This document shows, piece by piece, positions 1-64,000 of a DNA stretch of 64,000 nt. The translations under genes were made by a program, and so were the position numbers. The notes beneath the pieces were generated by a model. That model made no database searches and was not told the origin of the DNA. It saw only the letters and a list, made by a program, of their open reading frames with translations. This stretch comes from Burkholderiales bacterium 39-55-53 (GTDB taxonomy: Bacteria > Pseudomonadota > Gammaproteobacteria > Burkholderiales > Burkholderiaceae_C): NCBI GenBank assembly GCA_002282445.1, contig NCJK01000001.1, positions 806,001 through 870,000 of the forward strand. Reading direction: 5' to 3'. The first letter of the stretch is position 1; the number at the start of each line of letters is the position of its first letter.

Positions 1-157
1 GCAACTGCAACAATTTTCTTCTGGCCACACGCTCAATATTCCTAAAACGGGGGACCACACAGCTGTGAAACAGCGCCTCCGTATTGGGACAAAGAAACGA
101 ATGAATCATGGCTGAATTATATTCTGCAACACGGAACCCGTTTTAAGGTATCTAAAT
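1..157. other. intergenic start of window, nothing recognised
   Basis: This stretch lies downstream of the ispH stop. I see no convincing ORF, terminator or RNA gene in it. A weak T-rich patch and short inverted bits are present but nothing I would call a feature. Confidence 0.5.
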
Positions 158-1096
158 TTACTTCAAACCTTTGGGCAAGGGAAACTTGATGGTTTCTTCG
201 ACGCCATCGAGTGTTCGTACAGACACGGCGCCTAGGGCGCGCATGCGGGCAATGACTTGTTGCACCAAGATATCGGGGGCGGATGCACCAGCGGTCAGGC
301 CCACACGGGTGACACCTGCGAACCACTCTTCTCTGAGTTCTTCGGCGTTATCCACCATGTAACTTTGTGCACCTAAGCGCTGCGCCACGTCGCGCAGGCG
401 GTTGCTGTTGGAGCTGGTGGGGCTGCCCACCACGATGACCAACTCCACCTCACTGCTGAGCACCTTCACCGCGTCTTGGCGGTTTTGGGTGGCATAGCAA
501 ATATCTTGCATCTTGGGTTTACGGATATTGGGAAAGCGTGCCACCACAGCTTCGGTGATGTGCGCCGCATCGTCCACACTCAGCGTGGTCTGCGTCACCA
601 CGGCCAAGCGTTCGGTTTGTCGAGGCTGCACCTTAGCCACATCGGCCACGTCTTCCACCAAGTAAATGCCGTCCAGCAACTGACCCATCGTGCCTTCGAC
701 TTCGGGGTGGCCCTTGTGGCCAATCATGATGAACTCGAAGCCTTCTTTGTGAAGTTTGGCCACTTCCACATGCACTTTGGTGACCAGCGGGCAAGTGGCA
801 TCAAACACGGTGAAGCCGCGTCGTGTCGCTTCTTCTTCCACCGCCTTAGGCACGCCGTGGGCGCTGAACACCAGCGTCGCACCTGCAGGCACATCGGCCA
901 AATCTTCGATAAAAATCGCGCCTCGGCTCTTGAGGTCCTCCACCACATAGGTGTTGTGCACGATTTCGTGGCGAACATAGATAGGTGCACCAAACTTCTC
1001 AATTGCACGGTCCACGATGTCGATGGCGCGGTCCACGCCCGCACAAAAGCCGCGAGGCGTTGCGAGCACGATTTCTTGGAGGCTGTGATTGCTCAT
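158..1096 (-). CDS. ispH: 4-hydroxy-3-methylbut-2-enyl diphosphate reductase (IspH/LytB)
   Basis: Last enzyme of the MEP pathway: it reduces HMBPP to IPP and DMAPP in the cytosol using a [4Fe-4S] cluster. The 312-residue length matches the family. The three cluster cysteines are visible at about C18 (GFCAGV), C102 (DATCPLV) and C200 ([10 protein letters not shown]). The substrate-binding histidines near 47, 80 and 130 and the catalytic glutamate near 132 (GHPEVEGT) are also present. The start ATG lies 5 bp after the stop of the FKBP gene, so the two form the fkpB-ispH operon seen in many proteobacteria. Nothing is missing. Confidence 0.97.
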
Positions 1097-1101
1097 GGTG
1101 T

Positions 1102-1560
1102 TTACAAAATACCAATCACTTGCACTTCAAACGTCACAGGCTGGTTAGCCAGTGGGTGGTTGAAGTCAAACAGCACTTGGTCATTCGTGACTTGTTGCAC
1201 CGCGCCCGCAAACGAGCCTTGGCCGTTGGGCGCTGGGAACTGCACCACATCGCCCACGTTGTATTGCTCATCAGGGTCGCCAAACTCTTTGAGCAAGCTC
1301 TTGCTCACCCACTGTTGCATGTCTGGGTTGCGCTCACCAAACGCCAAACCAGCGGCCAGCTCAAACGTGGTGTGAGCACCTTCTTCAAGCCCCATCAAGC
1401 GTTGCTCCAGCGCAGGCGACAACTCACCCGAGCCCAGCGAGAGCGTGGCAGGTTTGTCGTTGAACGTGTTGATGACGTCGCCTTGCGGTCCCGAAAGCCG
1501 ATAGTGCAGCGTTAAAAAAGAAGCGGGGCCGATGGTAGGGTGAGCGTTAGAAGCAGTCAT
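1102..1560 (-). CDS. fkpB: FKBP-type peptidyl-prolyl isomerase, FkpB/SlpA-like
   Basis: Predicted cytosolic proline isomerase/chaperone of the SlyD/SlpA group, 152 residues. It shows the short FKBP core (LTLHYRLS near the N-terminus, [19 protein letters not shown]) followed by the inserted-flap domain and lacks the His-rich SlyD tail. A longer reading frame continues upstream, but it would run into radC on the other strand. The ATG at 1560 gives the family N-terminus and a 43-bp divergent gap to radC. It directly precedes ispH. The exact substrate is unknown. Confidence 0.88.
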
Positions 1561-1603
1561 AGGACTCTCAATGTTAGACCGCCTATTGTAGAAAGCTCTC
1601 GCT

Positions 1604-2302
1604 ATGGACCGAATGCCCGAACCCATGACCATTGCCCAGCTACCCGCCGAGATGCGTCCGCGCGAAAAACTGCTCAAACACGGGGCTTCGGCGCTGACCG
1701 ACACCGAACTGCTGGCCCTGTTTCTGCGCACCGGCATCAAGGGCAAAAACGTGTTTGTGATGGCCCAAGAGCTGTTAGACCGCTTCAAGGGCTTTGCCGG
1801 CCTGATTCATGCCAGCGCAGCCGAGCTCAAAACCTGCAAAGGCATGGGCGGCGACGCCAAGCGCTCGCAGTTGGTGGCCGTGCTGGAAATGGCCCGCCGC
1901 GCCCTGACCCAACAATTAACTGAAACCACCGTGATGAATTCGCCCAATGCGGTGAAACAATACCTGCAGCTTGAACTGGCCCAACTCAAACACGAGGTAT
2001 TTGCAGTTTTGTTCCTTGATGCCCACAACCGCCTGTTGTCGTACCAGCCCATGTTTCGCGGCTCGCTGTCGCAAACCATGGTCTACCCACGCGAAGTGGC
2101 CAAGACCGCCCTCGCCTTAGGCGCGGACGGAGTGGTGCTGGCCCACAACCATCCGGGTGGCACGGTCAAACCTTCACAAGCCGACATGAAACTCACCCGC
2201 ACCCTTCAAGAAGCCTTGGCACTCATTGACGTGACCGTGCGCGACCACTTCATCGTGGCGCAAGGCAAGTATTTGTCGATGGCCGAAGAGGGGCTATTGT
2301 GA
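1604..2302 (+). CDS. radC: RadC family JAB/MPN-domain protein
   Basis: A 232-residue RadC protein. The N-terminal helical part (PREKLLKHGASALTDTELLA, HhH-like region around residues 70-100) is followed by a JAB1/MPN metalloprotease-like domain. Its metal site is visible: HNH at residues 181-183, S191 and D194 in HNHPGGTVKPSQAD. Despite the name, the family has no proven role in recombinational repair, and its enzymatic activity is unknown. An alternative ATG lies 21 bp downstream (MTIAQLP). The stop overlaps the GTG start of the Smr gene (GTGA), so the two are co-translated. Confidence 0.93.
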   Translation: MDRMPEPMTIAQLPAEMRPREKLLKHGASALTDTELLALFLRTGIKGKNVFVMAQELLDRFKGFAGLIHASAAELKTCKGMGGDAKRSQLVAVLEMARRALTQQLTETTVMNSPNAVKQYLQLELAQLKHEVFAVLFLDAHNRLLSYQPMFRGSLSQTMVYPREVAKTALALGADGVVLAHNHPGGTVKPSQADMKLTRTLQEALALIDVTVRDHFIVAQGKYLSMAEEGLL

Positions 2303-2940
2303 AAGCCAAATCACTGCAAGACTTGGGCGCGATTCGCAAGCAAGTGAATGACGCGGCTCTGGCCGCCGCTGCGGCAGAAGAAGCCCGTAAAGAAGCGGCA
2401 CGTCTCGCCGAGGCAGAACGCAACTTGTTCACTCAAGCTGTGGGCAAGGTCAAATCCATTGCCGCCAAAGACCGAGTGTTCATCGCCCCACCCCGCCCTG
2501 CGGCGCGCCCCTTGCAACAAGACCTAGACGACCAAGCCGCCCTGAGCGAAAGCATGAGCGACGAGTTCGATGTGAGCACCTTACTCGATGTGGACGATCA
2601 ACTCAGCTTCAGACGCCCCGGCATCGGGACCGACGTGACACGCAAACTGCGCAAAGGCGAATGGGCCATGCAAGGCCAACTCGACCTGCATGGTTTTCGC
2701 AGCGACGAAGCCCGCGAAGCACTGGGCCAATTTGTGCGCGATGCCAAACGCATGGGCTGGCGTTGCGTGCGCGTGGTGCATGGCAAAGGCTTGGGCTCGC
2801 CCGGCAAAGAGCCGGTGCTCAAAAGCAAAGTGCAGCGCTGGTTGGTGCAGAAGAATGAGGTGCTGGCCTTTGTGCAGGCCAAGCCTTCGGATGGTGGTGC
2901 GGGGGCCTTGGTGGTGCTGCTGGGGCCAAGCAACCTTTAA
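2299..2940 (+). CDS. Smr/MutS2 C-terminal domain protein
   Basis: A 213-residue protein starting with GTG overlapping the radC stop. The N-terminal third is an Ala/Glu/Lys-rich helical region. The C-terminal 85 residues form a Smr domain with the two diagnostic motifs LDLHG and VHGKGLGSPG. Smr domains in stand-alone proteins act as nicking endonucleases or RNA endonucleases (SmrA/SmrB in E. coli). The substrate here cannot be read from sequence. It converges with the globin gene and the two stop codons overlap by 3-4 bp. Confidence 0.88.
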   Translation: MKAKSLQDLGAIRKQVNDAALAAAAAEEARKEAARLAEAERNLFTQAVGKVKSIAAKDRVFIAPPRPAARPLQQDLDDQAALSESMSDEFDVSTLLDVDDQLSFRRPGIGTDVTRKLRKGEWAMQGQLDLHGFRSDEAREALGQFVRDAKRMGWRCVRVVHGKGLGSPGKEPVLKSKVQRWLVQKNEVLAFVQAKPSDGGAGALVVLLGPSNL

Positions 2941-3344
2941 GCGCCGTCTTTGTTGCGCATCCAATCAGCAGTCTGGAAAAAACTGGCTTTCAAGCGTGTG
3001 CGCAAATCTTCAGGCACACCCGTCTCGCCCATCGCTTGTTCCATGCACGCTACCCATTGATCACGCTCTTTGATGCCGATTGGGAAGGGTTTGTGGCGCA
3101 TTCTTAAGCGAGGGTGACCATGCTTTTCAATGTAGTAATCAGGGCCGCCCAACCAACCGCACAAAAACATGAACAAACGTTCACGCGCATTTTCAAGCTC
3201 GGGGCCGTGTGCCTGACGCAGCTCTAGGTAGCTAGGCTCTAAATCCATCAAATCGTAAAAGCGATCCACCAAGAGTTGAATGCGTGGCTCGCCACCGATC
3301 CATTCAAACGGGGTATCAAAAGGTGGTTTTTCTTCGATGTGCAT
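2937..3344 (-). CDS. group II truncated hemoglobin
   Basis: A 135-residue truncated globin of the trHbO/YjbI type, which binds heme and O2 or NO. The signatures are IGGEPRIQLLVDRFYDLMD, FLCGWLGGPDYYIEKHGHPRLRMRH (proximal His in the last segment) and FPIGIKERDQW. The frame stays open to a GTG at 3368, but the ATG at 3344 gives the usual group II length. Downstream of the AlkD-like gene with a short gap, so probably co-transcribed. Its physiological role is inferred only from the family. Confidence 0.88.
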   Translation of the reverse strand: MHIEEKPPFDTPFEWIGGEPRIQLLVDRFYDLMDLEPSYLELRQAHGPELENARERLFMFLCGWLGGPDYYIEKHGHPRLRMRHKPFPIGIKERDQWVACMEQAMGETGVPEDLRTRLKASFFQTADWMRNKDGA

Positions 3345-3383
3345 GAGCGCATTGTCGCGGCTCTTCACCTCAGACGCATTAAC

Positions 3384-4073
3384 TTAAGTCAATTGCAGGT
3401 GTTTGGCAGCTTCGCGCACGGTCAGGCCAGACAAGCGGTTACGGTTCCCCTGCAAAAAGTCCGTCACGGCTTGCGGGTTCCACCGCGCATAGTCGCGCAG
3501 CGCCCAACCGATGGCTTTGCGAATGAAAAACTCTTTCTCATCTGCCAGTTGAATTGCATAGCCAAACAAGCGCGTGGTGTCGGTGTCCAAGCGCCAGCCC
3601 AGCTGATGCAGCATGGCCGAGCGGCGCACCCAATGGCTGGGGTGTTTGAGCCACACATCCATCGTGGCAGCTGCATTGGGTTTTTGCTGAACGGCTGCGT
3701 GCATCACCTCGGCAATGACGGCGCTCAGGCCATCCACGGTTTCCCACCATGGCTCGCGCAATAACAATGCCTGCAATGCAGACAGGTCGTTCACGTTGAA
3801 CTGGGCACTATTTTGACGCAGCAAGTCCACGGCGGTGTAGCGGTATTCACGCTCGGGCTTTTGCCACAGTAGCTCGGCGGCGGCCAACAAATCGGATGAG
3901 CCTTGCCACTTCACTTTGCCAATTTCTTTGACCGCTGCACGGCGCACGGGTGCTGCCAATCCTAAGAACTCAAATTGGTTGAGCAAATAGGCTTTCATGC
4001 CCTGCGCCTCGGATTTATCGGCCAAGGGGATCAAAGCGTGTTCAACGGCATGGACAAACTGCTTAGGCGTCAT
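3384..4073 (-). CDS. AlkD-like DNA alkylation repair protein
   Basis: A 229-residue all-helical HEAT-like repeat protein resembling AlkD, the DNA glycosylase that excises positively charged alkylated bases. Conserved AlkD features are the WW.TVD segment (EPWWETVDGLS), which carries the Trp and Asp used for lesion recognition and catalysis, HWVRRSAMLH with the conserved Arg, and KEFFIRKAIGWALRDYA. The length is normal. It is followed by the globin gene and preceded by the FtsX-like permease gene, which has no obvious link to repair. Confidence 0.87.
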   Translation of the reverse strand: MTPKQFVHAVEHALIPLADKSEAQGMKAYLLNQFEFLGLAAPVRRAAVKEIGKVKWQGSSDLLAAAELLWQKPEREYRYTAVDLLRQNSAQFNVNDLSALQALLLREPWWETVDGLSAVIAEVMHAAVQQKPNAAATMDVWLKHPSHWVRRSAMLHQLGWRLDTDTTRLFGYAIQLADEKEFFIRKAIGWALRDYARWNPQAVTDFLQGNRNRLSGLTVREAAKHLQLT

Positions 4074-4097
4074 CTGTTCTAAAAGCTAGCGCGCGAT

Positions 4098-6713
4098 TCA
4101 AGATGCTTGGCGCAAGGTTTGCACCACAGGGCGGCGCAGCACATCGCGCAAACCCCACCAGCCAGCGGCCAACGCGAGCAACGCACCCAACACTGCGCCC
4201 AACAAAGGCACCCACGGGCTGGCCGTCCATTCAAACTCAAACGCAAATCGGGCCAAGCCCCAGCCCATCAGCATGGCCACACTGGTGGCGAGTAAACCAG
4301 CCAGTGCACCAATACCAGCCAACTCGGCACGCTGCACATTGGCCAGCAGTTGGTTGGATGCACCTAGCGCACGCAGCACTGCATATTCGCGCGCACGCTC
4401 TTCGCGCGTGGCCGTCACTGCCGCAAACAACACGACCAAGCCTGCCGCCAAAGTGAACAAGAACAAAAATTCCACCGCACTCACCACCTGACCGAGCACG
4501 CTTTGCACTTGGTTCAGGGCCGCGCCCATGTCCACATTCGTGATGTTGGGGAAACGGTTGATGAGTTGGTTGTCAAACGTGGGCGCGGGCTTGTCAGTCA
4601 CAGCCGCACGCTGAGGCGCACGGAAGGCCGCGATGTAGGTGGTGGGCACATCAAAGCCCGCATCCGTGGTCATGCGACTGACGGGGTACATCACAAAGAA
4701 GTTGGCACGCATGGAGGCCCAGTCCACACGCCGCACGGATGTGATGCGCGCTTCATGCAGCACACCCGCCATGTCAAAGCGCAGGCTGTCACCCAGTTCG
4801 AGCTTCAAGGTTTTGGCGATGCCTTCTTCAATGCTCAAGGCATTGGCTTCTTCGGCTTTCCAAGTGCCGCCGACCACGGTGTTGTGTTCGGGCTCTGTGG
4901 CGTTGAATGACACATTGAACTCTCGGTCGAGCAAACGTTTGGCACGTTCGTCGGTGAAGCTGTCGGGTGTGACGGTGTTGCCGTTTACCGCCACCAAACG
5001 GGCGCGAATCATGGGGTACCAGTCGAGCTTGTTCACGCCGGCTTCGCGCAGGGTTTGTAAAAACGGCTCCGCTTGGCTGGGCTGGATGTTGATGACAAAA
5101 CGATTCGGCGCGTCCACCGGCGTGGCATTGCGCCAGCTGCTGATGAGGTCGGTGCGCAGCAGCACCAACAAAGCCAAAGCCAACAAGCCCACAGCCAAAG
5201 CACTGACCTGCACCATGGCATACACAGGGCGTGCGCTGATCTGTCGTGTGGCCAACATCAACCATGGCGGCGCACTGCCCTCCACCACGGTGCGGCGAAG
5301 CACGTACACCGCCAACCATGCCATGCCAGCAAACAACAGCACCGCCCCCGCAAAGCCGCCCACCACCATAAGGCCAAGTTTCAAATCACGGCTCACCGCA
5401 ATCAGCAGCACCGCGAAACCCGTCAGTCCTAAGGCCCACACACTGAGCGTGGTGGCTTTGAGTTCACCCACATCGCGGCGCATCACGCGCAGCGCAGGCA
5501 CGCTGGCCAACTGCAATACAGGTGGCAATCCAAATGCGAGCAGCAACGTTAGGCCCGTGCCTAGGCCATACACCACAGGCCACACGCTGGGCGCAGGTAA
5601 CGCGGTTTCCACCAAACCTTTGAGCAAGGCCACGAACACCAAGTGCACGGCATAGCCCAAAGCCAAACCCAACACGCTGGCAAAAGTGCCAACCCACACA
5701 AACTCTGCCGTGTAAGACAAGGCAATGTGGCGTTGGCTCAAGCCCAACACGCGCAACATGGCGCAGTCATCCAAATGGCGGGCGGCAAAGGCACGGGCTG
5801 CCAAGGCCACAGCCACAGCGCTGAGCAAGGCAGCTAAGAGTGCCACTAAGTTTAAGAACTTGCCCGCACGGTCCAAGGTCTGGCGCATTTCGGGGCGGCC
5901 TGCTTCGAGCGACTCCACACGCACGCCACGCACCTCTGGTTTTTTGCTCTCTGCTTCGGCCCATGCCAAAAAGTTTTTGGTGGCATTGTCAGCACCAACC
6001 ACTGCATAGCGCCACGTCACACGGCTGGCAGGCTGAACCAATGCTGTGGCTTCAAGGTCCGCCGTGTTCATCAAAACGCGCGGCGCAAAGTTCATGAAAC
6101 CCGCACCTCGGTCAGGCTCGTGCACCAACACACGGCTGATGCGCAAACGGCTGTTGCCCAGCGACACGCTGTCCCCCACATCGAGCCCTAAAGCTTCTAA
6201 GCCTGCAGCTTCCACCCACACCTCGCCATTGGCTGGAATCTCTTTGGTTTTGTCTGCTGCGTCAGCCTGCGCCAAGCTGCTGGCAACTTTGAGTTCACCG
6301 CGCAAGGGGTAGCCCGCCTCGGCCGCTTTGAGCGCTACCAATCGGCTGTTGCTCTCCGCTCCGTTTTGCGATTGGCCACGCGCCATGGTGGGGAAGGTCA
6401 AAGTACTCACACCTTGCAAGCCATCCGCTTTGGCGCGTTGCATGATGTGTGCAGGTGTGGCTTGGTCGCTCACCACCACCACATCGCCACCTAAGAGTTG
6501 GCGTGCATCGCGTTGCAATCCACCGTTCAAGCGATCGGCCAAAAAACTGACCGAACTGAGGGCGGTAACGCCCAATGCCACGGCCACCACCAGCAAGCGC
6601 AGTTCGCCCGCTTGGGCATCACGCCACAGTGTGCGCCAAGCTTGCGTCCACCATGTCACACCGGTTTTCCGTGTGTGATGTGCATCGAAGGAAACTTGCG
6701 TGCGTTCAGTCAT
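4098..6713 (-). CDS. FtsX/YbbP-type ABC transporter permease
   Basis: An 871-residue inner-membrane permease of the MacB/FtsX class. The layout is one N-terminal TM (around LRLLVVAVALGVTALSSVSF), a large extracytoplasmic domain, a first FtsX TM block (about 280-430), a second periplasmic domain and a second FtsX block with three TM helices at the C-terminus, as in YbbP. I chose the ATG at 6713 because it overlaps the fdhD stop (ATGA) and gives the family N-terminus. YbbP normally pairs with the ATPase YbbA, but no ATPase gene is adjacent. Likely substrates are lipids or lipoproteins (family inference). Confidence 0.85.
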   Translation of the reverse strand: MTERTQVSFDAHHTRKTGVTWWTQAWRTLWRDAQAGELRLLVVAVALGVTALSSVSFLADRLNGGLQRDARQLLGGDVVVVSDQATPAHIMQRAKADGLQGVSTLTFPTMARGQSQNGAESNSRLVALKAAEAGYPLRGELKVASSLAQADAADKTKEIPANGEVWVEAAGLEALGLDVGDSVSLGNSRLRISRVLVHEPDRGAGFMNFAPRVLMNTADLEATALVQPASRVTWRYAVVGADNATKNFLAWAEAESKKPEVRGVRVESLEAGRPEMRQTLDRAGKFLNLVALLAALLSAVAVALAARAFAARHLDDCAMLRVLGLSQRHIALSYTAEFVWVGTFASVLGLALGYAVHLVFVALLKGLVETALPAPSVWPVVYGLGTGLTLLLAFGLPPVLQLASVPALRVMRRDVGELKATTLSVWALGLTGFAVLLIAVSRDLKLGLMVVGGFAGAVLLFAGMAWLAVYVLRRTVVEGSAPPWLMLATRQISARPVYAMVQVSALAVGLLALALLVLLRTDLISSWRNATPVDAPNRFVINIQPSQAEPFLQTLREAGVNKLDWYPMIRARLVAVNGNTVTPDSFTDERAKRLLDREFNVSFNATEPEHNTVVGGTWKAEEANALSIEEGIAKTLKLELGDSLRFDMAGVLHEARITSVRRVDWASMRANFFVMYPVSRMTTDAGFDVPTTYIAAFRAPQRAAVTDKPAPTFDNQLINRFPNITNVDMGAALNQVQSVLGQVVSAVEFLFLFTLAAGLVVLFAAVTATREERAREYAVLRALGASNQLLANVQRAELAGIGALAGLLATSVAMLMGWGLARFAFEFEWTASPWVPLLGAVLGALLALAAGWWGLRDVLRRPVVQTLRQAS

Positions 6714-7597
6714 GCGTGCGCCACCTTTTGCACACCACCTGCTGCGAGCGTCGGATCCAACTGCATGCGCTCGGGCGATGTGTAGCAAAGAAAGTGTTTG
6801 TTCGTCGCACGGCCAATCGTGCACAGCTTCAGACGTGTGGCCACGTCATAGCCCATTTGCGTGATGCCGCTGCGCGACACCACCACGGCCACCTCCATTT
6901 GGGCTGACTTCATCACCATCTCGCTGGTCAAGCGGCCGGTGGTGTAGAAAATCGAATCAGCATCCGCAGTCACGCCATTCATCCACATCCATCCTGCAAT
7001 GGTGTCGATGGCGTTGTGACGACCCACGTCTTCTACGAAGATTTGCATCTGCTCGCCATTGAACAAGGCGCAACCATGCACCGAACCTGCAGACTTGTAG
7101 GTGGTTTCTTGCAAGCGGATGGCATTGAGCACCGCATACAAACGCACTTGACTGATGCGGGCATCGGGCAAAGCCAAGGTGTCAATTTCGGCCATCAAAT
7201 CGCCAAACACACTGCCCTGCCCACAGCCTGTGGTGACCACGCGCTTTTCAGTGCGCGCCGCGATGTCGGCAATGCCATGATGGGTTTTGACAGCGGCCAC
7301 ACCTGCACCGTCTTCGCCAGCATCCCAATCGACCGTGATGGACTCGACCTCGCTCACATCGTTCACCAAACGTTGGTTGCGCAAATAGCCCAACACCAGC
7401 AACTCAGGGTGTGCACCCAAGGTCATGAGGGTGACGATTTCGCGTTTGTCCACATACACCGTGAGCGGTCGCTCAGCAGGAATAGACACTTGCTCGCGCA
7501 CACCGTGCTCATTGACCACGTCAATGTGGCGGGTCAATTCGGCTTGGGCTTGGGTAAGACGTGGCAGCACGGCAGAGGAAGAAGTTGCTTTAGACAT
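6710..7597 (-). CDS. fdhD: formate dehydrogenase accessory sulfurtransferase FdhD
   Basis: A 295-residue FdhD, which hands sulfur from IscS to the molybdenum cofactor of formate dehydrogenase. The family core is present: YVDKREIVTLMTLGAHPELLVLGYL, VGRHNAIDTIAGW and SRSGITQMGYDVA. The redox loop reads TTGCGQGSVFGD with a single cysteine at C125, whereas E. coli FdhD has CxxC there. The first cysteine, the one reported as essential, is kept. It lies downstream of the Fdh structural genes but behind a terminator, and its stop overlaps the permease start. Confidence 0.95.
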   Translation of the reverse strand: MSKATSSSAVLPRLTQAQAELTRHIDVVNEHGVREQVSIPAERPLTVYVDKREIVTLMTLGAHPELLVLGYLRNQRLVNDVSEVESITVDWDAGEDGAGVAAVKTHHGIADIAARTEKRVVTTGCGQGSVFGDLMAEIDTLALPDARISQVRLYAVLNAIRLQETTYKSAGSVHGCALFNGEQMQIFVEDVGRHNAIDTIAGWMWMNGVTADADSIFYTTGRLTSEMVMKSAQMEVAVVVSRSGITQMGYDVATRLKLCTIGRATNKHFLCYTSPERMQLDPTLAAGGVQKVAHA

Positions 7598-7616
7598 AAG
7601 CTGACAAGGCTACAAC

Positions 7617-7646
7617 AAAAAGGGCCGCCACCTTTCGGTGCGGCCC
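7617..7646 (-). terminator. intrinsic terminator after the fdh structural genes
   Basis: On the minus strand a GC-rich stem of about 10 bp (GGGCCGCACC / GGTGGCGGCCC, one bulged base) closes a GAAA tetraloop and is followed by TTTTTG. It sits between the small periplasmic protein gene and fdhD, so fdhD is expected to need read-through or its own promoter. Confidence 0.8.
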
Positions 7647-7669
7647 AATGAACAGCGTGGCTGTATGGA

Positions 7670-8011
7670 TTACTTTTTAGCAGGCGCAGCAGGTGCTGCA
7701 GCCACGGCAGGCGCTGCGGCGGCGGCCACAGGTGCAGCAGCCTCAGGTGGCGTGTACACAAACTTGCCGGGGTCTGCGCAAGGCGGCGTGGCCACGGGCT
7801 TGCCTGCTTTGGCTTTATTTGTTTTTTGCACGTGGGCTGCCACTTTGTCTTGTGACTTGCACAACAAATAGCCATCGGCTTTGGCCGTATGAGCCGCCTT
7901 GGCTTTGGCTTCATCAGCCTTGGCTTTGGCTTCGTCGTTCAATGGTGGCAATTTGGCAAATGCCGAGGCACTGACAGCCGCCAAGATCAATGCAAAGAGT
8001 GCTTTGTTCAT
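7670..8011 (-). CDS. small exported Ala/Lys-rich protein of the fdh locus
   Basis: A 113-residue protein of unknown function. It has a clear Sec signal peptide (MNKALFALILAAVSASAFA), then a repetitive Asp/Glu-Ala-Lys helix (residues 25-45), a short central part with two cysteines (LLCKSQDK, PPCADPGKF) that could form a disulfide, and an Ala/Pro-rich tail. It lies 21 bp after the cytochrome b subunit gene in the same direction and just before the terminator, so it is probably the last gene of the fdh operon. A periplasmic accessory role is inferred from position only. Confidence 0.75.
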   Translation of the reverse strand: MNKALFALILAAVSASAFAKLPPLNDEAKAKADEAKAKAAHTAKADGYLLCKSQDKVAAHVQKTNKAKAGKPVATPPCADPGKFVYTPPEAAAPVAAAAAPAVAAAPAAPAKK

Positions 8012-8032
8012 GTTGTTCTCCTGTTCAGCGCA

Positions 8033-9172
8033 TCAAGCGCGCGCTGTAGTACCCGATTTTTCGTCGGTGCGATGGGCTGGAATCTTGCCAGCCTTGATGT
8101 CGTCGTGCCAGAGTTCGTGGTGTTCTTTGGCCCAGGTTTCGTCGACATAGCCAGTTTTCATGGCTTTGAACGCGCCTTCCATGCCGACCGTGCCCATGTA
8201 GATGTGACCGATGAACATGGCCATCATCAACACGGTGGCCACAGCGTGAACCATGTGTGCCACCTGCATCATGCCGCGCTCGTAGCCCAAGAATGGAATC
8301 ACCATATCAAGCACCAAGCCAGAAGCCACCACGATCAAGCCGAGGCCAAACACGCCAGCCCAAAACACCACTTTCTCACCCGCATTGAAACGGTGAGACG
8401 GCACTTCTTGGCTACCGAACAAGCCGCCAGCTTTGATGATCCAAGCCCAATCTTCTTTGCTCGGCCAGTTGTCTTTCAAGAAAGTGAAAAACACCACCGT
8501 CAAAGACACAGCAAACAGCGGTCCTGCAAAGTTGTGCGCATTCTTCAGCAAATAGGTGATGAAACCAAACAAGGTGTCACCAATGATGGGCTGAATAAAG
8601 AACTTGCCAAATGCCATGAAGATTCCAGACACCGCCAACACCACGAAGGCAATGGCATTGGTCCAGTGGGCTGAACGCTCGAACGGTGTGAAACGTTCAA
8701 TTTCCACGCCCGTTGGCTTGCCATGCAACATGATCATGCCTTTGCGCCAGTAGAACAAAGCCACCGCACCCAAGGCGATCAGCAGCAAAGAGCCACCGTA
8801 GGGAATGATCCAGTTGTTACGCACCTGACGCCACGCTTCACCGGCTGTGGTGAGGCGTGAGCCTGGGTACTGAACAAACGGTTGAATCAAGACACCCGCT
8901 TCAGGCGCGTCGGCTTTGGGCAGACTGGTATAGCCCTCTGCGCCTGCCCCCACACCGCGCCACATGGGCGCGTTGTTGCCGGGTTGGACCTTACCGCGCT
9001 CAGCATTGGTTTGCTCGGCATAGCCGGGCGCGTCGCTGGCGTCAGGTTTGACGTCTTGAATGTTGACGCTTTTGACAGCCGGAACTGCCGCAGGCGCTTT
9101 GTCTTGTGCGACAGCCGACAGTGCGAACACTGTCAAAGCTGCACACAACACCGATTGAAAAGATCGTGACAT
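8033..9172 (-). CDS. fdoI: formate dehydrogenase gamma subunit, cytochrome b556
   Basis: A 379-residue membrane subunit that takes electrons from the Fe-S subunit to quinone. It has an N-terminal signal peptide, a periplasmic extension of about 90 residues, one additional TM (WIIPYGGSLLLIALGAVALFYW) and then the four-helix cytochrome b fold. The fold contains conserved histidines in RFTPFERSAHWTNA and in the MVHAVATVLMM.MFIGHIYMG helix. The ATG at 9172 is preferred to the in-frame GTG at 9190 because AGGGGGCTC precedes it. The lipoprotein gene ends 14 bp upstream. The gene symbol follows E. coli usage. Confidence 0.92.
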   Translation of the reverse strand: MSRSFQSVLCAALTVFALSAVAQDKAPAAVPAVKSVNIQDVKPDASDAPGYAEQTNAERGKVQPGNNAPMWRGVGAGAEGYTSLPKADAPEAGVLIQPFVQYPGSRLTTAGEAWRQVRNNWIIPYGGSLLLIALGAVALFYWRKGMIMLHGKPTGVEIERFTPFERSAHWTNAIAFVVLAVSGIFMAFGKFFIQPIIGDTLFGFITYLLKNAHNFAGPLFAVSLTVVFFTFLKDNWPSKEDWAWIIKAGGLFGSQEVPSHRFNAGEKVVFWAGVFGLGLIVVASGLVLDMVIPFLGYERGMMQVAHMVHAVATVLMMAMFIGHIYMGTVGMEGAFKAMKTGYVDETWAKEHHELWHDDIKAGKIPAHRTDEKSGTTARA

Positions 9173-9186
9173 GGTGAGCCCCCTGT

Positions 9187-9408
9187 TCACGGTGCGCGTG
9201 TGTTGTCGTTCTGACCGTATTGGGCGCGTGCACGCAAGTGCTGCTCCCAGCTGTTTTTGTCGCCTGGTGTCCAGCCAGCGTCTACGAACTTGTTTTCGGC
9301 TCCACTGAAAGCAGTCGCGTCGTTTTTTGTGCCGAGCATTTGCGCTTTCTCACCGCAAGCGGTGAGTGCGAACACACTGAGCATGATGAGTGATATGCGT
9401 TTGATCAT
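9187..9408 (-). CDS. small lipoprotein of the fdh operon
   Basis: A 73-residue predicted lipoprotein. Its signal sequence ends in a lipobox, LTAC, with the acylated cysteine near residue 18. The mature part is hydrophilic and ends in a Trp/Asn/Arg-rich segment. The start codon overlaps the stop of the Fe-S subunit (ATGA), which makes it translationally coupled to the enzyme. Similar small lipoproteins occur in fdh operons of related bacteria, but I know of no assigned function. It may anchor or assemble the periplasmic enzyme (inference). Confidence 0.8.
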   Translation of the reverse strand: MIKRISLIMLSVFALTACGEKAQMLGTKNDATAFSGAENKFVDAGWTPGDKNSWEQHLRARAQYGQNDNTRAP

Positions 9409-10034
9409 TTCTTCACTCCTTCGACTTTGGCCGGTGCTTGGCCTGCTTGCTTAGAGCCGTAGGCCGTTCCCCAGCCCCACACTTCAGCACCCTTGTTGCG
9501 CTTGACCACGCGGCTGCGGAAGATATCGGCCACCACATCGCCGTCACCGGCGAGCAAGGCTTTGGTCGAACACATTTCGGCGCAAGCAGGCAGTTTGCCT
9601 TCGGCCAAACGGTTGCGACCGTATTTTTCAAACTCAGCTTGGCTGCCGTTGTCTTCTGGGCCGCCGGCGCAGAAGGTGCACTTGTCCATCTTGCCGCGCA
9701 CACCAAACGTGCCCTGGCTTGGGAACTGAGGTGCGCCAAATGGGCAAGCGTATGAGCAGTAGCCGCAGCCAATGCAAATGTCCTTGTCGTGCAAGACCAC
9801 GCCTTCGTCAGTCTTGTAGAAGCAGTTCACAGGGCAAACTGCCATACAAGGCGCGTCGGAGCAATGCATACACGCGACAGAGATGGATTTCTCGCCGGGT
9901 ACGCCGTCGTTCAAAGTGACCACACGGCGACGGTTGACGCCCCATGGGACTTCGTGTTCATTTTTACAAGCGGTGACGCAACCGTTGCACTCGATGCAAC
10001 GCTCTGCGTCACAGATAAATTTCATGCGTGCCAT
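9405..10034 (-). CDS. fdoH: formate dehydrogenase beta subunit, 4Fe-4S ferredoxin
   Basis: A 209-residue electron-transfer subunit that links the catalytic subunit to the cytochrome b. It has ferredoxin-type cysteine motifs: CIECNGCVTAC near the N-terminus, CMHCSDAPCMAVCP, CIGCGYCSYACPFG, and a further C..C pair around KCTFCAGG with C.EMC near residue 170. Together these suit four [4Fe-4S] clusters. It lacks the C-terminal TM anchor found in E. coli FdnH, so it is of the shorter Fdh3B/FdhB type. It lies 12 bp after the alpha subunit gene and overlaps the lipoprotein gene. Confidence 0.94.
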   Translation of the reverse strand: MARMKFICDAERCIECNGCVTACKNEHEVPWGVNRRRVVTLNDGVPGEKSISVACMHCSDAPCMAVCPVNCFYKTDEGVVLHDKDICIGCGYCSYACPFGAPQFPSQGTFGVRGKMDKCTFCAGGPEDNGSQAEFEKYGRNRLAEGKLPACAEMCSTKALLAGDGDVVADIFRSRVVKRNKGAEVWGWGTAYGSKQAGQAPAKVEGVKK

Positions 10035-10046
10035 ATCAGTTTCTCC

Positions 10047-13010
10047 TTAGGCGCGTTCGATGTTGCAAACGGTGGTTTTGGACTCTTGCATCATGGTGAC
10101 GCTGTCGTAACCGTAGGTGGTGGCCGTGTTGACCGCCTCACCACGCACCACAGGCGCTGCGCCTTTGGGGTAGTACTTGAGCATGTCTTCACCTTGCCAG
10201 CGGCCAGAGAAGTGGAAGGGCATCCAGACAGTCTCAACGTCCACGCGCTCTGTCACCAAAGCTTGTACGTTCAAACGTGCGCCGGTAGGACTCTTCAACC
10301 ACACGCGCTCGCCGTTGCGGATGCCACGATCTGCTGCGGTCTTGGGGTTGATTTCCACATAGGCTTCTTGTTGCAACTCGGCCAACCATGGGTTGGAACG
10401 GGTTTCTTCGCCGCCACCTTCGTACTCGACCAAACGGCCTGAGGTGAGGATGAGCGGGAATTTCTCGTGCACCTTGTCGGCGATGTTTTTGTCTTGCACG
10501 GTCTTGTACAAAGTGGGCAGACGCCAGAACGCTTTTTTGTCGGCGTGCGTGGGGTACTTTTCCATCAAGTCAGGACGCGTGCCATACAAAGGCTCGCGGT
10601 GTTGTGGGATGGGGTCTGGGAAGTTCCACACCACGGCACGCGCTTTGGCATTGCCGAATGGGTGGCAACCGTGGTTTTGCATGAAGACACGCATCATGCC
10701 GCCCGAGTTGTCAGTCTTCCAGTTCTTACCTTCGGCCAATGCTTTTTCTGCATCGGTGAGCTCATCCCACCAGCCGAGTTTCTTGAGCAACACGTGGTCG
10801 AGTTCTGGGTAGCCTGTGGTGATGTCCGCGCCTTTGGAGTGCGAGCCGTCTTCTGCCAACAGGTTTTTGCCGTCTTTCTCGACACCGAAGTTGGCGCGGA
10901 AGTTACCGCCGCCTTCCATGATGTGCTTGGAGGTGTCGTACAGGTTAGGAGAGCCTGGGTGCTTGAGTTCGGGCGTGCCGTAGCAAGGCCATGGCAAGCC
11001 GAAGTAGTCACCACCGAAGTCGTAACCGGTTTCTTTGTCTTTGCCGCCTTTGGACTTAAGGGTCTTGACGTCAAACAAATGCATGTTGCGCATGTGCGCT
11101 TTCAGGCGCTCTGGGCTTTGGCCGGTGTAGCCAATGGTCCAGACCGACTTGTTGATTTCGCGCAAGATGTCTTCGACCATGGGCTCATCCATGCCTTTGA
11201 CTTTTTGCAGCTTGTAGTTCTTGACCAACTCTGGGCCAAAGCCAAGCTTTTGCGCCAACTGATACATGATCATGTGGTCAGAGCGGCTCTCCCACAATGG
11301 CTCGATGACCTTCTCACGCCACTGAATCGAACGGTTAGATGCTGTGCAAGAACCGCTGGTTTCGAACTGTGTCGCAGCAGGCAACAGGTACACCGCACGG
11401 TTGGGGTTGAGGTCTTCGGCTTTGCCGGGCATTGCTGCCATGGCAGCTGTGGCCGATGGGTATGGATCGACCACCACCAACAAGTCCAGCTTGTCCATTG
11501 CGCGCTTCATGTCCAAGCCACGGGTTTGTGAGTTGGGAGCATGGCCCCAATAGAACACGCCTTTGAGGTTGCTGTCTTGATCGATGAGTTCGTTCTTCTC
11601 GAGCACACCGTCGATCCAACGTGACACGGTGATGCCGGGCTTGCTCATCATGCCGGGGTTGGCGAAGCGGCCTTTGAGCCAATCGAATTCAACACCCCAC
11701 GCCTTGGCGAAGTGCTTCCATGAACCTTCCACGATGCCGTAGTAGCCAGGCAGTGAGTCTGGGTTAGGGCCCACGTCGGTCGCGCCTTGCACGTTGTCGT
11801 GACCACGGAAAATGTTGGTACCGCCACCGGCTTTGCCGATGTTGCCCAAGGCCAATTGCAAGATACATGAGGCACGCACGATGGCGTTACCGATGGTGTG
11901 CTGGGTTTGACCCATACACCACACGATCGTGCCAGGGTTGTTCTCATGCAGCATCTTGGCCACGAGAGTGACTTGTTCAGGAGACACGCCGCAGACTTCT
12001 TCGACTTTGTCGAGTGTCCACTTGGCCATGACTTCTTCTTTGACCTTCTCCATACCGAAGACGCGGTCGTTGATGTACTTTTTGTCTTCCCAGCCATTTT
12101 TGAAGATGACGTGCAACAAGCCAAACAAGAAAGCGATGTCAGAGCCTGAGCGAATACGCACGTACTCGTCAGCCTTGGCTGCAGTGCGCGTGAAACGCGG
12201 ATCGACCACGATCATCTTGCAGCCATTTTCTTTGGCGTGCAGCATGTGAAGCATAGACACAGGGTGAGCTTCAGCGGCGTTTGAACCGATGTACATCGCG
12301 ACCTTGCTGTTTTGCATGTCGTTGTACGAGTTGGTCATCGCACCGTAACCCCACGTGTTGGCCACACCAGCCACCGTGGTGGAGTGACAAATACGGGCTT
12401 GGTGGTCGCAGTTGTTGCTACCAAAGTAGCTCACAAACTTACGCAGCAAATAGGCTTGTTCGTTGTTGTGCTTGGAAGAACCAATCCAGTACACACTGTC
12501 TGGGCCTGCCGTTTTACGCAGGTCGAGCAACTTAGCGCCAATCTCTTCAAGCGCAGTGTCCCAACTGATGCGCTCGTACTTGCCATTGACCAGCTTCATG
12601 GGGTAACGCAGACGGAACTCACCGTGGCCGTGCTCGCGCAGGGCAGCACCTTTGGCGCAATGCGCACCAAGGTTGATGGGGGAATCAAACACCGCTTCTT
12701 GGCGCACCCAGACGCCGTTTTCAACCACAGCGTCCACAGCACAGCCCACCGAGCAGTGGGTACACACCGTGCGCTTGACTTCAATCTTGCCGCCCGCGTC
12801 TTTGGACATCGCGCCCGAAGCTTGGGCCTTCTTGACCAAAGTCAGCTGAGTGGCTGCCAAGCCCACGCCAATACCCAAACCAGAGCGGCGCAAAAAGCCA
12901 CGACGGTCAAGGGTAGGCAAAGCCTGCGACAAGCCGCGCTGCAAGCGACCAACGAATGCAGAGCTGCCAGCTGTTTGGGCAGCCGAATCTGTTTTACGAG
13001 TTAACAACAT
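10047..13010 (-). CDS. fdhA: formate dehydrogenase catalytic alpha subunit (Mo/W-bisPGD, Cys type)
   Basis: A 987-residue molybdopterin oxidoreductase that oxidises formate to CO2 in the periplasm. The N-terminus carries a twin-arginine signal (RRGFLRR at about 36-42). A [4Fe-4S] site follows (C83, C86, C90, C118). The metal ligand position reads NCDHQARICHSTTVAG, with Cys208 next to His209, where E. coli FdhN/O/F have selenocysteine. No UGA or SECIS is therefore needed. The C-terminal molybdopterin dinucleotide-binding domain includes LKSPTGARLNVQALVTERVD. It is the first large gene after the Tat-target protein gene. Confidence 0.97.
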   Translation of the reverse strand: MLLTRKTDSAAQTAGSSAFVGRLQRGLSQALPTLDRRGFLRRSGLGIGVGLAATQLTLVKKAQASGAMSKDAGGKIEVKRTVCTHCSVGCAVDAVVENGVWVRQEAVFDSPINLGAHCAKGAALREHGHGEFRLRYPMKLVNGKYERISWDTALEEIGAKLLDLRKTAGPDSVYWIGSSKHNNEQAYLLRKFVSYFGSNNCDHQARICHSTTVAGVANTWGYGAMTNSYNDMQNSKVAMYIGSNAAEAHPVSMLHMLHAKENGCKMIVVDPRFTRTAAKADEYVRIRSGSDIAFLFGLLHVIFKNGWEDKKYINDRVFGMEKVKEEVMAKWTLDKVEEVCGVSPEQVTLVAKMLHENNPGTIVWCMGQTQHTIGNAIVRASCILQLALGNIGKAGGGTNIFRGHDNVQGATDVGPNPDSLPGYYGIVEGSWKHFAKAWGVEFDWLKGRFANPGMMSKPGITVSRWIDGVLEKNELIDQDSNLKGVFYWGHAPNSQTRGLDMKRAMDKLDLLVVVDPYPSATAAMAAMPGKAEDLNPNRAVYLLPAATQFETSGSCTASNRSIQWREKVIEPLWESRSDHMIMYQLAQKLGFGPELVKNYKLQKVKGMDEPMVEDILREINKSVWTIGYTGQSPERLKAHMRNMHLFDVKTLKSKGGKDKETGYDFGGDYFGLPWPCYGTPELKHPGSPNLYDTSKHIMEGGGNFRANFGVEKDGKNLLAEDGSHSKGADITTGYPELDHVLLKKLGWWDELTDAEKALAEGKNWKTDNSGGMMRVFMQNHGCHPFGNAKARAVVWNFPDPIPQHREPLYGTRPDLMEKYPTHADKKAFWRLPTLYKTVQDKNIADKVHEKFPLILTSGRLVEYEGGGEETRSNPWLAELQQEAYVEINPKTAADRGIRNGERVWLKSPTGARLNVQALVTERVDVETVWMPFHFSGRWQGEDMLKYYPKGAAPVVRGEAVNTATTYGYDSVTMMQESKTTVCNIERA

Positions 13011-13021
13011 GTGTGGCTCCT

Positions 13022-13258
13022 TCAGACGCGAGCGGTCTGGTAGTAACGCTTGACGTGTTCGCTCAAGCTATAGCCGCCACCGTTTTCAGGCGCGGGCGGG
13101 AGTTTGTTCAATTCAGCAGAGGGTGTGCTGAGGCCGGGCATGGCCGTCACGGCAGCGGCAGCGGCAGTCGCACCTACAGCAGCGGCACCCATGAAGAAAC
13201 CACGTCGCGATGGTGTCGCTTGAGATGTGGCTTGGTCTTTGGCTTGTTCGTTTGGCAT
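13022..13258 (-). CDS. formate dehydrogenase region Tat-target protein (FdhX-like)
   Basis: A small protein, 78 residues from the ATG at 13258, which has an excellent ribosome site (GAGGAG) about 6 bp upstream. The N-terminus carries a twin-arginine motif (SRRGFFMG) followed by an Ala-rich hydrophobic stretch. The mature part is short and ends GGGYSLSEHVKRYYQTARV. This matches the family of small Tat-targeted proteins encoded directly before fdhA. It is the first gene after the FNR-type site and lies 11 bp before fdhA. The role is unknown, perhaps a small periplasmic subunit or export aid. Confidence 0.85.
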   Translation of the reverse strand: MPNEQAKDQATSQATPSRRGFFMGAAAVGATAAAAAVTAMPGLSTPSAELNKLPPAPENGGGYSLSEHVKRYYQTARV

Positions 13259-13350
13259 TTTGAGCTCCTCGTGATGGCCGTGGGTATGCACGGCTATGCA
13301 TACTGTACCTGTCCTTCAATTTTGTCTAGTACGTAAAAACATCAGTAACC

Positions 13351-13364
13351 TTGATATTTATCAA
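13351..13364 (-). promoter_or_regulatory. FNR/Anr-type operator upstream of the fdh operon
   Basis: The palindrome TTGATATTTATCAA is a perfect match to the FNR consensus TTGAT-N4-ATCAA. Its centre is about 99 bp before the start codon of the first fdh gene. With a class II layout (site at -41.5) transcription would begin near 13316, with a poor -10 such as TAGACA at 13323-13328 on the minus strand. It lies in the gap between the TorD-like gene and the structural operon. Activation under low oxygen is inferred. Confidence 0.75.
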
Positions 13365-13442
13365 TCGAGCCCACATAAATTGGTCTTTTTAGTCACTTAC
13401 GTGTCACGTAGACCACTAAATGCCAGTCATATTGACAAAGAA

Positions 13443-14060
13443 TCAAGCCAACATGTCGAAACCCTGCGCTTCGACACTGACAAAGGCGCGGGTCAATTCC
13501 GCCAAGGCTGCATAGAAACGTGCGCGTGGAGTAGCTTGCAGTGCATCGCAAAACGCGGGCACCCAGGTTTGCACATGGGCGGCAAAGAACTTGGCTTGCT
13601 GCGTCAGGTTAGACACCGACACATCGTCGCCCGCCACCAAAAAGCGCATGACTTCAAACACATAAGACACATGGTCTTCGGTTTCAGACATCGTGGTGTC
13701 GTCACGGCCCAAGCCCAGCGCTGTTAAATCGGTGCGCAATTGCGCCAAGGGTTTTTCGTTCAAGAAGCCGGTCAAAAAGTGCGAGGCATACACATACACC
13801 TCGGGCTTGCCCACGCCGCCAAACAGGGTGTGGTGCTCGTTTTGAATGCTCTTGTCATCCATCTCACGGGCCACACCCACCAACTGACGCCAAGGCTCTT
13901 CGAGAAAGCCGCCTGAAGTGGGCGCATCTGTCGCAGCCACACGCAACTGCGCCAGCAGCTCAGGGCGTGCGGGTGCGTAGAACAATTCAGAAATCAAACC
14001 ATACAGCTCGGCGCGTGCGGTTTCTTCGTCAAGGGCGGAGGACAGGTGAAGGTCGGTCAT
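13443..14060 (-). CDS. TorD/DmsD-family chaperone
   Basis: A 205-residue all-helical cytoplasmic chaperone of the TorD family, which binds Tat leaders and helps insert the molybdenum cofactor. It has the family pattern: an N-terminal ARAELYGLISELFYAPARPELL, a central HTLFGGVGKPEVYVYASHFLTGFL corresponding to the conserved Y..LF.G......PYES.Y region, and an EDHVSYVFEVMRFL motif. It is 9 bp downstream of the polyferredoxin gene. The likely client is the alpha subunit encoded next to it, but the FNR site separates the two transcripts. Confidence 0.88.
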   Translation of the reverse strand: MTDLHLSSALDEETARAELYGLISELFYAPARPELLAQLRVAATDAPTSGGFLEEPWRQLVGVAREMDDKSIQNEHHTLFGGVGKPEVYVYASHFLTGFLNEKPLAQLRTDLTALGLGRDDTTMSETEDHVSYVFEVMRFLVAGDDVSVSNLTQQAKFFAAHVQTWVPAFCDALQATPRARFYAALAELTRAFVSVEAQGFDMLA

Positions 14061-14068
14061 ACAGGTAC

Positions 14069-16168
14069 TTAGGAAATTTTTTGCTCGTCGCCGGCAGAGT
14101 AAATGTCAATCACGCGGCAGTCGCCACACATCTTCAGGCGCTGCAAAGCCTCGCCTTGGAACATCGAGTGGCCTGCCAATTTGCCAATCATGGCCTCGAT
14201 GCCTTTGAGCGTGCCAAAGGGTTTACCGCAACGCACGCAGCCATAAGGCTGGGTTTCGTTGAGCACACGCACTTCTTTGCGCTGGGGCGTGAGCAACAAA
14301 CGCGGAACGAGGTTGAGCGCTTTTTCGGGGCAAGTGCTGACGCACAAACCGCACTGCACGCAGTTCTTTTCAAAGAAGCGCAGCTGTGGTGCGGCTTGGT
14401 TGTCTTGCAGCGCGTTGGCGGGGCAAGCGCTGACGCAGCTCATGCACAAGGTGCAGCTGTCTTTGTTGACCTCGACCGTGCCGAATGGCGAGCCGTCTTT
14501 GGGCAAGGCCAAGGCTTCAGGTGCGGTGGCAGTTTTCAAAACCGGCGCATGTTCCAGCAAATGGTCAATCACCATGCTGAGCGTGCTGCGCTTGTCCGCC
14601 ATCACGGCAAACGTGGCAGCCGGTACGGTGGTGCTCAGGCGTTGCTTGCCGGTGGTGAGGCGTTGCAACTCGGCATCGAGTTCCACGGCTTGCGTGGCGT
14701 GGACCAACTGCACAGGCATGTGGCCTGCCTTGGCATAGCCCAAGCCTTCAAGCATGGCTTGCGCTTGCGCCATTTGCGCTTGCAAGCCGTCCGCGTATTG
14801 CGGCGCTTCTTCGGCGGTGTTGAGCACCAGCACTTGAGCTGCACCATAAGCCAAGGCGGTGAGCCACACATCCAACCCAAGGCTGGCTGTGTGCCACAAC
14901 GACACTGGAATCACATGCGCGGGCAAACCTTGCGCGACTTTGAGCTGCGCCGCACGGCCAAGCTCATTGACCAAGGCTTGTCCCACCTCTTGGCTGTGCA
15001 GCAAGATGACCGCATCCTTGCCGCCTGCTTTTTGGTAGGTGCTGAGCAGTGTCTTGAGCTTGAAGCCCTGCTCGCTGGCACGAGGGTATGCGTAGGTCAG
15101 TGCGCCTGTCGGGCACACCGTGGTGCACGCACCGCAGCCCACACACAGGTTGGGGTTGACCTTGATTTGTTGGCGTGACTTGTCAGAGCTAACAGCCTCG
15201 GCCGAGCAAATGTCCACGCACGCGTTACAGCCCACTTGTTCGTTGCGGCTGTGGGCGCAGAGCTTTTGTTTGTAGTCAAAGAACTTGGGCTTTTCAAACT
15301 CGCCCACCAGCTCGCGCAAGCGCAACAAGTTGGCGGCGGTTGCACCACGGAAATAACCTTGGGGCAAGGCGTGGCGGGTGAAGGCGCTTTGCTCGCGCAG
15401 GTCCAGCACGAGGTCGAACTCTGCAGTTTCTTCTTGCGCTTCGCGCTGGAAGTTGATCGCGCCCACCGCACCGCACGCTGTCACGCAGTCGCGGTGCGAG
15501 CTGCACTTGCTCATGTCAATTTGGTAGTCCAGGCCAATCGCTTGCTCAGGGCAGGCGGCCACGCAGGCATTACAACGTGTGCACAGGTCAAGGTCGATGG
15601 GGTTGTTGTTTTGCCAAGTGAGCTTGAACACGCCCAGCCAACCATCCACACGCACCACTTTGCCGCCCAACACAGGGTAGGTGCGGTTTTGTGCGCCGCC
15701 AGCTTCGCCAGCGCCTTGGGTGAAGATCGTCACATTCAGCGTGTCAGCCAGCAAGGCAGCGGCTTGTTCGGCTTGGTCCATCTGACCCAAGATCAACAAG
15801 CGCCCTGCACTCTTGAACGTGACCGTAGGCACAGGTTCGGGCTCGGGCAAATGTGCAGCGGCCAAGAGCGCGGCAATTTTTGGGGAGGCGTTTTTAGCGT
15901 CGCTACTCCAGCCACCGGTTTCGCGGATGTTGACGAACTTGATGACGGATGTTTTGGCTTGCGCCTCCATGGCCAAGTCGCCAAACAGGCGCTGCTCTTG
16001 GGTGCAGGCCACCACCACATCGTCTGTGCCTTGCACGGCTTGCACAAAAGCGCCCGCTTCGCGGCGGCACAACGCGGTGTGCAGCGTGAGCGGCTCAGAC
16101 AGGCTTTGGCTCAGCGCCTTGGGGTCCAGGGGTTGGGTCTGGTTGCAGTCGCAAATCAGCGTGGTCAT
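14069..16168 (-). CDS. multi-cluster 4Fe-4S polyferredoxin of the fdh locus
   Basis: A 699-residue cytoplasmic iron-sulfur protein. The N-terminal 180 residues (LICDCN..., VVVACTQEQRLFGDLA) form a family-specific domain. Many ferredoxin motifs follow: CTRCNACVAACP, CSSHRDCVTAC, CNACVDIC, CVGCGACTTVCP, CTLCMSCVSACP, CVQCGLCVSTCP and a final CVRCGKPFG. A linker domain lies between the middle and last groups. Such proteins accompany DUF3305, DUF3306 and TorD genes in fdh clusters. A role in electron supply or cofactor maturation is likely but unproven. The first 74 bp overlap the DUF3306 gene in another frame. Confidence 0.9.
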   Translation of the reverse strand: MTTLICDCNQTQPLDPKALSQSLSEPLTLHTALCRREAGAFVQAVQGTDDVVVACTQEQRLFGDLAMEAQAKTSVIKFVNIRETGGWSSDAKNASPKIAALLAAAHLPEPEPVPTVTFKSAGRLLILGQMDQAEQAAALLADTLNVTIFTQGAGEAGGAQNRTYPVLGGKVVRVDGWLGVFKLTWQNNNPIDLDLCTRCNACVAACPEQAIGLDYQIDMSKCSSHRDCVTACGAVGAINFQREAQEETAEFDLVLDLREQSAFTRHALPQGYFRGATAANLLRLRELVGEFEKPKFFDYKQKLCAHSRNEQVGCNACVDICSAEAVSSDKSRQQIKVNPNLCVGCGACTTVCPTGALTYAYPRASEQGFKLKTLLSTYQKAGGKDAVILLHSQEVGQALVNELGRAAQLKVAQGLPAHVIPVSLWHTASLGLDVWLTALAYGAAQVLVLNTAEEAPQYADGLQAQMAQAQAMLEGLGYAKAGHMPVQLVHATQAVELDAELQRLTTGKQRLSTTVPAATFAVMADKRSTLSMVIDHLLEHAPVLKTATAPEALALPKDGSPFGTVEVNKDSCTLCMSCVSACPANALQDNQAAPQLRFFEKNCVQCGLCVSTCPEKALNLVPRLLLTPQRKEVRVLNETQPYGCVRCGKPFGTLKGIEAMIGKLAGHSMFQGEALQRLKMCGDCRVIDIYSAGDEQKIS

Positions 16169-16745
16169 GCGTGGGGTGCTCGATGTTGGGATTGTTTTCA
16201 ATAGACTCGGACTGTGCCACGACTTTAGGTGGATCAGTCAAGGGGTTGTCACCCACGTTGGAGTTACCCGTGATTTCGGTTTCGTCGTCAAACAAATTCA
16301 AGGTCTTGGCACTGGTCATTTGCCGCAGCATGGCCATGGGCAAGGGGTCGGGCTGGCTGTAGTCGTCGATGTAGATGTCCATGCGGTCCATGACATTGAA
16401 GTGCGGATCGGTGAACAACTTTTTCATGGCGGCGTTTTTCACATCAGGCGTCACACCACGAGCCATGAAGCCCGTGAAGTCTGACTCAGGCGTGAGTTGC
16501 TGCGCATCGGCCAAGGAAGGTATGGGCTTAGCAGCCGCTTCGTTCGACGAGTTTGCAACTTGTGCTGCATTCACCGCAGGGGCGTTGGGCGCTTGTGCTG
16601 GGCTGTGATTTGGCGCAACCACGTTTGAACCCTGAGCCAACGCGGGCGCTTGCGTTGGCTCCTCAGGGGCACGCCCCTCGCGCACCTCGGCTTTGCGGCG
16701 CGACCAACGGCTTAAGAATCCAGAAGGTGCATCGTCATTGGCCAT
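16095..16745 (-). CDS. DUF3306 family protein
   Basis: A 216-residue protein of the DUF3306 family. The N-terminal GFLSRWSRRKAEVREGR is the family hallmark, then an Ala/Pro-rich low-complexity linker, then the conserved block from about residue 85 (PSLADAQQLTPESDFTGFM, VKNAAMKKLFTDPHFNVMDRMDIYIDDYSQPDPLP). The tail is His/Pro-rich. The ATG at 16745 is chosen over an in-frame GTG at 16751 because GGAGG sits 6 bp upstream of it. It overlaps DUF3305 by 11 bp and the polyferredoxin by 74 bp. The function is unknown; it is found only with fdh-type clusters. Confidence 0.88.
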   Translation of the reverse strand: MANDDAPSGFLSRWSRRKAEVREGRAPEEPTQAPALAQGSNVVAPNHSPAQAPNAPAVNAAQVANSSNEAAAKPIPSLADAQQLTPESDFTGFMARGVTPDVKNAAMKKLFTDPHFNVMDRMDIYIDDYSQPDPLPMAMLRQMTSAKTLNLFDDETEITGNSNVGDNPLTDPPKVVAQSESIENNPNIEHPTHDHADLRLQPDPTPGPQGAEPKPV

Positions 16746-17325
16746 GGCCACCTCCGTTGTGATGGCCGCCGCCGCGAATCTTTTCGGTACTCACCGAGGC
16801 GGGATTGCCAAAGCGGTCTTGCAAAGGCCTGAAACTGTCTGGGCGTTTGCGGCGCTTGGCCTCGACCACCCAATGTTCATCCATGAACTCGCTCATCCAA
16901 GCCACCACCTCGGATGGGGCGGGCACTTGGTCCACGTTTTCTTGGGCATCCAGCCAGCGGCCAGCATCGTGGTAGCTCAGGCTCACCATGGCGGGCACAG
17001 CCATCACCTCGTCACTGATGCTGGGCTCTTCTTCCATGCGCCACAACACAAACCAACAGGGCGCGGGAGACGTGGCGTTGAGGTAATAGCCCTCAGCGTC
17101 GTCTTTGAACAGTTCCACCGTGAAGCCTGGGTGAAGCCAAATTTGCTCGTCTTCGGTTTGGCGCAAGCAGCGAGGCTCGGTGCCGAAGTGTTCGGCATGC
17201 GGGACCAAGTCGTGCCCCGTGACATCGTGCAACACCCAGCGCCAAGGCTGCCAACGGCTCATGTCGCCGGGCACACGCTCACGGCGCATGACGACTGCAA
17301 CTTGTAGGCTAGGACGGTGACTCAT
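16735..17325 (-). CDS. DUF3305 family protein
   Basis: A 196-residue cytoplasmic protein of the DUF3305 family. Features are LQVAVVMRRERVPGDMSRWQPWRWVLHDV at the start, the conserved WLHPGFTVELFKDDAEGYYLNATSPAPCWFVLWR core, and a Gly/His-rich C-terminal tail (GGGHHNGGGHGQ) that could bind metal. It is the first gene of the four-gene accessory block DUF3305-DUF3306-polyferredoxin-torD. No Shine-Dalgarno is visible before its ATG; instead a hairpin abuts the start codon. The biochemical role is unknown. Confidence 0.85.
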   Translation of the reverse strand: MSHRPSLQVAVVMRRERVPGDMSRWQPWRWVLHDVTGHDLVPHAEHFGTEPRCLRQTEDEQIWLHPGFTVELFKDDAEGYYLNATSPAPCWFVLWRMEEEPSISDEVMAVPAMVSLSYHDAGRWLDAQENVDQVPAPSEVVAWMSEFMDEHWVVEAKRRKRPDSFRPLQDRFGNPASVSTEKIRGGGHHNGGGHGQ

Positions 17326-17326
17326 G

Positions 17327-17368
17327 GGGGTGATGTTAGCGGGGCGGCAATGCCCCCGTGATCACCCC
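17327..17368 (-). promoter_or_regulatory. nested inverted repeat abutting the DUF3305 start codon
   Basis: Two nested inverted pairs occupy the gap between the sensor kinase stop and the DUF3305 start. The outer pair is GGGGTGAT (17327-17334) with ATCACCCC (17361-17368). The inner pair is GGGGC (17341-17345) with GCCCC (17352-17356). The 3' foot on the minus strand is one base from the ATG. It could block initiation or mark the end of the kinase transcript. No T-run follows, so a simple terminator is less likely. Confidence 0.5.
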
Positions 17369-17375
17369 AGCCAAT

Positions 17376-19769
17376 TTAGGCCTTGGGCTTGCAGGTGCGG
17401 TTGATTTCTTTGCGCAATGCAGCTTCAGACATAGGCTTAGACACATAGCCATCTGCGCCTGCCGCCATGAAGCGTTCGCGGTCCCCTGTCATGGCGTGGG
17501 CCGTGACCATCAACACGGTTGTGCGTGGCAATTCACGCTCGGCTTCGCGTTCGCGCCAAATTTTCAAGGCTGTCATACCATCCATCACCGGCATCATCAC
17601 ATCGAGCAGCACGACATCAAACGTCTCTTTGTCCAGACAGTTCAGTGCTTGTTGGCCGTCATTGGCCAAAACAAAGTGATGTCCCATGCGCTGCAACATG
17701 ATTTGCGCCAGCTTGCGGTTGATTTCATGATCCTCCACCAAAAGCACAGACAGTGGCCGCGTGGCCTTCTCGTGACCGTCTTGCGTCGTAGCGGCAGTTT
17801 CAGCGCCTGCTTGCGCCGATGCTGCTGACACACACTTTGCTGGAAAACGAATGGTGAAACACGCACCCTGCCCTGGTTTGCTCGCAGCCGATATGTCGCC
17901 GCCCATCAGCTGCATCAGGCTGCGCGTGATAGCCAAGCCCAATCCCGTGCCGCCATATGAACGGGTGATCGAACCATCCGCTTGGGTGAAGGGGCTAAAC
18001 AGCGCATCTTTTCTCGCGTTGTCAAAACCAATGCCGGTGTCTATCACCGACACCTCAATGTCGACCACCCCTTCTTGCGCCCCCAGGTACACCTTGGACT
18101 GAACAGTGACTTGGCCTTCATCTGTGAACTTGATGGCATTGCCGATCAAATTGGTCAGCACTTGGCGCATGCGCACTGGGTCCATCCAGACCAAATCGGG
18201 AAGGCTGGGGTCATTCTCAACCCGCAAATGAATTCCTTTGGCCTTCGCCAACTGTTCAAGTGAACGTGCGGTGTGGCGAATCAATTGCGCGGGACAAACC
18301 GCCAACTGTTCCAATTCCAAAGCACCCGCCTCGATTTTGGAGAAGTCCAAGATTTGATTGATGATGTTCAATAAATGACTGGCCGAGTCACGCGCCAGCG
18401 ACAAATACTCTTTTTGCACGTGGGTGTCGTTGGTCGTCATGTCCAATTCGGTCATCCCCAAAATGCCGTTCATGGGGGTACGAATTTCATGGCTCATATT
18501 GGCCAAGAATTCGCCTCGCATGCGGTTGGCTTGCTCTGCCTTGTTTTTGGCATCCACCAACAAATCTTGCGCGTGCTGAATGGCCGTGAAGTCCTGCATC
18601 ACACCAATGAAGAAATGGGCATCATCCACCCGCGTTTCACTGATGGTGACACGCACAGGAAAGAGTGCCCCGTCTTTACGCATCCCCTGCACCACACGGG
18701 GTTGGTTCATCAAGCGCTTGAGCCCTGTTTGCGCATAGGCATCTAAATAACCGTCATGCGCAGAACGTTCTTGCGGCTGCATCAAGATACTGATGTTTTG
18801 GCTGAGCAACTCTTTCTGCTGGTAACCAAATATTTCAGCTGTAGCGGCATTGCATTGAACAATCTGGCCTTTGGCATCTGACACCACAATGGCCTCTGGC
18901 ACAGACGTGAAAATGCTGTTGAGCTTGCTTTCGCTCAGACGTAACTCTTGCTCGACCAGCTGGCGATCTGCAATTTCTTGGTTGAGTCGTTGAATCGCGT
19001 CTTTTCGCTGCTCTGACAAATCACGCGCCACCATGAGCGAAGAGCGAACGCGCCCCACTGACACCCAAACCAGCATCAATCCGCCCAACAGCGCCACCAA
19101 CAACACGGTGAAGGTACGGGTCAACACATCGGTGGTGGCTGATTGCCATTGAGACACGGGCAAGACCACTTCTAGCGCCCCACGCACATCGCCAACCTTC
19201 CAGTCCGTCTTGGGCGAGTCTTTGTAATGGTTGTGGCAATTCACGCAGCCGGCCAACATGCGGTCTGCCTGTGCGTAGCGGAGCACACGCTGCCCATTCA
19301 AGATTTCTTCTCTAACGAATGGCTTTTCGGGATTGGCATTGAGGTGCTTCAAAGCTTGCGTCTGAAAGTCATCCAGCGACCGCTCTGCCGCACGCCAAGG
19401 AAATGGTAAGTCGCTGTAAAGCCGCACCTGAGTGCCCCCATCAACTTGAGACATGTAATGCCCCAGCTCGATCGTCAACGTGGCAGGAAGTGGCAAAGCG
19501 TTGTCGAGAGATTTGTAATCGTGTGTGATCACAACGCCAGCACTTGATGCTCGCGGCATTAACTCTTGAGTGTAAAAGTTACGAAATTGAGTTACCGACT
19601 CGGCATGAACTTGCGCACTCTCAGTTGCGTACTGAAAAACAACATGCTCACTTGATTGGTAGGTGTAAATGACTACGCCAATAGAAACAGCAGCCAAGGC
19701 AACACTGACCAATTGCAATGGCCAATGGGAAGATAGATGCCTTAAGTAACCAAAAAAGCGGATGAACAT
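17376..19769 (-). CDS. hybrid sensor histidine kinase with heme-c periplasmic domain
   Basis: A 797-residue inner-membrane hybrid kinase. TM1 is at about 17-36. The periplasmic DUF3365-like domain (about 45-210) contains a covalent heme motif CVNCH at 175-179. TM2 is at about 219-238. A PAS domain follows (about 280-400, IFTSVPEAIVVSDAKGQ). HisKA carries H427 (NMSHEIRTPMNG) and HATPase_c spans about 530-645 (N-box NLIGNAIKF, G-boxes DTGIGF and GGTGLGL). A C-terminal receiver domain has D723 (VVLLDVMMPVMDG). No cognate DNA-binding regulator is adjacent. The heme site suggests sensing of redox, O2 or NO. The operon order points to the fdh accessory genes, but a link is inference. Confidence 0.9.
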   Translation of the reverse strand: MFIRFFGYLRHLSSHWPLQLVSVALAAVSIGVVIYTYQSSEHVVFQYATESAQVHAESVTQFRNFYTQELMPRASSAGVVITHDYKSLDNALPLPATLTIELGHYMSQVDGGTQVRLYSDLPFPWRAAERSLDDFQTQALKHLNANPEKPFVREEILNGQRVLRYAQADRMLAGCVNCHNHYKDSPKTDWKVGDVRGALEVVLPVSQWQSATTDVLTRTFTVLLVALLGGLMLVWVSVGRVRSSLMVARDLSEQRKDAIQRLNQEIADRQLVEQELRLSESKLNSIFTSVPEAIVVSDAKGQIVQCNAATAEIFGYQQKELLSQNISILMQPQERSAHDGYLDAYAQTGLKRLMNQPRVVQGMRKDGALFPVRVTISETRVDDAHFFIGVMQDFTAIQHAQDLLVDAKNKAEQANRMRGEFLANMSHEIRTPMNGILGMTELDMTTNDTHVQKEYLSLARDSASHLLNIINQILDFSKIEAGALELEQLAVCPAQLIRHTARSLEQLAKAKGIHLRVENDPSLPDLVWMDPVRMRQVLTNLIGNAIKFTDEGQVTVQSKVYLGAQEGVVDIEVSVIDTGIGFDNARKDALFSPFTQADGSITRSYGGTGLGLAITRSLMQLMGGDISAASKPGQGACFTIRFPAKCVSAASAQAGAETAATTQDGHEKATRPLSVLLVEDHEINRKLAQIMLQRMGHHFVLANDGQQALNCLDKETFDVVLLDVMMPVMDGMTALKIWREREAERELPRTTVLMVTAHAMTGDRERFMAAGADGYVSKPMSEAALRKEINRTCKPKA

Positions 19770-19795
19770 CCAAGTGAAACCATGTGTTTTAATTA

Positions 19796-19824
19796 TTTAG
19801 ATTTAATTTTAACCGCAACATCAA
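19796..19824 (-). promoter_or_regulatory. possible sigma70 promoter of the sensor kinase gene
   Basis: On the minus strand a -35-like TTGATG (19819-19824) is followed after 17 bp by TCTAAA (19796-19801), about 26 bp before the kinase ATG, in an AT-rich gap. The match is four of six bases in each box, so this is tentative. Confidence 0.35.
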
Positions 19825-19855
19825 ACACACAAGGAAACGCCTTGAAACGCAAAAA

Positions 19856-20947
19856 TTAGGTTTCTTTTGAGATTTTGATACTTGGGAACTTGCTAGAAAA
19901 GTCTTTGGCTTTCGCGGCAATCTTCACAGCCACTTGGCGGGCAACCGCCTTGTAGATGCCTGCCACTTCGCCATCGGGGTCAGCCACCACCGTGGGCTTG
20001 CCGCTGTCGGCTTGTAGGCGGATTTGCATGTTGAGTGGCAACGCGCCTAGGTAGTCCATGCCGTATTGCGCGGCCATCTTCTTGCCGCCGTCTGCGCCAA
20101 AGATGTGTTCAATATGGCCGCAATTGGTACACACGTGCACGGCCATGTTCTCGACCAAGCCGAGGATGGGCACGCCCACCTTCTCAAACATCTTGATGCC
20201 CTTCTTGGCGTCAAGCAGAGCAATGTCTTGCGGCGTGGTCACGATGACCGAGCCCGTCATCGGCACGCGTTGGCTCAACGTGAGCTGAATGTCGCCCGTG
20301 CCTGGGGGCATGTCCACAATCAAATAGTCCAAGGCTTTCCAATTGGTTTGACGCAGCAACTGCTCTAGCGCTTGCGTGGCCATGGGGCCGCGCCAAATCA
20401 TGGCTTCGTCTTGGTCCACTAAGAAACCAATGGACATGACTTGCACGCCGTAGTTCTCGAGCGGGTCCATGGTTTGACCGTCGCTGCTCTCGGGGCGGCC
20501 TTCAATGCCCATCATCATGGGTTGGCTGGGGCCGTAAATATCGGCATCCAGCAAACCCACGCTTGCGCCTTCGGCAGCCAAGGCCAATGCCAAGTTCGCA
20601 GCGGTAGTGCTTTTGCCCACGCCGCCTTTGCCCGAGGCCACAGCGATGATGTTTTTGACTTGCGGCAACAAGGCCACGCCGCGCTGCGCGGCATGCGCCA
20701 CGATGTTGACGGTGATGTTGGCCGACACGTTTGCCACGCCCGCCACATTCTTGGCAGCAGCAATCAGCTCTTTGCGAAAACCTGCAATTTGGCTCTTGGC
20801 GGGGTAGCCCAACACCACGTCAAACGACACATCGCCGTCATTGATTTGAAGATTTTTCAGCGCCTTGCTGGTCACAAAATCTTTGCCCGTGTTGGGGTCG
20901 ATCACGGTTTGCAGGGCGGAGAGCAGGGTTTGTTCGTTCAAGGCCAT
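19856..20947 (-). CDS. apbC: iron-sulfur cluster carrier protein ApbC/Mrp
   Basis: A 363-residue cytosolic P-loop ATPase that carries and delivers [4Fe-4S] clusters. The N-terminal DUF59/MIP18-like domain (residues 1-80) precedes a deviant Walker A (SGKGGVGKSTTAANLAL) and Walker B/switch regions (DADIYGPSQP, DYLIVDMPPGTGD). The cluster-binding CxxC is present (VCTNCGH). The length and motifs are typical. It stands alone, ahead of the sensor kinase gene and behind the histidine phosphatase gene. The many Fe-S proteins of the nearby fdh locus are plausible clients, but this is general to the family. Confidence 0.95.
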   Translation of the reverse strand: MALNEQTLLSALQTVIDPNTGKDFVTSKALKNLQINDGDVSFDVVLGYPAKSQIAGFRKELIAAAKNVAGVANVSANITVNIVAHAAQRGVALLPQVKNIIAVASGKGGVGKSTTAANLALALAAEGASVGLLDADIYGPSQPMMMGIEGRPESSDGQTMDPLENYGVQVMSIGFLVDQDEAMIWRGPMATQALEQLLRQTNWKALDYLIVDMPPGTGDIQLTLSQRVPMTGSVIVTTPQDIALLDAKKGIKMFEKVGVPILGLVENMAVHVCTNCGHIEHIFGADGGKKMAAQYGMDYLGALPLNMQIRLQADSGKPTVVADPDGEVAGIYKAVARQVAVKIAAKAKDFSSKFPSIKISKET

Positions 20948-21037
20948 AAGAATTCTTTTTCATAAGGTTCAATGCGTGCAAGTCTAGCGCGGCGTGCTTG
21001 ACCGTTTGAAATGCAGGTCATCCCTGCGACTTGGCGG

Positions 21038-21613
21038 CTACAGAGGGCTGGGGTACCGCTTGGCGCTGATCAGCTTGCCTCGGGCATCAAACTGCACCAG
21101 CACCATGTCACCTGACCCCACGTGACTGCCCATGTAATCCAAGATGTTCACATGGTGGGTCACCAAAATCAGCGCTTTGTCACCTTTGGTCGGGCCTAGC
21201 TGGGCTAAGCGCTTTTGCAGCCGCTGTGTGTAATCAGCGGCCTCTTGCGATGCTTCAAAAAAAGAACCAATCGCTGGCTCCACCTCGGGCTGCCCGTAGC
21301 CCAACACGTTGGCGGTGTCTTTGCATCGACACCAAGGACTGGTCAAGACCATCGCCTTTTGAATGCCTTGGCTTTGCAGCCATTGCCCAGTGCGTATCGC
21401 TTGCTGCTTGCCCTGCCCGTCCAAATTGCGCTGCGTGCTGCAATCTGCCAAGCTGTAGCCGGCAGGGTCGCCAGTGCCAGGGGCCAAAGCATGGCGCATC
21501 AGGAGCGCGTAGTTCGGCAGTTTGAGTTTGTCAGCCAATTCACTACCCATGGCAGTGAGCGCCATAAAAGCGAGCGCAATAGCGGCTATGAGTTGCTTCA
21601 GCATCGAATGCAT
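21038..21613 (-). CDS. exported histidine phosphatase family protein
   Basis: A 191-residue protein with an N-terminal hydrophobic signal segment (LIAAIALAFMALTAMG) and a phosphoglycerate mutase-like fold. The catalytic motif is LLMRHALAPG (RHA instead of the common RHG). The second histidine is in LVTHHVN. Two cysteines in TSPWCRCKDT resemble members in which a disulfide is possible in the periplasm. The start is set at 21613, where ATGA overlaps the stop of the cupin gene. The substrate is unknown. Confidence 0.82.
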   Translation of the reverse strand: MHSMLKQLIAAIALAFMALTAMGSELADKLKLPNYALLMRHALAPGTGDPAGYSLADCSTQRNLDGQGKQQAIRTGQWLQSQGIQKAMVLTSPWCRCKDTANVLGYGQPEVEPAIGSFFEASQEAADYTQRLQKRLAQLGPTKGDKALILVTHHVNILDYMGSHVGSGDMVLVQFDARGKLISAKRYPSPL

Positions 21614-21891
21614 CAGTTCTTGCGCGCCACCCAATAAGCCGCCCCCTCAGCCCCATACCGCTCGTCATGTGGCACATTGGGCTCTAGCTCAAAGATAGCG
21701 CCAGGCTGCAGGTGCTGTGTGTGGCCATTCATGGTCAGCCACATCTCGCCACGGGTGAGAATGGCGTGCACGCCAAAGGCGTGGGTGTGGGTCTCTAGCA
21801 CGGTGTTGGGCGCCCATTCGCGCTCAATCACCTCATCAAAGCCAGCGGCTAAGGCTTTTTGGCGGAATTCGTCAAAGCTGGGTAAGTTCAT
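21613..21891 (-). CDS. small cupin-domain protein
   Basis: A 92-residue single-cupin protein. Metal-binding residues are visible as [18 protein letters not shown] and in the second strand [18 protein letters not shown]. Enzymes and sensors share this fold, so the function cannot be named. It lies upstream of and overlaps the phosphatase gene, and is divergent from metG across a 56-bp gap that must hold both promoters. Confidence 0.82.
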
Positions 21892-21947
21892 CAGAGCATT
21901 CTGTAGGAACTAAAATCGCCCCCTTCGCCCTAAGGTCTTGCTTCCAA

Positions 21948-24089
21948 ATGTCCCAGCGCCAGCTATTTGTTACCACCGCCCTGCCCTACGCCAACGGCAA
22001 CTTCCACATCGGCCACATCATGGAGTACATCCAGGCCGACATCTGGGTGCGTTTCCAGCGAATGCAGGGCCACAAGGTCGATTTCGTGGGCGCGGACGAC
22101 ACACATGGCGCGCCCATCATGATTGCCGCCGAGAAGGCGGGCATCACCCCACAACAGTTTGTAGCCAACATCGCCGCAGGCCGCAAGCCCTATTTGGACG
22201 GCTTCCACATCCAGTTTGACAACTGGCACAGCACCGATGCGCCCGAGAACCACGAGCTGGCCCGCCAGATTTACCGTGACTTGCGCGACATCCCCGAATC
22301 TGAAGGCGGCTCGCTGATCGAGCGCCGCACGATTGACCAGTTCTTCGACCCCGAGAAGAACATGTTCTTGCCCGACCGCTTCATCAAAGGCGAGTGCCCC
22401 AAGTGCCACGCCCACGACCAGTACGGCGACAACTGCGAAGTGTGCGGCGCGGTCTACGCCCCCACCGACCTCATCAACCCGTTCTCAGCCTTGTCGGGCG
22501 CTAAGCCTGAACTGAAGAGCTCAGAACATTTCTTCTTCAAGCTGTCTGACCCACGCTGTGTGGCGTTCTTAGAGAAGTGGACACAAGACGGCAAGCTGCA
22601 ACCCGAAGTGGCCAACAAGGTCAAAGAGTGGTTCACCGTGCGCACCAACCCCGATGGCACAACCAGCGAAGGCTTGGGCGATTGGGACATCTCGCGTGAT
22701 GCGCCTTACTTTGGCATCGAAATTCCAGACGCACCGGGCAAATACTTTTATGTGTGGCTCGACGCGCCTGTGGGCTACTTGGCTTCATTGAAAAACTTGC
22801 TCGACAAGCGCGGCGAGAGCTACGACGCCTATATGGCCAATGACAAGCTGGAGCAATACCACTTCATCGGCAAAGACATCGTCACGTTCCACACGCTGTT
22901 CTGGCCCGCCATGCTGCACTTCAGCGGCCGCAAAACACCCAACAACGTGTTTGTGCACGGCTTCCTCACTGTCAACAACGGCGAGAAGATGAGCAAGAGC
23001 CGTGGCACGGGCCTCGACCCGCTCAAGTACCTCAGCCTCGGCATGAACCCCGAGTGGCTGCGCTACTACTTGGCAGCCAAGCTGAACAACAAGAATGAAG
23101 ACGTGGACTTCAATGCCGACGACTTCATGCAGCGCGTGAACAGCGACATGATTGGCAAATACGTCAACATTGCTAGCCGCACCTCTGGCTTCATCACCAA
23201 GAAGTTTGCGGGTCAATTGGCTTCAGGCTATGAGAACAGCTTGCAAGAAATGCAATTGCTCAGCTTGTTTGCAGACACGCTGCCTGGCGTTCGCAAAGCC
23301 ATCGAAGCCCGCGACTATTCCAAAGCACTGCGCGACGTGATGATGCTCACCGACCGCGCCAACGAATACGTGAGTGAACGCGCGCCTTGGGACTTGTCCA
23401 AGCACGCAGACAAACAAGATGAGTTGCACACCGTGTGCTCATTCAGCTTGGTCATGTTCAAGTTGCTCACACTTGCGCTCAAGCCCATCCTGCCCGACAC
23501 CGCGCAGAAGGTGGAACAGTTCTTCAACATTGCGCCGCTCACTTGGGCCGATGCAGAAAACCTGCTCATCACACCCGAAGGCGAACAAGCTGCCAACTGC
23601 ATCAGCCCTGCCGCCATGATGGGCGGCCACACCATCAACGCTTACCAACACCTCATGCAACGCGTCACCCCCGAACAACTCGAAGCCTTGTTTGAGCCAC
23701 CAGCCGTGGTGGAAGAAAAAGTCACGCCAGGCGGCGAAGAGATCGCCCCCACCATCAGCATCGATGACTTTGCCAAAGTCGATTTGCGCATTGCCGAAAT
23801 CGTCAACTGCGAAGCGGTGGAAGGCTCCACCAAACTGTTGCGCCTCACGCTTGATGTGGGCGAAGGTAAAACGCGCAATGTGTTTAGCGGCGTGGCCAGC
23901 ATGTACAAACCCGAAGACCTCAAAGGCAAGCTCACCGTGATGGTGGCTAACTTGGCCCCACGCAAGATGAAGTTTGGCGTGTCTGAAGGCATGGTGCTCG
24001 CCGCCAGCCATGCAGACGAGAAGGCCGAGCCCGGCATTTATGTGCTGCACCCTTGGCCCGGCGCAAAACCCGGTATGCGTATCCATTAA
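21948..24089 (+). CDS. metG: methionyl-tRNA synthetase
   Basis: A 713-residue class I aminoacyl-tRNA synthetase charging tRNA-Met. The HIGH motif appears as [11 protein letters not shown] near the N-terminus. A zinc knuckle follows (CPKC...CEVCG). The KMSKS motif is intact ([10 protein letters not shown]). The C-terminal 110 residues form a Trbp111-like tRNA-binding domain ([16 protein letters not shown] onward), so this is the long dimeric form. The stop codon is part of a short palindromic repeat that precedes the SulP gene. Confidence 0.98.
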
Positions 24090-24108
24090 TTGGGTTCTGA
24101 CCCCGATT
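24087..24108 (+). repeat. REP-like palindrome carrying the metG stop codon
   Basis: TAATTGGG, a spacer with TTCTGAC, then CCCGATT (one T-G pair in the stem). The first TAA is the metG stop. A T-run (TTTTTT) follows, so on this strand it could also terminate transcription. A near-identical copy lies at 39197-39220. Similar GGGTCAGA-type sequences are common in betaproteobacterial genomes as far as I recall. Confidence 0.65.
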
Positions 24109-24112
24109 TTTT

Positions 24113-25795
24113 ATGAACCTATCTGCCCTGAATTTCTTTCGACCCCGCGTTGTAGAAGCGTTAAAGGGCTACAACCGCGAGCGCTTGCTCAAGGATGTGG
24201 GGGCAGGTTTGACCGTGGGTGTGGTGGCGTTGCCGCTGGCCATGGCGTTTGCCATTGCGTCAGGGCTCAAGCCCGAGGCGGGTTTGTTCACCGCCATCAT
24301 TGCGGGCTTTTTGATTTCTGCGTTGGGCGGCAGTCGCGTTCAGATTGGCGGGCCAGCGGGCGCGTTCATCGTTATCGTCTATGGCATCTTGGAGCGCTAT
24401 GGCTTGGCCAACCTCATCATCGCCACCGCCATGTCAGGCGTGATTTTGTTTGTCATGGGCTTGCTGCGCTTTGGCACGCTGATTCGCTTTATTCCGGTGG
24501 CCGTGGTGATTGGCTTTACCAACGGCATTGCCGTGCTCATTGCGGTGTCGCAGCTCAAAGACTTCTTGGGCCTCGACATCGCCACCATGCCTGCTGACTT
24601 TTTCAGCATTCTGCGCACCCTGTCCGACAACCTGCACACGCTGAATCCACAAGCGTTTGGCTTGGCTTTGGGCTGCTTGGTGTTTTTGGTGGCGTGGCAG
24701 TTTGTCATGCCCAGCTTCAGCGCACAGCACCCACGCGCCAAAAAGCTCAGTGTCATCCCTGGCTCTATCTTGGTGCTGGTATTGGCCTCGGTCATCAGCG
24801 CGGTGTTTGGCTTGCAAGTCGAGACCATTGCCTCGCGCTTTGGCGGCATTCCGAGTGGCTTGCCTACTTTTGAATGGCCCACCTTCAGCTGGGAAACCGC
24901 CAAGTTTTTACTCATCCCTGCACTGACCTTGGCTTTGCTGGGCTCGATCGAGTCGTTGTTGTGTGCCCGCGTGGCGGATCAAATGATGGCCGACACCGAA
25001 TACGGCGACCGCCACGATGCCAACCAAGAACTGATGGCCCAAGGCATTGCCAATCTCGTCACCCCATTCTTTGGCGGCATGCCCGCCACCGGCACGATTG
25101 CCCGCACAGTGACGAATGTGAAAAACGGCGGCAACAGCCCAGTGGCCGGCATGGTGCATGCGCTCACCTTGCTGCTGGTGGTCTTGGTGGCTGCACCATT
25201 GGCAGGCAGTGTGCCCTTGGCGGCTCTGTCTGCCATTTTGATGTTTGTGGCTTGGAACATGGGCGAGTGGCGTGAGTTTGTGCATCTGCGCCAATTCCGC
25301 TTGCCTTACCGTGCAACCTTGCTGGCTGTGTTCTTTTTGACCGTCATCGTTGATCTGACGGTGGCCGTGCAAGTGGGCTTGATTGCCGCTTGCATCACCT
25401 TTATCTACCGCATCTCTAGCTTGACGCGCGCTGAAACCGTGCAGCCCGAGCAACACCCCGAGTTGGTGGGCCACACCCAAGCGGTCCATGCACACCGTTT
25501 GTACGGTGCTTTGTTCTTTGGCGCGGTCAAATTGATTGAAGAAATCGAAGAGCACCTGCCCACCCATGCCGTGGTGCTGGACCTGAAAAACCTCATCTAC
25601 ATCGACACTTCGGGCGCAGACGCCTTGATGGCCTTGGTGCGTACCTGCCGCAAAAAACATGTGCGCTTGATCATCTGCGGCTTGGCCCACCAGCCGCTGG
25701 ACATGGTGCAGCGCTGCGGCCTGCCCCAAGCCCTGGCCAGCCAGGATTTGGTACCCGATCTGACCCAAGGCTTGGCCACCGCCCTCGGTCGCTAA
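24113..25795 (+). CDS. SulP family anion transporter with STAS domain
   Basis: A 560-residue inner-membrane transporter of the SLC26/SulP family. About 11-14 hydrophobic helices cover residues 25-425 (LTVGVVALPLAMAFAIASG, GSRVQIGGPAGAFIVIVYG, IGFTNGIAVLIAVSQL). A C-terminal STAS domain runs from about 450 (HAVVLDLKNLIYIDTSGADALMALV). Family members move sulfate, bicarbonate or dicarboxylates; nothing here settles the substrate. It starts 23 bp after metG and only just after the palindromic repeat. A second, different SulP gene lies at 36026-37690. Confidence 0.9.
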   Translation: MNLSALNFFRPRVVEALKGYNRERLLKDVGAGLTVGVVALPLAMAFAIASGLKPEAGLFTAIIAGFLISALGGSRVQIGGPAGAFIVIVYGILERYGLANLIIATAMSGVILFVMGLLRFGTLIRFIPVAVVIGFTNGIAVLIAVSQLKDFLGLDIATMPADFFSILRTLSDNLHTLNPQAFGLALGCLVFLVAWQFVMPSFSAQHPRAKKLSVIPGSILVLVLASVISAVFGLQVETIASRFGGIPSGLPTFEWPTFSWETAKFLLIPALTLALLGSIESLLCARVADQMMADTEYGDRHDANQELMAQGIANLVTPFFGGMPATGTIARTVTNVKNGGNSPVAGMVHALTLLLVVLVAAPLAGSVPLAALSAILMFVAWNMGEWREFVHLRQFRLPYRATLLAVFFLTVIVDLTVAVQVGLIAACITFIYRISSLTRAETVQPEQHPELVGHTQAVHAHRLYGALFFGAVKLIEEIEEHLPTHAVVLDLKNLIYIDTSGADALMALVRTCRKKHVRLIICGLAHQPLDMVQRCGLPQALASQDLVPDLTQGLATALGR

Positions 25796-25833
25796 AATCT
25801 TCACAACACCCAGATATTCCTAGGAAACCCACC

Positions 25834-26037
25834 ATGTCGATTTTTCAGCGTGACCACTACACCTCTGATGCCACTCAGTTCATCGAGTCGCTCAAGGCCA
25901 AGAACCCTCAGCTCGAAAAAGCCCAGCGCGATGGCCGCGCTTTGCTGTGGGACAAACAAGTGAACACCGAAATCCAGCAAGACACCCAAGCTGGCCGCGT
26001 GGCGCAAAAGCCGTACGTGTACCAAACCAACGCTTAA
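25834..26037 (+). CDS. DUF3460 family small protein
   Basis: A 67-residue protein beginning MSIFQRDHYTSDATQFI, the pattern of the DUF3460 family, which occurs in betaproteobacteria next to scpA. It is hydrophilic and probably helical, with no signal or cofactor motif. It ends 8 bp before the proposed scpA start, so the two are likely co-translated. Its function is unknown; a link to chromosome segregation is suggested only by position. Confidence 0.85.
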   Translation: MSIFQRDHYTSDATQFIESLKAKNPQLEKAQRDGRALLWDKQVNTEIQQDTQAGRVAQKPYVYQTNA

Positions 26038-26045
26038 AGCATTCC

Positions 26046-26897
26046 GTGCATCCTGCCGACACCACCCTGCCTAACGACGAGGCACACATCGCCTCTGTCA
26101 TGCCAGAGGTGATCGACAACGTGGCCGTGGCCCGCCTGTATGGCGAGCCACTGTTTGCCATGCCGCAGGATTTGTACATCCCGCCAGACGCGCTGGAAGT
26201 TTTCCTCGAGGCCTTCCAAGGCCCGCTGGATTTGCTGCTGTACCTCATCCGCAAGCAAAACTTCAACATCCTCGACATCCCCATGGCCGCGCTCACGCGC
26301 CAGTACCTGAGCTACGTCGACGAGATTCGCAGCCGCAACCTAGAGCTTGCCGCCGAATACCTGCTGATGGCCGCCATGCTGATTGAAATCAAATCACGCA
26401 TGCTGCTGCCGCCCAAGAAAGTGGCTGAAGGCCAAGAGCCCGAAGACCCACGTGCCGAGCTGGTGCGCCGCCTGCTCGAATACGAGCAAATGAAGCTCGC
26501 CGCCGCCAAGCTCAACGAAGTGCCGCAGTTTGGCCGCGATTTCTTGCGTGCACAGGTCTACATCGAGCAATCGCTGCAGCCACGCTTTCCGGATGTGCAT
26601 GTGGTCGAGTTACAGCAAGCTTGGGCCGACATCTTGAAGCGTGCCAAGCTGGTGCAGCACCACAAAATCAGCCGTGAAGAACTGTCGGTGCGCGAGCACA
26701 TGAGCATCGTGCTCAAGCACTTACAAGGCAAACGCTTTGTCGAGTTTGAAAACCTGTTCAATCCCGAACAAGGTGTGCCCGTGCTGGTGGTGACCTTCAT
26801 CGCCCTGCTTGAGCTGGCCAAAGAAACGCTGATTGAAATCACACAGGCTGAGGCTTTTGCCCCTATTTACGTGCGCTTGGCCTACACACCTACATAA
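26046..26897 (+). CDS. scpA: segregation and condensation protein ScpA
   Basis: Kleisin subunit of the SMC-ScpAB condensin, which bridges SMC heads. The conserved N-terminal SMC-binding part is clear ([35 protein letters not shown]), followed by helices with [19 protein letters not shown] and a C-terminal winged-helix segment ([13 protein letters not shown]). The start is uncertain. GTG at 26046 follows the DUF3460 stop closely; ATG at 26100 would begin [15 protein letters not shown]-like and also fits. The open frame further upstream lies inside DUF3460 and is rejected. scpB and smc are not in this window. Confidence 0.9.
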
Positions 26898-26920
26898 TCT
26901 GCCCAACCCTTGAGGCAACT

Positions 26921-27793
26921 ATGAGCAACACCCACGCTTCGCCCTACGGCACTTTGCCCCCCGCGTCCCCCGTCGCCGCCCGCAAGCCCATCAGCTTGCC
27001 CCGCTTGAACGAGCTGCGCGCCCGTGGTGAAAAAATCACCATGCTCACCGCCTACGACGCCACCTTTGCCGCCGTGGCCGATGCCGCTGGCGTGGAATGC
27101 ATCTTGGTCGGTGACTCGCTGGGCATGGTCTGCCAAGGCCTCACCAGCACCGTGGGCGTGACCCTAGACACCATGCGCTACCACGTCGAAAGCGTGGCCC
27201 GTGGCATCCGCCGCGTGCAAGGCACGGCTTGGATCATTGGCGACCTGCCCTTTGGCAGCTACCAAGAATCCAAAGAGCAAGCCCTACGCAGCGCAACGGT
27301 TCTGATGCAAGCGGGTGCTCACATGATCAAGCTCGAAGGCGGCGGTTGGACCACCGACATCGTGCACTTCCTTGTAGAGCGCGGCATCCCCGTCTGCGCC
27401 CATTTGGGCCTGACCCCACAAACCGTGCACGCCCTAGGCGGCTACCGCGTGCAAGGCCGTGGCGACTCGGCCACCAAACTGCGCCTAGAAGCCATTGCCC
27501 TTCAAGACGCAGGCGCCAGCATGCTGGTGCTGGAGATGGTGCCCGAACCACTGTCGACCGCCCTCACGCAAGAGCTGCCCACTTGCCACACCATCGGCAT
27601 AGGCGCCGGCAACGGCACGGCTGGCCAAGTGCTGGTCATGCACGACATGCTGGGCGTCAACTTGGGCAAGAACCCCAAGTTCGTGCACAACTTCATGGAA
27701 GGCCAAGCCAGCGTGCAAGCCGCCATGAGCGCCTATGTGGCTGCCGTCAAGGACGGCACTTTCCCCGACAACGCCAAACACGCTTGGGAATAA
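26921..27793 (+). CDS. panB: 3-methyl-2-oxobutanoate hydroxymethyltransferase
   Basis: A 290-residue TIM-barrel enzyme transferring a hydroxymethyl group from methylene-THF to ketoisovalerate, the first committed step to pantothenate. The family motifs are present: [59 protein letters not shown], and [21 protein letters not shown]. The protein has a short Pro/Ala-rich N-terminal extension of about 25 residues. It is followed 18 bp later by panC, the usual pair. Confidence 0.97.
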
Positions 27794-28675
<882 letters not shown>

Positions 28676-28725
28676 TTTCTCGTAAGAAAACATCGGTAAA
28701 TAAAAGTAATTAAAACTAGAATAAA

Positions 28726-28731
28726 TATAAT
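28726..28731 (+). promoter_or_regulatory. possible -10 box in AT-rich gap after panC
   Basis: A consensus TATAAT lies 29 bp before the ATG of the winged-helix gene in a strongly AT-rich 84-bp gap. No good -35 is found at 16-18 bp, so an activator or an alternative arrangement may be needed. Confidence 0.4.
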
Positions 28732-28759
28732 TTCTTTAACATTTTCAAATGTCATATTC

Positions 28760-29095
28760 ATGAAATCAACCTTCATACGTTTCCTTCATCTCAAGGAAGT
28801 CCTTGCCGGCCATCAGGTCGAGGCCGAGATTGACCTCACTGCGCAAAAACTGCTTGAGGTGGTTTGTCTGTGTCACGCCGAGCACAAGGCGATGACCGTG
28901 ACCGATGCCATGCAACTCCAAGGCATTGCATCCCCCGCCACCTTGCACCGCAAGTTGTCGGACCTGCTCAAGCATGGCTATGTGCAGTTTGCCTATGAAG
29001 GCGACAACCGCCGCACCAAATACATTCACCCCACCGCAAAGACTGACCAGTACTTTGCAGACTTAGGCGCAGTGCTGCAGCAATCCATGGCTTGA
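28760..29095 (+). CDS. winged-helix (MarR-like) DNA-binding protein
   Basis: A 111-residue protein with a likely winged helix-turn-helix. It contains LTAQKLLEVVCLCHAEHKAMTVTDAM, then the recognition-helix region ASPATLHRKLSDLLKHGYVQF and a wing (YEGDNRRTKYIHPTAK). The pattern resembles MarR-type regulators but is short and lacks a dimerisation helix at the N-terminus. Thirty bp downstream begins a membrane-protein gene in the same direction, so it may control that gene. Upstream is an AT-rich promoter-like gap. No ligand can be proposed. Confidence 0.7.
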   Translation: MKSTFIRFLHLKEVLAGHQVEAEIDLTAQKLLEVVCLCHAEHKAMTVTDAMQLQGIASPATLHRKLSDLLKHGYVQFAYEGDNRRTKYIHPTAKTDQYFADLGAVLQQSMA

Positions 29096-29125
29096 CCCAC
29101 AAACTGAGGTACACGGAGAACTGAA

Positions 29126-29698
29126 GTGAGATACATAGCTGAAAAGCTATTAATTAGCGCGCTGTTTGGCGCGTTGTACTTTGCGGTTTTTGAACTCTCT
29201 TGGTCTTTTGATTTGGTCGAAAGCTATGCCCCCGGCATCTCGCTGGTGTTCTTACCCGCAGGCATCAAGCTCATTGCAGCCTTGGTGTCTGGCTTTTGGG
29301 GCGTGCTAGGTACGGTCATTGCACTCGCGTACGTCACCCCAAGCTTTTGGCCCGACCAACCGCTTTGGTTTTATGTGGTCTACCCAGCCCTGAGTGGCTT
29401 TAGCACCCTAGCAGTTGTGGCCGTGATGAAACGCGTGCTTGTCATCGACGACGACATTCGAAACTTGCGCTTCATCCACATTCCTCTCATCGACCTTTGC
29501 GCCACGCTTGTGCATGGCGCGTTGGTAAATGGCTTTTTTGCACTGAACCATTTAGAAGTCGATCAAGACTTCTTTACCCGAGCATTCGCCATGTCAGTGG
29601 GGGACTTCGTGGGCAGCCTCATCTTGCTGTTGAGCTTTGCAATGCTGGCAAAGCTGTATGACGTTTACAAGCAACGTCCAGACACCAACCTAAACTGA
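29126..29698 (+). CDS. MASE1-like integral membrane protein
   Basis: A 190-residue polytopic protein with about five TM helices (LLISALFGALYFAVFELSW, SLVFLPAGIKLIAALVSGFWG, VLGTVIALAYV, VYPALSGFSTLAVVAVM, SVGDFVGSLILLLSFAMLA). The phrase PGISLVFLPAGIKLIA resembles the MASE1 sensory membrane domain, but no cytoplasmic signalling domain follows. It starts with GTG behind a clear GGAG. It is paired with the upstream winged-helix gene and followed by a long hairpin. Function unknown. Confidence 0.7.
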   Translation: MRYIAEKLLISALFGALYFAVFELSWSFDLVESYAPGISLVFLPAGIKLIAALVSGFWGVLGTVIALAYVTPSFWPDQPLWFYVVYPALSGFSTLAVVAVMKRVLVIDDDIRNLRFIHIPLIDLCATLVHGALVNGFFALNHLEVDQDFFTRAFAMSVGDFVGSLILLLSFAMLAKLYDVYKQRPDTNLN

Positions 29699-29715
29699 AA
29701 AATCTTCGCCGCAGT

Positions 29716-29793
29716 CTTCTCGTCTAGGGAATGGGCGGGTGACGATTTCTGGTACCCCAGCATGAGGAACCCGCTCATTCCCTAGATGAGAAG
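29716..29793 (+). repeat. long intergenic hairpin, 24-bp stem
   Basis: Arms at 29716-29739 and 29770-29793 pair over 24 positions. The two non-Watson-Crick positions are G-U in the plus-strand transcript and would be A-C on the other strand. The 30-nt loop contains a smaller stem CTGG/CCAG. No T-run follows. The arms contain TCTAGGGAATG, and the whole looks like a dispersed REP/MITE-type hairpin or a structured RNA end. Confidence 0.7.
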
Positions 29794-29813
29794 CGAGCTC
29801 AGCAAAATAGAAG

Positions 29814-29996
29814 TTATTTCTTCAAAGTCTCACGCTCTTGACGGTATCGGTCGTAGTTAGGCAAAGCCTTGTCGTCCTGCCCCGTGCCCGCCGATTTGGC
29901 ACGCTCATTGGCGCGAATGCCTTCGTAAAACGATTGCTCGCTCACCAAGCCACAAGCGCTGAGCAGGCCACACAACAGCAAGGCTGTGTACTTCAT
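29814..29996 (-). CDS. small lipoprotein
   Basis: A 60-residue predicted lipoprotein with a signal sequence ending in the lipobox LLSAC (cysteine near residue 15). The mature part is hydrophilic and charged (YEGIRANERAKSAGTGQ, YDRYRQERETLKK). It begins only 6 bp after the gpsA stop in the same direction, so it is probably expressed with gpsA. No function can be assigned. Confidence 0.72.
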   Translation of the reverse strand: MKYTALLLCGLLSACGLVSEQSFYEGIRANERAKSAGTGQDDKALPNYDRYRQERETLKK

Positions 29997-30002
29997 AAAT
30001 AC

Positions 30003-31028
30003 TTATTCGCCTTTAGCGCCACGACCCATCAGCAAGGCAACAGCTTGCGCGGGAGTGATGTCACCATCAAGTAATGCCACCACCGCCTGCGCAATCGGCA
30101 TATCCACACCCAAGTGCTGCGCACGTTGCACCACAGTGCGGGCGCAATACACGCCTTCGGCCACGTGGCCTAGTGAATCGACCGCCTGTTGCAAGGTCAG
30201 GCCTTGGGCCAAGGCCAGGCCCACTTTGCGGTTGCGGCTGAGGTCACCGGTGGAGGTCAGCACCAAGTCGCCCAAGCCCGACAAGCCCATGAAGGTTTCA
30301 GTTTTAGCGCCCAACGCCACGCCTAGGCGGGTGATTTCGGCCAAGCCGCGAGTGATGAGTGCGGCACGGGCATTCAAGCCCAACTGCAAACCATCGCACA
30401 AACCGGTGGCGATGGCCAACACGTTTTTGACAGCGCCACCTACTTCCACGCCCACGATGTCGTCGTTGGCATACACCCGCAGACTGTTGTTGTGAAAGGC
30501 TTGCACCATGGCGTCGCGCACAGCTGCGTCGCTGCTGGCAGCCACCAAGGCGGTGGGCATGCCGCGTGCCACTTCTTGCGCAAAGCTGGGGCCACTCAAA
30601 GCGCCGCCACGCAATGCGGGGGCAACTTGGGCTTTGACTTCGTGGGCCATCAAGCCAATGCTTTTTTGCAAGGCATCAGCGGCTGAGGCATCGGCCTGCG
30701 CCGCCTCAAAGCCCTTGCACAGCCATGCCACAGGCACGCTGCTACCCAAGATGGGCGCAAGCTGAGTCAGCATGCCGCGCAGACTGCTCATGGGTGAGCC
30801 AATGACGACCAAATCTTGCTCGGCCAACCAAGGGCCGAGAGGGGCTGACGACACTTGCACGCCTGCGGTGAAGGGCTGCTCAGGCAAGTAGCGCGTGTTC
30901 ACGCGCTCGGCTTGCATGGCTTGGGCCTGAGGCACATCACGCGCCCACAGCGTCACGGTGTGGTGTGCGCCAGCGTTGATCGCCAGCGCTGTGCCCCACG
31001 CGCCTGCACCTAAAACGGCAATTTTCAT
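30003..31028 (-). CDS. gpsA: NAD(P)-dependent glycerol-3-phosphate dehydrogenase
   Basis: A 341-residue enzyme making sn-glycerol 3-phosphate from DHAP for phospholipid synthesis. The Rossmann motif is at the N-terminus ([14 protein letters not shown]). The conserved GxxK catalytic region reads [17 protein letters not shown], and [23 protein letters not shown] follows. The ATG at 31028 is preferred to a TTG two codons upstream. It lies 17 bp after secB, a common neighbour, and precedes a small lipoprotein gene. Confidence 0.96.
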
Positions 31029-31045
31029 GGCCAAGCCCGTGCGGT

Positions 31046-31495
31046 TTATTGCTTGGTGGCTTCAGCCGCTTGTTGCTGCTGTTGTTCGTACATGGCTTGG
31101 AAGTTGATTTCGGCCAAGTGCACGGGTGGGAAGCCAGCGCGTTGAATCACGTCAGCCACGTTTCCGCGCAAGTACGGGTAAATGATTTGTGGGCAAGCAA
31201 TGCCGATGACGGGACCCATTTGGTCTTCAGGCAAGTTGCGCACTTCAAAAATGCCAGCTTGCTTGGCTTCGACCAAGAACACCACTTTGTCTTCAATTTT
31301 GGTGGTCACCGTGGCTGTCACAGTCACTTCCACAATGCCGTCGGCCACTTGTTCCATGCCCACGCCCAACTGAATGTCCACCGAAGGTTGCTCGGTGCTG
31401 GTGAGGATGGCAGGTGAGTTAGGTTGCTCCAAAGACAGGTCTTTCAAATAGACGCGTTGAATTTGAAAGACGGGTGTTGCTTGTTCTTCTGACAT
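31046..31495 (-). CDS. secB: protein-export chaperone SecB
   Basis: A 149-residue cytosolic tetrameric chaperone that holds preproteins unfolded and passes them to SecA. The typical sequence is present: [50 protein letters not shown], and the C-terminal [17 protein letters not shown] (SecA-binding tail). It stands between grxC and gpsA in the standard proteobacterial order grxC-secB-gpsA, but a terminator separates it from grxC. Confidence 0.97.
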
Positions 31496-31511
31496 GAGTT
31501 TTTCCTAAAAC

Positions 31512-31547
31512 AAAAAAATGCCCGCATCGGCAATACCGAAGCGGGCA
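31512..31547 (-). terminator. intrinsic terminator between grxC and secB
   Basis: On the minus strand the stem TGCCCGC.TCGG / CCGA.GCGGGCA closes a TATTG loop and is followed by seven T residues. It ends the grxC transcript 17 bp before the secB start codon, so part of secB expression may depend on read-through or a promoter within the stem region. Confidence 0.85.
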
Positions 31548-31576
31548 GCAAATCGGGATGGCTGAATTATGTCAGC

Positions 31577-31834
31577 TCAAGATTGCAACAAAGGCACCAA
31601 GCCGCCTTTGGCATCCAAAGCCATCAAATCATCGCAACCGCCCACATGGGTGTCGCCAATGAAGATTTGAGGCACGGTGCGGCGACCCGTCACTTCCATC
31701 ATGTGCGCTCGCGCCTCGGGGTCGAGGTCAATGCGAACTTCTTCAATCTGAGCCACGCCCTTAGCGTTGAGCAACTGCTTGGCACGAATGCAATAGGGGC
31801 AAACGGCGGTGGTGTACATCTTGACGGCGGGCAT
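31577..31834 (-). CDS. grxC: glutaredoxin 3
   Basis: An 85-residue dithiol glutaredoxin with the active site CPYC near the N-terminus (YTTAVCPYCIRAKQLL), the cis-proline motif RTVPQIFIGDTHVGG and the GSH-binding CDDL. It reduces disulfides and glutathionylated proteins in the cytosol. It lies 32 bp after the rhodanese gene, as in related genomes, and before secB. Confidence 0.95.
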   Translation of the reverse strand: MPAVKMYTTAVCPYCIRAKQLLNAKGVAQIEEVRIDLDPEARAHMMEVTGRRTVPQIFIGDTHVGGCDDLMALDAKGGLVPLLQS

Positions 31835-31866
31835 GGCAATTTCTCCGAGGTAGTGAAGCCAAAAAA

Positions 31867-32274
31867 TTAAGCTTTGGTGACAGGAAGGTTAGCCTCTTTC
31901 CAAGCTTTGAGTCCGCCTTGCAGTGAATGCACCTTCTCGTAACCGAGTTTTTGGGCAATGGCTTGGGCACGCTTAGAGCGCATGCCCGACGCACACGACA
32001 AGATGAGGGGGGTGCTTTTGTTTTTCACGGCCTGGCCAAGGTTGGCTTCGAGTTGGTCCAAAGGCACATTGAGCGCGCCTTTGATGTGGCCTTGGGCGTA
32101 TTCATCGCGGCCACACACATCCACCACCACGCCTTTTTCGCGGTTCATGCATTGCACCGCTTCTGTGGGCGAGAGGCCACTCGTGGCAGCGCCTTGCATC
32201 ACAGGCAGCAGCAAAAAGAAACCACTGCTCAAGGCGATGGTGATCAACATCCAGTTGTCGGCAATAAAGTTCAC
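31867..32274 (-). CDS. membrane-anchored rhodanese-like protein
   Basis: A 135-residue protein with one N-terminal TM (NWMLITIALSSGFFLLLPVM) and a single rhodanese domain (SPTEAVQCMNREKGVVVDVCGRDEYAQGHIKGALNVPL). The active-site loop reads SCASGMRS with the catalytic cysteine. The frame opens earlier at a TTG (32298), but GTG at 32274 has GGA upstream and gives the family start. Sulfur transfer is the family activity; the acceptor is unknown. It lies with grxC-secB-gpsA and is divergent from gpmA. Confidence 0.85.
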   Translation of the reverse strand: MNFIADNWMLITIALSSGFFLLLPVMQGAATSGLSPTEAVQCMNREKGVVVDVCGRDEYAQGHIKGALNVPLDQLEANLGQAVKNKSTPLILSCASGMRSKRAQAIAQKLGYEKVHSLQGGLKAWKEANLPVTKA

Positions 32275-32378
32275 GGGGAAATCCAGTTCAAAAAGCAAAA
32301 AAGGGTAATAAAAGTATCGCGTCAGGGCAGCATTCTAAAATCAAGCCCAACCTTTCACTGACTCTGTTGATTTAAACC

Positions 32379-33122
32379 ATGTACAAGCTCGTATTAATTC
32401 GCCACGGCGAATCCACTTGGAACCTTGAAAACCGCTTCACCGGCTGGACCGATGTGGACCTGACCCCCACCGGCATCGAACAAGCCAAGAACGCAGGCAA
32501 GCTGCTCAAGGCCGAGGGCTACGAGTTTGACGTGGCTTACACAAGCGTTTTGAAACGCGCCATTCGCACCCTGTACCTCGCCTTGGACGAGATGGACTGC
32601 ACATGGTTGCCTGTGATCAAAAACTGGCGTTTGAACGAGCGTCACTACGGCGGCTTGCAAGGCTTGAACAAAGCTGACATGGCCAAACAATTCGGCGACG
32701 AGCAAGTGCTGATCTGGCGTCGCAGCTACGACACCCCACCGCCTGAGCTCGAAGCCAACGACCCCCGCAGCGAACGCAGCGACCCCCGCTACGCCAAGCT
32801 CGACCCTGCACAAGTGCCACTGACCGAATGCCTGAAAGACACCGTGGCCCGCGTCATGCCGTTTTGGAACGAGTCCATGGCCCCTGCCATCAAGGCAGGC
32901 AAGCGCATCGTGGTGGCTGCACACGGCAACTCAATCCGTGCGTTGGTCAAGTATTTGGACGGCATCAGCGACCAAGACATCGTGAACTTGAACATCCCCA
33001 ACGGCATCCCATTGGTGTATGAGCTGGACGAAAACCTCAAACCGATTCGCCACTACTATTTGGGTGATGCCGAAGCCGCTGCTAAAGCTGCTGCAGCAGT
33101 AGCCACACAAGGCAAAGCGTAA
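32379..33122 (+). CDS. gpmA: 2,3-bisphosphoglycerate-dependent phosphoglycerate mutase
   Basis: A 247-residue glycolytic enzyme converting 3- and 2-phosphoglycerate. The phosphohistidine motif is [12 protein letters not shown]. Other signatures are [18 protein letters not shown], the catalytic second histidine in [16 protein letters not shown], and [12 protein letters not shown]. The C-terminus ends in an Ala-rich tail. It is followed by the protease gene after a GC hairpin. Confidence 0.97.
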
Positions 33123-33137
33123 TCCTCCCTCTTACAG

Positions 33138-33154
33138 CGCGCCCACTGGGCGCG
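33138..33154 (+). terminator. GC-rich hairpin after gpmA
   Basis: A perfect inverted repeat CGCGCCC-ACT-GGGCGCG lies 16 bp after the gpmA stop. It is not followed by a proper T-run (TTGTATATT), so termination may be partial and the protease gene may still be co-transcribed. Confidence 0.45.
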
Positions 33155-33199
33155 TTGTATATTGAGCACCTATCAAATTTGTTATTTCTCGAAGGCCAC

Positions 33200-34663
33200 A
33201 TGCGTCAAAAACTCAAGATTGCAGGCTGGGTCGCCATCGGCGCCCTGACTGGGGCACTGACCACCGTTTCGTTGCAAACCGCTGCTCGCGCCAACATGGC
33301 CCCGTTGCCGCTGGAAGAACTGCAGCAGCTCGCTGCCGTGTTCAGCATGGTCAAGAGCGACTACGTCGAACCTGTGGACGAGAAAAAACTCATCAGTGAC
33401 GCCATCTCTGGCATGGTCGCTAGCCTCGACCCTCACTCACAGTACTACGACAAAAAGACTTTCAAAGAGTTCCGCGAAGGCACGACCGGACGCTTTGTGG
33501 GCGTGGGCATTGAGATCACCCAAGAAGAGGGCCTGATCAAAATCGTGTCGCCCATTGAAGGCTCACCCGCGTTCCGCGCTGGCATCAAGTCTGGCGACAT
33601 GATCACCAAAATTGACGACACCGCCGTCAAGGGCCTGAACTTGAACGAAGCGGTCAAACGCATGCGTGGTGAACCCGGCACGAAGGTGATCCTCACCATC
33701 TTCCGCAAAGACGAAAACCGCACCTTCCCCGTGAACATCGTGCGCGAAGAAATCAAAACCCAAAGCGTCAAAGGCAAAGTCATGGAAACCGGCTACGGCT
33801 GGATTCGCCTGAGCCAGTTCCAAGACCGCTCGGTGGACGACTTCACCAAGAAGCTGGAAGAAATTTACAAACAAGAACCCAAGCTCAAAGGCTTGGTGCT
33901 CGACCTGCGCAACGACCCCGGCGGTTTGCTCGATGCTGCCGTGGCCGTGTCTGCTATGTTCTTGCCCGAGAACGTGAGCGTGGTGTCCACCAACGGCCAA
34001 TTGGCTGAGAGCAAGTTTGTTTACAAAGCATCGCCCGAGTTCTACCGTCGCAGCAGCGGCAACGACCCCGTGGCCCGCTTGCACCAAAACACCAAAGGCA
34101 TTTACCGCACCGTTCCTCTTGTGGTGCTGGTGAACGAAGGCTCGGCCTCTGCCAGCGAAATCGTGGCTGGTGCTTTGCAAGATCACAAACGCGCCACCAT
34201 CATGGGCAGCCAAACCTTTGGCAAAGGCTCGGTGCAAACCGTGCGTCAGTTGGGCCCAGATACCGCCTTGAAGATCACCACCGCGCGTTACTACACGCCC
34301 AATGGCCGCAGCATTCAAGCCAAAGGCATCGTGCCTGATGTGTTGGTAGACGACACGGCAGAGGGCAGCCCTTTTGCTATTTTGCGCATGCGTGAAGCCG
34401 ACCTCGACAAACACCTCGAAAGCGGCCAAGGCAAAGACGCAAAAGACGCAGCCAAGGAAAAAGAAAAAGAGAAGGCCCGCGAAGAAGCGCTGAAGCGTTT
34501 GGAAGAAGAATCCAAAAAGCCCAACAGCGAGCGCCGCCCACCTGAGTTTGGCAGCGACAAAGACTTCCAGCTGCAACAGGCCCTCAACCGCCTGAAAGGC
34601 CAACCCGTGTTGGTCAGCAAAACGCAAAGCGTGCGTGCTGCTGCGGACAAGAAAGACAAATAA
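33200..34663 (+). CDS. ctpA: carboxyl-terminal processing protease (S41, CtpA)
   Basis: A 487-residue S41A peptidase with a signal/anchor segment (WVAIGALTGALTTVSL), acting in the periplasm. Domains in order: N-terminal helical cap, PDZ (about 95-170, GRFVGVGIEITQEEG...IKSGDMITKIDD), and the catalytic core with the Ser in NEGSASASEIVAGAL and the Lys in GSQTFGKGSVQTV. A Lys/Glu-rich coiled region (about 410-450) is followed by a short C-terminal helix. The ATG at 33200 is chosen because the upstream codons lack a ribosome site. It probably cleaves or matures envelope proteins such as peptidoglycan hydrolases (family inference). Confidence 0.92.
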   Translation: MRQKLKIAGWVAIGALTGALTTVSLQTAARANMAPLPLEELQQLAAVFSMVKSDYVEPVDEKKLISDAISGMVASLDPHSQYYDKKTFKEFREGTTGRFVGVGIEITQEEGLIKIVSPIEGSPAFRAGIKSGDMITKIDDTAVKGLNLNEAVKRMRGEPGTKVILTIFRKDENRTFPVNIVREEIKTQSVKGKVMETGYGWIRLSQFQDRSVDDFTKKLEEIYKQEPKLKGLVLDLRNDPGGLLDAAVAVSAMFLPENVSVVSTNGQLAESKFVYKASPEFYRRSSGNDPVARLHQNTKGIYRTVPLVVLVNEGSASASEIVAGALQDHKRATIMGSQTFGKGSVQTVRQLGPDTALKITTARYYTPNGRSIQAKGIVPDVLVDDTAEGSPFAILRMREADLDKHLESGQGKDAKDAAKEKEKEKAREEALKRLEEESKKPNSERRPPEFGSDKDFQLQQALNRLKGQPVLVSKTQSVRAAADKKDK

Positions 34664-34681
34664 ACCTCTGCCGTCTTTGCC

Positions 34682-35443
34682 ATGAACGACGACCAACTGC
34701 TGCGCTATTCGCGCCACATCCTGCTTGACGATGTGGGCATCGAAGGCCAGCAGTGCTTGGTTGACAGCCATGTGCTGGTGGTGGGTGCAGGCGGTTTGGG
34801 TTCTCCCGTTGCGCTGTACTTGGCCGCCAGCGGCGTGGGTCACATCTCAATAGCCGACCATGACACGGTCGACCTCACCAACCTGCAACGCCAAATCGCC
34901 CACACCACCGCACGTGTGGGCCACCCCAAGGTGGAGTCAGCCGCACACGCCATGCTGGCCCTCAACCCCGAAGTGCGCGTGACCGCGCTGGCCCACAAGT
35001 TAGACGCCGCTCAACTAGACACCCTCGTGCCTACCGTCACCGTGGTGGTGGACTGCTGCGACAACTTTGAAACCCGCCAAGCCGTGAATGCCGCGTGCGT
35101 GAAGCACAAAATTCCGCTCGTCTCGGGTGCAGCCATTCGCATGGATGGCCAGCTGTCGGTGTACGACGCGCGTGACGACAAATCGCCCTGCTACGCCTGT
35201 ATCTTCCCGCCTGCGGATGCGCCCGAAGTAGTGCGCTGCGCCACCATGGGTGTGCTTGCGCCACTGGTGGGTGTGATTGGCACGATGCAAGCCATGGAAA
35301 CGGTCAAGCTCATCACAGGCATTGGCTCGCGCCTGACGGGTCGCCTGCAAATGCTGGATGGCCGTGGCATGGAGTGGAACGAAGTGCGCTTGCAGCGCAA
35401 CGCTAGCTGCCCGGTGTGTGGCACGACCCAAAGCGCTTCCTAA
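34682..35443 (+). CDS. moeB: ThiF/MoeB-family adenylyltransferase
   Basis: A 253-residue E1-like enzyme that adenylates the C-terminus of ThiS or MoaD. The ATP site is VVGAGGLGSPVALYLAASGVG. The conserved Asp and Arg lie in IADHDTVDLTNLQRQIAH, and zinc cysteines are visible as CYAC and CPVC. It lies 18 bp after ctpA. It could serve thiamine or molybdopterin synthesis; the nearby Mo enzyme favours MoeB, but the sequence does not decide. Its last 41 bp overlap the convergent nuclease gene. Confidence 0.9.
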   Translation: MNDDQLLRYSRHILLDDVGIEGQQCLVDSHVLVVGAGGLGSPVALYLAASGVGHISIADHDTVDLTNLQRQIAHTTARVGHPKVESAAHAMLALNPEVRVTALAHKLDAAQLDTLVPTVTVVVDCCDNFETRQAVNAACVKHKIPLVSGAAIRMDGQLSVYDARDDKSPCYACIFPPADAPEVVRCATMGVLAPLVGVIGTMQAMETVKLITGIGSRLTGRLQMLDGRGMEWNEVRLQRNASCPVCGTTQSAS

Positions 35444-35903
35444 ACCACCTCGGCTGCAAAGCCCGCCCATCTGAGAACAACCCCAAGTGCTGCGTTTGCG
35501 CCTGCTGCTGCAGTGCCTCATACGGGCCTGCGTTGCTTTTGTAGCTGTACGACCACGCATAGCCCTGCCCCACCATCCATGCGCCCACATCGTTGCCTTG
35601 GTGCGTGAGCTGCGCCAGCAAGCGGCCATAGCTGTCACGCGTGCGGGCACGCACCTCGACCACTTGGCCTTGCAGCGCAGCGTGCAAAGCGGCGCGTGAC
35701 TGCGGGCCCCACGGCTGACAAATCTCGGGCGCATCAATGCCCAGCAGCCGCACCTTGTGCGCCTCGCCGCCCTGCAGCGGTTGCACCCACACGGTGTCGC
35801 CATCGCTCACGTGGGTGACGATGCCTGGCCATGCGTACGCGGGCTTGGTGATACACACGCACACCGCGAACGAAACAACCAAGGCACGTAAAAAAGCCCG
35901 CAT
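35403..35903 (-). CDS. exported staphylococcal nuclease-like protein
   Basis: A 166-residue thermonuclease-family protein. From the ATG at 35903 it has a signal peptide (FLRALVVSFAVCVCITKPAYA) and then the SNase fold: VSDGDTVWVQP with a Ca-binding Asp, VRLLGIDAPEICQPWG, and a catalytic RDSYGRLLAQL segment carrying the conserved Arg. It probably degrades nucleic acid in the periplasm or outside. The 3' end overlaps moeB by 41 bp in a convergent arrangement. Longer upstream ORF codons lack any signal and are discounted. Confidence 0.86.
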   Translation of the reverse strand: MRAFLRALVVSFAVCVCITKPAYAWPGIVTHVSDGDTVWVQPLQGGEAHKVRLLGIDAPEICQPWGPQSRAALHAALQGQVVEVRARTRDSYGRLLAQLTHQGNDVGAWMVGQGYAWSYSYKSNAGPYEALQQQAQTQHLGLFSDGRALQPRWFRKRFGSCHTPGS

Positions 35904-36025
35904 GCCCTGCGTCACTGCTGCGATCTGTTTGCACCGTGTGAAGAACATCAACCACCTCAAGACCAAAAGCTGCATTGTGCAAACCACCGCGTATCAGGTG
36001 GTGAGCCAGCCGTTACGATTAGCAC

Positions 36026-37690
36026 ATGCACTTTGCAAAGCGTTTCTTCCCGTTCCTCAGCTGGCCCAAGCCCACCCCTCAACTGCTCAAGAGCGAAGCC
36101 TTCGCAGGCTTGAGCGTGGGCCTGATGATCATTCCTCAAGGTGTGGCGTACGCGGCATTGGCGGGCATGCCGCTCATCACCGGCATTTATGCGTCGCTGT
36201 TGCCTGCGCTGATGGCGGTGCTGTTCAGCGCGTCGCAGCGTTTGTCGGTGGGGCCTACGGCGCTGACCGCAATTTTGGTATCGGCCTCATTGGGCGGCAT
36301 GGCCACACCTGGCAGTGCCGAGTGGGTCAACCTCACCGTGTGGCTGTCGCTGATGACGGGCTTGCTACAAGTGGTGCTGGGTCTAGCGCGTTTTGGCTGG
36401 TTGCTCAATTTGGTCAGCTCGCCGGTGTTGATGGCGTTTACTCAGGGCGCGGGCGTGCTCATCATCTCGTCGCAAATTCCGGCGATGTTGGGTTTTACAA
36501 ATGGCTGGTCCACGTTGGCCACAGGCGCGGGTATTGATTGGACCAGCTTGGTGTTTGGCTTGGTCACGCTGGTGTTGCTGCTGTTGGCGCGGCGCTGGCG
36601 GCCCACCTTCCCCACCGTGTTGGTGGTGGTGCTAGGCGCGGCGGGCGCTAGCTGGGCTCTAGGGCTTGAGGCCTCAGGCACAGCGGTGGTCGGCGCTTTA
36701 CCGCAGGGCTTGCCTGCCTTGTTTGTGCCTAGCGTCATTGAATGGGAAATGTTCAAACAGTTGGTGCTGCCTACGTTGGTGATTACGCTGGTGAGTTTTT
36801 TAGAAACCGCATCCAGCGCCAAGGTAGAGAGTGACCGCAGCGGCAAACGCTGGGACCAAGACCAAGACTTGATTGGCCAAGGCTTGGCCAAAGTGGCATC
36901 GGGTTTGTGCGGCGCGTTTCCCACCAGCTCGTCGTTCAGCCGCTCGGCGCTCAACCTGTATGCGGGCGCACAGTCTGGCTGGGCCACCCTCGTATCGGTG
37001 GCGGTGATTTTGGTCATCCTCTTGTTCTTCACCGCGGTGTTGCAGCCTGTGCCGCAGTCGGTATTGGCGGCCATCGTGGTGGCTGCAGTGCTGGGCCTGA
37101 TCAAGCCACGCGCGTTTGTGCGGCTGTACAACATCAACCGTGTGGAGGCCGCTACGGCGGTGGTGACGTTTGTCATCACCCTGCTCTCGGCCCCGCGTTT
37201 GTATTGGGGCGTGCTGGCCGGTGTGGTGATGGGCCTAAGCCACTTTTTACACACGCGCTTGCACCCGCGCATCATTGAAGTGGGCCTGCACCCCGACGGC
37301 AGCCTGCGCGACCGTCACTTGTGGAAACTGCCACCCTTGGCCCCTAAGCTTTACGCCCTGCGCATGGACGCCGAGCTGGACTTTGCCGCCGCCAGCACCC
37401 TAGAGCGCGCTGTGATGGAGCACCTAGGCCAGCACCCCAACGTGCGCCATGTGTGCCTGTTTGCAATGCCCATTAACCGCATCGACGCCACGGGCGTGGA
37501 GAGCCTCGCCAAGCTAGAAGCCATGCTGCGTGAGCGCGGCATCAGCCTGCACATCAGCGGCATGAAGCTACCGGTAGAAACCGTGCTGCGCCGCGCAGGC
37601 TGCTTGCAAGCGCATGCGGGGCTGCACATGTATCGCACGGATGCTGAGGCTATTGCGCAGCTGCGGCAGCTGGAGGCGTTGCCTGCGTGA
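36026..37690 (+). CDS. SulP family anion transporter with STAS domain (second copy)
   Basis: A 554-residue SLC26/SulP transporter with about 12 hydrophobic helices (SVGLMIIPQGVAYAALAGMP, GIYASLLPALMAVLF, FTQGAGVLIISSQIP) and a C-terminal STAS domain (YALRMDAELDFAAASTLERAV..., RIDATGVESLAKL). The motif PTSSSFSRSALNLYAGA is typical of sulfate-permease-like members. It differs clearly from the SulP at 24113, so they are distant paralogs rather than a recent duplication. It stands alone; the substrate is unknown, sulfate being the commonest guess. Confidence 0.9.
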   Translation: MHFAKRFFPFLSWPKPTPQLLKSEAFAGLSVGLMIIPQGVAYAALAGMPLITGIYASLLPALMAVLFSASQRLSVGPTALTAILVSASLGGMATPGSAEWVNLTVWLSLMTGLLQVVLGLARFGWLLNLVSSPVLMAFTQGAGVLIISSQIPAMLGFTNGWSTLATGAGIDWTSLVFGLVTLVLLLLARRWRPTFPTVLVVVLGAAGASWALGLEASGTAVVGALPQGLPALFVPSVIEWEMFKQLVLPTLVITLVSFLETASSAKVESDRSGKRWDQDQDLIGQGLAKVASGLCGAFPTSSSFSRSALNLYAGAQSGWATLVSVAVILVILLFFTAVLQPVPQSVLAAIVVAAVLGLIKPRAFVRLYNINRVEAATAVVTFVITLLSAPRLYWGVLAGVVMGLSHFLHTRLHPRIIEVGLHPDGSLRDRHLWKLPPLAPKLYALRMDAELDFAAASTLERAVMEHLGQHPNVRHVCLFAMPINRIDATGVESLAKLEAMLRERGISLHISGMKLPVETVLRRAGCLQAHAGLHMYRTDAEAIAQLRQLEALPA

Positions 37691-37757
37691 TGCGTTTAAT
37701 TGGATTTCAAATTTGGAGTCGAAGCTTTAAAAGCTAGAGATTGAAGTGTCATGACTA

Positions 37758-38291
37758 TTACCGCTTGAGTTGCGCCACAGTCTGCGTGCTGGCTTTGAAG
37801 CTTTGCGCTTCTTCATGCTGAGTTTTCAAAATATCCAAGCTGCGTTTGAATTGCTTGATCCAATCGAGCACCTGCAGATTGAGTTCAGCCAAACGCTCCT
37901 CCATAGGTTTAGTGCTGGGCACAAGCAATCGGGTCAGGGTTCGATTCAGGGCCATGGTTTGACGGATGAGTTCCTCGTCTCCACTCAGCACCACCTCGTT
38001 GGACGCGTTTTGCACCAGAGAAAAAAACTCCCCTAAAGCTTTGTCGCGGGAAGAGGCAAACACTAGGTTGTTGACCAACGCATCGGTAGACCTCATGTAA
38101 CTTAAACCAGCTTCTTTGAGGGCTTGGAACTCAGCGGCGCGTTCGGCAGCAAGTTGTTTGGCAAGCTCAAACTGCGCTTGGCGAGCGGCGGCGCGTTCGT
38201 GCTGGTAACCCGCGACCAAACTGCCGGCCAACGTGCCCATCACTCCGATGACGGCTGCCAGCAAGGGAACCAGCCAGTCTTTGCGATCCAT
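37758..38291 (-). CDS. membrane-anchored coiled-coil protein, unknown
   Basis: A 177-residue protein with one N-terminal TM (WLVPLLAAVIGVMGTLAGSLVAGY) followed by a long helical, probably coiled-coil region rich in Ala/Glu/Gln/Leu (HERAAARQAQFELAKQLAAERAAEF and onward). The ATG at 38291 is preceded by GGAG at good spacing; the longer frame is discounted. No catalytic motif. It is flanked by unrelated genes on both sides. The topology suggests a membrane-tethered helper or scaffold, but I do not recognise the family. Confidence 0.7.
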   Translation of the reverse strand: MDRKDWLVPLLAAVIGVMGTLAGSLVAGYQHERAAARQAQFELAKQLAAERAAEFQALKEAGLSYMRSTDALVNNLVFASSRDKALGEFFSLVQNASNEVVLSGDEELIRQTMALNRTLTRLLVPSTKPMEERLAELNLQVLDWIKQFKRSLDILKTQHEEAQSFKASTQTVAQLKR

Positions 38292-38374
38292 AAAAACTCC
38301 TGCGCCGTGCAGCTTTGTTGCGATGTGCAACTATAGCCAGAACGATTTACAAATGAATACCAATCACTCACAAA

Positions 38375-39190
38375 TTAAGCGGTGATGATCCATCCTTCAA
38401 GTGGGTCGCACTCGGGCAGACCATAGTGCGCGTCACCCGCTTCGTGCTGGCTTTGCGCCCACGCGGCTTGCACCATGCAAAGCACGGCGTCTAGGCTGTC
38501 GCCCGAGGCGTCGTCCACCAAAGTGTCGTGCTGGGCATGGGTGAGTTTGAGGCGCAGGCCCAAACGAGTTTGGCCCACCTCCAGCGCTTGCAGCATTTGC
38601 TTGCGGGCTATCAAACGCTCGGGCGTTTGCTTGGTTTTGTCGTCGCTTTTGTAGCTGGTGTTGCCAATCAGCTCACGCGCCAACAGGCCGGGGTAGGCCT
38701 CTAGCGCGATGCGTGATGGATCTGCGGTATGCAAGCGAGGCAGCGTGATGCCCGCCTCAATCAGCAGCGGTACACCCGCGTGCAGCATGTAGGCCACGGG
38801 CGGGTTGACCCACTTCATGGATGGGCTGGAGCCTGCGGGTGTGTCGGTGGCGCGATGGGCAAACTTGCCGCCTACGGGGCGCGCATCGCAAAAGGCTTTG
38901 AAGGTGTCGCGTATCTCGGCGCGGCTGAGTGCGGTGTAGTGCTGCATGCACTTCAGCCAATCGTTGGGCCAGTGCAAGTTTTCGACCAGCTCACGCGGCA
39001 AGCCAAAAGGCAAATCGAAACCGCCCACCCACGCTTGGGGTTGCTTCAACCAAACGGCAAACGAGCCAAGGGTGTCAAAGCGCAGCAGGCTTTGTAGCTG
39101 CACGCGGCCAGACTTGGCGTGGCCAACAGCCACAACGATGGGTTTGCGCTTGGTGGGGCTGCTGCTGAAGTCGCAGCCGATGAGCATCAT
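38375..39190 (-). CDS. DUF429 family protein
   Basis: A 271-residue protein of the DUF429 family, with an RNase H-like fold beginning MMLIGCDFSSSPTKRKPIVVAVG and GGFDLPFGLPRELV. Conserved acidic residues occur in GCDFS, GGFDLPFG and near the end (SGDSLDAVLCMVQAAWA), where a metal site would be expected. Function unknown; possibly a nuclease. It is downstream of the BLUF gene with only a REP-like palindrome between them. Confidence 0.82.
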   Translation of the reverse strand: MMLIGCDFSSSPTKRKPIVVAVGHAKSGRVQLQSLLRFDTLGSFAVWLKQPQAWVGGFDLPFGLPRELVENLHWPNDWLKCMQHYTALSRAEIRDTFKAFCDARPVGGKFAHRATDTPAGSSPSMKWVNPPVAYMLHAGVPLLIEAGITLPRLHTADPSRIALEAYPGLLARELIGNTSYKSDDKTKQTPERLIARKQMLQALEVGQTRLGLRLKLTHAQHDTLVDDASGDSLDAVLCMVQAAWAQSQHEAGDAHYGLPECDPLEGWIITA

Positions 39191-39196
39191 GCCGAA

Positions 39197-39220
39197 TTAA
39201 TTGGGCTCTGACCCCAATTA
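39197..39220 (-). repeat. REP-like palindrome carrying the BLUF gene stop codon
   Basis: On the minus strand TAATTGGGG, TCAGAG, CCCAATTAA: a near-perfect palindrome whose first TAA is the stop codon of the BLUF gene. It matches the element at the end of metG in sequence and in its position relative to the stop. Confidence 0.7.
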
Positions 39221-39643
39221 GGCGCGACCGACGATGGACGCAGTGGCCATCAACTCTTCCAGCAAGGCGAACGACACACTGCCGGACACGCCGTACGGGT
39301 CGAGCTCGGGTGTTTCAGAGTACTTCAACACGATGGATGGGTTGAGTTTGTCGAGGCGCACATGGCCCATGGTCCAGCCACCAAAGCGACGCTCGCTGAT
39401 TTCTTGGTAGTCCAAGATGACCACGTCTTTGTGGCGCGGGTCTTTGACAATGTGGGTGTACAGCGCGTTCACTTGGTTGCGGCCGCCTTCAATGGCTTGC
39501 AAGTAAATGCCACCGCCGAAACACAGCACGCCGGTGATGCCGTTGCTGATGTTGTGCTCGCGAGAGCTGTTGAGGATGGACTCTGTCTCTTCTGGGGTTT
39601 CGGGTTTGACCGAACGGCTGACGTATAGCAAACGAACCAACAT
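39218..39643 (-). CDS. BLUF-domain blue-light photoreceptor
   Basis: A 141-residue stand-alone BLUF protein that binds FAD. The residues needed for the photocycle are in place: Y7 (RLLYVSRS), N31 (REHNISNGITG) and Q49 (GIYLQAIEG). The later GWTM motif corresponds to the conserved Trp of AppA/BlrB. A short C-terminal helical cap follows. There is no output domain, so it must act through a partner. It starts 11 bp after folE and is probably co-transcribed with it. Confidence 0.93.
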   Translation of the reverse strand: MLVRLLYVSRSVKPETPEETESILNSSREHNISNGITGVLCFGGGIYLQAIEGGRNQVNALYTHIVKDPRHKDVVILDYQEISERRFGGWTMGHVRLDKLNPSIVLKYSETPELDPYGVSGSVSFALLEELMATASIVGRA

Positions 39644-39654
39644 GGCATTTATCC

Positions 39655-40350
39655 TTATTTGGGAATCAGAGACAAGAACTCACGACGCAAGTTGGGGTCT
39701 TTCAAGAAAGCACCGCGCATGACCGAGTTGATCATCTTGCTGTCCATGTCTTTCACACCGCGCCATGACATGCAGAAATGGCTGGCTTCCATCACGATGG
39801 CCAAGCCATCGGGTTGTGTTTTTTCTTGAATGAGGTCGGCCAGTTGGACCACGGCCTCTTCTTGAATTTGGGGGCGACCCATGACCCACTCGGCCAAGCG
39901 TGCGTACTTGGACAGGCCAATGACATTGGTGCGTTCGTTGGGCAACACGCCAATCCAAATCTTGCCAATGACGGGGCAAAAGTGATGGCTACACGCGCTG
40001 CGCACGGTGATGGGGCCGACGATCATCAGCTCATTCAAATGCTCGGCGTTGGGGAATTCGGTGATGGCCGGTGCTTTGACGTAGCGGCCTTTGAAGACTT
40101 CTTGCAAATACATCTTGGCCACGCGACGTGCGGTTTCGCCGGTGTTGTGGTCGTGCTCGGTGTCAATCACCAAGCTATCAAGCACGCCTTGCATCTTGAC
40201 TTCGACTTCGTCGAGCAAGGCTTCCAATTCGCCAGGTTGGATGAACTCAGCAATGTTGTCATTGCTGTGGAAGCGTTTGCGTGCGGCGGCAATACGCTCG
40301 CGGATCTTGACAGAAACGGGCGTGCCTTCGAAGTTGTCTTTTGCAGTCAT
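39655..40350 (-). CDS. folE: GTP cyclohydrolase I (FolE type)
   Basis: A 231-residue enzyme converting GTP to dihydroneopterin triphosphate, the first step to folate and pterins. The zinc-binding histidine/cysteine motif SACSHHFCPVIGKIWIGV is intact, along with GLSKYARLAEWVMGRPQIQE and the catalytic core toward the C-terminus (VVMEASHFCMSWRGV, carrying the last Zn ligand). The length and form match the homodecameric FolE family. The BLUF gene follows directly. It is upstream of nothing else in the same operon. Confidence 0.96.
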   Translation of the reverse strand: MTAKDNFEGTPVSVKIRERIAAARKRFHSNDNIAEFIQPGELEALLDEVEVKMQGVLDSLVIDTEHDHNTGETARRVAKMYLQEVFKGRYVKAPAITEFPNAEHLNELMIVGPITVRSACSHHFCPVIGKIWIGVLPNERTNVIGLSKYARLAEWVMGRPQIQEEAVVQLADLIQEKTQPDGLAIVMEASHFCMSWRGVKDMDSKMINSVMRGAFLKDPNLRREFLSLIPK

Positions 40351-40396
40351 GGGGATGATGGTATCAGCGAAGGAAAGCCCCTACAGCGCTCGGTCT

Positions 40397-41578
40397 TCAG
40401 TAGCGTTTACCCGTTAAAAATACGCCAAAGCGCAGCACCAGTGAAGCGCCCCAATCCACCAGCTGCTGCCACCACGGGCGATGGGCAAAGCCAAGCGGGT
40501 CCACCCGCGTCGCGCCGGTGTAGATGGCCTCGCTCAGGCTGGCTTGCAGGTCTTGGGCAAAGGTGGTGTCGCGCACCACCACATTGGCTTCACGCGCCAG
40601 CAGCAGGCTGAACGGATCGAGGTTGGATGAGCCCACCGTGGCCCAATGCCCATCGACCACAGCCACTTTGGCATGCAGCACGCTGGCGTGGTACTCGTAA
40701 ATTTCCACACCTGCCGCCAACAGCTTGCCGTAAAGCTGGCGTGAAGCGCGGTAGGGCACGAAGTATTCGTACTTGCCTTGCAGCAACAAACGCACGCGCA
40801 CACCACGGCGCGCAGCCATGGTCAACGCACGGCGCAAGCGCAGACCTGGAAAGAAATACGCGCTGGCCACCACCACGTCACTATGCGCTGCTCCAATGGC
40901 TTTGCGATACGCACGCTCAATTTGTGTGCGGTGACGCACGTTGTCGCGCAGCACCAGTTGCACCGTGCCACGGGTGGGGAGTGTGAGGTCTTGCTCGGCC
41001 GCGCGCAAGGCGTCTAGCGCACCGGCAATGTCTTGGCTGCGTAGCTCGCGCACGGCTTCGATGCGCGACCACAGCTGCATCATGGCGTCGTGCACTTTGT
41101 CTACCAAGGGGCCACGCAGGCTCACGGCATAGTCCAAGCGCGGCAGCTGCAAGCCGCCCGGCACATTGGGGTCAATGAAGTCATCCAAGATGTTGATGCC
41201 GCCGCAAAAGGCCACTTGGTTGTCGATGACGCACAGCTTGCGGTGCAAGCGCCGCCAACGGCTGGGCAACCAAAAACCAACACCCGCCAAGGGCGAATAC
41301 ACGCGGCACTGCACGCCCGCCTCGGCAAAGCGCTGCGCCCACTCAGGCGGCAAAGCCCCCGTGCCCACACCATCGACCACCACACACACGCGCACAGCGC
41401 GCTGGGCGGCACGCACCAACGCGTGGCCCACATCAGCGCCAGAGCCTGCAAAGTCAAAGATGTAGGTTTCTAGCAGCACCTCGTGCTGGGCACGATCTAC
41501 CGCCTCGATCATGGCGGCAAACAAAGCCACGCCGCTGCGCAACAAACGCGTGTCGTGTGCGGCGAGCTGGGCGTTCAT
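40397..41578 (-). CDS. clsB: cardiolipin synthase B-like phospholipase D family protein
   Basis: A 393-residue PLD-superfamily protein with two HKD motifs: LHRKLCVIDNQVAFCGGINI and LHAKVAVVDGHWATVGSSNLD. Family members transfer a phosphatidyl group to make cardiolipin. There is no strong N-terminal TM pair, as in ClsB (YbhO) rather than ClsA. The start at 41578 overlaps the stop of the endonuclease-like gene (ATGA). The clsB-ybhP order reproduces the arrangement in E. coli, which supports the call. Confidence 0.9.
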   Translation of the reverse strand: MNAQLAAHDTRLLRSGVALFAAMIEAVDRAQHEVLLETYIFDFAGSGADVGHALVRAAQRAVRVCVVVDGVGTGALPPEWAQRFAEAGVQCRVYSPLAGVGFWLPSRWRRLHRKLCVIDNQVAFCGGINILDDFIDPNVPGGLQLPRLDYAVSLRGPLVDKVHDAMMQLWSRIEAVRELRSQDIAGALDALRAAEQDLTLPTRGTVQLVLRDNVRHRTQIERAYRKAIGAAHSDVVVASAYFFPGLRLRRALTMAARRGVRVRLLLQGKYEYFVPYRASRQLYGKLLAAGVEIYEYHASVLHAKVAVVDGHWATVGSSNLDPFSLLLAREANVVVRDTTFAQDLQASLSEAIYTGATRVDPLGFAHRPWWQQLVDWGASLVLRFGVFLTGKRY

Positions 41579-42312
41579 GGCGCGTCCCACGCAAACTCCA
41601 CCAGCAAAGGCAAGTGGTCAGACATGCGGCCCCAAATCGGGCCACGCGGCACATGGGTGGCCACACGGTGCACGCCACGCGCATACACATGGTCAAGCTG
41701 CACCAGCGGCAAACGCGATGGGTAGGTGGGGTGTGGGCGGCCCTCATCGGTGTGCAAGCCCACAGTGGCCATCATCTTGGCCACGGCGTTGCCCCAATCG
41801 TTGAAGTCACCCGCCACCAGCAGTGGGGCATCGGCGGGCACTTCGCGTTCGATGAAATCGTGCAGCTGTTGTGTTTGGCGAATGCGGCTGCCTGGCAACA
41901 ATCCTAAGTGAATGACGATGACGTGCACTTCGCGCTCTTGAATGTGCAAGGTGACATGCAACAAACCACGCTGTTCAAGGCGGTGATCCGACATATCTTC
42001 ATGACGATGCTGCAACACGGGCCAGCGGCTGAGCAAAGCATTGCCGTGCTCGCCATGCTTGGTGATGGCGTTGGTGCAATACACGGGCGTGTAGCCCTCG
42101 GGCGCTAAAAAGTCGGCTTGGGCCTGCTCGGGCCAATGCTTGAAGCGGCGGGCTTGTTGGCGGTTAAACGCACGCACTTCTTGCAGACAAACGATGTCTG
42201 CATCAAACTGCTCCACGGCGTGGCCGAGGTTGTGAATTTCAAGACGACGCGCGGGGCCAAGACCCTGCACGCCTTTGTGGATGTTGTAAGTGGCGACTTT
42301 GAATGTTTTCAT
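41575..42312 (-). CDS. endonuclease/exonuclease/phosphatase family protein (YbhP-like)
   Basis: A 245-residue EEP-fold protein from the ATG at 42312 (MKTFKVATYNIHKGVQG). Motifs are ATYNIHKG, the acidic VCLQEVR, HLGLLPGSRIRQ, GDFNDWG and SDHLPLLVEF, which together form the metal-dependent phosphodiesterase site. It overlaps and precedes the clsB-like gene as ybhP does, so it probably acts on a phospholipid or other phosphate ester rather than on DNA. The exact substrate is unknown. Confidence 0.9.
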   Translation of the reverse strand: MKTFKVATYNIHKGVQGLGPARRLEIHNLGHAVEQFDADIVCLQEVRAFNRQQARRFKHWPEQAQADFLAPEGYTPVYCTNAITKHGEHGNALLSRWPVLQHRHEDMSDHRLEQRGLLHVTLHIQEREVHVIVIHLGLLPGSRIRQTQQLHDFIEREVPADAPLLVAGDFNDWGNAVAKMMATVGLHTDEGRPHPTYPSRLPLVQLDHVYARGVHRVATHVPRGPIWGRMSDHLPLLVEFAWDAP

Positions 42313-42375
42313 GTTCACGCATAAGTGTGCCTCAAGCCAGAACGCTTCTATCAAGCCGCCCTCTATGATGCCGCC

Positions 42376-43500
42376 ATGCTCACCCCACTAGACACCTTAC
42401 CCACATGGCGCGCCGAAAGCGGCGCTGCCGCCCCCCGCCGTGTGGTGGCCGCTGACGACACGATGTCAGCTGACACGGCCTATCGACTGGCCTGCGAGGG
42501 CACGGGCCTGTTGTGGCAAGGTGACTTTCACAACGCGCGCCAACTGCTACAAGCCTTGGCCCGTCGCACCGAGCGCAAACCAAAGAAAAGCAAAAAGCCA
42601 GAAGCGGACGTCACACCTGTGCAGGCCTTCAATGCACACCGCCTTGCTTTGGGCCAACGCGCCCGCATCTTGGCCATGGTGATCGTGCCCTTAGAGGGCG
42701 ACTACACCATCCCCTTGCGCCGTGCGCCCGACCTCAAACAAGCCTGCACAGACGCATGGGGACCAGCAACAGGCGAAGCCTGCATGGTGTCGTTGCGCGA
42801 ACTTCTAGGCGTGGTGGGTGCACACGAGTGGCGCAAAAAAGGCGTAGAGATTACTGCCTTGGGCGATGCACCCAATAACCGCATCTACCCACACTACGGC
42901 GTGTTTTCGCCGGTGCGTGGCGAGTATGTGGACCTGGTGGCAAGCACACCGATCAAAGACAAATCGCTCGCGTTTGACATTGGCGTGGGCACAGGCGTGT
43001 TGTCAGCGGTGCTGGCCAAACGCGGCGTGCAACGCATCGTCGCGACCGACCAAGACCCACGCGCCCTTGCCTGCGCGCGTGAGAACCTGCAACGCTTGCA
43101 GCGCATCGACAAAGTGGCATTGGTGCAAACCGATTTATTCCCAGAAGGCCAAGCGCCGCTGATTGTGTGCAACCCACCGTGGGTCCCTGCGCGTCCCAGT
43201 TCGCCCATTGAGCACGCGGTGTACGACGAAGGCAGCCGCATGCTGCGCGGCTTCTTGAGTGGGTTGCGTGAGCACCTTGCGCCCAATGGCGAAGGTTGGC
43301 TGATCTTGTCGGACTTGGCCGAACACTTGGGACTACGCACACGCGACGAGCTGATTTGCTGGATCAGCGAAGCGGGGTTGAAGCTGGTGGACCGCCACGA
43401 CATCAAACCCCGTCACGGCAAAGCCACCGACGAGACCGACCCGCTGCACGCAGCACGCGCCAAAGAAGTTACTTCTTTGTGGCGCCTAGCAGCTGCTTGA
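42376..43500 (+). CDS. class I SAM-dependent methyltransferase
   Basis: A 374-residue protein. The N-terminal half (1-190) is of unknown fold; the C-terminal half is a Rossmann methyltransferase with SAM motif I (LAFDIGVGTGVLSAVLAKRG), motif II (IVATDQDPRALACA), and the catalytic motif VCNPPWVP, an NPPW form typical of N-methylation of Asn, Gln or nucleic-acid amines. It resembles PrmB/RsmC-like enzymes, so the target may be a ribosomal protein, RNA or release factor. The last 32 bp overlap the convergent hydrolase gene. Confidence 0.85.
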   Translation: MLTPLDTLPTWRAESGAAAPRRVVAADDTMSADTAYRLACEGTGLLWQGDFHNARQLLQALARRTERKPKKSKKPEADVTPVQAFNAHRLALGQRARILAMVIVPLEGDYTIPLRRAPDLKQACTDAWGPATGEACMVSLRELLGVVGAHEWRKKGVEITALGDAPNNRIYPHYGVFSPVRGEYVDLVASTPIKDKSLAFDIGVGTGVLSAVLAKRGVQRIVATDQDPRALACARENLQRLQRIDKVALVQTDLFPEGQAPLIVCNPPWVPARPSSPIEHAVYDEGSRMLRGFLSGLREHLAPNGEGWLILSDLAEHLGLRTRDELICWISEAGLKLVDRHDIKPRHGKATDETDPLHAARAKEVTSLWRLAAA

Positions 43501-44512
43501 GCAAACCCAGCAATCCCACGCGTGGTGCAGTGCCCTGCGGAGCTTTCGCTGCGGCTCGCTGAACAGGCTCTGGTTCTGTCACAGGTTCAGGCGTAGCTTT
43601 GGGCTGAGGTGCTGCAGCTGGTGTATCAAACGGCATCGGCATTTGTAGCGTTTGCTGCACAGGGGCTTCACGCACAGGTTCTGATTTGATAGGTGCGACG
43701 GGTACGACCACAGGCAAATGAAGCGCTTGCAACACAAGCTGGTTGACCATCGCATTGAGCGGCACGGGGTGCGCCGCACCTGCCACTTCGAGCACCTGCG
43801 CTTTGGGAAATTCGCGTTGCAGCTCTTTGACTTGCTGGGCCGGACACACACCCGATTCGCTGCCGTGCATCAAACGCACGGGGCCTTTGAAGCCACTTAG
43901 CAAGTGGCCAAACTTCATGCCCTTCCAGTCTTTGCGATAAGGCAAATCGAAGTGCGAAGGTGATTGCACTGCCAGCACAGCGCCAATGCTCACATTGAAC
44001 TTGGCCGCCATTTCTTCAGGCGTGGGCAAGCGACCTTCTTTTTTCATGCCGTCGTACAAACCGTAGATCGACATCCACGGCAAGTCCAAACCAATGTCGT
44101 TGAAGAACAAACCGCTCACTTGGTTTTGCGCATCGTGTGCCAAGTACATGGCCAAAATGCCACCCATGCTGGTGCCCAACACCTCAATGTGCGGCACAGG
44201 TTTGCCATCGGGCATCAACTCTGCGCGAATGAAATGCACGATGTCTTCTAGGTACACCTGCATGGTGTAACCCTTGTCACCGGGCAAGGGGCTGGAGTCG
44301 CCTCGGCCACACAAGTCCACACTGATCACACGCAAGCCTTGCAGGCCCTCGGCGGCTTGCAGCAAGGGGTCAAACGTGGCGCGTGTTTCAAGCAAGCCGG
44401 GTAAGCACAGCAGCACATACGGGCTGTTGGCATCGCCCACCGCGCTATAGGCCAAATGTCGGCTATCTTTGGATAGAGGAAACTGAAGAGCAGGAAATTT
44501 GGAGACGGTCAT
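43469..44512 (-). CDS. alpha/beta hydrolase with Pro-rich tail
   Basis: A 347-residue protein. The alpha/beta hydrolase fold spans 1-265, with the nucleophile Ser in EVLGTSMGGILAMYLA, the acid Asp near SVDLCGRGDSS or later, and the His in EVAGAAHPVPL. A Pro/Ala/Glu-rich linker of about 60 residues follows. It ends in a short amphipathic helix (RVGLLGLLKQLLGATKK). The tail is unusual and may mediate binding. The ATG at 44512 is chosen over one four codons upstream. Substrate unknown. Confidence 0.85.
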   Translation of the reverse strand: MTVSKFPALQFPLSKDSRHLAYSAVGDANSPYVLLCLPGLLETRATFDPLLQAAEGLQGLRVISVDLCGRGDSSPLPGDKGYTMQVYLEDIVHFIRAELMPDGKPVPHIEVLGTSMGGILAMYLAHDAQNQVSGLFFNDIGLDLPWMSIYGLYDGMKKEGRLPTPEEMAAKFNVSIGAVLAVQSPSHFDLPYRKDWKGMKFGHLLSGFKGPVRLMHGSESGVCPAQQVKELQREFPKAQVLEVAGAAHPVPLNAMVNQLVLQALHLPVVVPVAPIKSEPVREAPVQQTLQMPMPFDTPAAAPQPKATPEPVTEPEPVQRAAAKAPQGTAPRVGLLGLLKQLLGATKK

Positions 44513-44574
44513 AACTGCAATCATCCTAGTCGATACACAGAGAAACGCGTGCTTGTTTTGCGTACGATAAGCCT

Positions 44575-45165
44575 ATGTCTAGTGCATCTCATTTTCAGCT
44601 CGCAGCTCAAAAAGTCTCGTGTGGACCACTTCAACACCTGACTTTCGCTTGGCCCCCTGGCGTGAGCTGGGTGTGTGGCGATGAAGGCACAGGCAAAACC
44701 ACGCTGTTGCGCTTGCTAGCGGGCGATGTGCAGCCCAGCACAGGCCAAGTGGTCATGCCAGAAGGTGGCGTGTTTTGGGTGGACCTGCAAGATGCCTCGC
44801 ATGATGCCACCACCGTGCAAGCCATTTGGAACGCTTTGCGTGTGCACTACCCACGTTGGAACCAAGACCTGCTGCAAGACTTGGCGGAAGAACTCGACAT
44901 GACCCAACACCTCGGCAAGCGCCTCTACATGCTGTCAGCCGGCAGCCGCCGCAAGGTCATGGTGGTAGCGGCCTTGGCATCGGGCGCAACCGTGACCTTG
45001 CTAGACCAACCGTTTGCCGCGCTCGACTTGGCATCGGTTCGCGTCATCCATGAGTTCTTGCAAGAAGCGGCAGAGCATCCCAGTCGCGCATGGATCGTGG
45101 CTGATTACGAAGCCCCGACCCATTTGTCATTGGCGAGCGTGCTCAACTTAGACGAACCGCAATGA
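44575..45165 (+). CDS. solo ABC ATPase with Gln in place of catalytic Glu
   Basis: A 196-residue single ABC nucleotide-binding domain. Walker A is GDEGTGKTT, the signature is LSAGSRRKVMVV, and Walker B reads VTLLDQPFAALD. The codon after the Walker B Asp is CAA (Gln), where nearly all ABC ATPases have Glu; the D-loop ALD is kept. No permease gene is near. It is divergent from the hydrolase gene and terminated by a bidirectional hairpin before aspS. Possible roles include a non-transport ABC protein or a slow-turnover switch. Confidence 0.82.
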   Translation: MSSASHFQLAAQKVSCGPLQHLTFAWPPGVSWVCGDEGTGKTTLLRLLAGDVQPSTGQVVMPEGGVFWVDLQDASHDATTVQAIWNALRVHYPRWNQDLLQDLAEELDMTQHLGKRLYMLSAGSRRKVMVVAALASGATVTLLDQPFAALDLASVRVIHEFLQEAAEHPSRAWIVADYEAPTHLSLASVLNLDEPQ

Positions 45166-45177
45166 ATCGCACACATG

Positions 45178-45204
45178 AAAAAAGGCTCCCGAGGGAGCCT
45201 TTTT
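45178..45204. terminator. bidirectional intrinsic terminator
   Basis: GGCTCCC-GA-GGGAGCC flanked by A-run on the left and T-run on the right. It ends both the ABC ATPase transcript (plus) and the aspS transcript (minus). Confidence 0.9.
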
Positions 45205-45248
45205 CGTTTGCACCGAAGTGCAGCTGAGCCAATGCCATTGAGGCAATG

Positions 45249-47060
45249 TTAGGCCTTGGCTGCATCCAAATTGCGCAAGCGAATGTGCAATTCGCGCAAT
45301 TGCTTCTCGTCAACAGGGCTGGGGGCTTGGGTGAGCAAACACTGAGCGCGTTGGGTCTTGGGGAAAGCAATCACGTCGCGAATAGATTCAGCACCGGTCA
45401 TCAATGTGACGATGCGGTCCAAACCGAAGGCCAAGCCGCCGTGTGGAGGCGCGCCGTATTGCAAGGCGTCGAGCAAGAAGCCGAACTTGAGTTGGGCTTC
45501 TTCGGGCGTGATCTTCAAAGCGTCAAACACTTTTTGTTGCACGTCGGCGCGGTGGATACGCACAGAGCCGCCACCCATTTCCCAACCGTTCAACACCATG
45601 TCGTAGCCCTTGGAGATGCACTTCTCGGGCGCGGTGACCATCCAGTCTTCGTGGCCGTCTTTGGGCGCGGTGAAGGGGTGGTGTACGGCGGTGTAGCGTT
45701 GGCTTTCGTCGTCGAACTCGAACATCGGGAAGTCGACCACCCACATTGGGGCCCAACGGTCTTCGAACAAACCATTCTTCTTGCCGAACTCGCTATGGCC
45801 AATCTTGATACGCAACGCGCCGATGGCGTCGTTCACGATCTTGGCTTTGTCTGCGCCGAAGAAAATCAAGTCGCCGTTTTGTGCGCCTGAACGCTCCAAC
45901 ACTGCGTTCAATGCTGCGTCGTGGATGTTCTTGACGATGGGGGACTGCAAACCGTCACGGCCCTTAGACAGGTCATTGACGCGGATGTAGGCCAAGCCCT
46001 TCGCACCGTAGATCTTGACGAACTCGGTGTACGCGTCGATCTCGCCACGGCTGATGCCGCCGCCTTCCACAGAACCATTGGGCACGCGCAGGGCCACCAC
46101 GCGGCCGCCCTTCATGTTGGCAGCACCTGAGAACACTTTGAAGTCCACATCGCCCATGACATCGGTCACTTCAGTGAACTGCAATTTCACGCGCAGGTCT
46201 GGCTTGTCTGAGCCATAAATGTGCATGGCGTCTTGGTAAGTCATGACGGGGAACTCGCCGAGGTCCACGCCGATGGTGTTGGTGAACACGCGCTTGATCA
46301 TGCCTTGGAACATGTCGCGGATTTCTTCCTCGCTCAAGAACGAGGTTTCAATATCAATCTGGGTGAATTCAGGTTGACGGTCAGCGCGCAAGTCTTCGTC
46401 GCGGAAGCACTTGGTGATTTGGTAGTAACGGTCGTAGCCCGCCACCATCAACAACTGCTTAAACAACTGGGGCGACTGTGGCAACGCAAAGAAGTGACCA
46501 TCGTGCACACGGCTTGGCACGAGGTAATCGCGCGCGCCTTCGGGCGTGCTCTTGGTGAGCATCGGTGTTTCGATGTCCACGAAACCGTTTTCGTCCAAGT
46601 ACTTGCGCACTTCCATCGACACTTTGTAGCGAAGCATCAGGTTGTTTTGCATGTACGGGCGACGCAGGTCGAGCACGCGGTGTGTGAGGCGTGTGGTCTC
46701 AGACAAGTTGTCGTCATCAATTTGGAATGGAGGCGTGACCGACTCGTTCAACACGATCAACTCGTGGCACAACACTTCAATCTTGCCGCTCTTCAAACCT
46801 TCGTTGGTCGTGCCGTCAGGACGTGGGCGCACCAAGCCTTTGATCTGAACGCAAAACTCATTGCGCACGTTCTCAGCCACTTTGAACATGTCAGGGCGAT
46901 CTGGGTCGCACACGACTTGCACGTAGCCTTCGCGGTCACGCAAGTCAATAAAGATCACGCCGCCGTGGTCACGACGACGGTTGACCCAACCGCACAGGCT
47001 CACGGTTTGGCCATTGAGGGCTTCGGTCACGAGACCGCAGTAGTGGGAGCGCATTGCCAT
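45249..47060 (-). CDS. aspS: aspartyl-tRNA synthetase
   Basis: A 603-residue class II synthetase of the bacterial type. The N-terminal OB anticodon-binding domain is visible ([23 protein letters not shown]). The catalytic domain has [25 protein letters not shown], the motif 2 region [25 protein letters not shown], the GAD insertion domain and motif 3 [14 protein letters not shown]. The bacterial enzyme may be non-discriminating if AsnRS is absent; this cannot be judged here. It is followed downstream on the same strand by nothing and preceded by DUF502 3 bp away. Confidence 0.98.
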
Positions 47061-47062
47061 TT

Positions 47063-47695
47063 TTAGTTTCTCTTTTCTTTGAGTGCGGGGACGCTTGGAG
47101 AGACAGCGCCCATGGAAATTACATAAGTCAGGGCTTCGTCAACGCTGAGGTCGAGTTCGATGACATCGGCCTTAGGAACCAACAAGAAGTAGCCACTGGT
47201 GGGGTTGGGTGTGGTGGGCACGTAGACGCTCAAAAACTCGCCATCGAGTTTGCTGGCGACTTCACCCACAGGTGTCCCTGTTTGGAAAGCGATGGTCCAT
47301 GTGCCGCTGTGTGGGTATTGCACCAACAAGGCTTTGCGAAATGCATTGCCACCATCGGAGAACAAGGTGTCTGACACCTTTTTCACGCTGGAGTAGATGG
47401 ACTTGACGATTGGGATTTGGTTCATCAAACGATCCCACTGCCTCATCCACCAACGCCCTGCCACGTTGGACACCAAAGCACCCGTCAGCAAAAGCACCAG
47501 CACCAGCAAAATGACGCCAAGGCCTGGGACATGATCCAGCCAATACAGCATGTCAGGCGAGACCAAATGCAGCTTGGTGAGTGTGCCAATGAAGGCACTG
47601 TCTAAGGAACCCACGAGCCAGCTCAACACCGCCACGGTGATGACCAAAGGCGTCCAGACTAAGAGGCCTGCGAGCAGGTATTTTTTAATCGGCAT
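47063..47695 (-). CDS. DUF502 family membrane protein
   Basis: A 210-residue inner-membrane protein with two N-terminal TM helices ([23 protein letters not shown] and [22 protein letters not shown]) and a cytoplasmic C-terminal domain. The family phrases [18 protein letters not shown] and [22 protein letters not shown] are present. DUF502 has no confirmed function. It is followed 2 bp later by aspS and preceded by fmdB, an order frequent in betaproteobacteria. Confidence 0.92.
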
Positions 47696-47719
47696 GAAGA
47701 CCCTAGTGGTTTTGAAGAA

Positions 47720-48070
47720 TTAGTGGCAAGCGCAGCCTGTGGCACAGCCGCCAGTTGCAGCGGGCTTGGCGGCGCTGGTGGCCGAATCGGCACTGGCACT
47801 TGTGCTGGCAGAGGCTGTGTCACTGGCAGCTGCAGCTGCAGCGGCAGCCGTGCCAGCCGCAGCGGCTGGTGCAGACGTGCCACCCGAGCCGCCTTTGAAA
47901 TCGGTGGCGTACCAACCCGAGCCTTTGAGCTGGAAGCCCGCAGCGGTGAGTTGCTTAGAAAATGTGGCTTTGCCACACGCTGGACAGTCGGTCAGCGGGG
48001 CATCTGAAATTTTTTGCAGGACGTCCTTGGCATGGCCGCAGGACCCGCATTTGTAGGCATAAATGGGCAT
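47720..48070 (-). CDS. FmdB-type zinc ribbon protein with Cys-rich tail
   Basis: A 116-residue protein. The N-terminal 60 residues form the FmdB zinc ribbon (MPIYAYKCGSCGHAKDVLQ and LTDCPACGKATFSKQLTAAGF), with two CxxC pairs. The rest is a low-complexity Ala/Ser/Thr stretch of about 40 residues that ends in GGCATGCACH, a possible second metal site. The family was linked to formamidase regulation, but its role in general is unknown. It is first in the fmdB-DUF502-aspS run. Confidence 0.9.
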   Translation of the reverse strand: MPIYAYKCGSCGHAKDVLQKISDAPLTDCPACGKATFSKQLTAAGFQLKGSGWYATDFKGGSGGTSAPAAAAGTAAAAAAAASDTASASTSASADSATSAAKPAATGGCATGCACH

Positions 48071-48170
48071 GGCGAGACGGGTTCGGTAAAACCCTGAATT
48101 ATAGGCGCCCAGCCCACATTTCTAGGGTCATGGACACCCGCGCCTTGTCATTGAGGCACTGGCAGCTAGC

Positions 48171-49616
48171 TCAGGCCACACCGGCCAGCTTGTGGTGAGC
48201 GGTGTGGACGTTACGAATCGCCTGCGGTCCCAAAGAACCCAGCACCATGCCAGCCAAACTGGCCAACACACCGGCCAGCTGGGCCGGAAACTCCTCACCC
48301 GCAGGCGTGAACAAGAACAAGCCCCAGGTCAGCAAGCCCAGCACCAAGGCAAAGATAGCGCCTTGCGTGGTGGCACGTTTCCAGTACAAGCCAAAGGTCA
48401 ACGGCACAAATGCGCCCACCAACGGCACTTGGTAAGCACCAGACACCATTTCATAAATCGATGTGCCCTGCATGCGAATGGCATAACCCAGCACCAAGAT
48501 GCTGAAGACCAACACGGTCACGCGCATGGCGCGCAGCTCTTGCTGGTCGCTTTGATGGGGGTGGAATTGACGCCAAATGTTTTCGGTAAACGTGACGCTA
48601 GGTGCGAGCAAAGTGGCCGAGGCGCACGACTTGATGGCCGACAACAACGCACCAAAGAACAGCACCTGCATGACAAACGGCATTTGCGTCATCACCAAGG
48701 TGGGCAGCACTTTTTGAGGGTCATCGGCAATCAAGGCTGTTGCTTGCTCGGGCATGATGATCATGGCGCTGACCACCAAGAACATGGGCACAAACGCAAA
48801 CAAGATGTAGCAAATGCCGCCAATCACAGGGCCATGTGTGGCCGCCTTGATGCTGTTGGCGGACATGACGCGCTGAAACACGTCTTGTTGCGGAATCGAA
48901 CCCAGCATGATGGTGATGGCCGAGGCAAAGAAAAACAAAATATCTTTCATGTTTGGCTCAGGCCAAAACTTGAACATGTCTTGACTCACGGCCAAAGCCA
49001 CCACCTTGTCCGCACCACCGGCCTGCCCTGCGGCAAACACGGCCAAGATGGACAAGCCCACCACCAAAATGATCATCTGAATGAAATCGGTGATGGCCAC
49101 CGACCACATGCCACCGAACAAGGTGTAGGCCAAGATCGACACCACGCCAATGACCATGCCCAACTCTAGGCTGACCACGCCATCGGACAAAAGGTTGAAC
49201 ACCAAACCCAAAGCCGTGACCTGTGCCGACACCCAACCGAGGTAGCTGACCATGATGATGAGTGAACACGCCACTTCCACCACACGGCCATAACGCTCAC
49301 GGAAGTAGTCGCTGATGGTGAGCAGCGTCATGCGGTAGAGCTTGCCTGCGAAGAACAGGCCGACAAAAATCAGACAAAAGCCCGCGCCAAATGGGTCTTC
49401 CACCACGCCGTTGAGTCCACCATTCACAAACTTGGCGGGAATGCCCAGCACGGTTTCAGAGCCAAACCACGTCGCAAACGTGGTGGTCACGATCATGGCC
49501 ATGGGCAGGTGGCGACCTGCAATGGCAAAGTCAGCCGAGTTTTGAACACGCTTGGCCGCCATCAAACCAATGGCGATGGTGACCAACAAATAGACGATGA
49601 CGAGTGTGAGCAGCAC
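48171..49616 (-). CDS. sodium:solute symporter family protein
   Basis: A 481-residue inner-membrane symporter of the SSS family with about 13 hydrophobic helices. Signatures are DFAIAGRHLPMAMIVTTTFATWFGSETVLG near the N-terminus and GGMWSVAITDFIQMIILVVGLSIL, matching the sodium-binding core. Family members take up proline, pantothenate or carboxylates; no residue here reveals which. It lies 20 bp after ubiB in the same direction, which may be a loose operon. Confidence 0.9.
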   Translation of the reverse strand: MLLTLVIVYLLVTIAIGLMAAKRVQNSADFAIAGRHLPMAMIVTTTFATWFGSETVLGIPAKFVNGGLNGVVEDPFGAGFCLIFVGLFFAGKLYRMTLLTISDYFRERYGRVVEVACSLIIMVSYLGWVSAQVTALGLVFNLLSDGVVSLELGMVIGVVSILAYTLFGGMWSVAITDFIQMIILVVGLSILAVFAAGQAGGADKVVALAVSQDMFKFWPEPNMKDILFFFASAITIMLGSIPQQDVFQRVMSANSIKAATHGPVIGGICYILFAFVPMFLVVSAMIIMPEQATALIADDPQKVLPTLVMTQMPFVMQVLFFGALLSAIKSCASATLLAPSVTFTENIWRQFHPHQSDQQELRAMRVTVLVFSILVLGYAIRMQGTSIYEMVSGAYQVPLVGAFVPLTFGLYWKRATTQGAIFALVLGLLTWGLFLFTPAGEEFPAQLAGVLASLAGMVLGSLGPQAIRNVHTAHHKLAGVA

Positions 49617-49636
49617 GGGTCAACTCCGCAAAGTGA

Positions 49637-51208
49637 TTAATTGAAATGGTGCATACGCACAAAAAATTGCATGGCCAGCATGCCCAGCACAAAGCCCCCA
49701 CCCACCCACATGATGGTTTGAAGGAGACGGTTGGTGCGACGCTGCTCTTGAATCAGCAGCTGCAATTGGGCGTTGTCATTGCTTTGTCGGTGCTTCAAAA
49801 AGTCATGCACCAAACGTGGCAACTCTGGGATGAGCTTGGCATAACGCGGCGCTTCGGCCACCAATTGTTTCCACAGCTTTTTGGGGCCGATTTGGTCGAG
49901 CATCCACGTTTCCAAAAATGGCTTGGCCGTGCTCCACAAATCTAACTCGGGGTCGAGCTGACGACCCAAGCCTTCGATGTTGAGTAAGGTTTTTTGCAAC
50001 AACACGAGCTGGGGCTGGATCTCGACATTGAAGCGGCGCGAGGTTTGGAACAAACGCATGAGCACCAGACCCAAGGAAATTTCTTTCAGCGGGCGGTCAA
50101 AGTAAGGCTCGCACACGGCGCGGATGGCGGATTCGAGTTCATCCACACGCGTGTCAGCGGGTACCCAGCCCGACTCGATGTGAAGCTCGGCCACACGCTT
50201 GTAGTCGCGTCGAAAGAAAGCCGTGAAGTTTTGTGCCAAATACTCTTTGTCGGTTTCCGTGAGCGTGCCTACGATGCCAAAGTCCAACGAGATGTAACGG
50301 CCAAAGGTGGCGGGCTCAAGGCTGACCTGGATGTTGCCGGGGTGCATGTCGGCATGGAAGAAACCATCGCGAAACACTTGAGTGAAAAAGATGGTCACGC
50401 CATCGCGTGCCAGCTTCGGAATATCCACGCCCGCCGCACGAAGTTGGTCCACTTGGCTGATGGGCACACCCTTCATGCGCTCCATCACGATCACGTCATC
50501 GCGACAGAAGTCCCAAATCATTTCAGGAATCAACACGAGGTTGAGGCCTTCCATGTTGCGACGCAGTTGCGCAGCATTCGAGGCTTCGCGCATGAAGTCG
50601 AGTTCGTCATGCAGGTACTTGTCAAACTCGGCCACCACTTCGCGGGGCTTCAAGCGTTTACCGTCGGCACTGAGACGATCCACCCAAGCGGCCATCATGC
50701 GCATCAGGCTCAAGTCTTTATCGATCACCGTCAACATGCCAGGGCGCAGCACTTTGACAGCAACCTCGCGAGTTGTACCGTCACGTTCTTTGATGACCGC
50801 AAAGTGCACTTGCGCAATGGAGGCGCTGGCAACTGGCTTGTGCGTGAATTCCACAAAAATGTCATTCAGCGGGCGACCAAACGCACGCTCGATGGTGCTC
50901 ACAGCCACATCAGACGAAAACGGTGGCACGCGATCTTGTAAAAAGGCCAACTCGTCGGCGATGTCTGGCGGAAGCAAATCGCGACGGGTTGACAACACTT
51001 GGCCGAACTTCACGAAGATAGGGCCCAAGTGCTCTAGCGCTTCACGCAAGCGTTGGCCACGCGGGGCCGATAAGTCACGCCCCACCGACACAATGCGGGC
51101 CAACAAACGCAAGCCTGGCTTTTGAAAACTGGTGAGCACCAATTCGTCTAAGCCGTAACGCAAGACGATGAAAACAATATAAATACCGCGCAGCAAACGG
51201 GTCATCAT
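49637..51208 (-). CDS. ubiB: ubiquinone biosynthesis kinase-like protein UbiB
   Basis: A 523-residue ADCK-family atypical kinase needed for ubiquinone synthesis. The KxGQ motif is in [16 protein letters not shown], the invariant Lys in VAVKVLRPG, and the nucleotide-binding acidic motif in ISLDFGIVG (DFG-like). One or two TM helices close the C-terminus ([18 protein letters not shown]). The ATG at 51208 overlaps the ubiJ stop (ATGA), so the long N-terminal extension in the same frame is rejected. It stimulates or organises the lipid-proximal steps (family knowledge). Confidence 0.94.
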
Positions 51209-51774
51209 GGCGCGGCCTTCGCGGTTTGTTGTTGTACAAAGCTGCGCAGGGCATCGACTGCACGCTTGGCGGTTTGCACCAAGGTGTGAGCGGGTGCATC
51301 CCCAATGAGGCGGGCCACGTCTTCTTCTGGGTCCCAGCGCACGTGGTCGATCAGCCAATTCACTTCAGCGGCCAACTGCACATCGCCTTCAATGCGAATG
51401 GCTGGCTTCTCGCCTTGCAAGACGGTCTTGGCCAATTCAAACGGCGAGGGCTCGTTCACACGCAGCACAAGGTCGGCCGCTTTAGCACCTGGAACGGGCG
51501 CGATGAACTCCACCAAACCCGCGGGTGTGAACGCGCATTGAAACACTTGATCGCGCCAGCACACCTGCACTTGACGACCTTTTTGGCGTTGCAGTCGGTC
51601 GCGAGCCGCAGGCTCTTGCATGAGCACATGGTTCAACAAGAGCACCACGCGCTGCTGGACTTCTGCCACCGCCCAGGCGGGCGGCGTGAAGGACTGCGGA
51701 AAATCTGCGGGAAGTTTGGCGCGCAGCGTGTCTGCTGCATCGGCCAACCAAGAAAAAGGGGACTGTGTTGCCAT
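51205..51774 (-). CDS. ubiJ: ubiquinone biosynthesis accessory factor UbiJ
   Basis: A 189-residue SCP2-like protein that, with UbiK, organises the soluble Ubi complex and binds lipid. The sequence has an N-terminal SCP2 fold ([31 protein letters not shown]) and C-terminal helices with [26 protein letters not shown]. The ATG at 51774 is chosen over a TTG three codons earlier. Its stop overlaps the ubiB start. The order ubiE-(Tim44-like)-ubiJ-ubiB is typical of this family of bacteria. Confidence 0.9.
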
Positions 51775-51831
51775 AGTCCCCAATTATTCCTTGTTTGGGC
51801 GCCCTTCTCGGCACGCCCTGATTTAACCGGT

Positions 51832-52794
51832 TTATTGCAAGGCTTGTACGCCTGCCACCAACCAGCCCAAGCTGCCGTCTTTGGGCTTGGTCATGTTCCA
51901 CACTTCGCGGAACGGTGTGGGGCCAGCCGATGGCTCTTCACGGATCAGGCCCGAGAACTCGACGCTGGCCATGTAGGTGTTGCCCACTTCTTCAATGCCC
52001 AACAACTGGGCTTCAAGCATGACCACATCGGTGTGGTTGACTTGGCCATTGGCCGTGGCTTCACGCTCAGCCAGCTGTGCTTTGATCTCTTCGAGCATGC
52101 TGTCCGTCATCATCACACGCAAAGCGGCGATGTCTGAGCGGTCCCATGCTTGCTGCAAAGTCATGAAGTTTTGCTTGGCAGCGTTGACAAAGCCCACGGT
52201 GTCAAAGTCAGCGGGGATACCCCAAGTTTGGCTTCCACCCAAAGCAGAACCAATCATGGAGCCACCGGCTGCAGGTGCAAAGTTGGTTTGTGTGTCCACT
52301 GGGCGGGCCGATGAGTCATTACCGACGTTTTTGGGGTTGTACTGCGGCAAGGTGGCTGGGTTGGCGGGAGCGCCAGCACCTTCAAACGCGAAGGGGCTGG
52401 TATTGGCTGCCGCAGGTTGCTGACGGCGGCGCATGATCATGCCGATCACCACCATGACCACAAGCGCCAACAGCGCAAACATCAAGAACTGACCAAATTC
52501 AGCACCAAAGCCCAGAGAGTGAGCCAACCAAGCCAAACCTAATCCAGCGGCCAAACCACCCAACATGCCGCCCATGCCGCCAAAGCGGCTAGGCGCTGCA
52601 GCGGGTGCTGCGGCAGCTGCGCCTGGCGCAGCGTTCGGTGTGGCAGCAGGGGCAGGCTTGGCAGCCTCACGCTGGGTCACATTGCTGGATTGCTGGCCAG
52701 TGGACTTGCCACCGCCCAATCGCTTGGCAGCCTCAGCGTGCATAGCGCCGAAGGCCATGAACACCACAAAAATGGCTGTGAATAGTTTCTTCAT
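51832..52794 (-). CDS. Tim44-like domain membrane protein
   Basis: A 320-residue protein with a cleavable signal peptide (LFTAIFVVFMAFGAMHAEA), a low-complexity Ala/Pro region with a GGMGGMLGGLAAGLGLAWLAHSLGFG glycine stretch, one TM (FLMFALLALVVMVVIGMIM), and a C-terminal Tim44/MRPL45-like domain from about residue 185 (FVNAAKQNFMTLQQAWDRSDIAALRVMMTD...). Its job in bacteria is unknown. It lies between ubiE and ubiJ, 29 bp after ubiE, so it may act with the ubiquinone system or simply share the operon. Confidence 0.88.
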   Translation of the reverse strand: MKKLFTAIFVVFMAFGAMHAEAAKRLGGGKSTGQQSSNVTQREAAKPAPAATPNAAPGAAAAAPAAAPSRFGGMGGMLGGLAAGLGLAWLAHSLGFGAEFGQFLMFALLALVVMVVIGMIMRRRQQPAAANTSPFAFEGAGAPANPATLPQYNPKNVGNDSSARPVDTQTNFAPAAGGSMIGSALGGSQTWGIPADFDTVGFVNAAKQNFMTLQQAWDRSDIAALRVMMTDSMLEEIKAQLAEREATANGQVNHTDVVMLEAQLLGIEEVGNTYMASVEFSGLIREEPSAGPTPFREVWNMTKPKDGSLGWLVAGVQALQ

Positions 52795-52823
52795 AAAGGC
52801 TCCTTTTGTCTCACTGAATTAAT

Positions 52824-53555
52824 TCAACACTTGATTCCAACATGAAGCGCGACCACGCCGGCACTCATGTTGTGAAAGTCCACATGGCCAAAGCCATTTT
52901 GTTTCATGAGGGCTTTGAGCTCCTCTTGGCCTGGATGCATGCGAATGGACTCGGCCAAATATTGGTAGCTCGATGCATCGCCCGCGATAATCTGGCCCAA
53001 CTTAGGCAGGATATTGAAGGAGTACCAGTCGTAGGCTTTCTCAAGGGGCTTGGCCACTTTGGAGAACTCCAACACCAGCAGCTTGCCTTGAGGCTTGAGC
53101 ACGCGGCACATTTCGCGCAGCGCGACGTCTTTGTGCGTCATGTTGCGCAGGCCAAAGGCCACGCTGACCACGTCAAAGTGGTTATCAGGGAAAGGCAGTT
53201 TTTCGGCATCGCACACCAAGGTTGGCAAAGCCAAGCCATGATCAAGCAAGCGGTCACGGCCAGTGCGCAACATGGCTTCGTTGATGTCGGTGTGGACCAC
53301 GCGGCCGGTTTTGCCCACCTTCTTGGCGAAGGCCATGGACAAATCACCCGTGCCGCCAGCGATATCGAGCACTTGCGAGCCCTCGCGCAGGTCAGCCACC
53401 ATGACGGTGTAGCGCTTCCACATGCGGTGCAGACCGGCGGACATGAGGTCGTTCATCACGTCGTACTTGGACGCGACAGAGTCAAACACGCCACGGACGT
53501 GTTTGGCCTTTTCTTGCTCATCGACAGTTTTGAAACCGAAATGGGTGGTATTCAT
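52824..53555 (-). CDS. ubiE: ubiquinone/menaquinone methyltransferase UbiE
   Basis: A 243-residue SAM-dependent C-methyltransferase. SAM motif I reads [20 protein letters not shown], then [41 protein letters not shown], and the UbiE signature [24 protein letters not shown]. The ATG at 53555 gives the known N-terminus ([13 protein letters not shown]); the open frame upstream is spurious. It follows the DUF971 gene by 16 bp and leads the ubi cluster. Confidence 0.97.
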
Positions 53556-53571
53556 AGATTTGTCAATATTA

Positions 53572-53991
53572 TCAATGCGAGTGACTGCCACAACCTGCAC
53601 CTGCTTTTTCAGGCATGGCTGCATCGCGGTCCATGCCTGCTTCTTTGAGGCGGCGTTCGTAGTCAGCCCACAGCTGATCTTGTTCAGAGCCCAAGAAATA
53701 CAGATATTCCCAAGTGAACAAGCCGCTGTCGTGGCCATCGCTGAACGTAGGTTTGATGGCGTAATTGCCCACCGGCTCTAGGCCTTCGAGCTCCACCAAG
53801 CGCTTGCCTGTTTGCAGCACCTCTTGGCCGGGCCCGTGACCTTGCACTTCGGCGGAGGGACTGTAGACGCGCATCAGCTCAAATGGGATGCGAAAAGTCG
53901 CCCCATCGCTGAAGCTGACTTCCAACGCACGCGATGCGCCATGCACCGTGATGTCTTGGGGTGTCGGGGTGTTGTTTTGCAAGCCAGCCAT
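53572..53991 (-). CDS. DUF971 protein with Cys/His tail
   Basis: A 139-residue protein with the GBBH-like DUF971 fold ([59 protein letters not shown]), related to an N-terminal domain of gamma-butyrobetaine hydroxylase and to some iron-sulfur carriers. The tail GAGCGSHSH could bind metal. It leads the ubiE operon in many betaproteobacteria. Its role in metal or Fe-S handling is inferred. Confidence 0.9.
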
Positions 53992-54004
53992 GAGGGTTTC
54001 CTAG

Positions 54005-57000
54005 TTAAACGAGCACGCGCTCAATGCCACCGGCATTGGCTTGGTCGACGTAGTTGGGCATCCACTGCTCACCCAAAATTTTGCGCGCCATCTCGACCAC
54101 GATGTAGTCGGCTTCGAGCAAACCATTTTGCAGATCGTCGCCATAACGGCTCAAACCTTGCAAGCAGCTGGGGCAGCTGGTGAGGATCTTCATATCGCCT
54201 TTTGCCTCGCCCGTCATGGCGCGCAAAGCGGCTTCGTCTTTTTGCAACTCGGCTTCCTTGCGGAAACGCACTTGCGTGGCAATGTCAGGACGCGTCACAC
54301 CCAAGGTGCCCGACTCGCCGCAGCAGCGCTCGCTCTTGACGACTTGACTGCCCACCAAAGCCTTGACCGTTTTCATCGGGTCTTGTTGCTTCATGGGGCT
54401 GTGGCATGGGTCGTGGAACAGGTAGCCCGCTTGTTGCTCGGCGCTGAGCTTGATGTCTTTTTCCAACAAGTATTCGTGGATGTCGACGATGCGGCAGCCT
54501 GGGAAGATCTTGTCGAACTGGTAGCCCTGCAACTGGTCAAAGCAAGTGCCGCAGCTCACCACCACGGTTTTGATGTCCAGGTAATTGAGCGTGTTGGCCA
54601 CGCGGTGGAACAACACGCGGTTGTCCGTGATGATCTTGTCGGCCTTGTCGAACTGACCCGACCCTTTTTGCGGATAGCCGCAGCACAGGTAGCCGGGTGG
54701 CAGCACGGTTTGCACGCCCGCGTGCCACAACATGGCTTGCGTGGCGAGGCCCACTTGGCTGAACAACCGCTCAGAGCCGCAACCGGGGAAATAGAACACC
54801 GCTTCTGTTTCAGAGGTGGTGGTCTTGGGGTTGCGGATGATTGGCACGTAGTCTTTGTCTTCGATGTCCAACAAAGCGCGCGCGGTTTTCTTAGGCAAGT
54901 TGCCGGGCATCTTTTTGTTGATGAAGTGAATCACCTGCTCTTTGATCGGCGCAGTGCCCACTGAAGCAGGCGGTGCTTTGGTCTGCTTGCGAGCCACCAC
55001 TTGCAGGGCGTCGTGCGCGATGCGTTGCAACTTCATGCCCACACCCACCATGGCGCTACGCGCCAGCTTGATGGTCTCGGGGTTGGTGGCATTGAGCAAG
55101 AACATCGCAGCCGCGTTGCCAGGACGGAAGCTCTTTTGGCCCATCTTGCGCAAGAGGTTACGCATGTTCATGGACACCTCGCCAAAGTCAATCTTCACAG
55201 GGCAAGGCGACAAACACTTGTGGCAAACCGTGCAGTGGTCAGCTACGTCTTCGAACTCTTCCCAATGTTTGATAGACACACCGCGGCGTGTTTGCTCTTC
55301 GTACAGAAAAGCTTCGACCAACAACGAGGTGGCCAAAATTTTGTTACGTGGGCTGTACAGCAAATTGGCGCGTGGCACGTGGGTGGCGCACACGGGCTTG
55401 CACTTGCCGCAGCGCAAACAGTCTTTCACGCTGTCGGCAATTGCGCCAATGTCTGACTGCTGCATGATCAGCGATTCATGACCCATCAAACCAAAGCTCG
55501 GTGTGTAGGCTTGGCTCAAATCGGCGTGGCGCAGTGATGTGTCCACATCTTGATTGCGCAGCAATTTGCCTTTGTTGAAGCGACCTTCTGGGTCGACCTT
55601 GGCTTTGTAGTCGGCAAAAGGCTGTAACTCTGCGTCAGTCAAAAACTCCAGCTTGGTGATGCCAATGCCGTGCTCGCCCGAAATCACGCCGTCCAAAGAG
55701 CGCGCCAACACCATGATGCGAGCCACCGCTTCGTGGGCGGTTTGCAGCATGGCGTAGTTATCACTGTTGACAGGGATGTTGGTGTGCACATTGCCGTCAC
55801 CGGCGTGCATGTGCAGGGCCACCCACACGCGGCCTTTGAGCACGCGTTTGTGAATGGCGTTGCACTCTTCCAAGATGGGCGCGAGTTGTGCGCCTGTGAA
55901 GATGTTTTGCAACTGCGCACGGATTTGTGTTTTCCAGCTTGCACGCAAAGTGTGGTCTTGCAATTGTGGGAACAGTGCATCGCACTCATTGAGCCACTGC
56001 TGCCACAGGCCACGCACTTCGCCAATGAGCGAGCGGGCTTGCTGTACGCGGTCTTCAAGCAACTCGGGCGTTGGGATATCGGCTGCGTCGTCCGACTTGC
56101 CCAAAGGCAAATTTCCTTTGGCAAAGAAGTCTTCCAGAGCGTCGCACAGCTCAATCTTGTTGCGCAGGCTCAGCTCGATGTTGATGCGCTCGATGCCATC
56201 GGTGTACTCGGCCATGCGTGGCAAAGGAATCACCACGTCTTCGTTGACCTTGAAGGCGTTGGTGTGACGGCTGATCGCAGCCGTGCGCTTGCGGTCGAGC
56301 CAAAACTTTTTACGCGCTTCAGGGCTCACGGCCACAAAGCACTCGCCGCTGCGGGAGTTAGCCATGCGTGACACTTCAGAAGTGACACGTGCCACTTCGT
56401 CAGCGTCGTCACCTGCGATGTCGCCAATCAGCAGCATCTTGGGCAGGCCGCCGCGTTTGCTCTTGGTGGCATAACCCACGGCGCGCAAGTAGCGGTCGTC
56501 CAAATGCTCAAGGCCGGCCAGCAACACGCCGCTGCGTTTTTGCTCGGCAAACATGAAGTCTTTGATTTCCACAATGCTAGGCACAGCGTCTTTGGCATTG
56601 CCGAAAAACTCCATACACACGGTACGTGTGTGCACAGGCATGCGGTGAACAATCCAACGCGCGCTGGTGATCAAGCCATCGCAGCCTTCTTTTTGCACGC
56701 CAGGCAAACCGCTGAGGAACTTGTCGGTCACGTCTTTGCCCAAGCCTTCTTTACGGAAGGACTTACCGGGAATGTCGAGGCGCTCTTGGCGGATGAATGT
56801 TTTGCCGTCGGCTTGGTAGTACTTCAGCTCGAAGCTGGCCATCTCGGCATCGTGAATCTTGCCGAGGTTGTGGTCGACGCGAATGACATCAAGCCACTCA
56901 GCGTCAGGGGTAACCATGCGCCAGCTGGCCAAGTTGTCGAGCGCTGTGCCCCACAACACGGCTTTTTTGCCGCCTGCATTCATGGCGATGTTGCCGCCAA

Positions 57001-57877
57001 TGCACGATGCTTCGGCGGACGTTGGGTCCACCGCAAACACAAAACCACCGCGCTCAGCTGCATCGGCGACGCGCTGGGTGACCACACCGGCTTCGGTGTA
57101 AATCGTGGGCACTTTGTGTGCAATGCCAGGCAAGTCGACCATTTCGACTTCGGTCATGGCTTCGAGTTTTTCGGTGTTGATGACCGCACTCTTCCAAGTG
57201 AGCGGAATCGCGCCGCCTGTGTAGCCCGTGCCGCCGCCACGAGGGACGATGGTGAGGCCAAGGTCGATACAACCTTTGACCAAGCCCGCCATTTCTTCTT
57301 CCGTGTCTGGGGTCAGCACAACGAAGGGGTATTCCACACGCCAGTCGGTGGCGTCGGTCACATGGCTCACACGTGAGAGGCCGTCGAACTTGATGTTGTC
57401 GTGGGCGGTGTGCTTCTTGAGCAGACGTGCTGCTTTTTTACGCAAGGCGGCAATCGCGTCGAACTGGCTGTTGAAGGCCTCAATCGCGCGGCTGGCGGCT
57501 TGCAAGAGTTGGCCCACCAACTGGTCACGCTCGGCATCTGCATCAGGTGTGCGGCGTTGTTCCACTTCACCCAAGCGGTGATAAAGCGCTTCAACCAACT
57601 GGTGGCGGCGCTTGGGGTTGTCGAGCAAGTCGTCTTGCAAATAGGGGTTGCGTTGCACCACCCAGATGTCGCCCAGCACTTCGTACAACATACGGGCCGA
57701 GCGGCCTGTACGGCGCTCTTGGCGCAAACGCAGCAGCACATCCCAAGCCTCAGCACCGAGCAAACGCAACACGATTTCGCGGTCGGAGAACGAGGTGTAG
57801 TTGTAGGGAATTTCGCGCAGTCGCGGGCTTTCTTCAGCCGTGGCGAGCAAATGGTTCAGCGAGGTGGGAGCATTCAT
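54005..57877 (-). CDS. large FAD-linked oxidase with Fe-S/CCG domains (GlcD-GlcF fusion, DUF3683)
   Basis: A 1290-residue fusion. The N-terminal DUF3683 part (1-170) precedes a PCMH-type FAD-binding domain (about 175-400, [20 protein letters not shown]). An FAD-linked oxidase C-terminal domain follows (to about 760, [28 protein letters not shown]). Two ferredoxin motifs come next ([14 protein letters not shown] and [13 protein letters not shown] at about 815-900). Two CCG domains end it ([14 protein letters not shown]...LCCGYPQ, and [11 protein letters not shown]...DPCHSPM...RCCGESG). It looks like a D-2-hydroxyacid dehydrogenase of the lactate/glycolate type joined to its electron-transfer subunit. 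The substrate is unknown. Confidence 0.88.
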
Positions 57878-58048
57878 TGTGTGATGTGCGCACGAGGGCG
57901 CAATGGGGGCGCGAATTAAGAGGTCAATTTTACCGCAGGGGGCTTGAGTGCTTGGGGTTTAGGGCTGAGAGCACTTACTGGCTTTGGGGGTGTCCAACAT
58001 CGGTTTTTAGGGGTATTGCTGGTGACGTGGGTTTTAAAGTCACTTCTG

Positions 58049-58132
58049 GACAGTGATCAGGCCGTATGCGCGTTGGCTCCTCTTCGCTGTGCTCAGAATG
58101 TCTCTCACCGCGCATACGACCTGCTCACCGTC
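58049..58132. repeat. composite element, unit A: 23-nt inverted arms around a 38-nt core
   Basis: Left arm 58049-58071 and right arm 58110-58132 are inverted copies (20 of 23 positions pair). The core at 58072-58109 reads GTTGGCTCCTCTTCG... ...GTCTCTCACC and includes a CTTCGCTG.GCTCAGAATG stretch resembling a widespread dispersed repeat. Unit B (58180-58269) carries the same core in the opposite orientation. The arms differ but covary. The 400-bp gap holds no gene otherwise. Confidence 0.8.
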
Positions 58133-58147
58133 TTGCGGAGTAATAAG

Positions 58148-58162
58148 GTGCGCTTCGCGCAC
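58148..58162. repeat. central mini-hairpin between the two composite units
   Basis: GTGCGC-TTC-GCGCAC is a perfect 6-bp stem with a 3-nt loop, placed almost exactly between units A and B. Outer TTGCG/CGCAA bases around it are also inverted. Confidence 0.6.
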
Positions 58163-58179
58163 AAAATCGCCAGCGCAAA

Positions 58180-58269
58180 GCCCAAGGCGAGCAGCCTGCG
58201 TGTACGGTGAGCGACATTCTGAGCGCAGCGAAGAGGAGCCAACGTACACGCAGGCTGTTCGCCTTGGGC
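58180..58269. repeat. composite element, unit B: 26-nt inverted arms around the inverted 38-nt core
   Basis: Arms 58180-58205 and 58244-58269 pair at 25 of 26 positions, the exception being a G-T. The core at 58206-58243 is the reverse complement of the unit A core at 36 of 38 positions. The element ends 8 bp before the stop codon of the adjacent membrane-protein gene. Confidence 0.85.
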
Positions 58270-58277
58270 GCCTCACA

Positions 58278-58562
58278 TCAACGCTGCCAGCCTTTGCACA
58301 TCAACCACTGGGCCGTACCGCACACGATGACCAAAGCCGAATAAGTGGCCATTTTTCCGTCGACACCCCACAAAACTAGACCACCCGCCAAGACGGCTGT
58401 GCCTAAAACACCGCTTACCAAGGTCTGCTTCATCAGGCTCCAACCGGCTAAGGGCAGCCACCAACGGGCGGTGAAGCGGGCTACCAGCACGCAAAACAGG
58501 GCTACGCCCCATGCCGGCGCAATGAAGTTAAAAGTGTGAAGGATTTGTTCTAAAGGACCCAT
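58278..58562 (-). CDS. small membrane protein
   Basis: A 94-residue protein from the ATG at 58562 with about three hydrophobic helices (FIAPAWGVALFCVLVARFTA, TLVSGVLGTAVLAGGLVLWG, ATYSALVIVCGTAQWLMC). No family or catalytic motif is recognised. It is divergent from hemA across a 25-bp gap and lies just upstream of the composite palindrome. Confidence 0.7.
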   Translation of the reverse strand: MGPLEQILHTFNFIAPAWGVALFCVLVARFTARWWLPLAGWSLMKQTLVSGVLGTAVLAGGLVLWGVDGKMATYSALVIVCGTAQWLMCKGWQR

Positions 58563-58574
58563 GTGAGTAAATTT

Positions 58575-58580
58575 TATAAT
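58575..58580 (+). promoter_or_regulatory. consensus -10 box 7 bp before the hemA start
   Basis: TATAAT ends 7 bp before the hemA ATG, so initiation would occur at or next to the A of the start codon. No Shine-Dalgarno is visible in this gap. The -35 region at 17 bp is poor. Confidence 0.4.
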
Positions 58581-58587
58581 CCGCGAT

Positions 58588-59847
58588 ATGGCAGTCTGGG
58601 CTTTAGGCCTCAATCACACGACAGCCCCGCTTGATTTGCGGGGCCGTTTTACTTTTACGGTCGACCAAATGGGTCCGACCCTCGCGACCCTGCGCCATTC
58701 TTTTTCGTCTGACAGCGAGGTGGCCATCCTATCCACCTGCAACCGCACCGAGATTTATTGCGCGGGTAACGAAACCCAAATGCAACAGACCTTGGCTTGG
58801 TTGGCCAAGTCTGGCGGCGTGTCTGCTGACGATCTGAAAGGTCACACCTACGCCCTGCTCGAGGCTGACGCGGCCCGCCACGCCTTCCGCGTCGCCAGTG
58901 GCCTCGACTCCATGGTGTTGGGCGAGCCCCAAATCTTGGGCCAGATGAAAGACGCGGTGCGTGCTGCGTCTGAGGCCGGCGCACTGGGCACCACGCTCAA
59001 CCAACTGTTTCAACGCTCCTTCGCTGTGGCCAAAGAAGTGCGCAGCTCCACCGAGATTGGTGCGCATTCCATCAGCATGGCCGCTGCGGCTGTGCGTTTG
59101 GCCAGCCAGCTGTTTGAAGACCTGAGCGAAACCCGCGTGCTGTTTGTGGGCGCAGGCGAAATGATTGAACTGTGCGCCACGCACTTTGCCGCCAAGAACC
59201 CCAAGGCCATTGCCATTGCCAACCGCACATTGGAACGCGGCGAAAAATTAGCCACGCAATTCAGTGGCGAAGTCATGCGCTTGGCCGACTTGCCGCAGCG
59301 ACTGCATGAGTTTGATGTGGTCATCAGCTGCACCGCCAGTACCCTGCCCTTGATTGGCCTGGGCGCGGTCGAACGCGCACTCAAGCAACGCAAACACCGC
59401 CCCATGTTCATGGTCGACTTGGCTGTGCCGCGCGACATCGAACCCGAGGTGAAGTCGCTGGAAGACGTGTACCTCTATACCGTGGATGACTTATCCAACG
59501 TGGTGCAAACCGGACAAGCGAACCGCCAAGCCGCGGTGGCACAAGCCGAAGCCATCATCGATGCGGGCGTGCAAAGCTTTGAGCACTGGATGGACCAGCG
59601 CAGCAACGTGCCGTTGATTCAGCAACTCAACGCGCAATCTGAAGATTGGCGCAGTGCCGAATTGGCCCGTGCACGTAAAGCGATTGCCAAAGGCGACGAT
59701 GTAGATGCCGTACTGGAAAGCCTGTCACGCGGCCTGACCCAAAAAATGCTGCACGGCGCAATGGCCGAATTGCATGCAGGTGATGCAGAATCGCGCGAAC
59801 GTGCACGCCACGCGATTGAGCATTTCTTTTTGCGCGGCAACCGTTAG
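58588..59847 (+). CDS. hemA: glutamyl-tRNA reductase
   Basis: A 419-residue NADPH-dependent enzyme making glutamate-1-semialdehyde from Glu-tRNA, the first committed step to heme. The N-terminus is diagnostic ([23 protein letters not shown]), and the catalytic cysteine lies in [13 protein letters not shown]. Other motifs are [17 protein letters not shown] and the Rossmann NADPH site [15 protein letters not shown]. The C-terminal helices carry the dimerisation domain. It leads hemA-prfA-prmC, a standard operon. A GC-rich hairpin lies within codons 13-19 (58624-58644). Confidence 0.97.
58624..58644 (+). promoter_or_regulatory. terminator-like hairpin inside the 5' end of hemA
   Basis: GCCCCGC-TTGATTT-GCGGGGC followed by CGTTTTACTTTT, all within codons for [11 protein letters not shown]. 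It has the form of an intrinsic terminator or attenuator. It may be only a consequence of codon choice in a conserved protein segment. Confidence 0.35.
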
Positions 59848-59858
59848 GCGCTGACCCC

Positions 59859-60965
59859 ATGAAAGACTTTCTGCGCGCTCAGCTTGAGCGCCACGCCCAA
59901 CGCTTGAACGAACTCGACTTCTTGCTGTCTCGCGAAGACATCATGAAGGACATGACGCAGTTCTTGGCACTGTCACGCGAACACACAGACGTGACCTCCA
60001 CAGCTGGCCGCTACGCACGCTACCAACAACGCGAAGCCGATGTGCAAGCCGCTCAGCAGATGCTGCAAGACGGTGGCGATGACGCCGACATGCGCGCCAT
60101 GGCCGAAGAAGAAATTGCCAGCGCCGAGGCTGAACTTCTGCAACTCGAAGCCGAGCTGCAACGCATGTTGCTGCCCAAAGACCCAGACGATGCACGCCCT
60201 GCCTTCATCGAAATTCGCGCAGGCACGGGCGGTGATGAATCTGCCTTGTTTGCCGCCGACTTGCTGCGCATGTACATGCGCTATGCAGAGCGCCAAGGGT
60301 GGCGCACCGAAATCGTGAGCGAATCACAAAGCGAGCTGGGCGGCTACAAAGAAGTGGTGGTCCGCATGGACGGAGGCTCCAGTGGTGACGGCGTGTATGG
60401 CTGGCTCAAGTTCGAATCGGGCGGCCACCGCGTGCAGCGCGTACCTGCTACCGAAACCCAAGGCCGCATCCACACCAGCGCCTGCACGGTGGCGGTGTTG
60501 CCCGAGCCTGATGAAGCTGAGGCCATCAAAATCAATCCGTCGGATTTGCGCATCGACACCTACCGTGCCAGCGGTGCAGGTGGCCAGCACATCAACAAAA
60601 CCGACTCTGCGGTGCGCATCACCCACTTGCCCACAGGCATCGTGGCCGAATGCCAAGACGGCCGCAGTCAGCACAGCAACAAAGCACAAGCGCTCAAAGT
60701 GTTAACCGCTCGTATCCAAGAAAAAGACCGCTCCGAGCGCGCTGCCAAAGATGCGGCCATGCGCAAAGGCCTAATTGGCAGCGGCGACCGAAGCGACCGA
60801 ATTCGCACTTACAACTTTCCGCAAGGGCGTTGGAGTGACCACCGTATCAACCTCACGCTATACAAACTCAACTTCATCATGGAAGGTGATTTGAGTGAGG
60901 CGATGCAAGCCTTGAAGCATGCGCATGAAGCCGAGCAGTTGGCAGCACTGGAAGGCAACACATGA
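59859..60965 (+). CDS. prfA: peptide chain release factor 1
   Basis: A 368-residue class I release factor reading UAA and UAG. The codon-recognition tripeptide region corresponds to PAT ([14 protein letters not shown]), and the catalytic GGQ is at [17 protein letters not shown]. The length is normal. It lies 11 bp after hemA and overlaps prmC by 4 bp (ATGA). PrmC, encoded next, methylates the GGQ glutamine. Confidence 0.98.
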
Positions 60966-61801
60966 GCGTGTTGACCGTGGCGCAAGCCGCTGCATGGGCG
61001 CAAACCTTGGGCCTACCTCGCCTAGACACGCAAGTGCTGTTGTTACACGCCTTGGGCCGCGCACCGCACGACCGCGCTTGGTTGTTGGCACATGGCGATG
61101 ACACGCTGGACGCCACTGTGCAAGCCACCTTTGAAACTTATGCACAACGCCGCCTCAACACCGAACCCGTGGCCTACATCACTGGCCAAAAAGAATTTTT
61201 CGGTTTGACGCTGCAGGTGGACCACCGCGTGCTCGACCCACGCGCCGACACCGAAACTTTGGTGGAGTGGGCGTTGTCTTGCCTTGCAGATACGTCGTCA
61301 CCTGAAGTGGTGGACCTAGGAACCGGCAGCGGCGCGATTGCCTTGGCCATCAAACACACACGCCCTGATGCCCAAGTGAGCGCGGTGGATGCCTGCGCCG
61401 ATGCCTTGGCTGTGGCCAGCGCAAACGCTGACCGTTTGGCTTTGCCTGTGGACTTCCACCACGGTTCGTGGCTTGCCCCTTTGAACGGTCACACCTTTGA
61501 CGCGATCGTGTCCAACCCACCCTACGTGGCCAGCGATGATGAACACTTGGCCGCGTTGAAGCACGAGCCATTGTCTGCCTTGGCTTCTGGCGCGGATGGC
61601 TTAGATGACATTCGCGTGATCGTTCGCGAAGCGACACAGCACCTCAAACCCAACGGCTGGCTGCTGCTAGAACACGGCTTCGACCAAGCCCATGCCGTGC
61701 AAACCTTGCTGGGCAACCAAGGGTTTGTGAATGTACAAAGCCGTCCTGACATTGCGGGAATCCTGCGTTGCTCGGGTGGACAATGGCCAACAGTGAAATA
61801 A
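60962..61801 (+). CDS. prmC: release factor glutamine methyltransferase
   Basis: A 279-residue SAM methyltransferase modifying the GGQ glutamine of release factors. The N-terminal helical domain recognises the factor ([18 protein letters not shown]); SAM motif I is [20 protein letters not shown], and the catalytic NPPY is in [15 protein letters not shown]. The start overlaps prfA, its substrate gene. Confidence 0.97.
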
Positions 61802-61825
61802 TTAACCTTTATTTGGAGAGAACCC

Positions 61826-62143
61826 ATGAGCGACGCACAACAACGCATTGATGAACTCGTGAAAGGCAACGAGGTGTTGCTGTTTATGAAGGGCAGCGCC
61901 AGCTTCCCCATGTGTGGCTTTTCGGGCCGTGCAATTCAAGTGCTCAAAGCTTGCGGTGTAGAAGCCAAGGCCATCAAAACCGTGAACGTGCTGGACGACG
62001 CAGAAATTCGCCAAGGCATCAAGGAATACAGCAACTGGCCCACCATTCCTCAGCTCTACATCAAGGGCGAATTCATCGGTGGCTCTGACATCATGATGGA
62101 AATGTATGAGTCGGGTGAGTTGCAAAAAGTCATCAATGGCTAA
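61826..62143 (+). CDS. grxD: monothiol glutaredoxin Grx4
   Basis: A 105-residue CGFS-type glutaredoxin (SFPMCGFSGRAIQVLKACG) that binds a [2Fe-2S] cluster with glutathione and takes part in Fe-S and heme-related iron metabolism. The cis-Pro motif WPTIPQLYIKGEFIGGSDIMMEM is present. It follows prmC by 24 bp with AAGGAG-like sequence upstream and ends in a shared terminator. Confidence 0.96.
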   Translation: MSDAQQRIDELVKGNEVLLFMKGSASFPMCGFSGRAIQVLKACGVEAKAIKTVNVLDDAEIRQGIKEYSNWPTIPQLYIKGEFIGGSDIMMEMYESGELQKVING

Positions 62144-62174
62144 GCACTGCATAGGCTGATTTCAAGCCCCTAGC

Positions 62175-62201
62175 AAAAAGCCCGCTGTTGCGGGCTTTTT
62201 T
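62175..62201. terminator. bidirectional terminator after grxD
   Basis: GCCCGC-TGTT-GCGGGC flanked by AAAAA and TTTTTT. It ends grxD on the plus strand and overlaps the stop codon of the convergent lipoprotein gene. Confidence 0.9.
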
Positions 62202-62652
62202 ATTGCGCTAAATCTGGTTGGGGGACAGGTGCAAGAAACGTCGCAGGCGCAGGCTCTGGCGAGGTCGAAGGCAGCGGAACCAACAGCTGATCGGTTTTGC
62301 ATTTGGCGTTGCCATAGCGTTGCATGCACAAATTGGCTGCGCAAGAAGCGATGGCCATGTCGCGCACAGCCTCGTTTTGGTCGATCACCACGGTTTCTTG
62401 GTAAGCGATGAACTCTGGGCGTGTGATGGGGTTGCACACGGTGTGCGTGTGTTTGCCATCGCTGCGGGTGTAGCAGTTTTGCATGCCGGTGGCCACATGG
62501 ATCACGCGTTGGCGTGTTTGCACCACTTGCACTTTGCTTTCAGGATAGTCAGCCCAAGCTTGTGGTTTGCATTCACCCTCCACAGCGCGATAGGCTTTGG
62601 TGGCACAGCCTGTCATCAGCAATGAAGCCAACACGAGGAGTAAGAATTTCAT
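62200..62652 (-). CDS. lipoprotein of unknown function
   Basis: A 150-residue predicted lipoprotein with the lipobox LLMTGC near residue 15. The mature domain contains six cysteines (for example GMQNCYTRSDGK, TVCNPIT, CAANLCMQRYGNAKC) that suggest disulfides, and ends in a Pro-rich tail. The ATG at 62652 overlaps the stop of the transglycosylase gene (ATGA); a second ATG is two codons upstream. Function unknown. Confidence 0.78.
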   Translation of the reverse strand: MKFLLLVLASLLMTGCATKAYRAVEGECKPQAWADYPESKVQVVQTRQRVIHVATGMQNCYTRSDGKHTHTVCNPITRPEFIAYQETVVIDQNEAVRDMAIASCAANLCMQRYGNAKCKTDQLLVPLPSTSPEPAPATFLAPVPQPDLAQ

Positions 62653-63389
62653 TGCCATCCCTTTTGCGCCGCCAGCACGGCATTTGGATAAGGCGCTTGC
62701 CCACGGCTGCCGTTGTAACGGCCCAGCGCTAAAAATATGTCTCCATTCTCAACGTTCAAGTAGTGCCGCAAGATGACGCAGCCAAAGCGCAAATTGGTCT
62801 GCGCTTGAAACAGCACAGCAGCATCCCCGTCAGCCAGCACACGCGTCCAAAACGGCATGACCTGCATGAATCCCCTCGCCCCTACGCTGCTGATGGCAAA
62901 TTTGCGAAATCCACTTTCCACTTGAATGAGGCCCAGCACCAGCGATGGCTCTAAGCCAGCACGCTGGCTTTCATACCAAACGGTTTGTAAAAACTCACGG
63001 CGCAAATGGGGGCTGGCCAGCTCGTGCGCCAACACATCGGGTGTGCCATTTGGCGTGGCTGCTGCGATGGCCAAATGAGCGGGGGCTGGGTTGGCTTTGC
63101 GGCGTTGCAGCTGTTTTTCTAAACGTGCCTCAGTCTGACTGAGCCACTGCTGAAACGTATTGACCGCCTTCACATCGGCATGAACCAGCACCGGCGGGCC
63201 TGACTGATGCACAGCCGCGCTCAGTGCAGTTCGCACCGAATCAATCAAAGGCTCTTCTCGTTGAGTGCCCGCTTGCACGGTTGCACTGAAACACACCCCA
63301 AACAAAAGCGGCCCCCAACGGAGCCGCTTAAGAGCAATCGCCAAGGGCGCGCGCAGCACACGACTGAAAAGACGCAGGCTGCGGGCCAT
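62649..63389 (-). CDS. lytic transglycosylase (SLT domain)
   Basis: A 246-residue exported protein with an N-terminal hydrophobic segment (WGPLLFGVCFSATVQA), a coiled linker (residues 50-110) and a C-terminal SLT/goose-lysozyme-like domain. The catalytic Glu is in LIQVESGFRKFAISSVGARGFMQVMPFW. Substrate-groove motifs include FGCVILRHYLN and LALGRYNGSRG. It cleaves peptidoglycan glycan strands in the periplasm. The ATG at 63389 is chosen; earlier codons are in a frame without a ribosome site. Confidence 0.92.
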   Translation of the reverse strand: MARSLRLFSRVLRAPLAIALKRLRWGPLLFGVCFSATVQAGTQREEPLIDSVRTALSAAVHQSGPPVLVHADVKAVNTFQQWLSQTEARLEKQLQRRKANPAPAHLAIAAATPNGTPDVLAHELASPHLRREFLQTVWYESQRAGLEPSLVLGLIQVESGFRKFAISSVGARGFMQVMPFWTRVLADGDAAVLFQAQTNLRFGCVILRHYLNVENGDIFLALGRYNGSRGQAPYPNAVLAAQKGWQ

Positions 63390-63394
63390 GAGAA

Positions 63395-64000
63395 TCACAA
63401 ACCGAGCTTGGCCTTCACATGCGCCAATACATCGGCCACAGCCACTTTGGTGGACTCGGTGTCGCGGCGGTTTTGGTACTCGACCACGCCGTCTTTCAAA
63501 CCCTTGTCGCCAATGGTCACGCGGTGTGGCACACCGATCAGTTCCCAATCAGCAAACATCGCGCCGGGGCGCTCGCCACGGTCGTCCAAGATGACGTCCA
63601 CCCCCAAGGCCAACAGTTCTTCGTACAGCTTGTAGGCTGCGGCTTTCACGTCTTCGCTGCGGTCCATGTTGACGGGGCAAATCACAGCGGTGAATGGCGC
63701 AATCGCATCAGGCCAAATGATGCCGCGCTCGTCGTGGTTCTGCTCAATCGCGGCAGCTGGCAAGCGCGTCACGCCAATGCCGTAGCAACCCATTTCCATG
63801 AACTGCGGTTTGCCGTTCACATCCAAAAACGTGGCGTTCATGGCTTGGCTGTATTTGGTGCCGAGGTAGAACACATGGCCCACTTCGATGCCGCGCTCAA
63901 TGGCGAGCACGCCTTGGCCATCGGGGGAAGCGTCTCCTGCCACCACGTTGCGAATGTCAGCCACCAAATCAGGCTCGGCCACATCGCGGCCAAAGTTGAC
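63395..64000 (-). CDS. proS: prolyl-tRNA synthetase, C-terminal part
   Basis: The C-terminal 202 residues of a bacterial-type ProRS; the gene continues beyond the right edge. The sequence holds the end of the insertion/catalytic region ([57 protein letters not shown]) and the anticodon-binding domain ([34 protein letters not shown]). It ends with a typical C-terminal [13 protein letters not shown]. Its stop is 5 bp upstream of the transglycosylase start. Confidence 0.96.

Follow-up and report, generated by a model that had tools for sequence, protein, structure and literature searches.

CGTC-tagged REPs, which include RPE-4, RPE-6 and dRS3, form head-to-head dimers and occupy gene ends as well as intragenic sites, among them uvrA (Di Nocera, De Gregorio and Rocco, 2013; PMC3733652). 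The sections of that work cited here present them as an orphan superfamily, for which a dedicated transposase was not found. In H. neapolitanus their CGTC-1 dimers are enclosed by 41-bp palindromes, which is the closest precedent that we have met (PMC3733652). Recognition is better described for TnpAREP, which binds and acts on single-stranded REP in a strand-specific manner, reading its loops and mismatches (PMC8266576).

Here we describe two hairpins that stand head to head in a window of 64,000 nucleotides (the whole stretch of DNA analysed), together with their relatives in other genomes. We lean towards reading them, with moderate confidence, as low-copy REP-like palindromes whose active form is the folded tip-sense single strand and which a putative trans-acting enzyme exchanges as units; the tip-sense strand is the one carrying the tip in the CATTCTGAGC sense. 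In the proposed scheme the palindrome would be recognised as folded single-stranded DNA, the tip-sense strand being bound strand-specifically by an HUH nuclease, as for REP and IS200-type hairpins. Acting in trans on this folded strand, such an enzyme would move or exchange the units. The units themselves lie between genes, paired head to head or alone, and also in-frame within loop regions of housekeeping proteins.

Results

The paired hairpins

The features of the locus are collected in Table 1. Recomputation upheld the figures first given for the pair: the 38-nt core at 58072-58109 and the reverse complement of that at 58206-58243 are identical at 36 of 38 positions, the arms pair at 20 of their first 23 and 25 of their first 26 positions, and arm positions 2, 3, 6, 7, 9 and 11, counted outward, are altered on both arms and still paired. 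With the two elements aligned outward from the core, positions 18, 21 and 23 are compensated as well; at positions 10 and 20 one element has G·T where its partner has a Watson-Crick pair, position 15 is G·A in one element and position 24 is A·C in one. The tip of element 1 is degenerate at two places, with GAGA for GCGA and the loop ACA for GNA.

Table 1. Features of the hairpin pair and its surroundings, in window coordinates.
Feature	Coordinates	Strand	Description
Large ORF	54005..57877	-	Start faces element 1; FAD-linked oxidase / Fe-S type, by eye only
Element 1 hairpin	58049..58132	- (tip-sense)	Arms 58049-58075 and 58106-58132
Element 1 tip	58076..58104	-	GAGA-CATTCTGAGCACAGCGAAGAG-GAGC
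Spacer between elements 1 and 2 (head to head)	58133..58179		
Spacer mini-hairpin	58148..58162	-	Perfect, GTGCGC-GAA-GCGCAC (GTGCGCGAAGCGCAC); terminator-like score
Element 2 hairpin	58180..58269	+ (tip-sense)	Arms 58180-58209 and 58240-58269
Element 2 tip	58211..58239	+	Canonical, GCGA-CATTCTGAGCGCAGCGAAGAG-GAGC
Small ORF	58278..58613	-	Stop 8 bases from element 2; start uncertain

The core pattern matches twice in the 64-kb window, against 0.01 matches expected. Folded with DNA parameters, the tip-sense strands reach z scores of -5.67 and -10.47, which 0 of 200 shuffles equalled in either case, and the opposite strands -2.74 (2 of 200 shuffles) and -7.69 (0 of 200). The match expectation and the shuffled folds together rule out a chance origin of the pair. 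A search for plasmid or phage homologues of 58045-58272 gave no match. Between 57800 and 58800 Rfam returns seven matches at E up to 1, none reaching its gathering score, which rules out a known RNA family. The spacers of some other pairs hold small hairpins that look, by eye, similar to the one in this spacer.

Copies and their distribution

The core recurs, one of the checks that the preliminary description had set: seven copies are found in the same genome (at most three mismatches), and it is present in 22 of 84 genomes of the genus. Six of the seven form three head-to-head pairs, at 475.0-475.2, 864.1-864.2 (the window pair) and 967.8-968.0 kb; the seventh stands singly inside uvrA, at 971.4 kb. 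Named genomes, when scanned, yielded 25 stretches, titled Limnohabitans sp., Comamonadaceae MAG or Burkholderiales MAG. The freshwater genus of the element-bearing genomes is probably Limnohabitans. An exact 20-mer was found in 6 of 397 genomes and 2 of 126 genera in a family-level search, the second genus carrying a short form with no long stem by eye.

We extracted 67 distinct copies for tip, stem and folding counts. Most are orthologous; being related by descent, they make the counts overstate independence, and many of the genomes are drafts. Close pairs are head to head in 10 of 10 distinct cases, with orthologues at three kinds of locus, which bears out the BIME-like inverted layout recognised at the outset. 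The element is also found inside protein genes, and its copy number is low (seven here).

The spaced pattern GCGA-N6-GAGCGNAGCGA-N4-GAGC reaches further, to 5 of 397 phylum genomes and 4 of 232 genera, all within this family; its reversed control is absent from all 397 phylum genomes. Stem scores range from 5.7 to 20.4 in the seven copies beyond the genus, whose G·T and A·C counts add up to 16:4 (1:2 in one of them, L306); three of these copies sit in valS. On its own, GAGCGNAGCGA is found 18 times in the own genome and its reversed control 4 times, a background that implies a share of chance matches among the 18. Further tips in this genome, with gene names assigned by eye, are located in valS, in a DUF3025-like ORF, near yqgE/ruvX (short stem) and in the recX-argC gap.

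In viral contigs the spaced pattern matches eight times, twice with a fair stem, both in the same stretch (L317). A short form of the motif, mostly TGTCATTCTGAGCGNAGCGAAGAATC, matched 90 viral-contig stretches, and in the 80 that were fetched (L213-L292) no long stem was noticed by eye. Among 89 copies of this short form, N is A, C, T or G in 32, 30, 16 and 11, and TGTC or CGTC precedes 82. The motif, in six spellings, was not found printed in open-licence literature, and among the matches listed for palindromes none names Limnohabitans.

The tip

GCGA stands before CATTCT / the 21-nt core in 63 of the 67 copies and GAGC after the core in 61; the loop is GNA in 56 and ANA in 8. The sequence GCGNAGC is an exceptionally stable DNA mini-hairpin. 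In RNA-parameter folds of the seven own-genome copies, the core pairs as TTCT-GA-GC-NNN-GC-GA-AGAG, with a three-base loop and facing GA steps, and in most of these copies the tip fold is closed by GC..GC. The loop had been judged far larger than in known REPs; this judgement needs correction, as the loop can pair with itself (GC-GACA-TTCT-GA-GC-NNN-GC-GA-AGAG-GA-GC in RNA-parameter folds). We offer the mini-hairpin tip, as the core can be drawn, as a proposal, because the DNA-parameter minimum-energy fold pairs the tip otherwise. Tip-internal pairs are nearly invariant across the four covariation sets.

The stems

Stems are unrelated between loci. Flanks are nonetheless self-complementary in 64 of the 67 distinct copies, in line with the hairpin model first advanced, the exceptions being L017, L050 and one copy of L056. 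The last has lost most of its stem; L017 and L050 have almost none, their arms coming from two different hairpins. Such chimeras, with arms from the two hairpins of one pair, look like a sign of core-to-core recombination.

Covariation was counted in the uvrA, window, valS and prfC-uvrA sets; set D, B1, B2, C2 and the reversed copies stand outside these, and L031 and L068 are not among the rows. In the uvrA alignment (19 rows) 91.9% of cells are paired and 20 of 37 pairs are double-changed, a result equalled by 0 of 500 shuffles; much of this covariation falls between hairpin classes, and inside the R class (13 rows) nine columns are double-changed. The window family, 13 rows with both elements of the pair, has 15 of 38 pairs double-changed, again with 0 of 500 shuffles. 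The excess is not significant in valS (6 rows) or in the prfC-uvrA set (9 of 11 rows). The earlier claim of covarying stems is thus sustained in the uvrA and window sets and not in the other two. Likewise, the six compensated pairs once taken to indicate kept pairing are insufficient in two elements; it is the orthologues, in the uvrA and window sets, that show the pairing.

As part of the reading that we prefer, each unit would consist of a conserved tip of about 29 nt on a stem of 20-30 bp, whose sequence is free and whose pairing is kept. It is possible, though we consider it doubtful, that the tip alone is recognised and the stem may be any pairing sequence, single-stranded hairpins being swapped at fixed sites in a kind of hairpin homing by a putative trans enzyme.

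Copies inside uvrA and valS

All uvrA and valS copies that were examined are in-frame. Their tips are translated as HSERSEEE (uvrA), DILSEAKR (valS), SSLRSEC (uvrA, reversed) and PLRDAQNV. Since the frames differ and the tip occurs in both orientations, it is the DNA that is conserved and not the peptide; protein-level selection on the inserted peptide is ruled out on the same grounds. In the solved UvrA five residues lie between the matched stretches that flank the insertion site, and in the ValRS chain 1gax none.

We surveyed valS at 30 loci, the best matches among 250 family genomes and hence a non-random sample; 27 were readable. Inserts of at least 34 aa are present in 10 of these 27, eight of them with tips related by eye. 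An origin of the arms from the host gene, by target copy, is unsupported by the valS empty sites, compared by eye.

Other inserts occur at these places. In two genomes (G044 and G062, loci L099 and L096) the uvrA site holds an unrelated, GGGGTCAGACCCCAATT-like palindrome, and in valS of another genus (L348) the hairpin belongs to a further repeat type, one with TTCGACAAGCTCAGGGCGAGC. The uvrA genes of three more (G038, G045 and G050; L070, L095 and L098) have shorter self-complementary or arm-like inserts with no tip, as if the tip had been lost.

Strand preference

Selection for pairing on one strand would let G·T, but not A·C, persist on that strand. The tip-sense strand has 64 pair-columns with G·T against 17 with A·C, a count that leaves out set D (4 rows) and tip-adjacent positions, in which columns are mutually dependent and indel rows out of register (L031 and L068 of set C1, L015 of B1) inflate all mismatches. 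By set, the G·T:A·C ratios are 11:2 in uvrA, 7:0 in reversed uvrA, 5:2 and 9:2 in the window elements, 8:6 in valS, 6:0 in reversed valS and 18:5 in the other sets. The 8:6 of the sense valS copies tells against a strong general strand rule. A replication-strand mutation bias is unlikely to be the source of the excess because both members of head-to-head pairs lean alike, some of the per-member counts being tiny.

Copies antisense to their gene separate mRNA structure from DNA-strand structure. The ratio is 7:0 in uvrA L051/L062 (two genomes) and 6:0 in valS L019; antisense valS L124, L125 and L126 have 6, 5 and 5 G·T against 0, 1 and 0 A·C, with L122 and L127-L129 absent from these per-copy counts. 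When stems are folded alone, the tip-sense strand gives the more stable structure in 60 of 67 copies under RNA parameters and in 59 of 67 under DNA parameters. The mRNA-strand stems of L019, L051 and L062 reach -41.2, -35.5 and -45.6 kcal/mol, against -60.0, -54.1 and -61.1 kcal/mol for the tip-sense strand. The G·T excess persists even in these antisense copies, an observation that disfavours structure in the mRNA and favours a folded single DNA strand, the tip-sense one, as the relevant form.

These antisense copies weigh most heavily on the notion of an RNA element, a hairpin that works in transcripts as a 3' end stabiliser, terminator or binding site and whose pairing is selected in RNA: their mRNAs carry A·C opposite G·T, with stems that fold far worse. 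We consider this notion unlikely, although several observations suit it. Four of the five intergenic places with ORFs examined lie between convergent ORFs (L008, L009, L023 and L187), the window pair comes after a stop codon, and both the G·T excess and the better folding also hold with RNA parameters; G·T pairing is itself taken as a sign of transcription by Di Nocera et al. (2013; PMC3733652). The window pair also has a sub-threshold match to the Rfam family Cis52_sRNA over 58061-58237 (26.6 bits against a gathering score of 56, E 0.007), but no family reaches its gathering score there, and no T-run follows either window hairpin by eye. The terminator scan accepts loops of 3-8 only, and the window hairpins are beyond its reach.

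Hairpin classes at uvrA

A quick tree of uvrA flanks places 46 genomes, with three of the 49 loci (L084, L087 and L088) outside. The 21 tip-bearing genes all fall within one clade of 26, so the insertion is old. Hairpin classes are scattered on this tree: the sisters G001/G026, G023/G055 and G074/G075 differ (support 99, 100 and 90), and parsimony gives eight class changes over 21 rows and four classes. The R and K hairpins share 13 and 15 of 28 positions in their arms and 35 of 36 in the tip.

Within a class, hairpins differ by 1-9 of 96 positions (K), 1-6 (R1) or 4 (V), and the 300-bp flanks of same-class copies by 23-60 of 300; flank divergence was taken from 14 of the 21 tip-bearing rows and the hairpin-versus-flank differences from 13. 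In the first 30 bp upstream, divergence is 0.122 for K-K, 0.213 for R-R and 0.171 for K-R. In the first 30 bp downstream it is 0.119 within R against 0.211 for K-R and 0.229 for R-V, which gives some class signal; upstream, and downstream past 30 bp, copies of the same class diverge about as much as copies of different classes. Constraint may explain slow change but not switching, and we read the pattern as exchange of little beyond the hairpin: whole hairpins would be exchanged between species at uvrA.

A mutational account, in which template switching during replication recopies the arms and flips the hairpins with no selection on pairing, seems to us quite improbable. Such switching has been put forward as a mechanism by which hairpins arise and are kept and, on rare occasions, loops are inverted (PMC8794818), and reversed uvrA hairpins do retain a similar stem by eye. 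Yet it predicts Watson-Crick stems with no strand preference, against the observed G·T excess, and leaves unexplained the conserved tip, the head-to-head pairs and the near-identical K stems in non-sister species. Template switching need not be excluded by the exchange of folded single strands that we favour: it may act alongside, in arm matching and hairpin flipping. Very improbable is the spread of long-lived hairpin alleles by ordinary homologous recombination, their classes held by strong constraint with no special exchange, for which the old insertion in one clade and the downstream class signal speak, but under which class would hardly go untracked by the flanks (14 of 21 rows) and tracts would repeatedly have to end near the hairpin.

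Transposase genes

The genome has a single Y1_Tnp (RAYT-like) gene, at G000:C1:922298-922636 (L038, L069). Its 2.2-kb surroundings contain one inverted repeat, AATTAATTGGGGTC, which is not the element motif; two GCGCAGCGA matches lie about 1.6-1.8 kb from the gene, and 10 of 200 shuffles give as many. Y1_Tnp genes occur in 65 of the 84 genus genomes, 20 of the 22 that bear the element and 45 of the 62 others. The link to a RAYT, which the preliminary description had advised looking for, is thus unsupported: another repeat adjoins the only such gene, and Y1_Tnp is common in element-free genomes too. Within Y1_Tnp, the one family searched in the 84 genus genomes, no transposase is tied to the elements.

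Discussion

Essential proteins can carry palindromic inserts that are conserved as DNA rather than as peptide. The antisense in-frame copies in uvrA and valS allow mRNA structure to be told from DNA-strand structure, and the outcome points to DNA. Signs of exchange are rare, and the switching of uvrA hairpins, which has left little mark on the flanks, would be one.

Like GTAG REPs, BIMEs and REPINs, the elements are palindromes in inverted pairs, and strand-specific recognition of single-stranded DNA is a model borrowed from those systems. Unlike GTAG REPs with their RAYTs, in a comparison that draws partly on general knowledge, here no RAYT is flanked by the element, there are seven copies and the tip is the conserved part. 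A GTAG is found ahead of the tip where the stem is of a type with CCGTAGCGA; the window, uvrA and valS copies lack it there.

In Rickettsia palindromic elements, sequence is conserved across the whole element; here only the tip is, as the arms of the R and K hairpins at uvrA illustrate. The two are alike in being in-frame palindromes in protein genes, a likeness that rests on the account of the Rickettsia elements in Di Nocera et al. (PMC3733652) and on general knowledge. Coding palindromes in Nematomorpha mitochondria are likewise long inverted repeats in functional protein genes; in contrast to the present elements they are gene-embedded, with arms that code conserved protein, and the abstract of that work mentions no dispersed tip (PMC6649704).

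The CGTC-tagged REPs come closest. Both are short palindromes that form head-to-head dimers, as in all ten close pairs here, and that lie in uvrA and tRNA synthetases and at gene ends (PMC3733652). For those REPs the cited sections describe no dedicated transposase; for the present tips, Y1_Tnp shows no link. The short form in viral contigs, with TGTC or CGTC in front, looks like a member of this superfamily. Where those REPs have the tag CGTC, TGTC or CCTC, the present tip reads GCGAC in 63 of 67 copies, which puts CGAC in the place of the tag; their 8-9 bp stem opens with A-T, against outer A·G and T·G followed by TCT/AGA here, and their 3-nt tail is mostly CCA, against GAGC in 61 of 67. The tip, moreover, sits on locus-specific covarying stems of 20-30 bp. 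As it departs from the tag, tail and outer-pair rules, we do not file the element among CGTC-tagged REPs; by analogy, it would work like one without belonging there. We see in it an atypical relative of the bacterial palindromic repeats described so far, with a conserved tip, exchangeable paired stems and looser relatives in sister genera.
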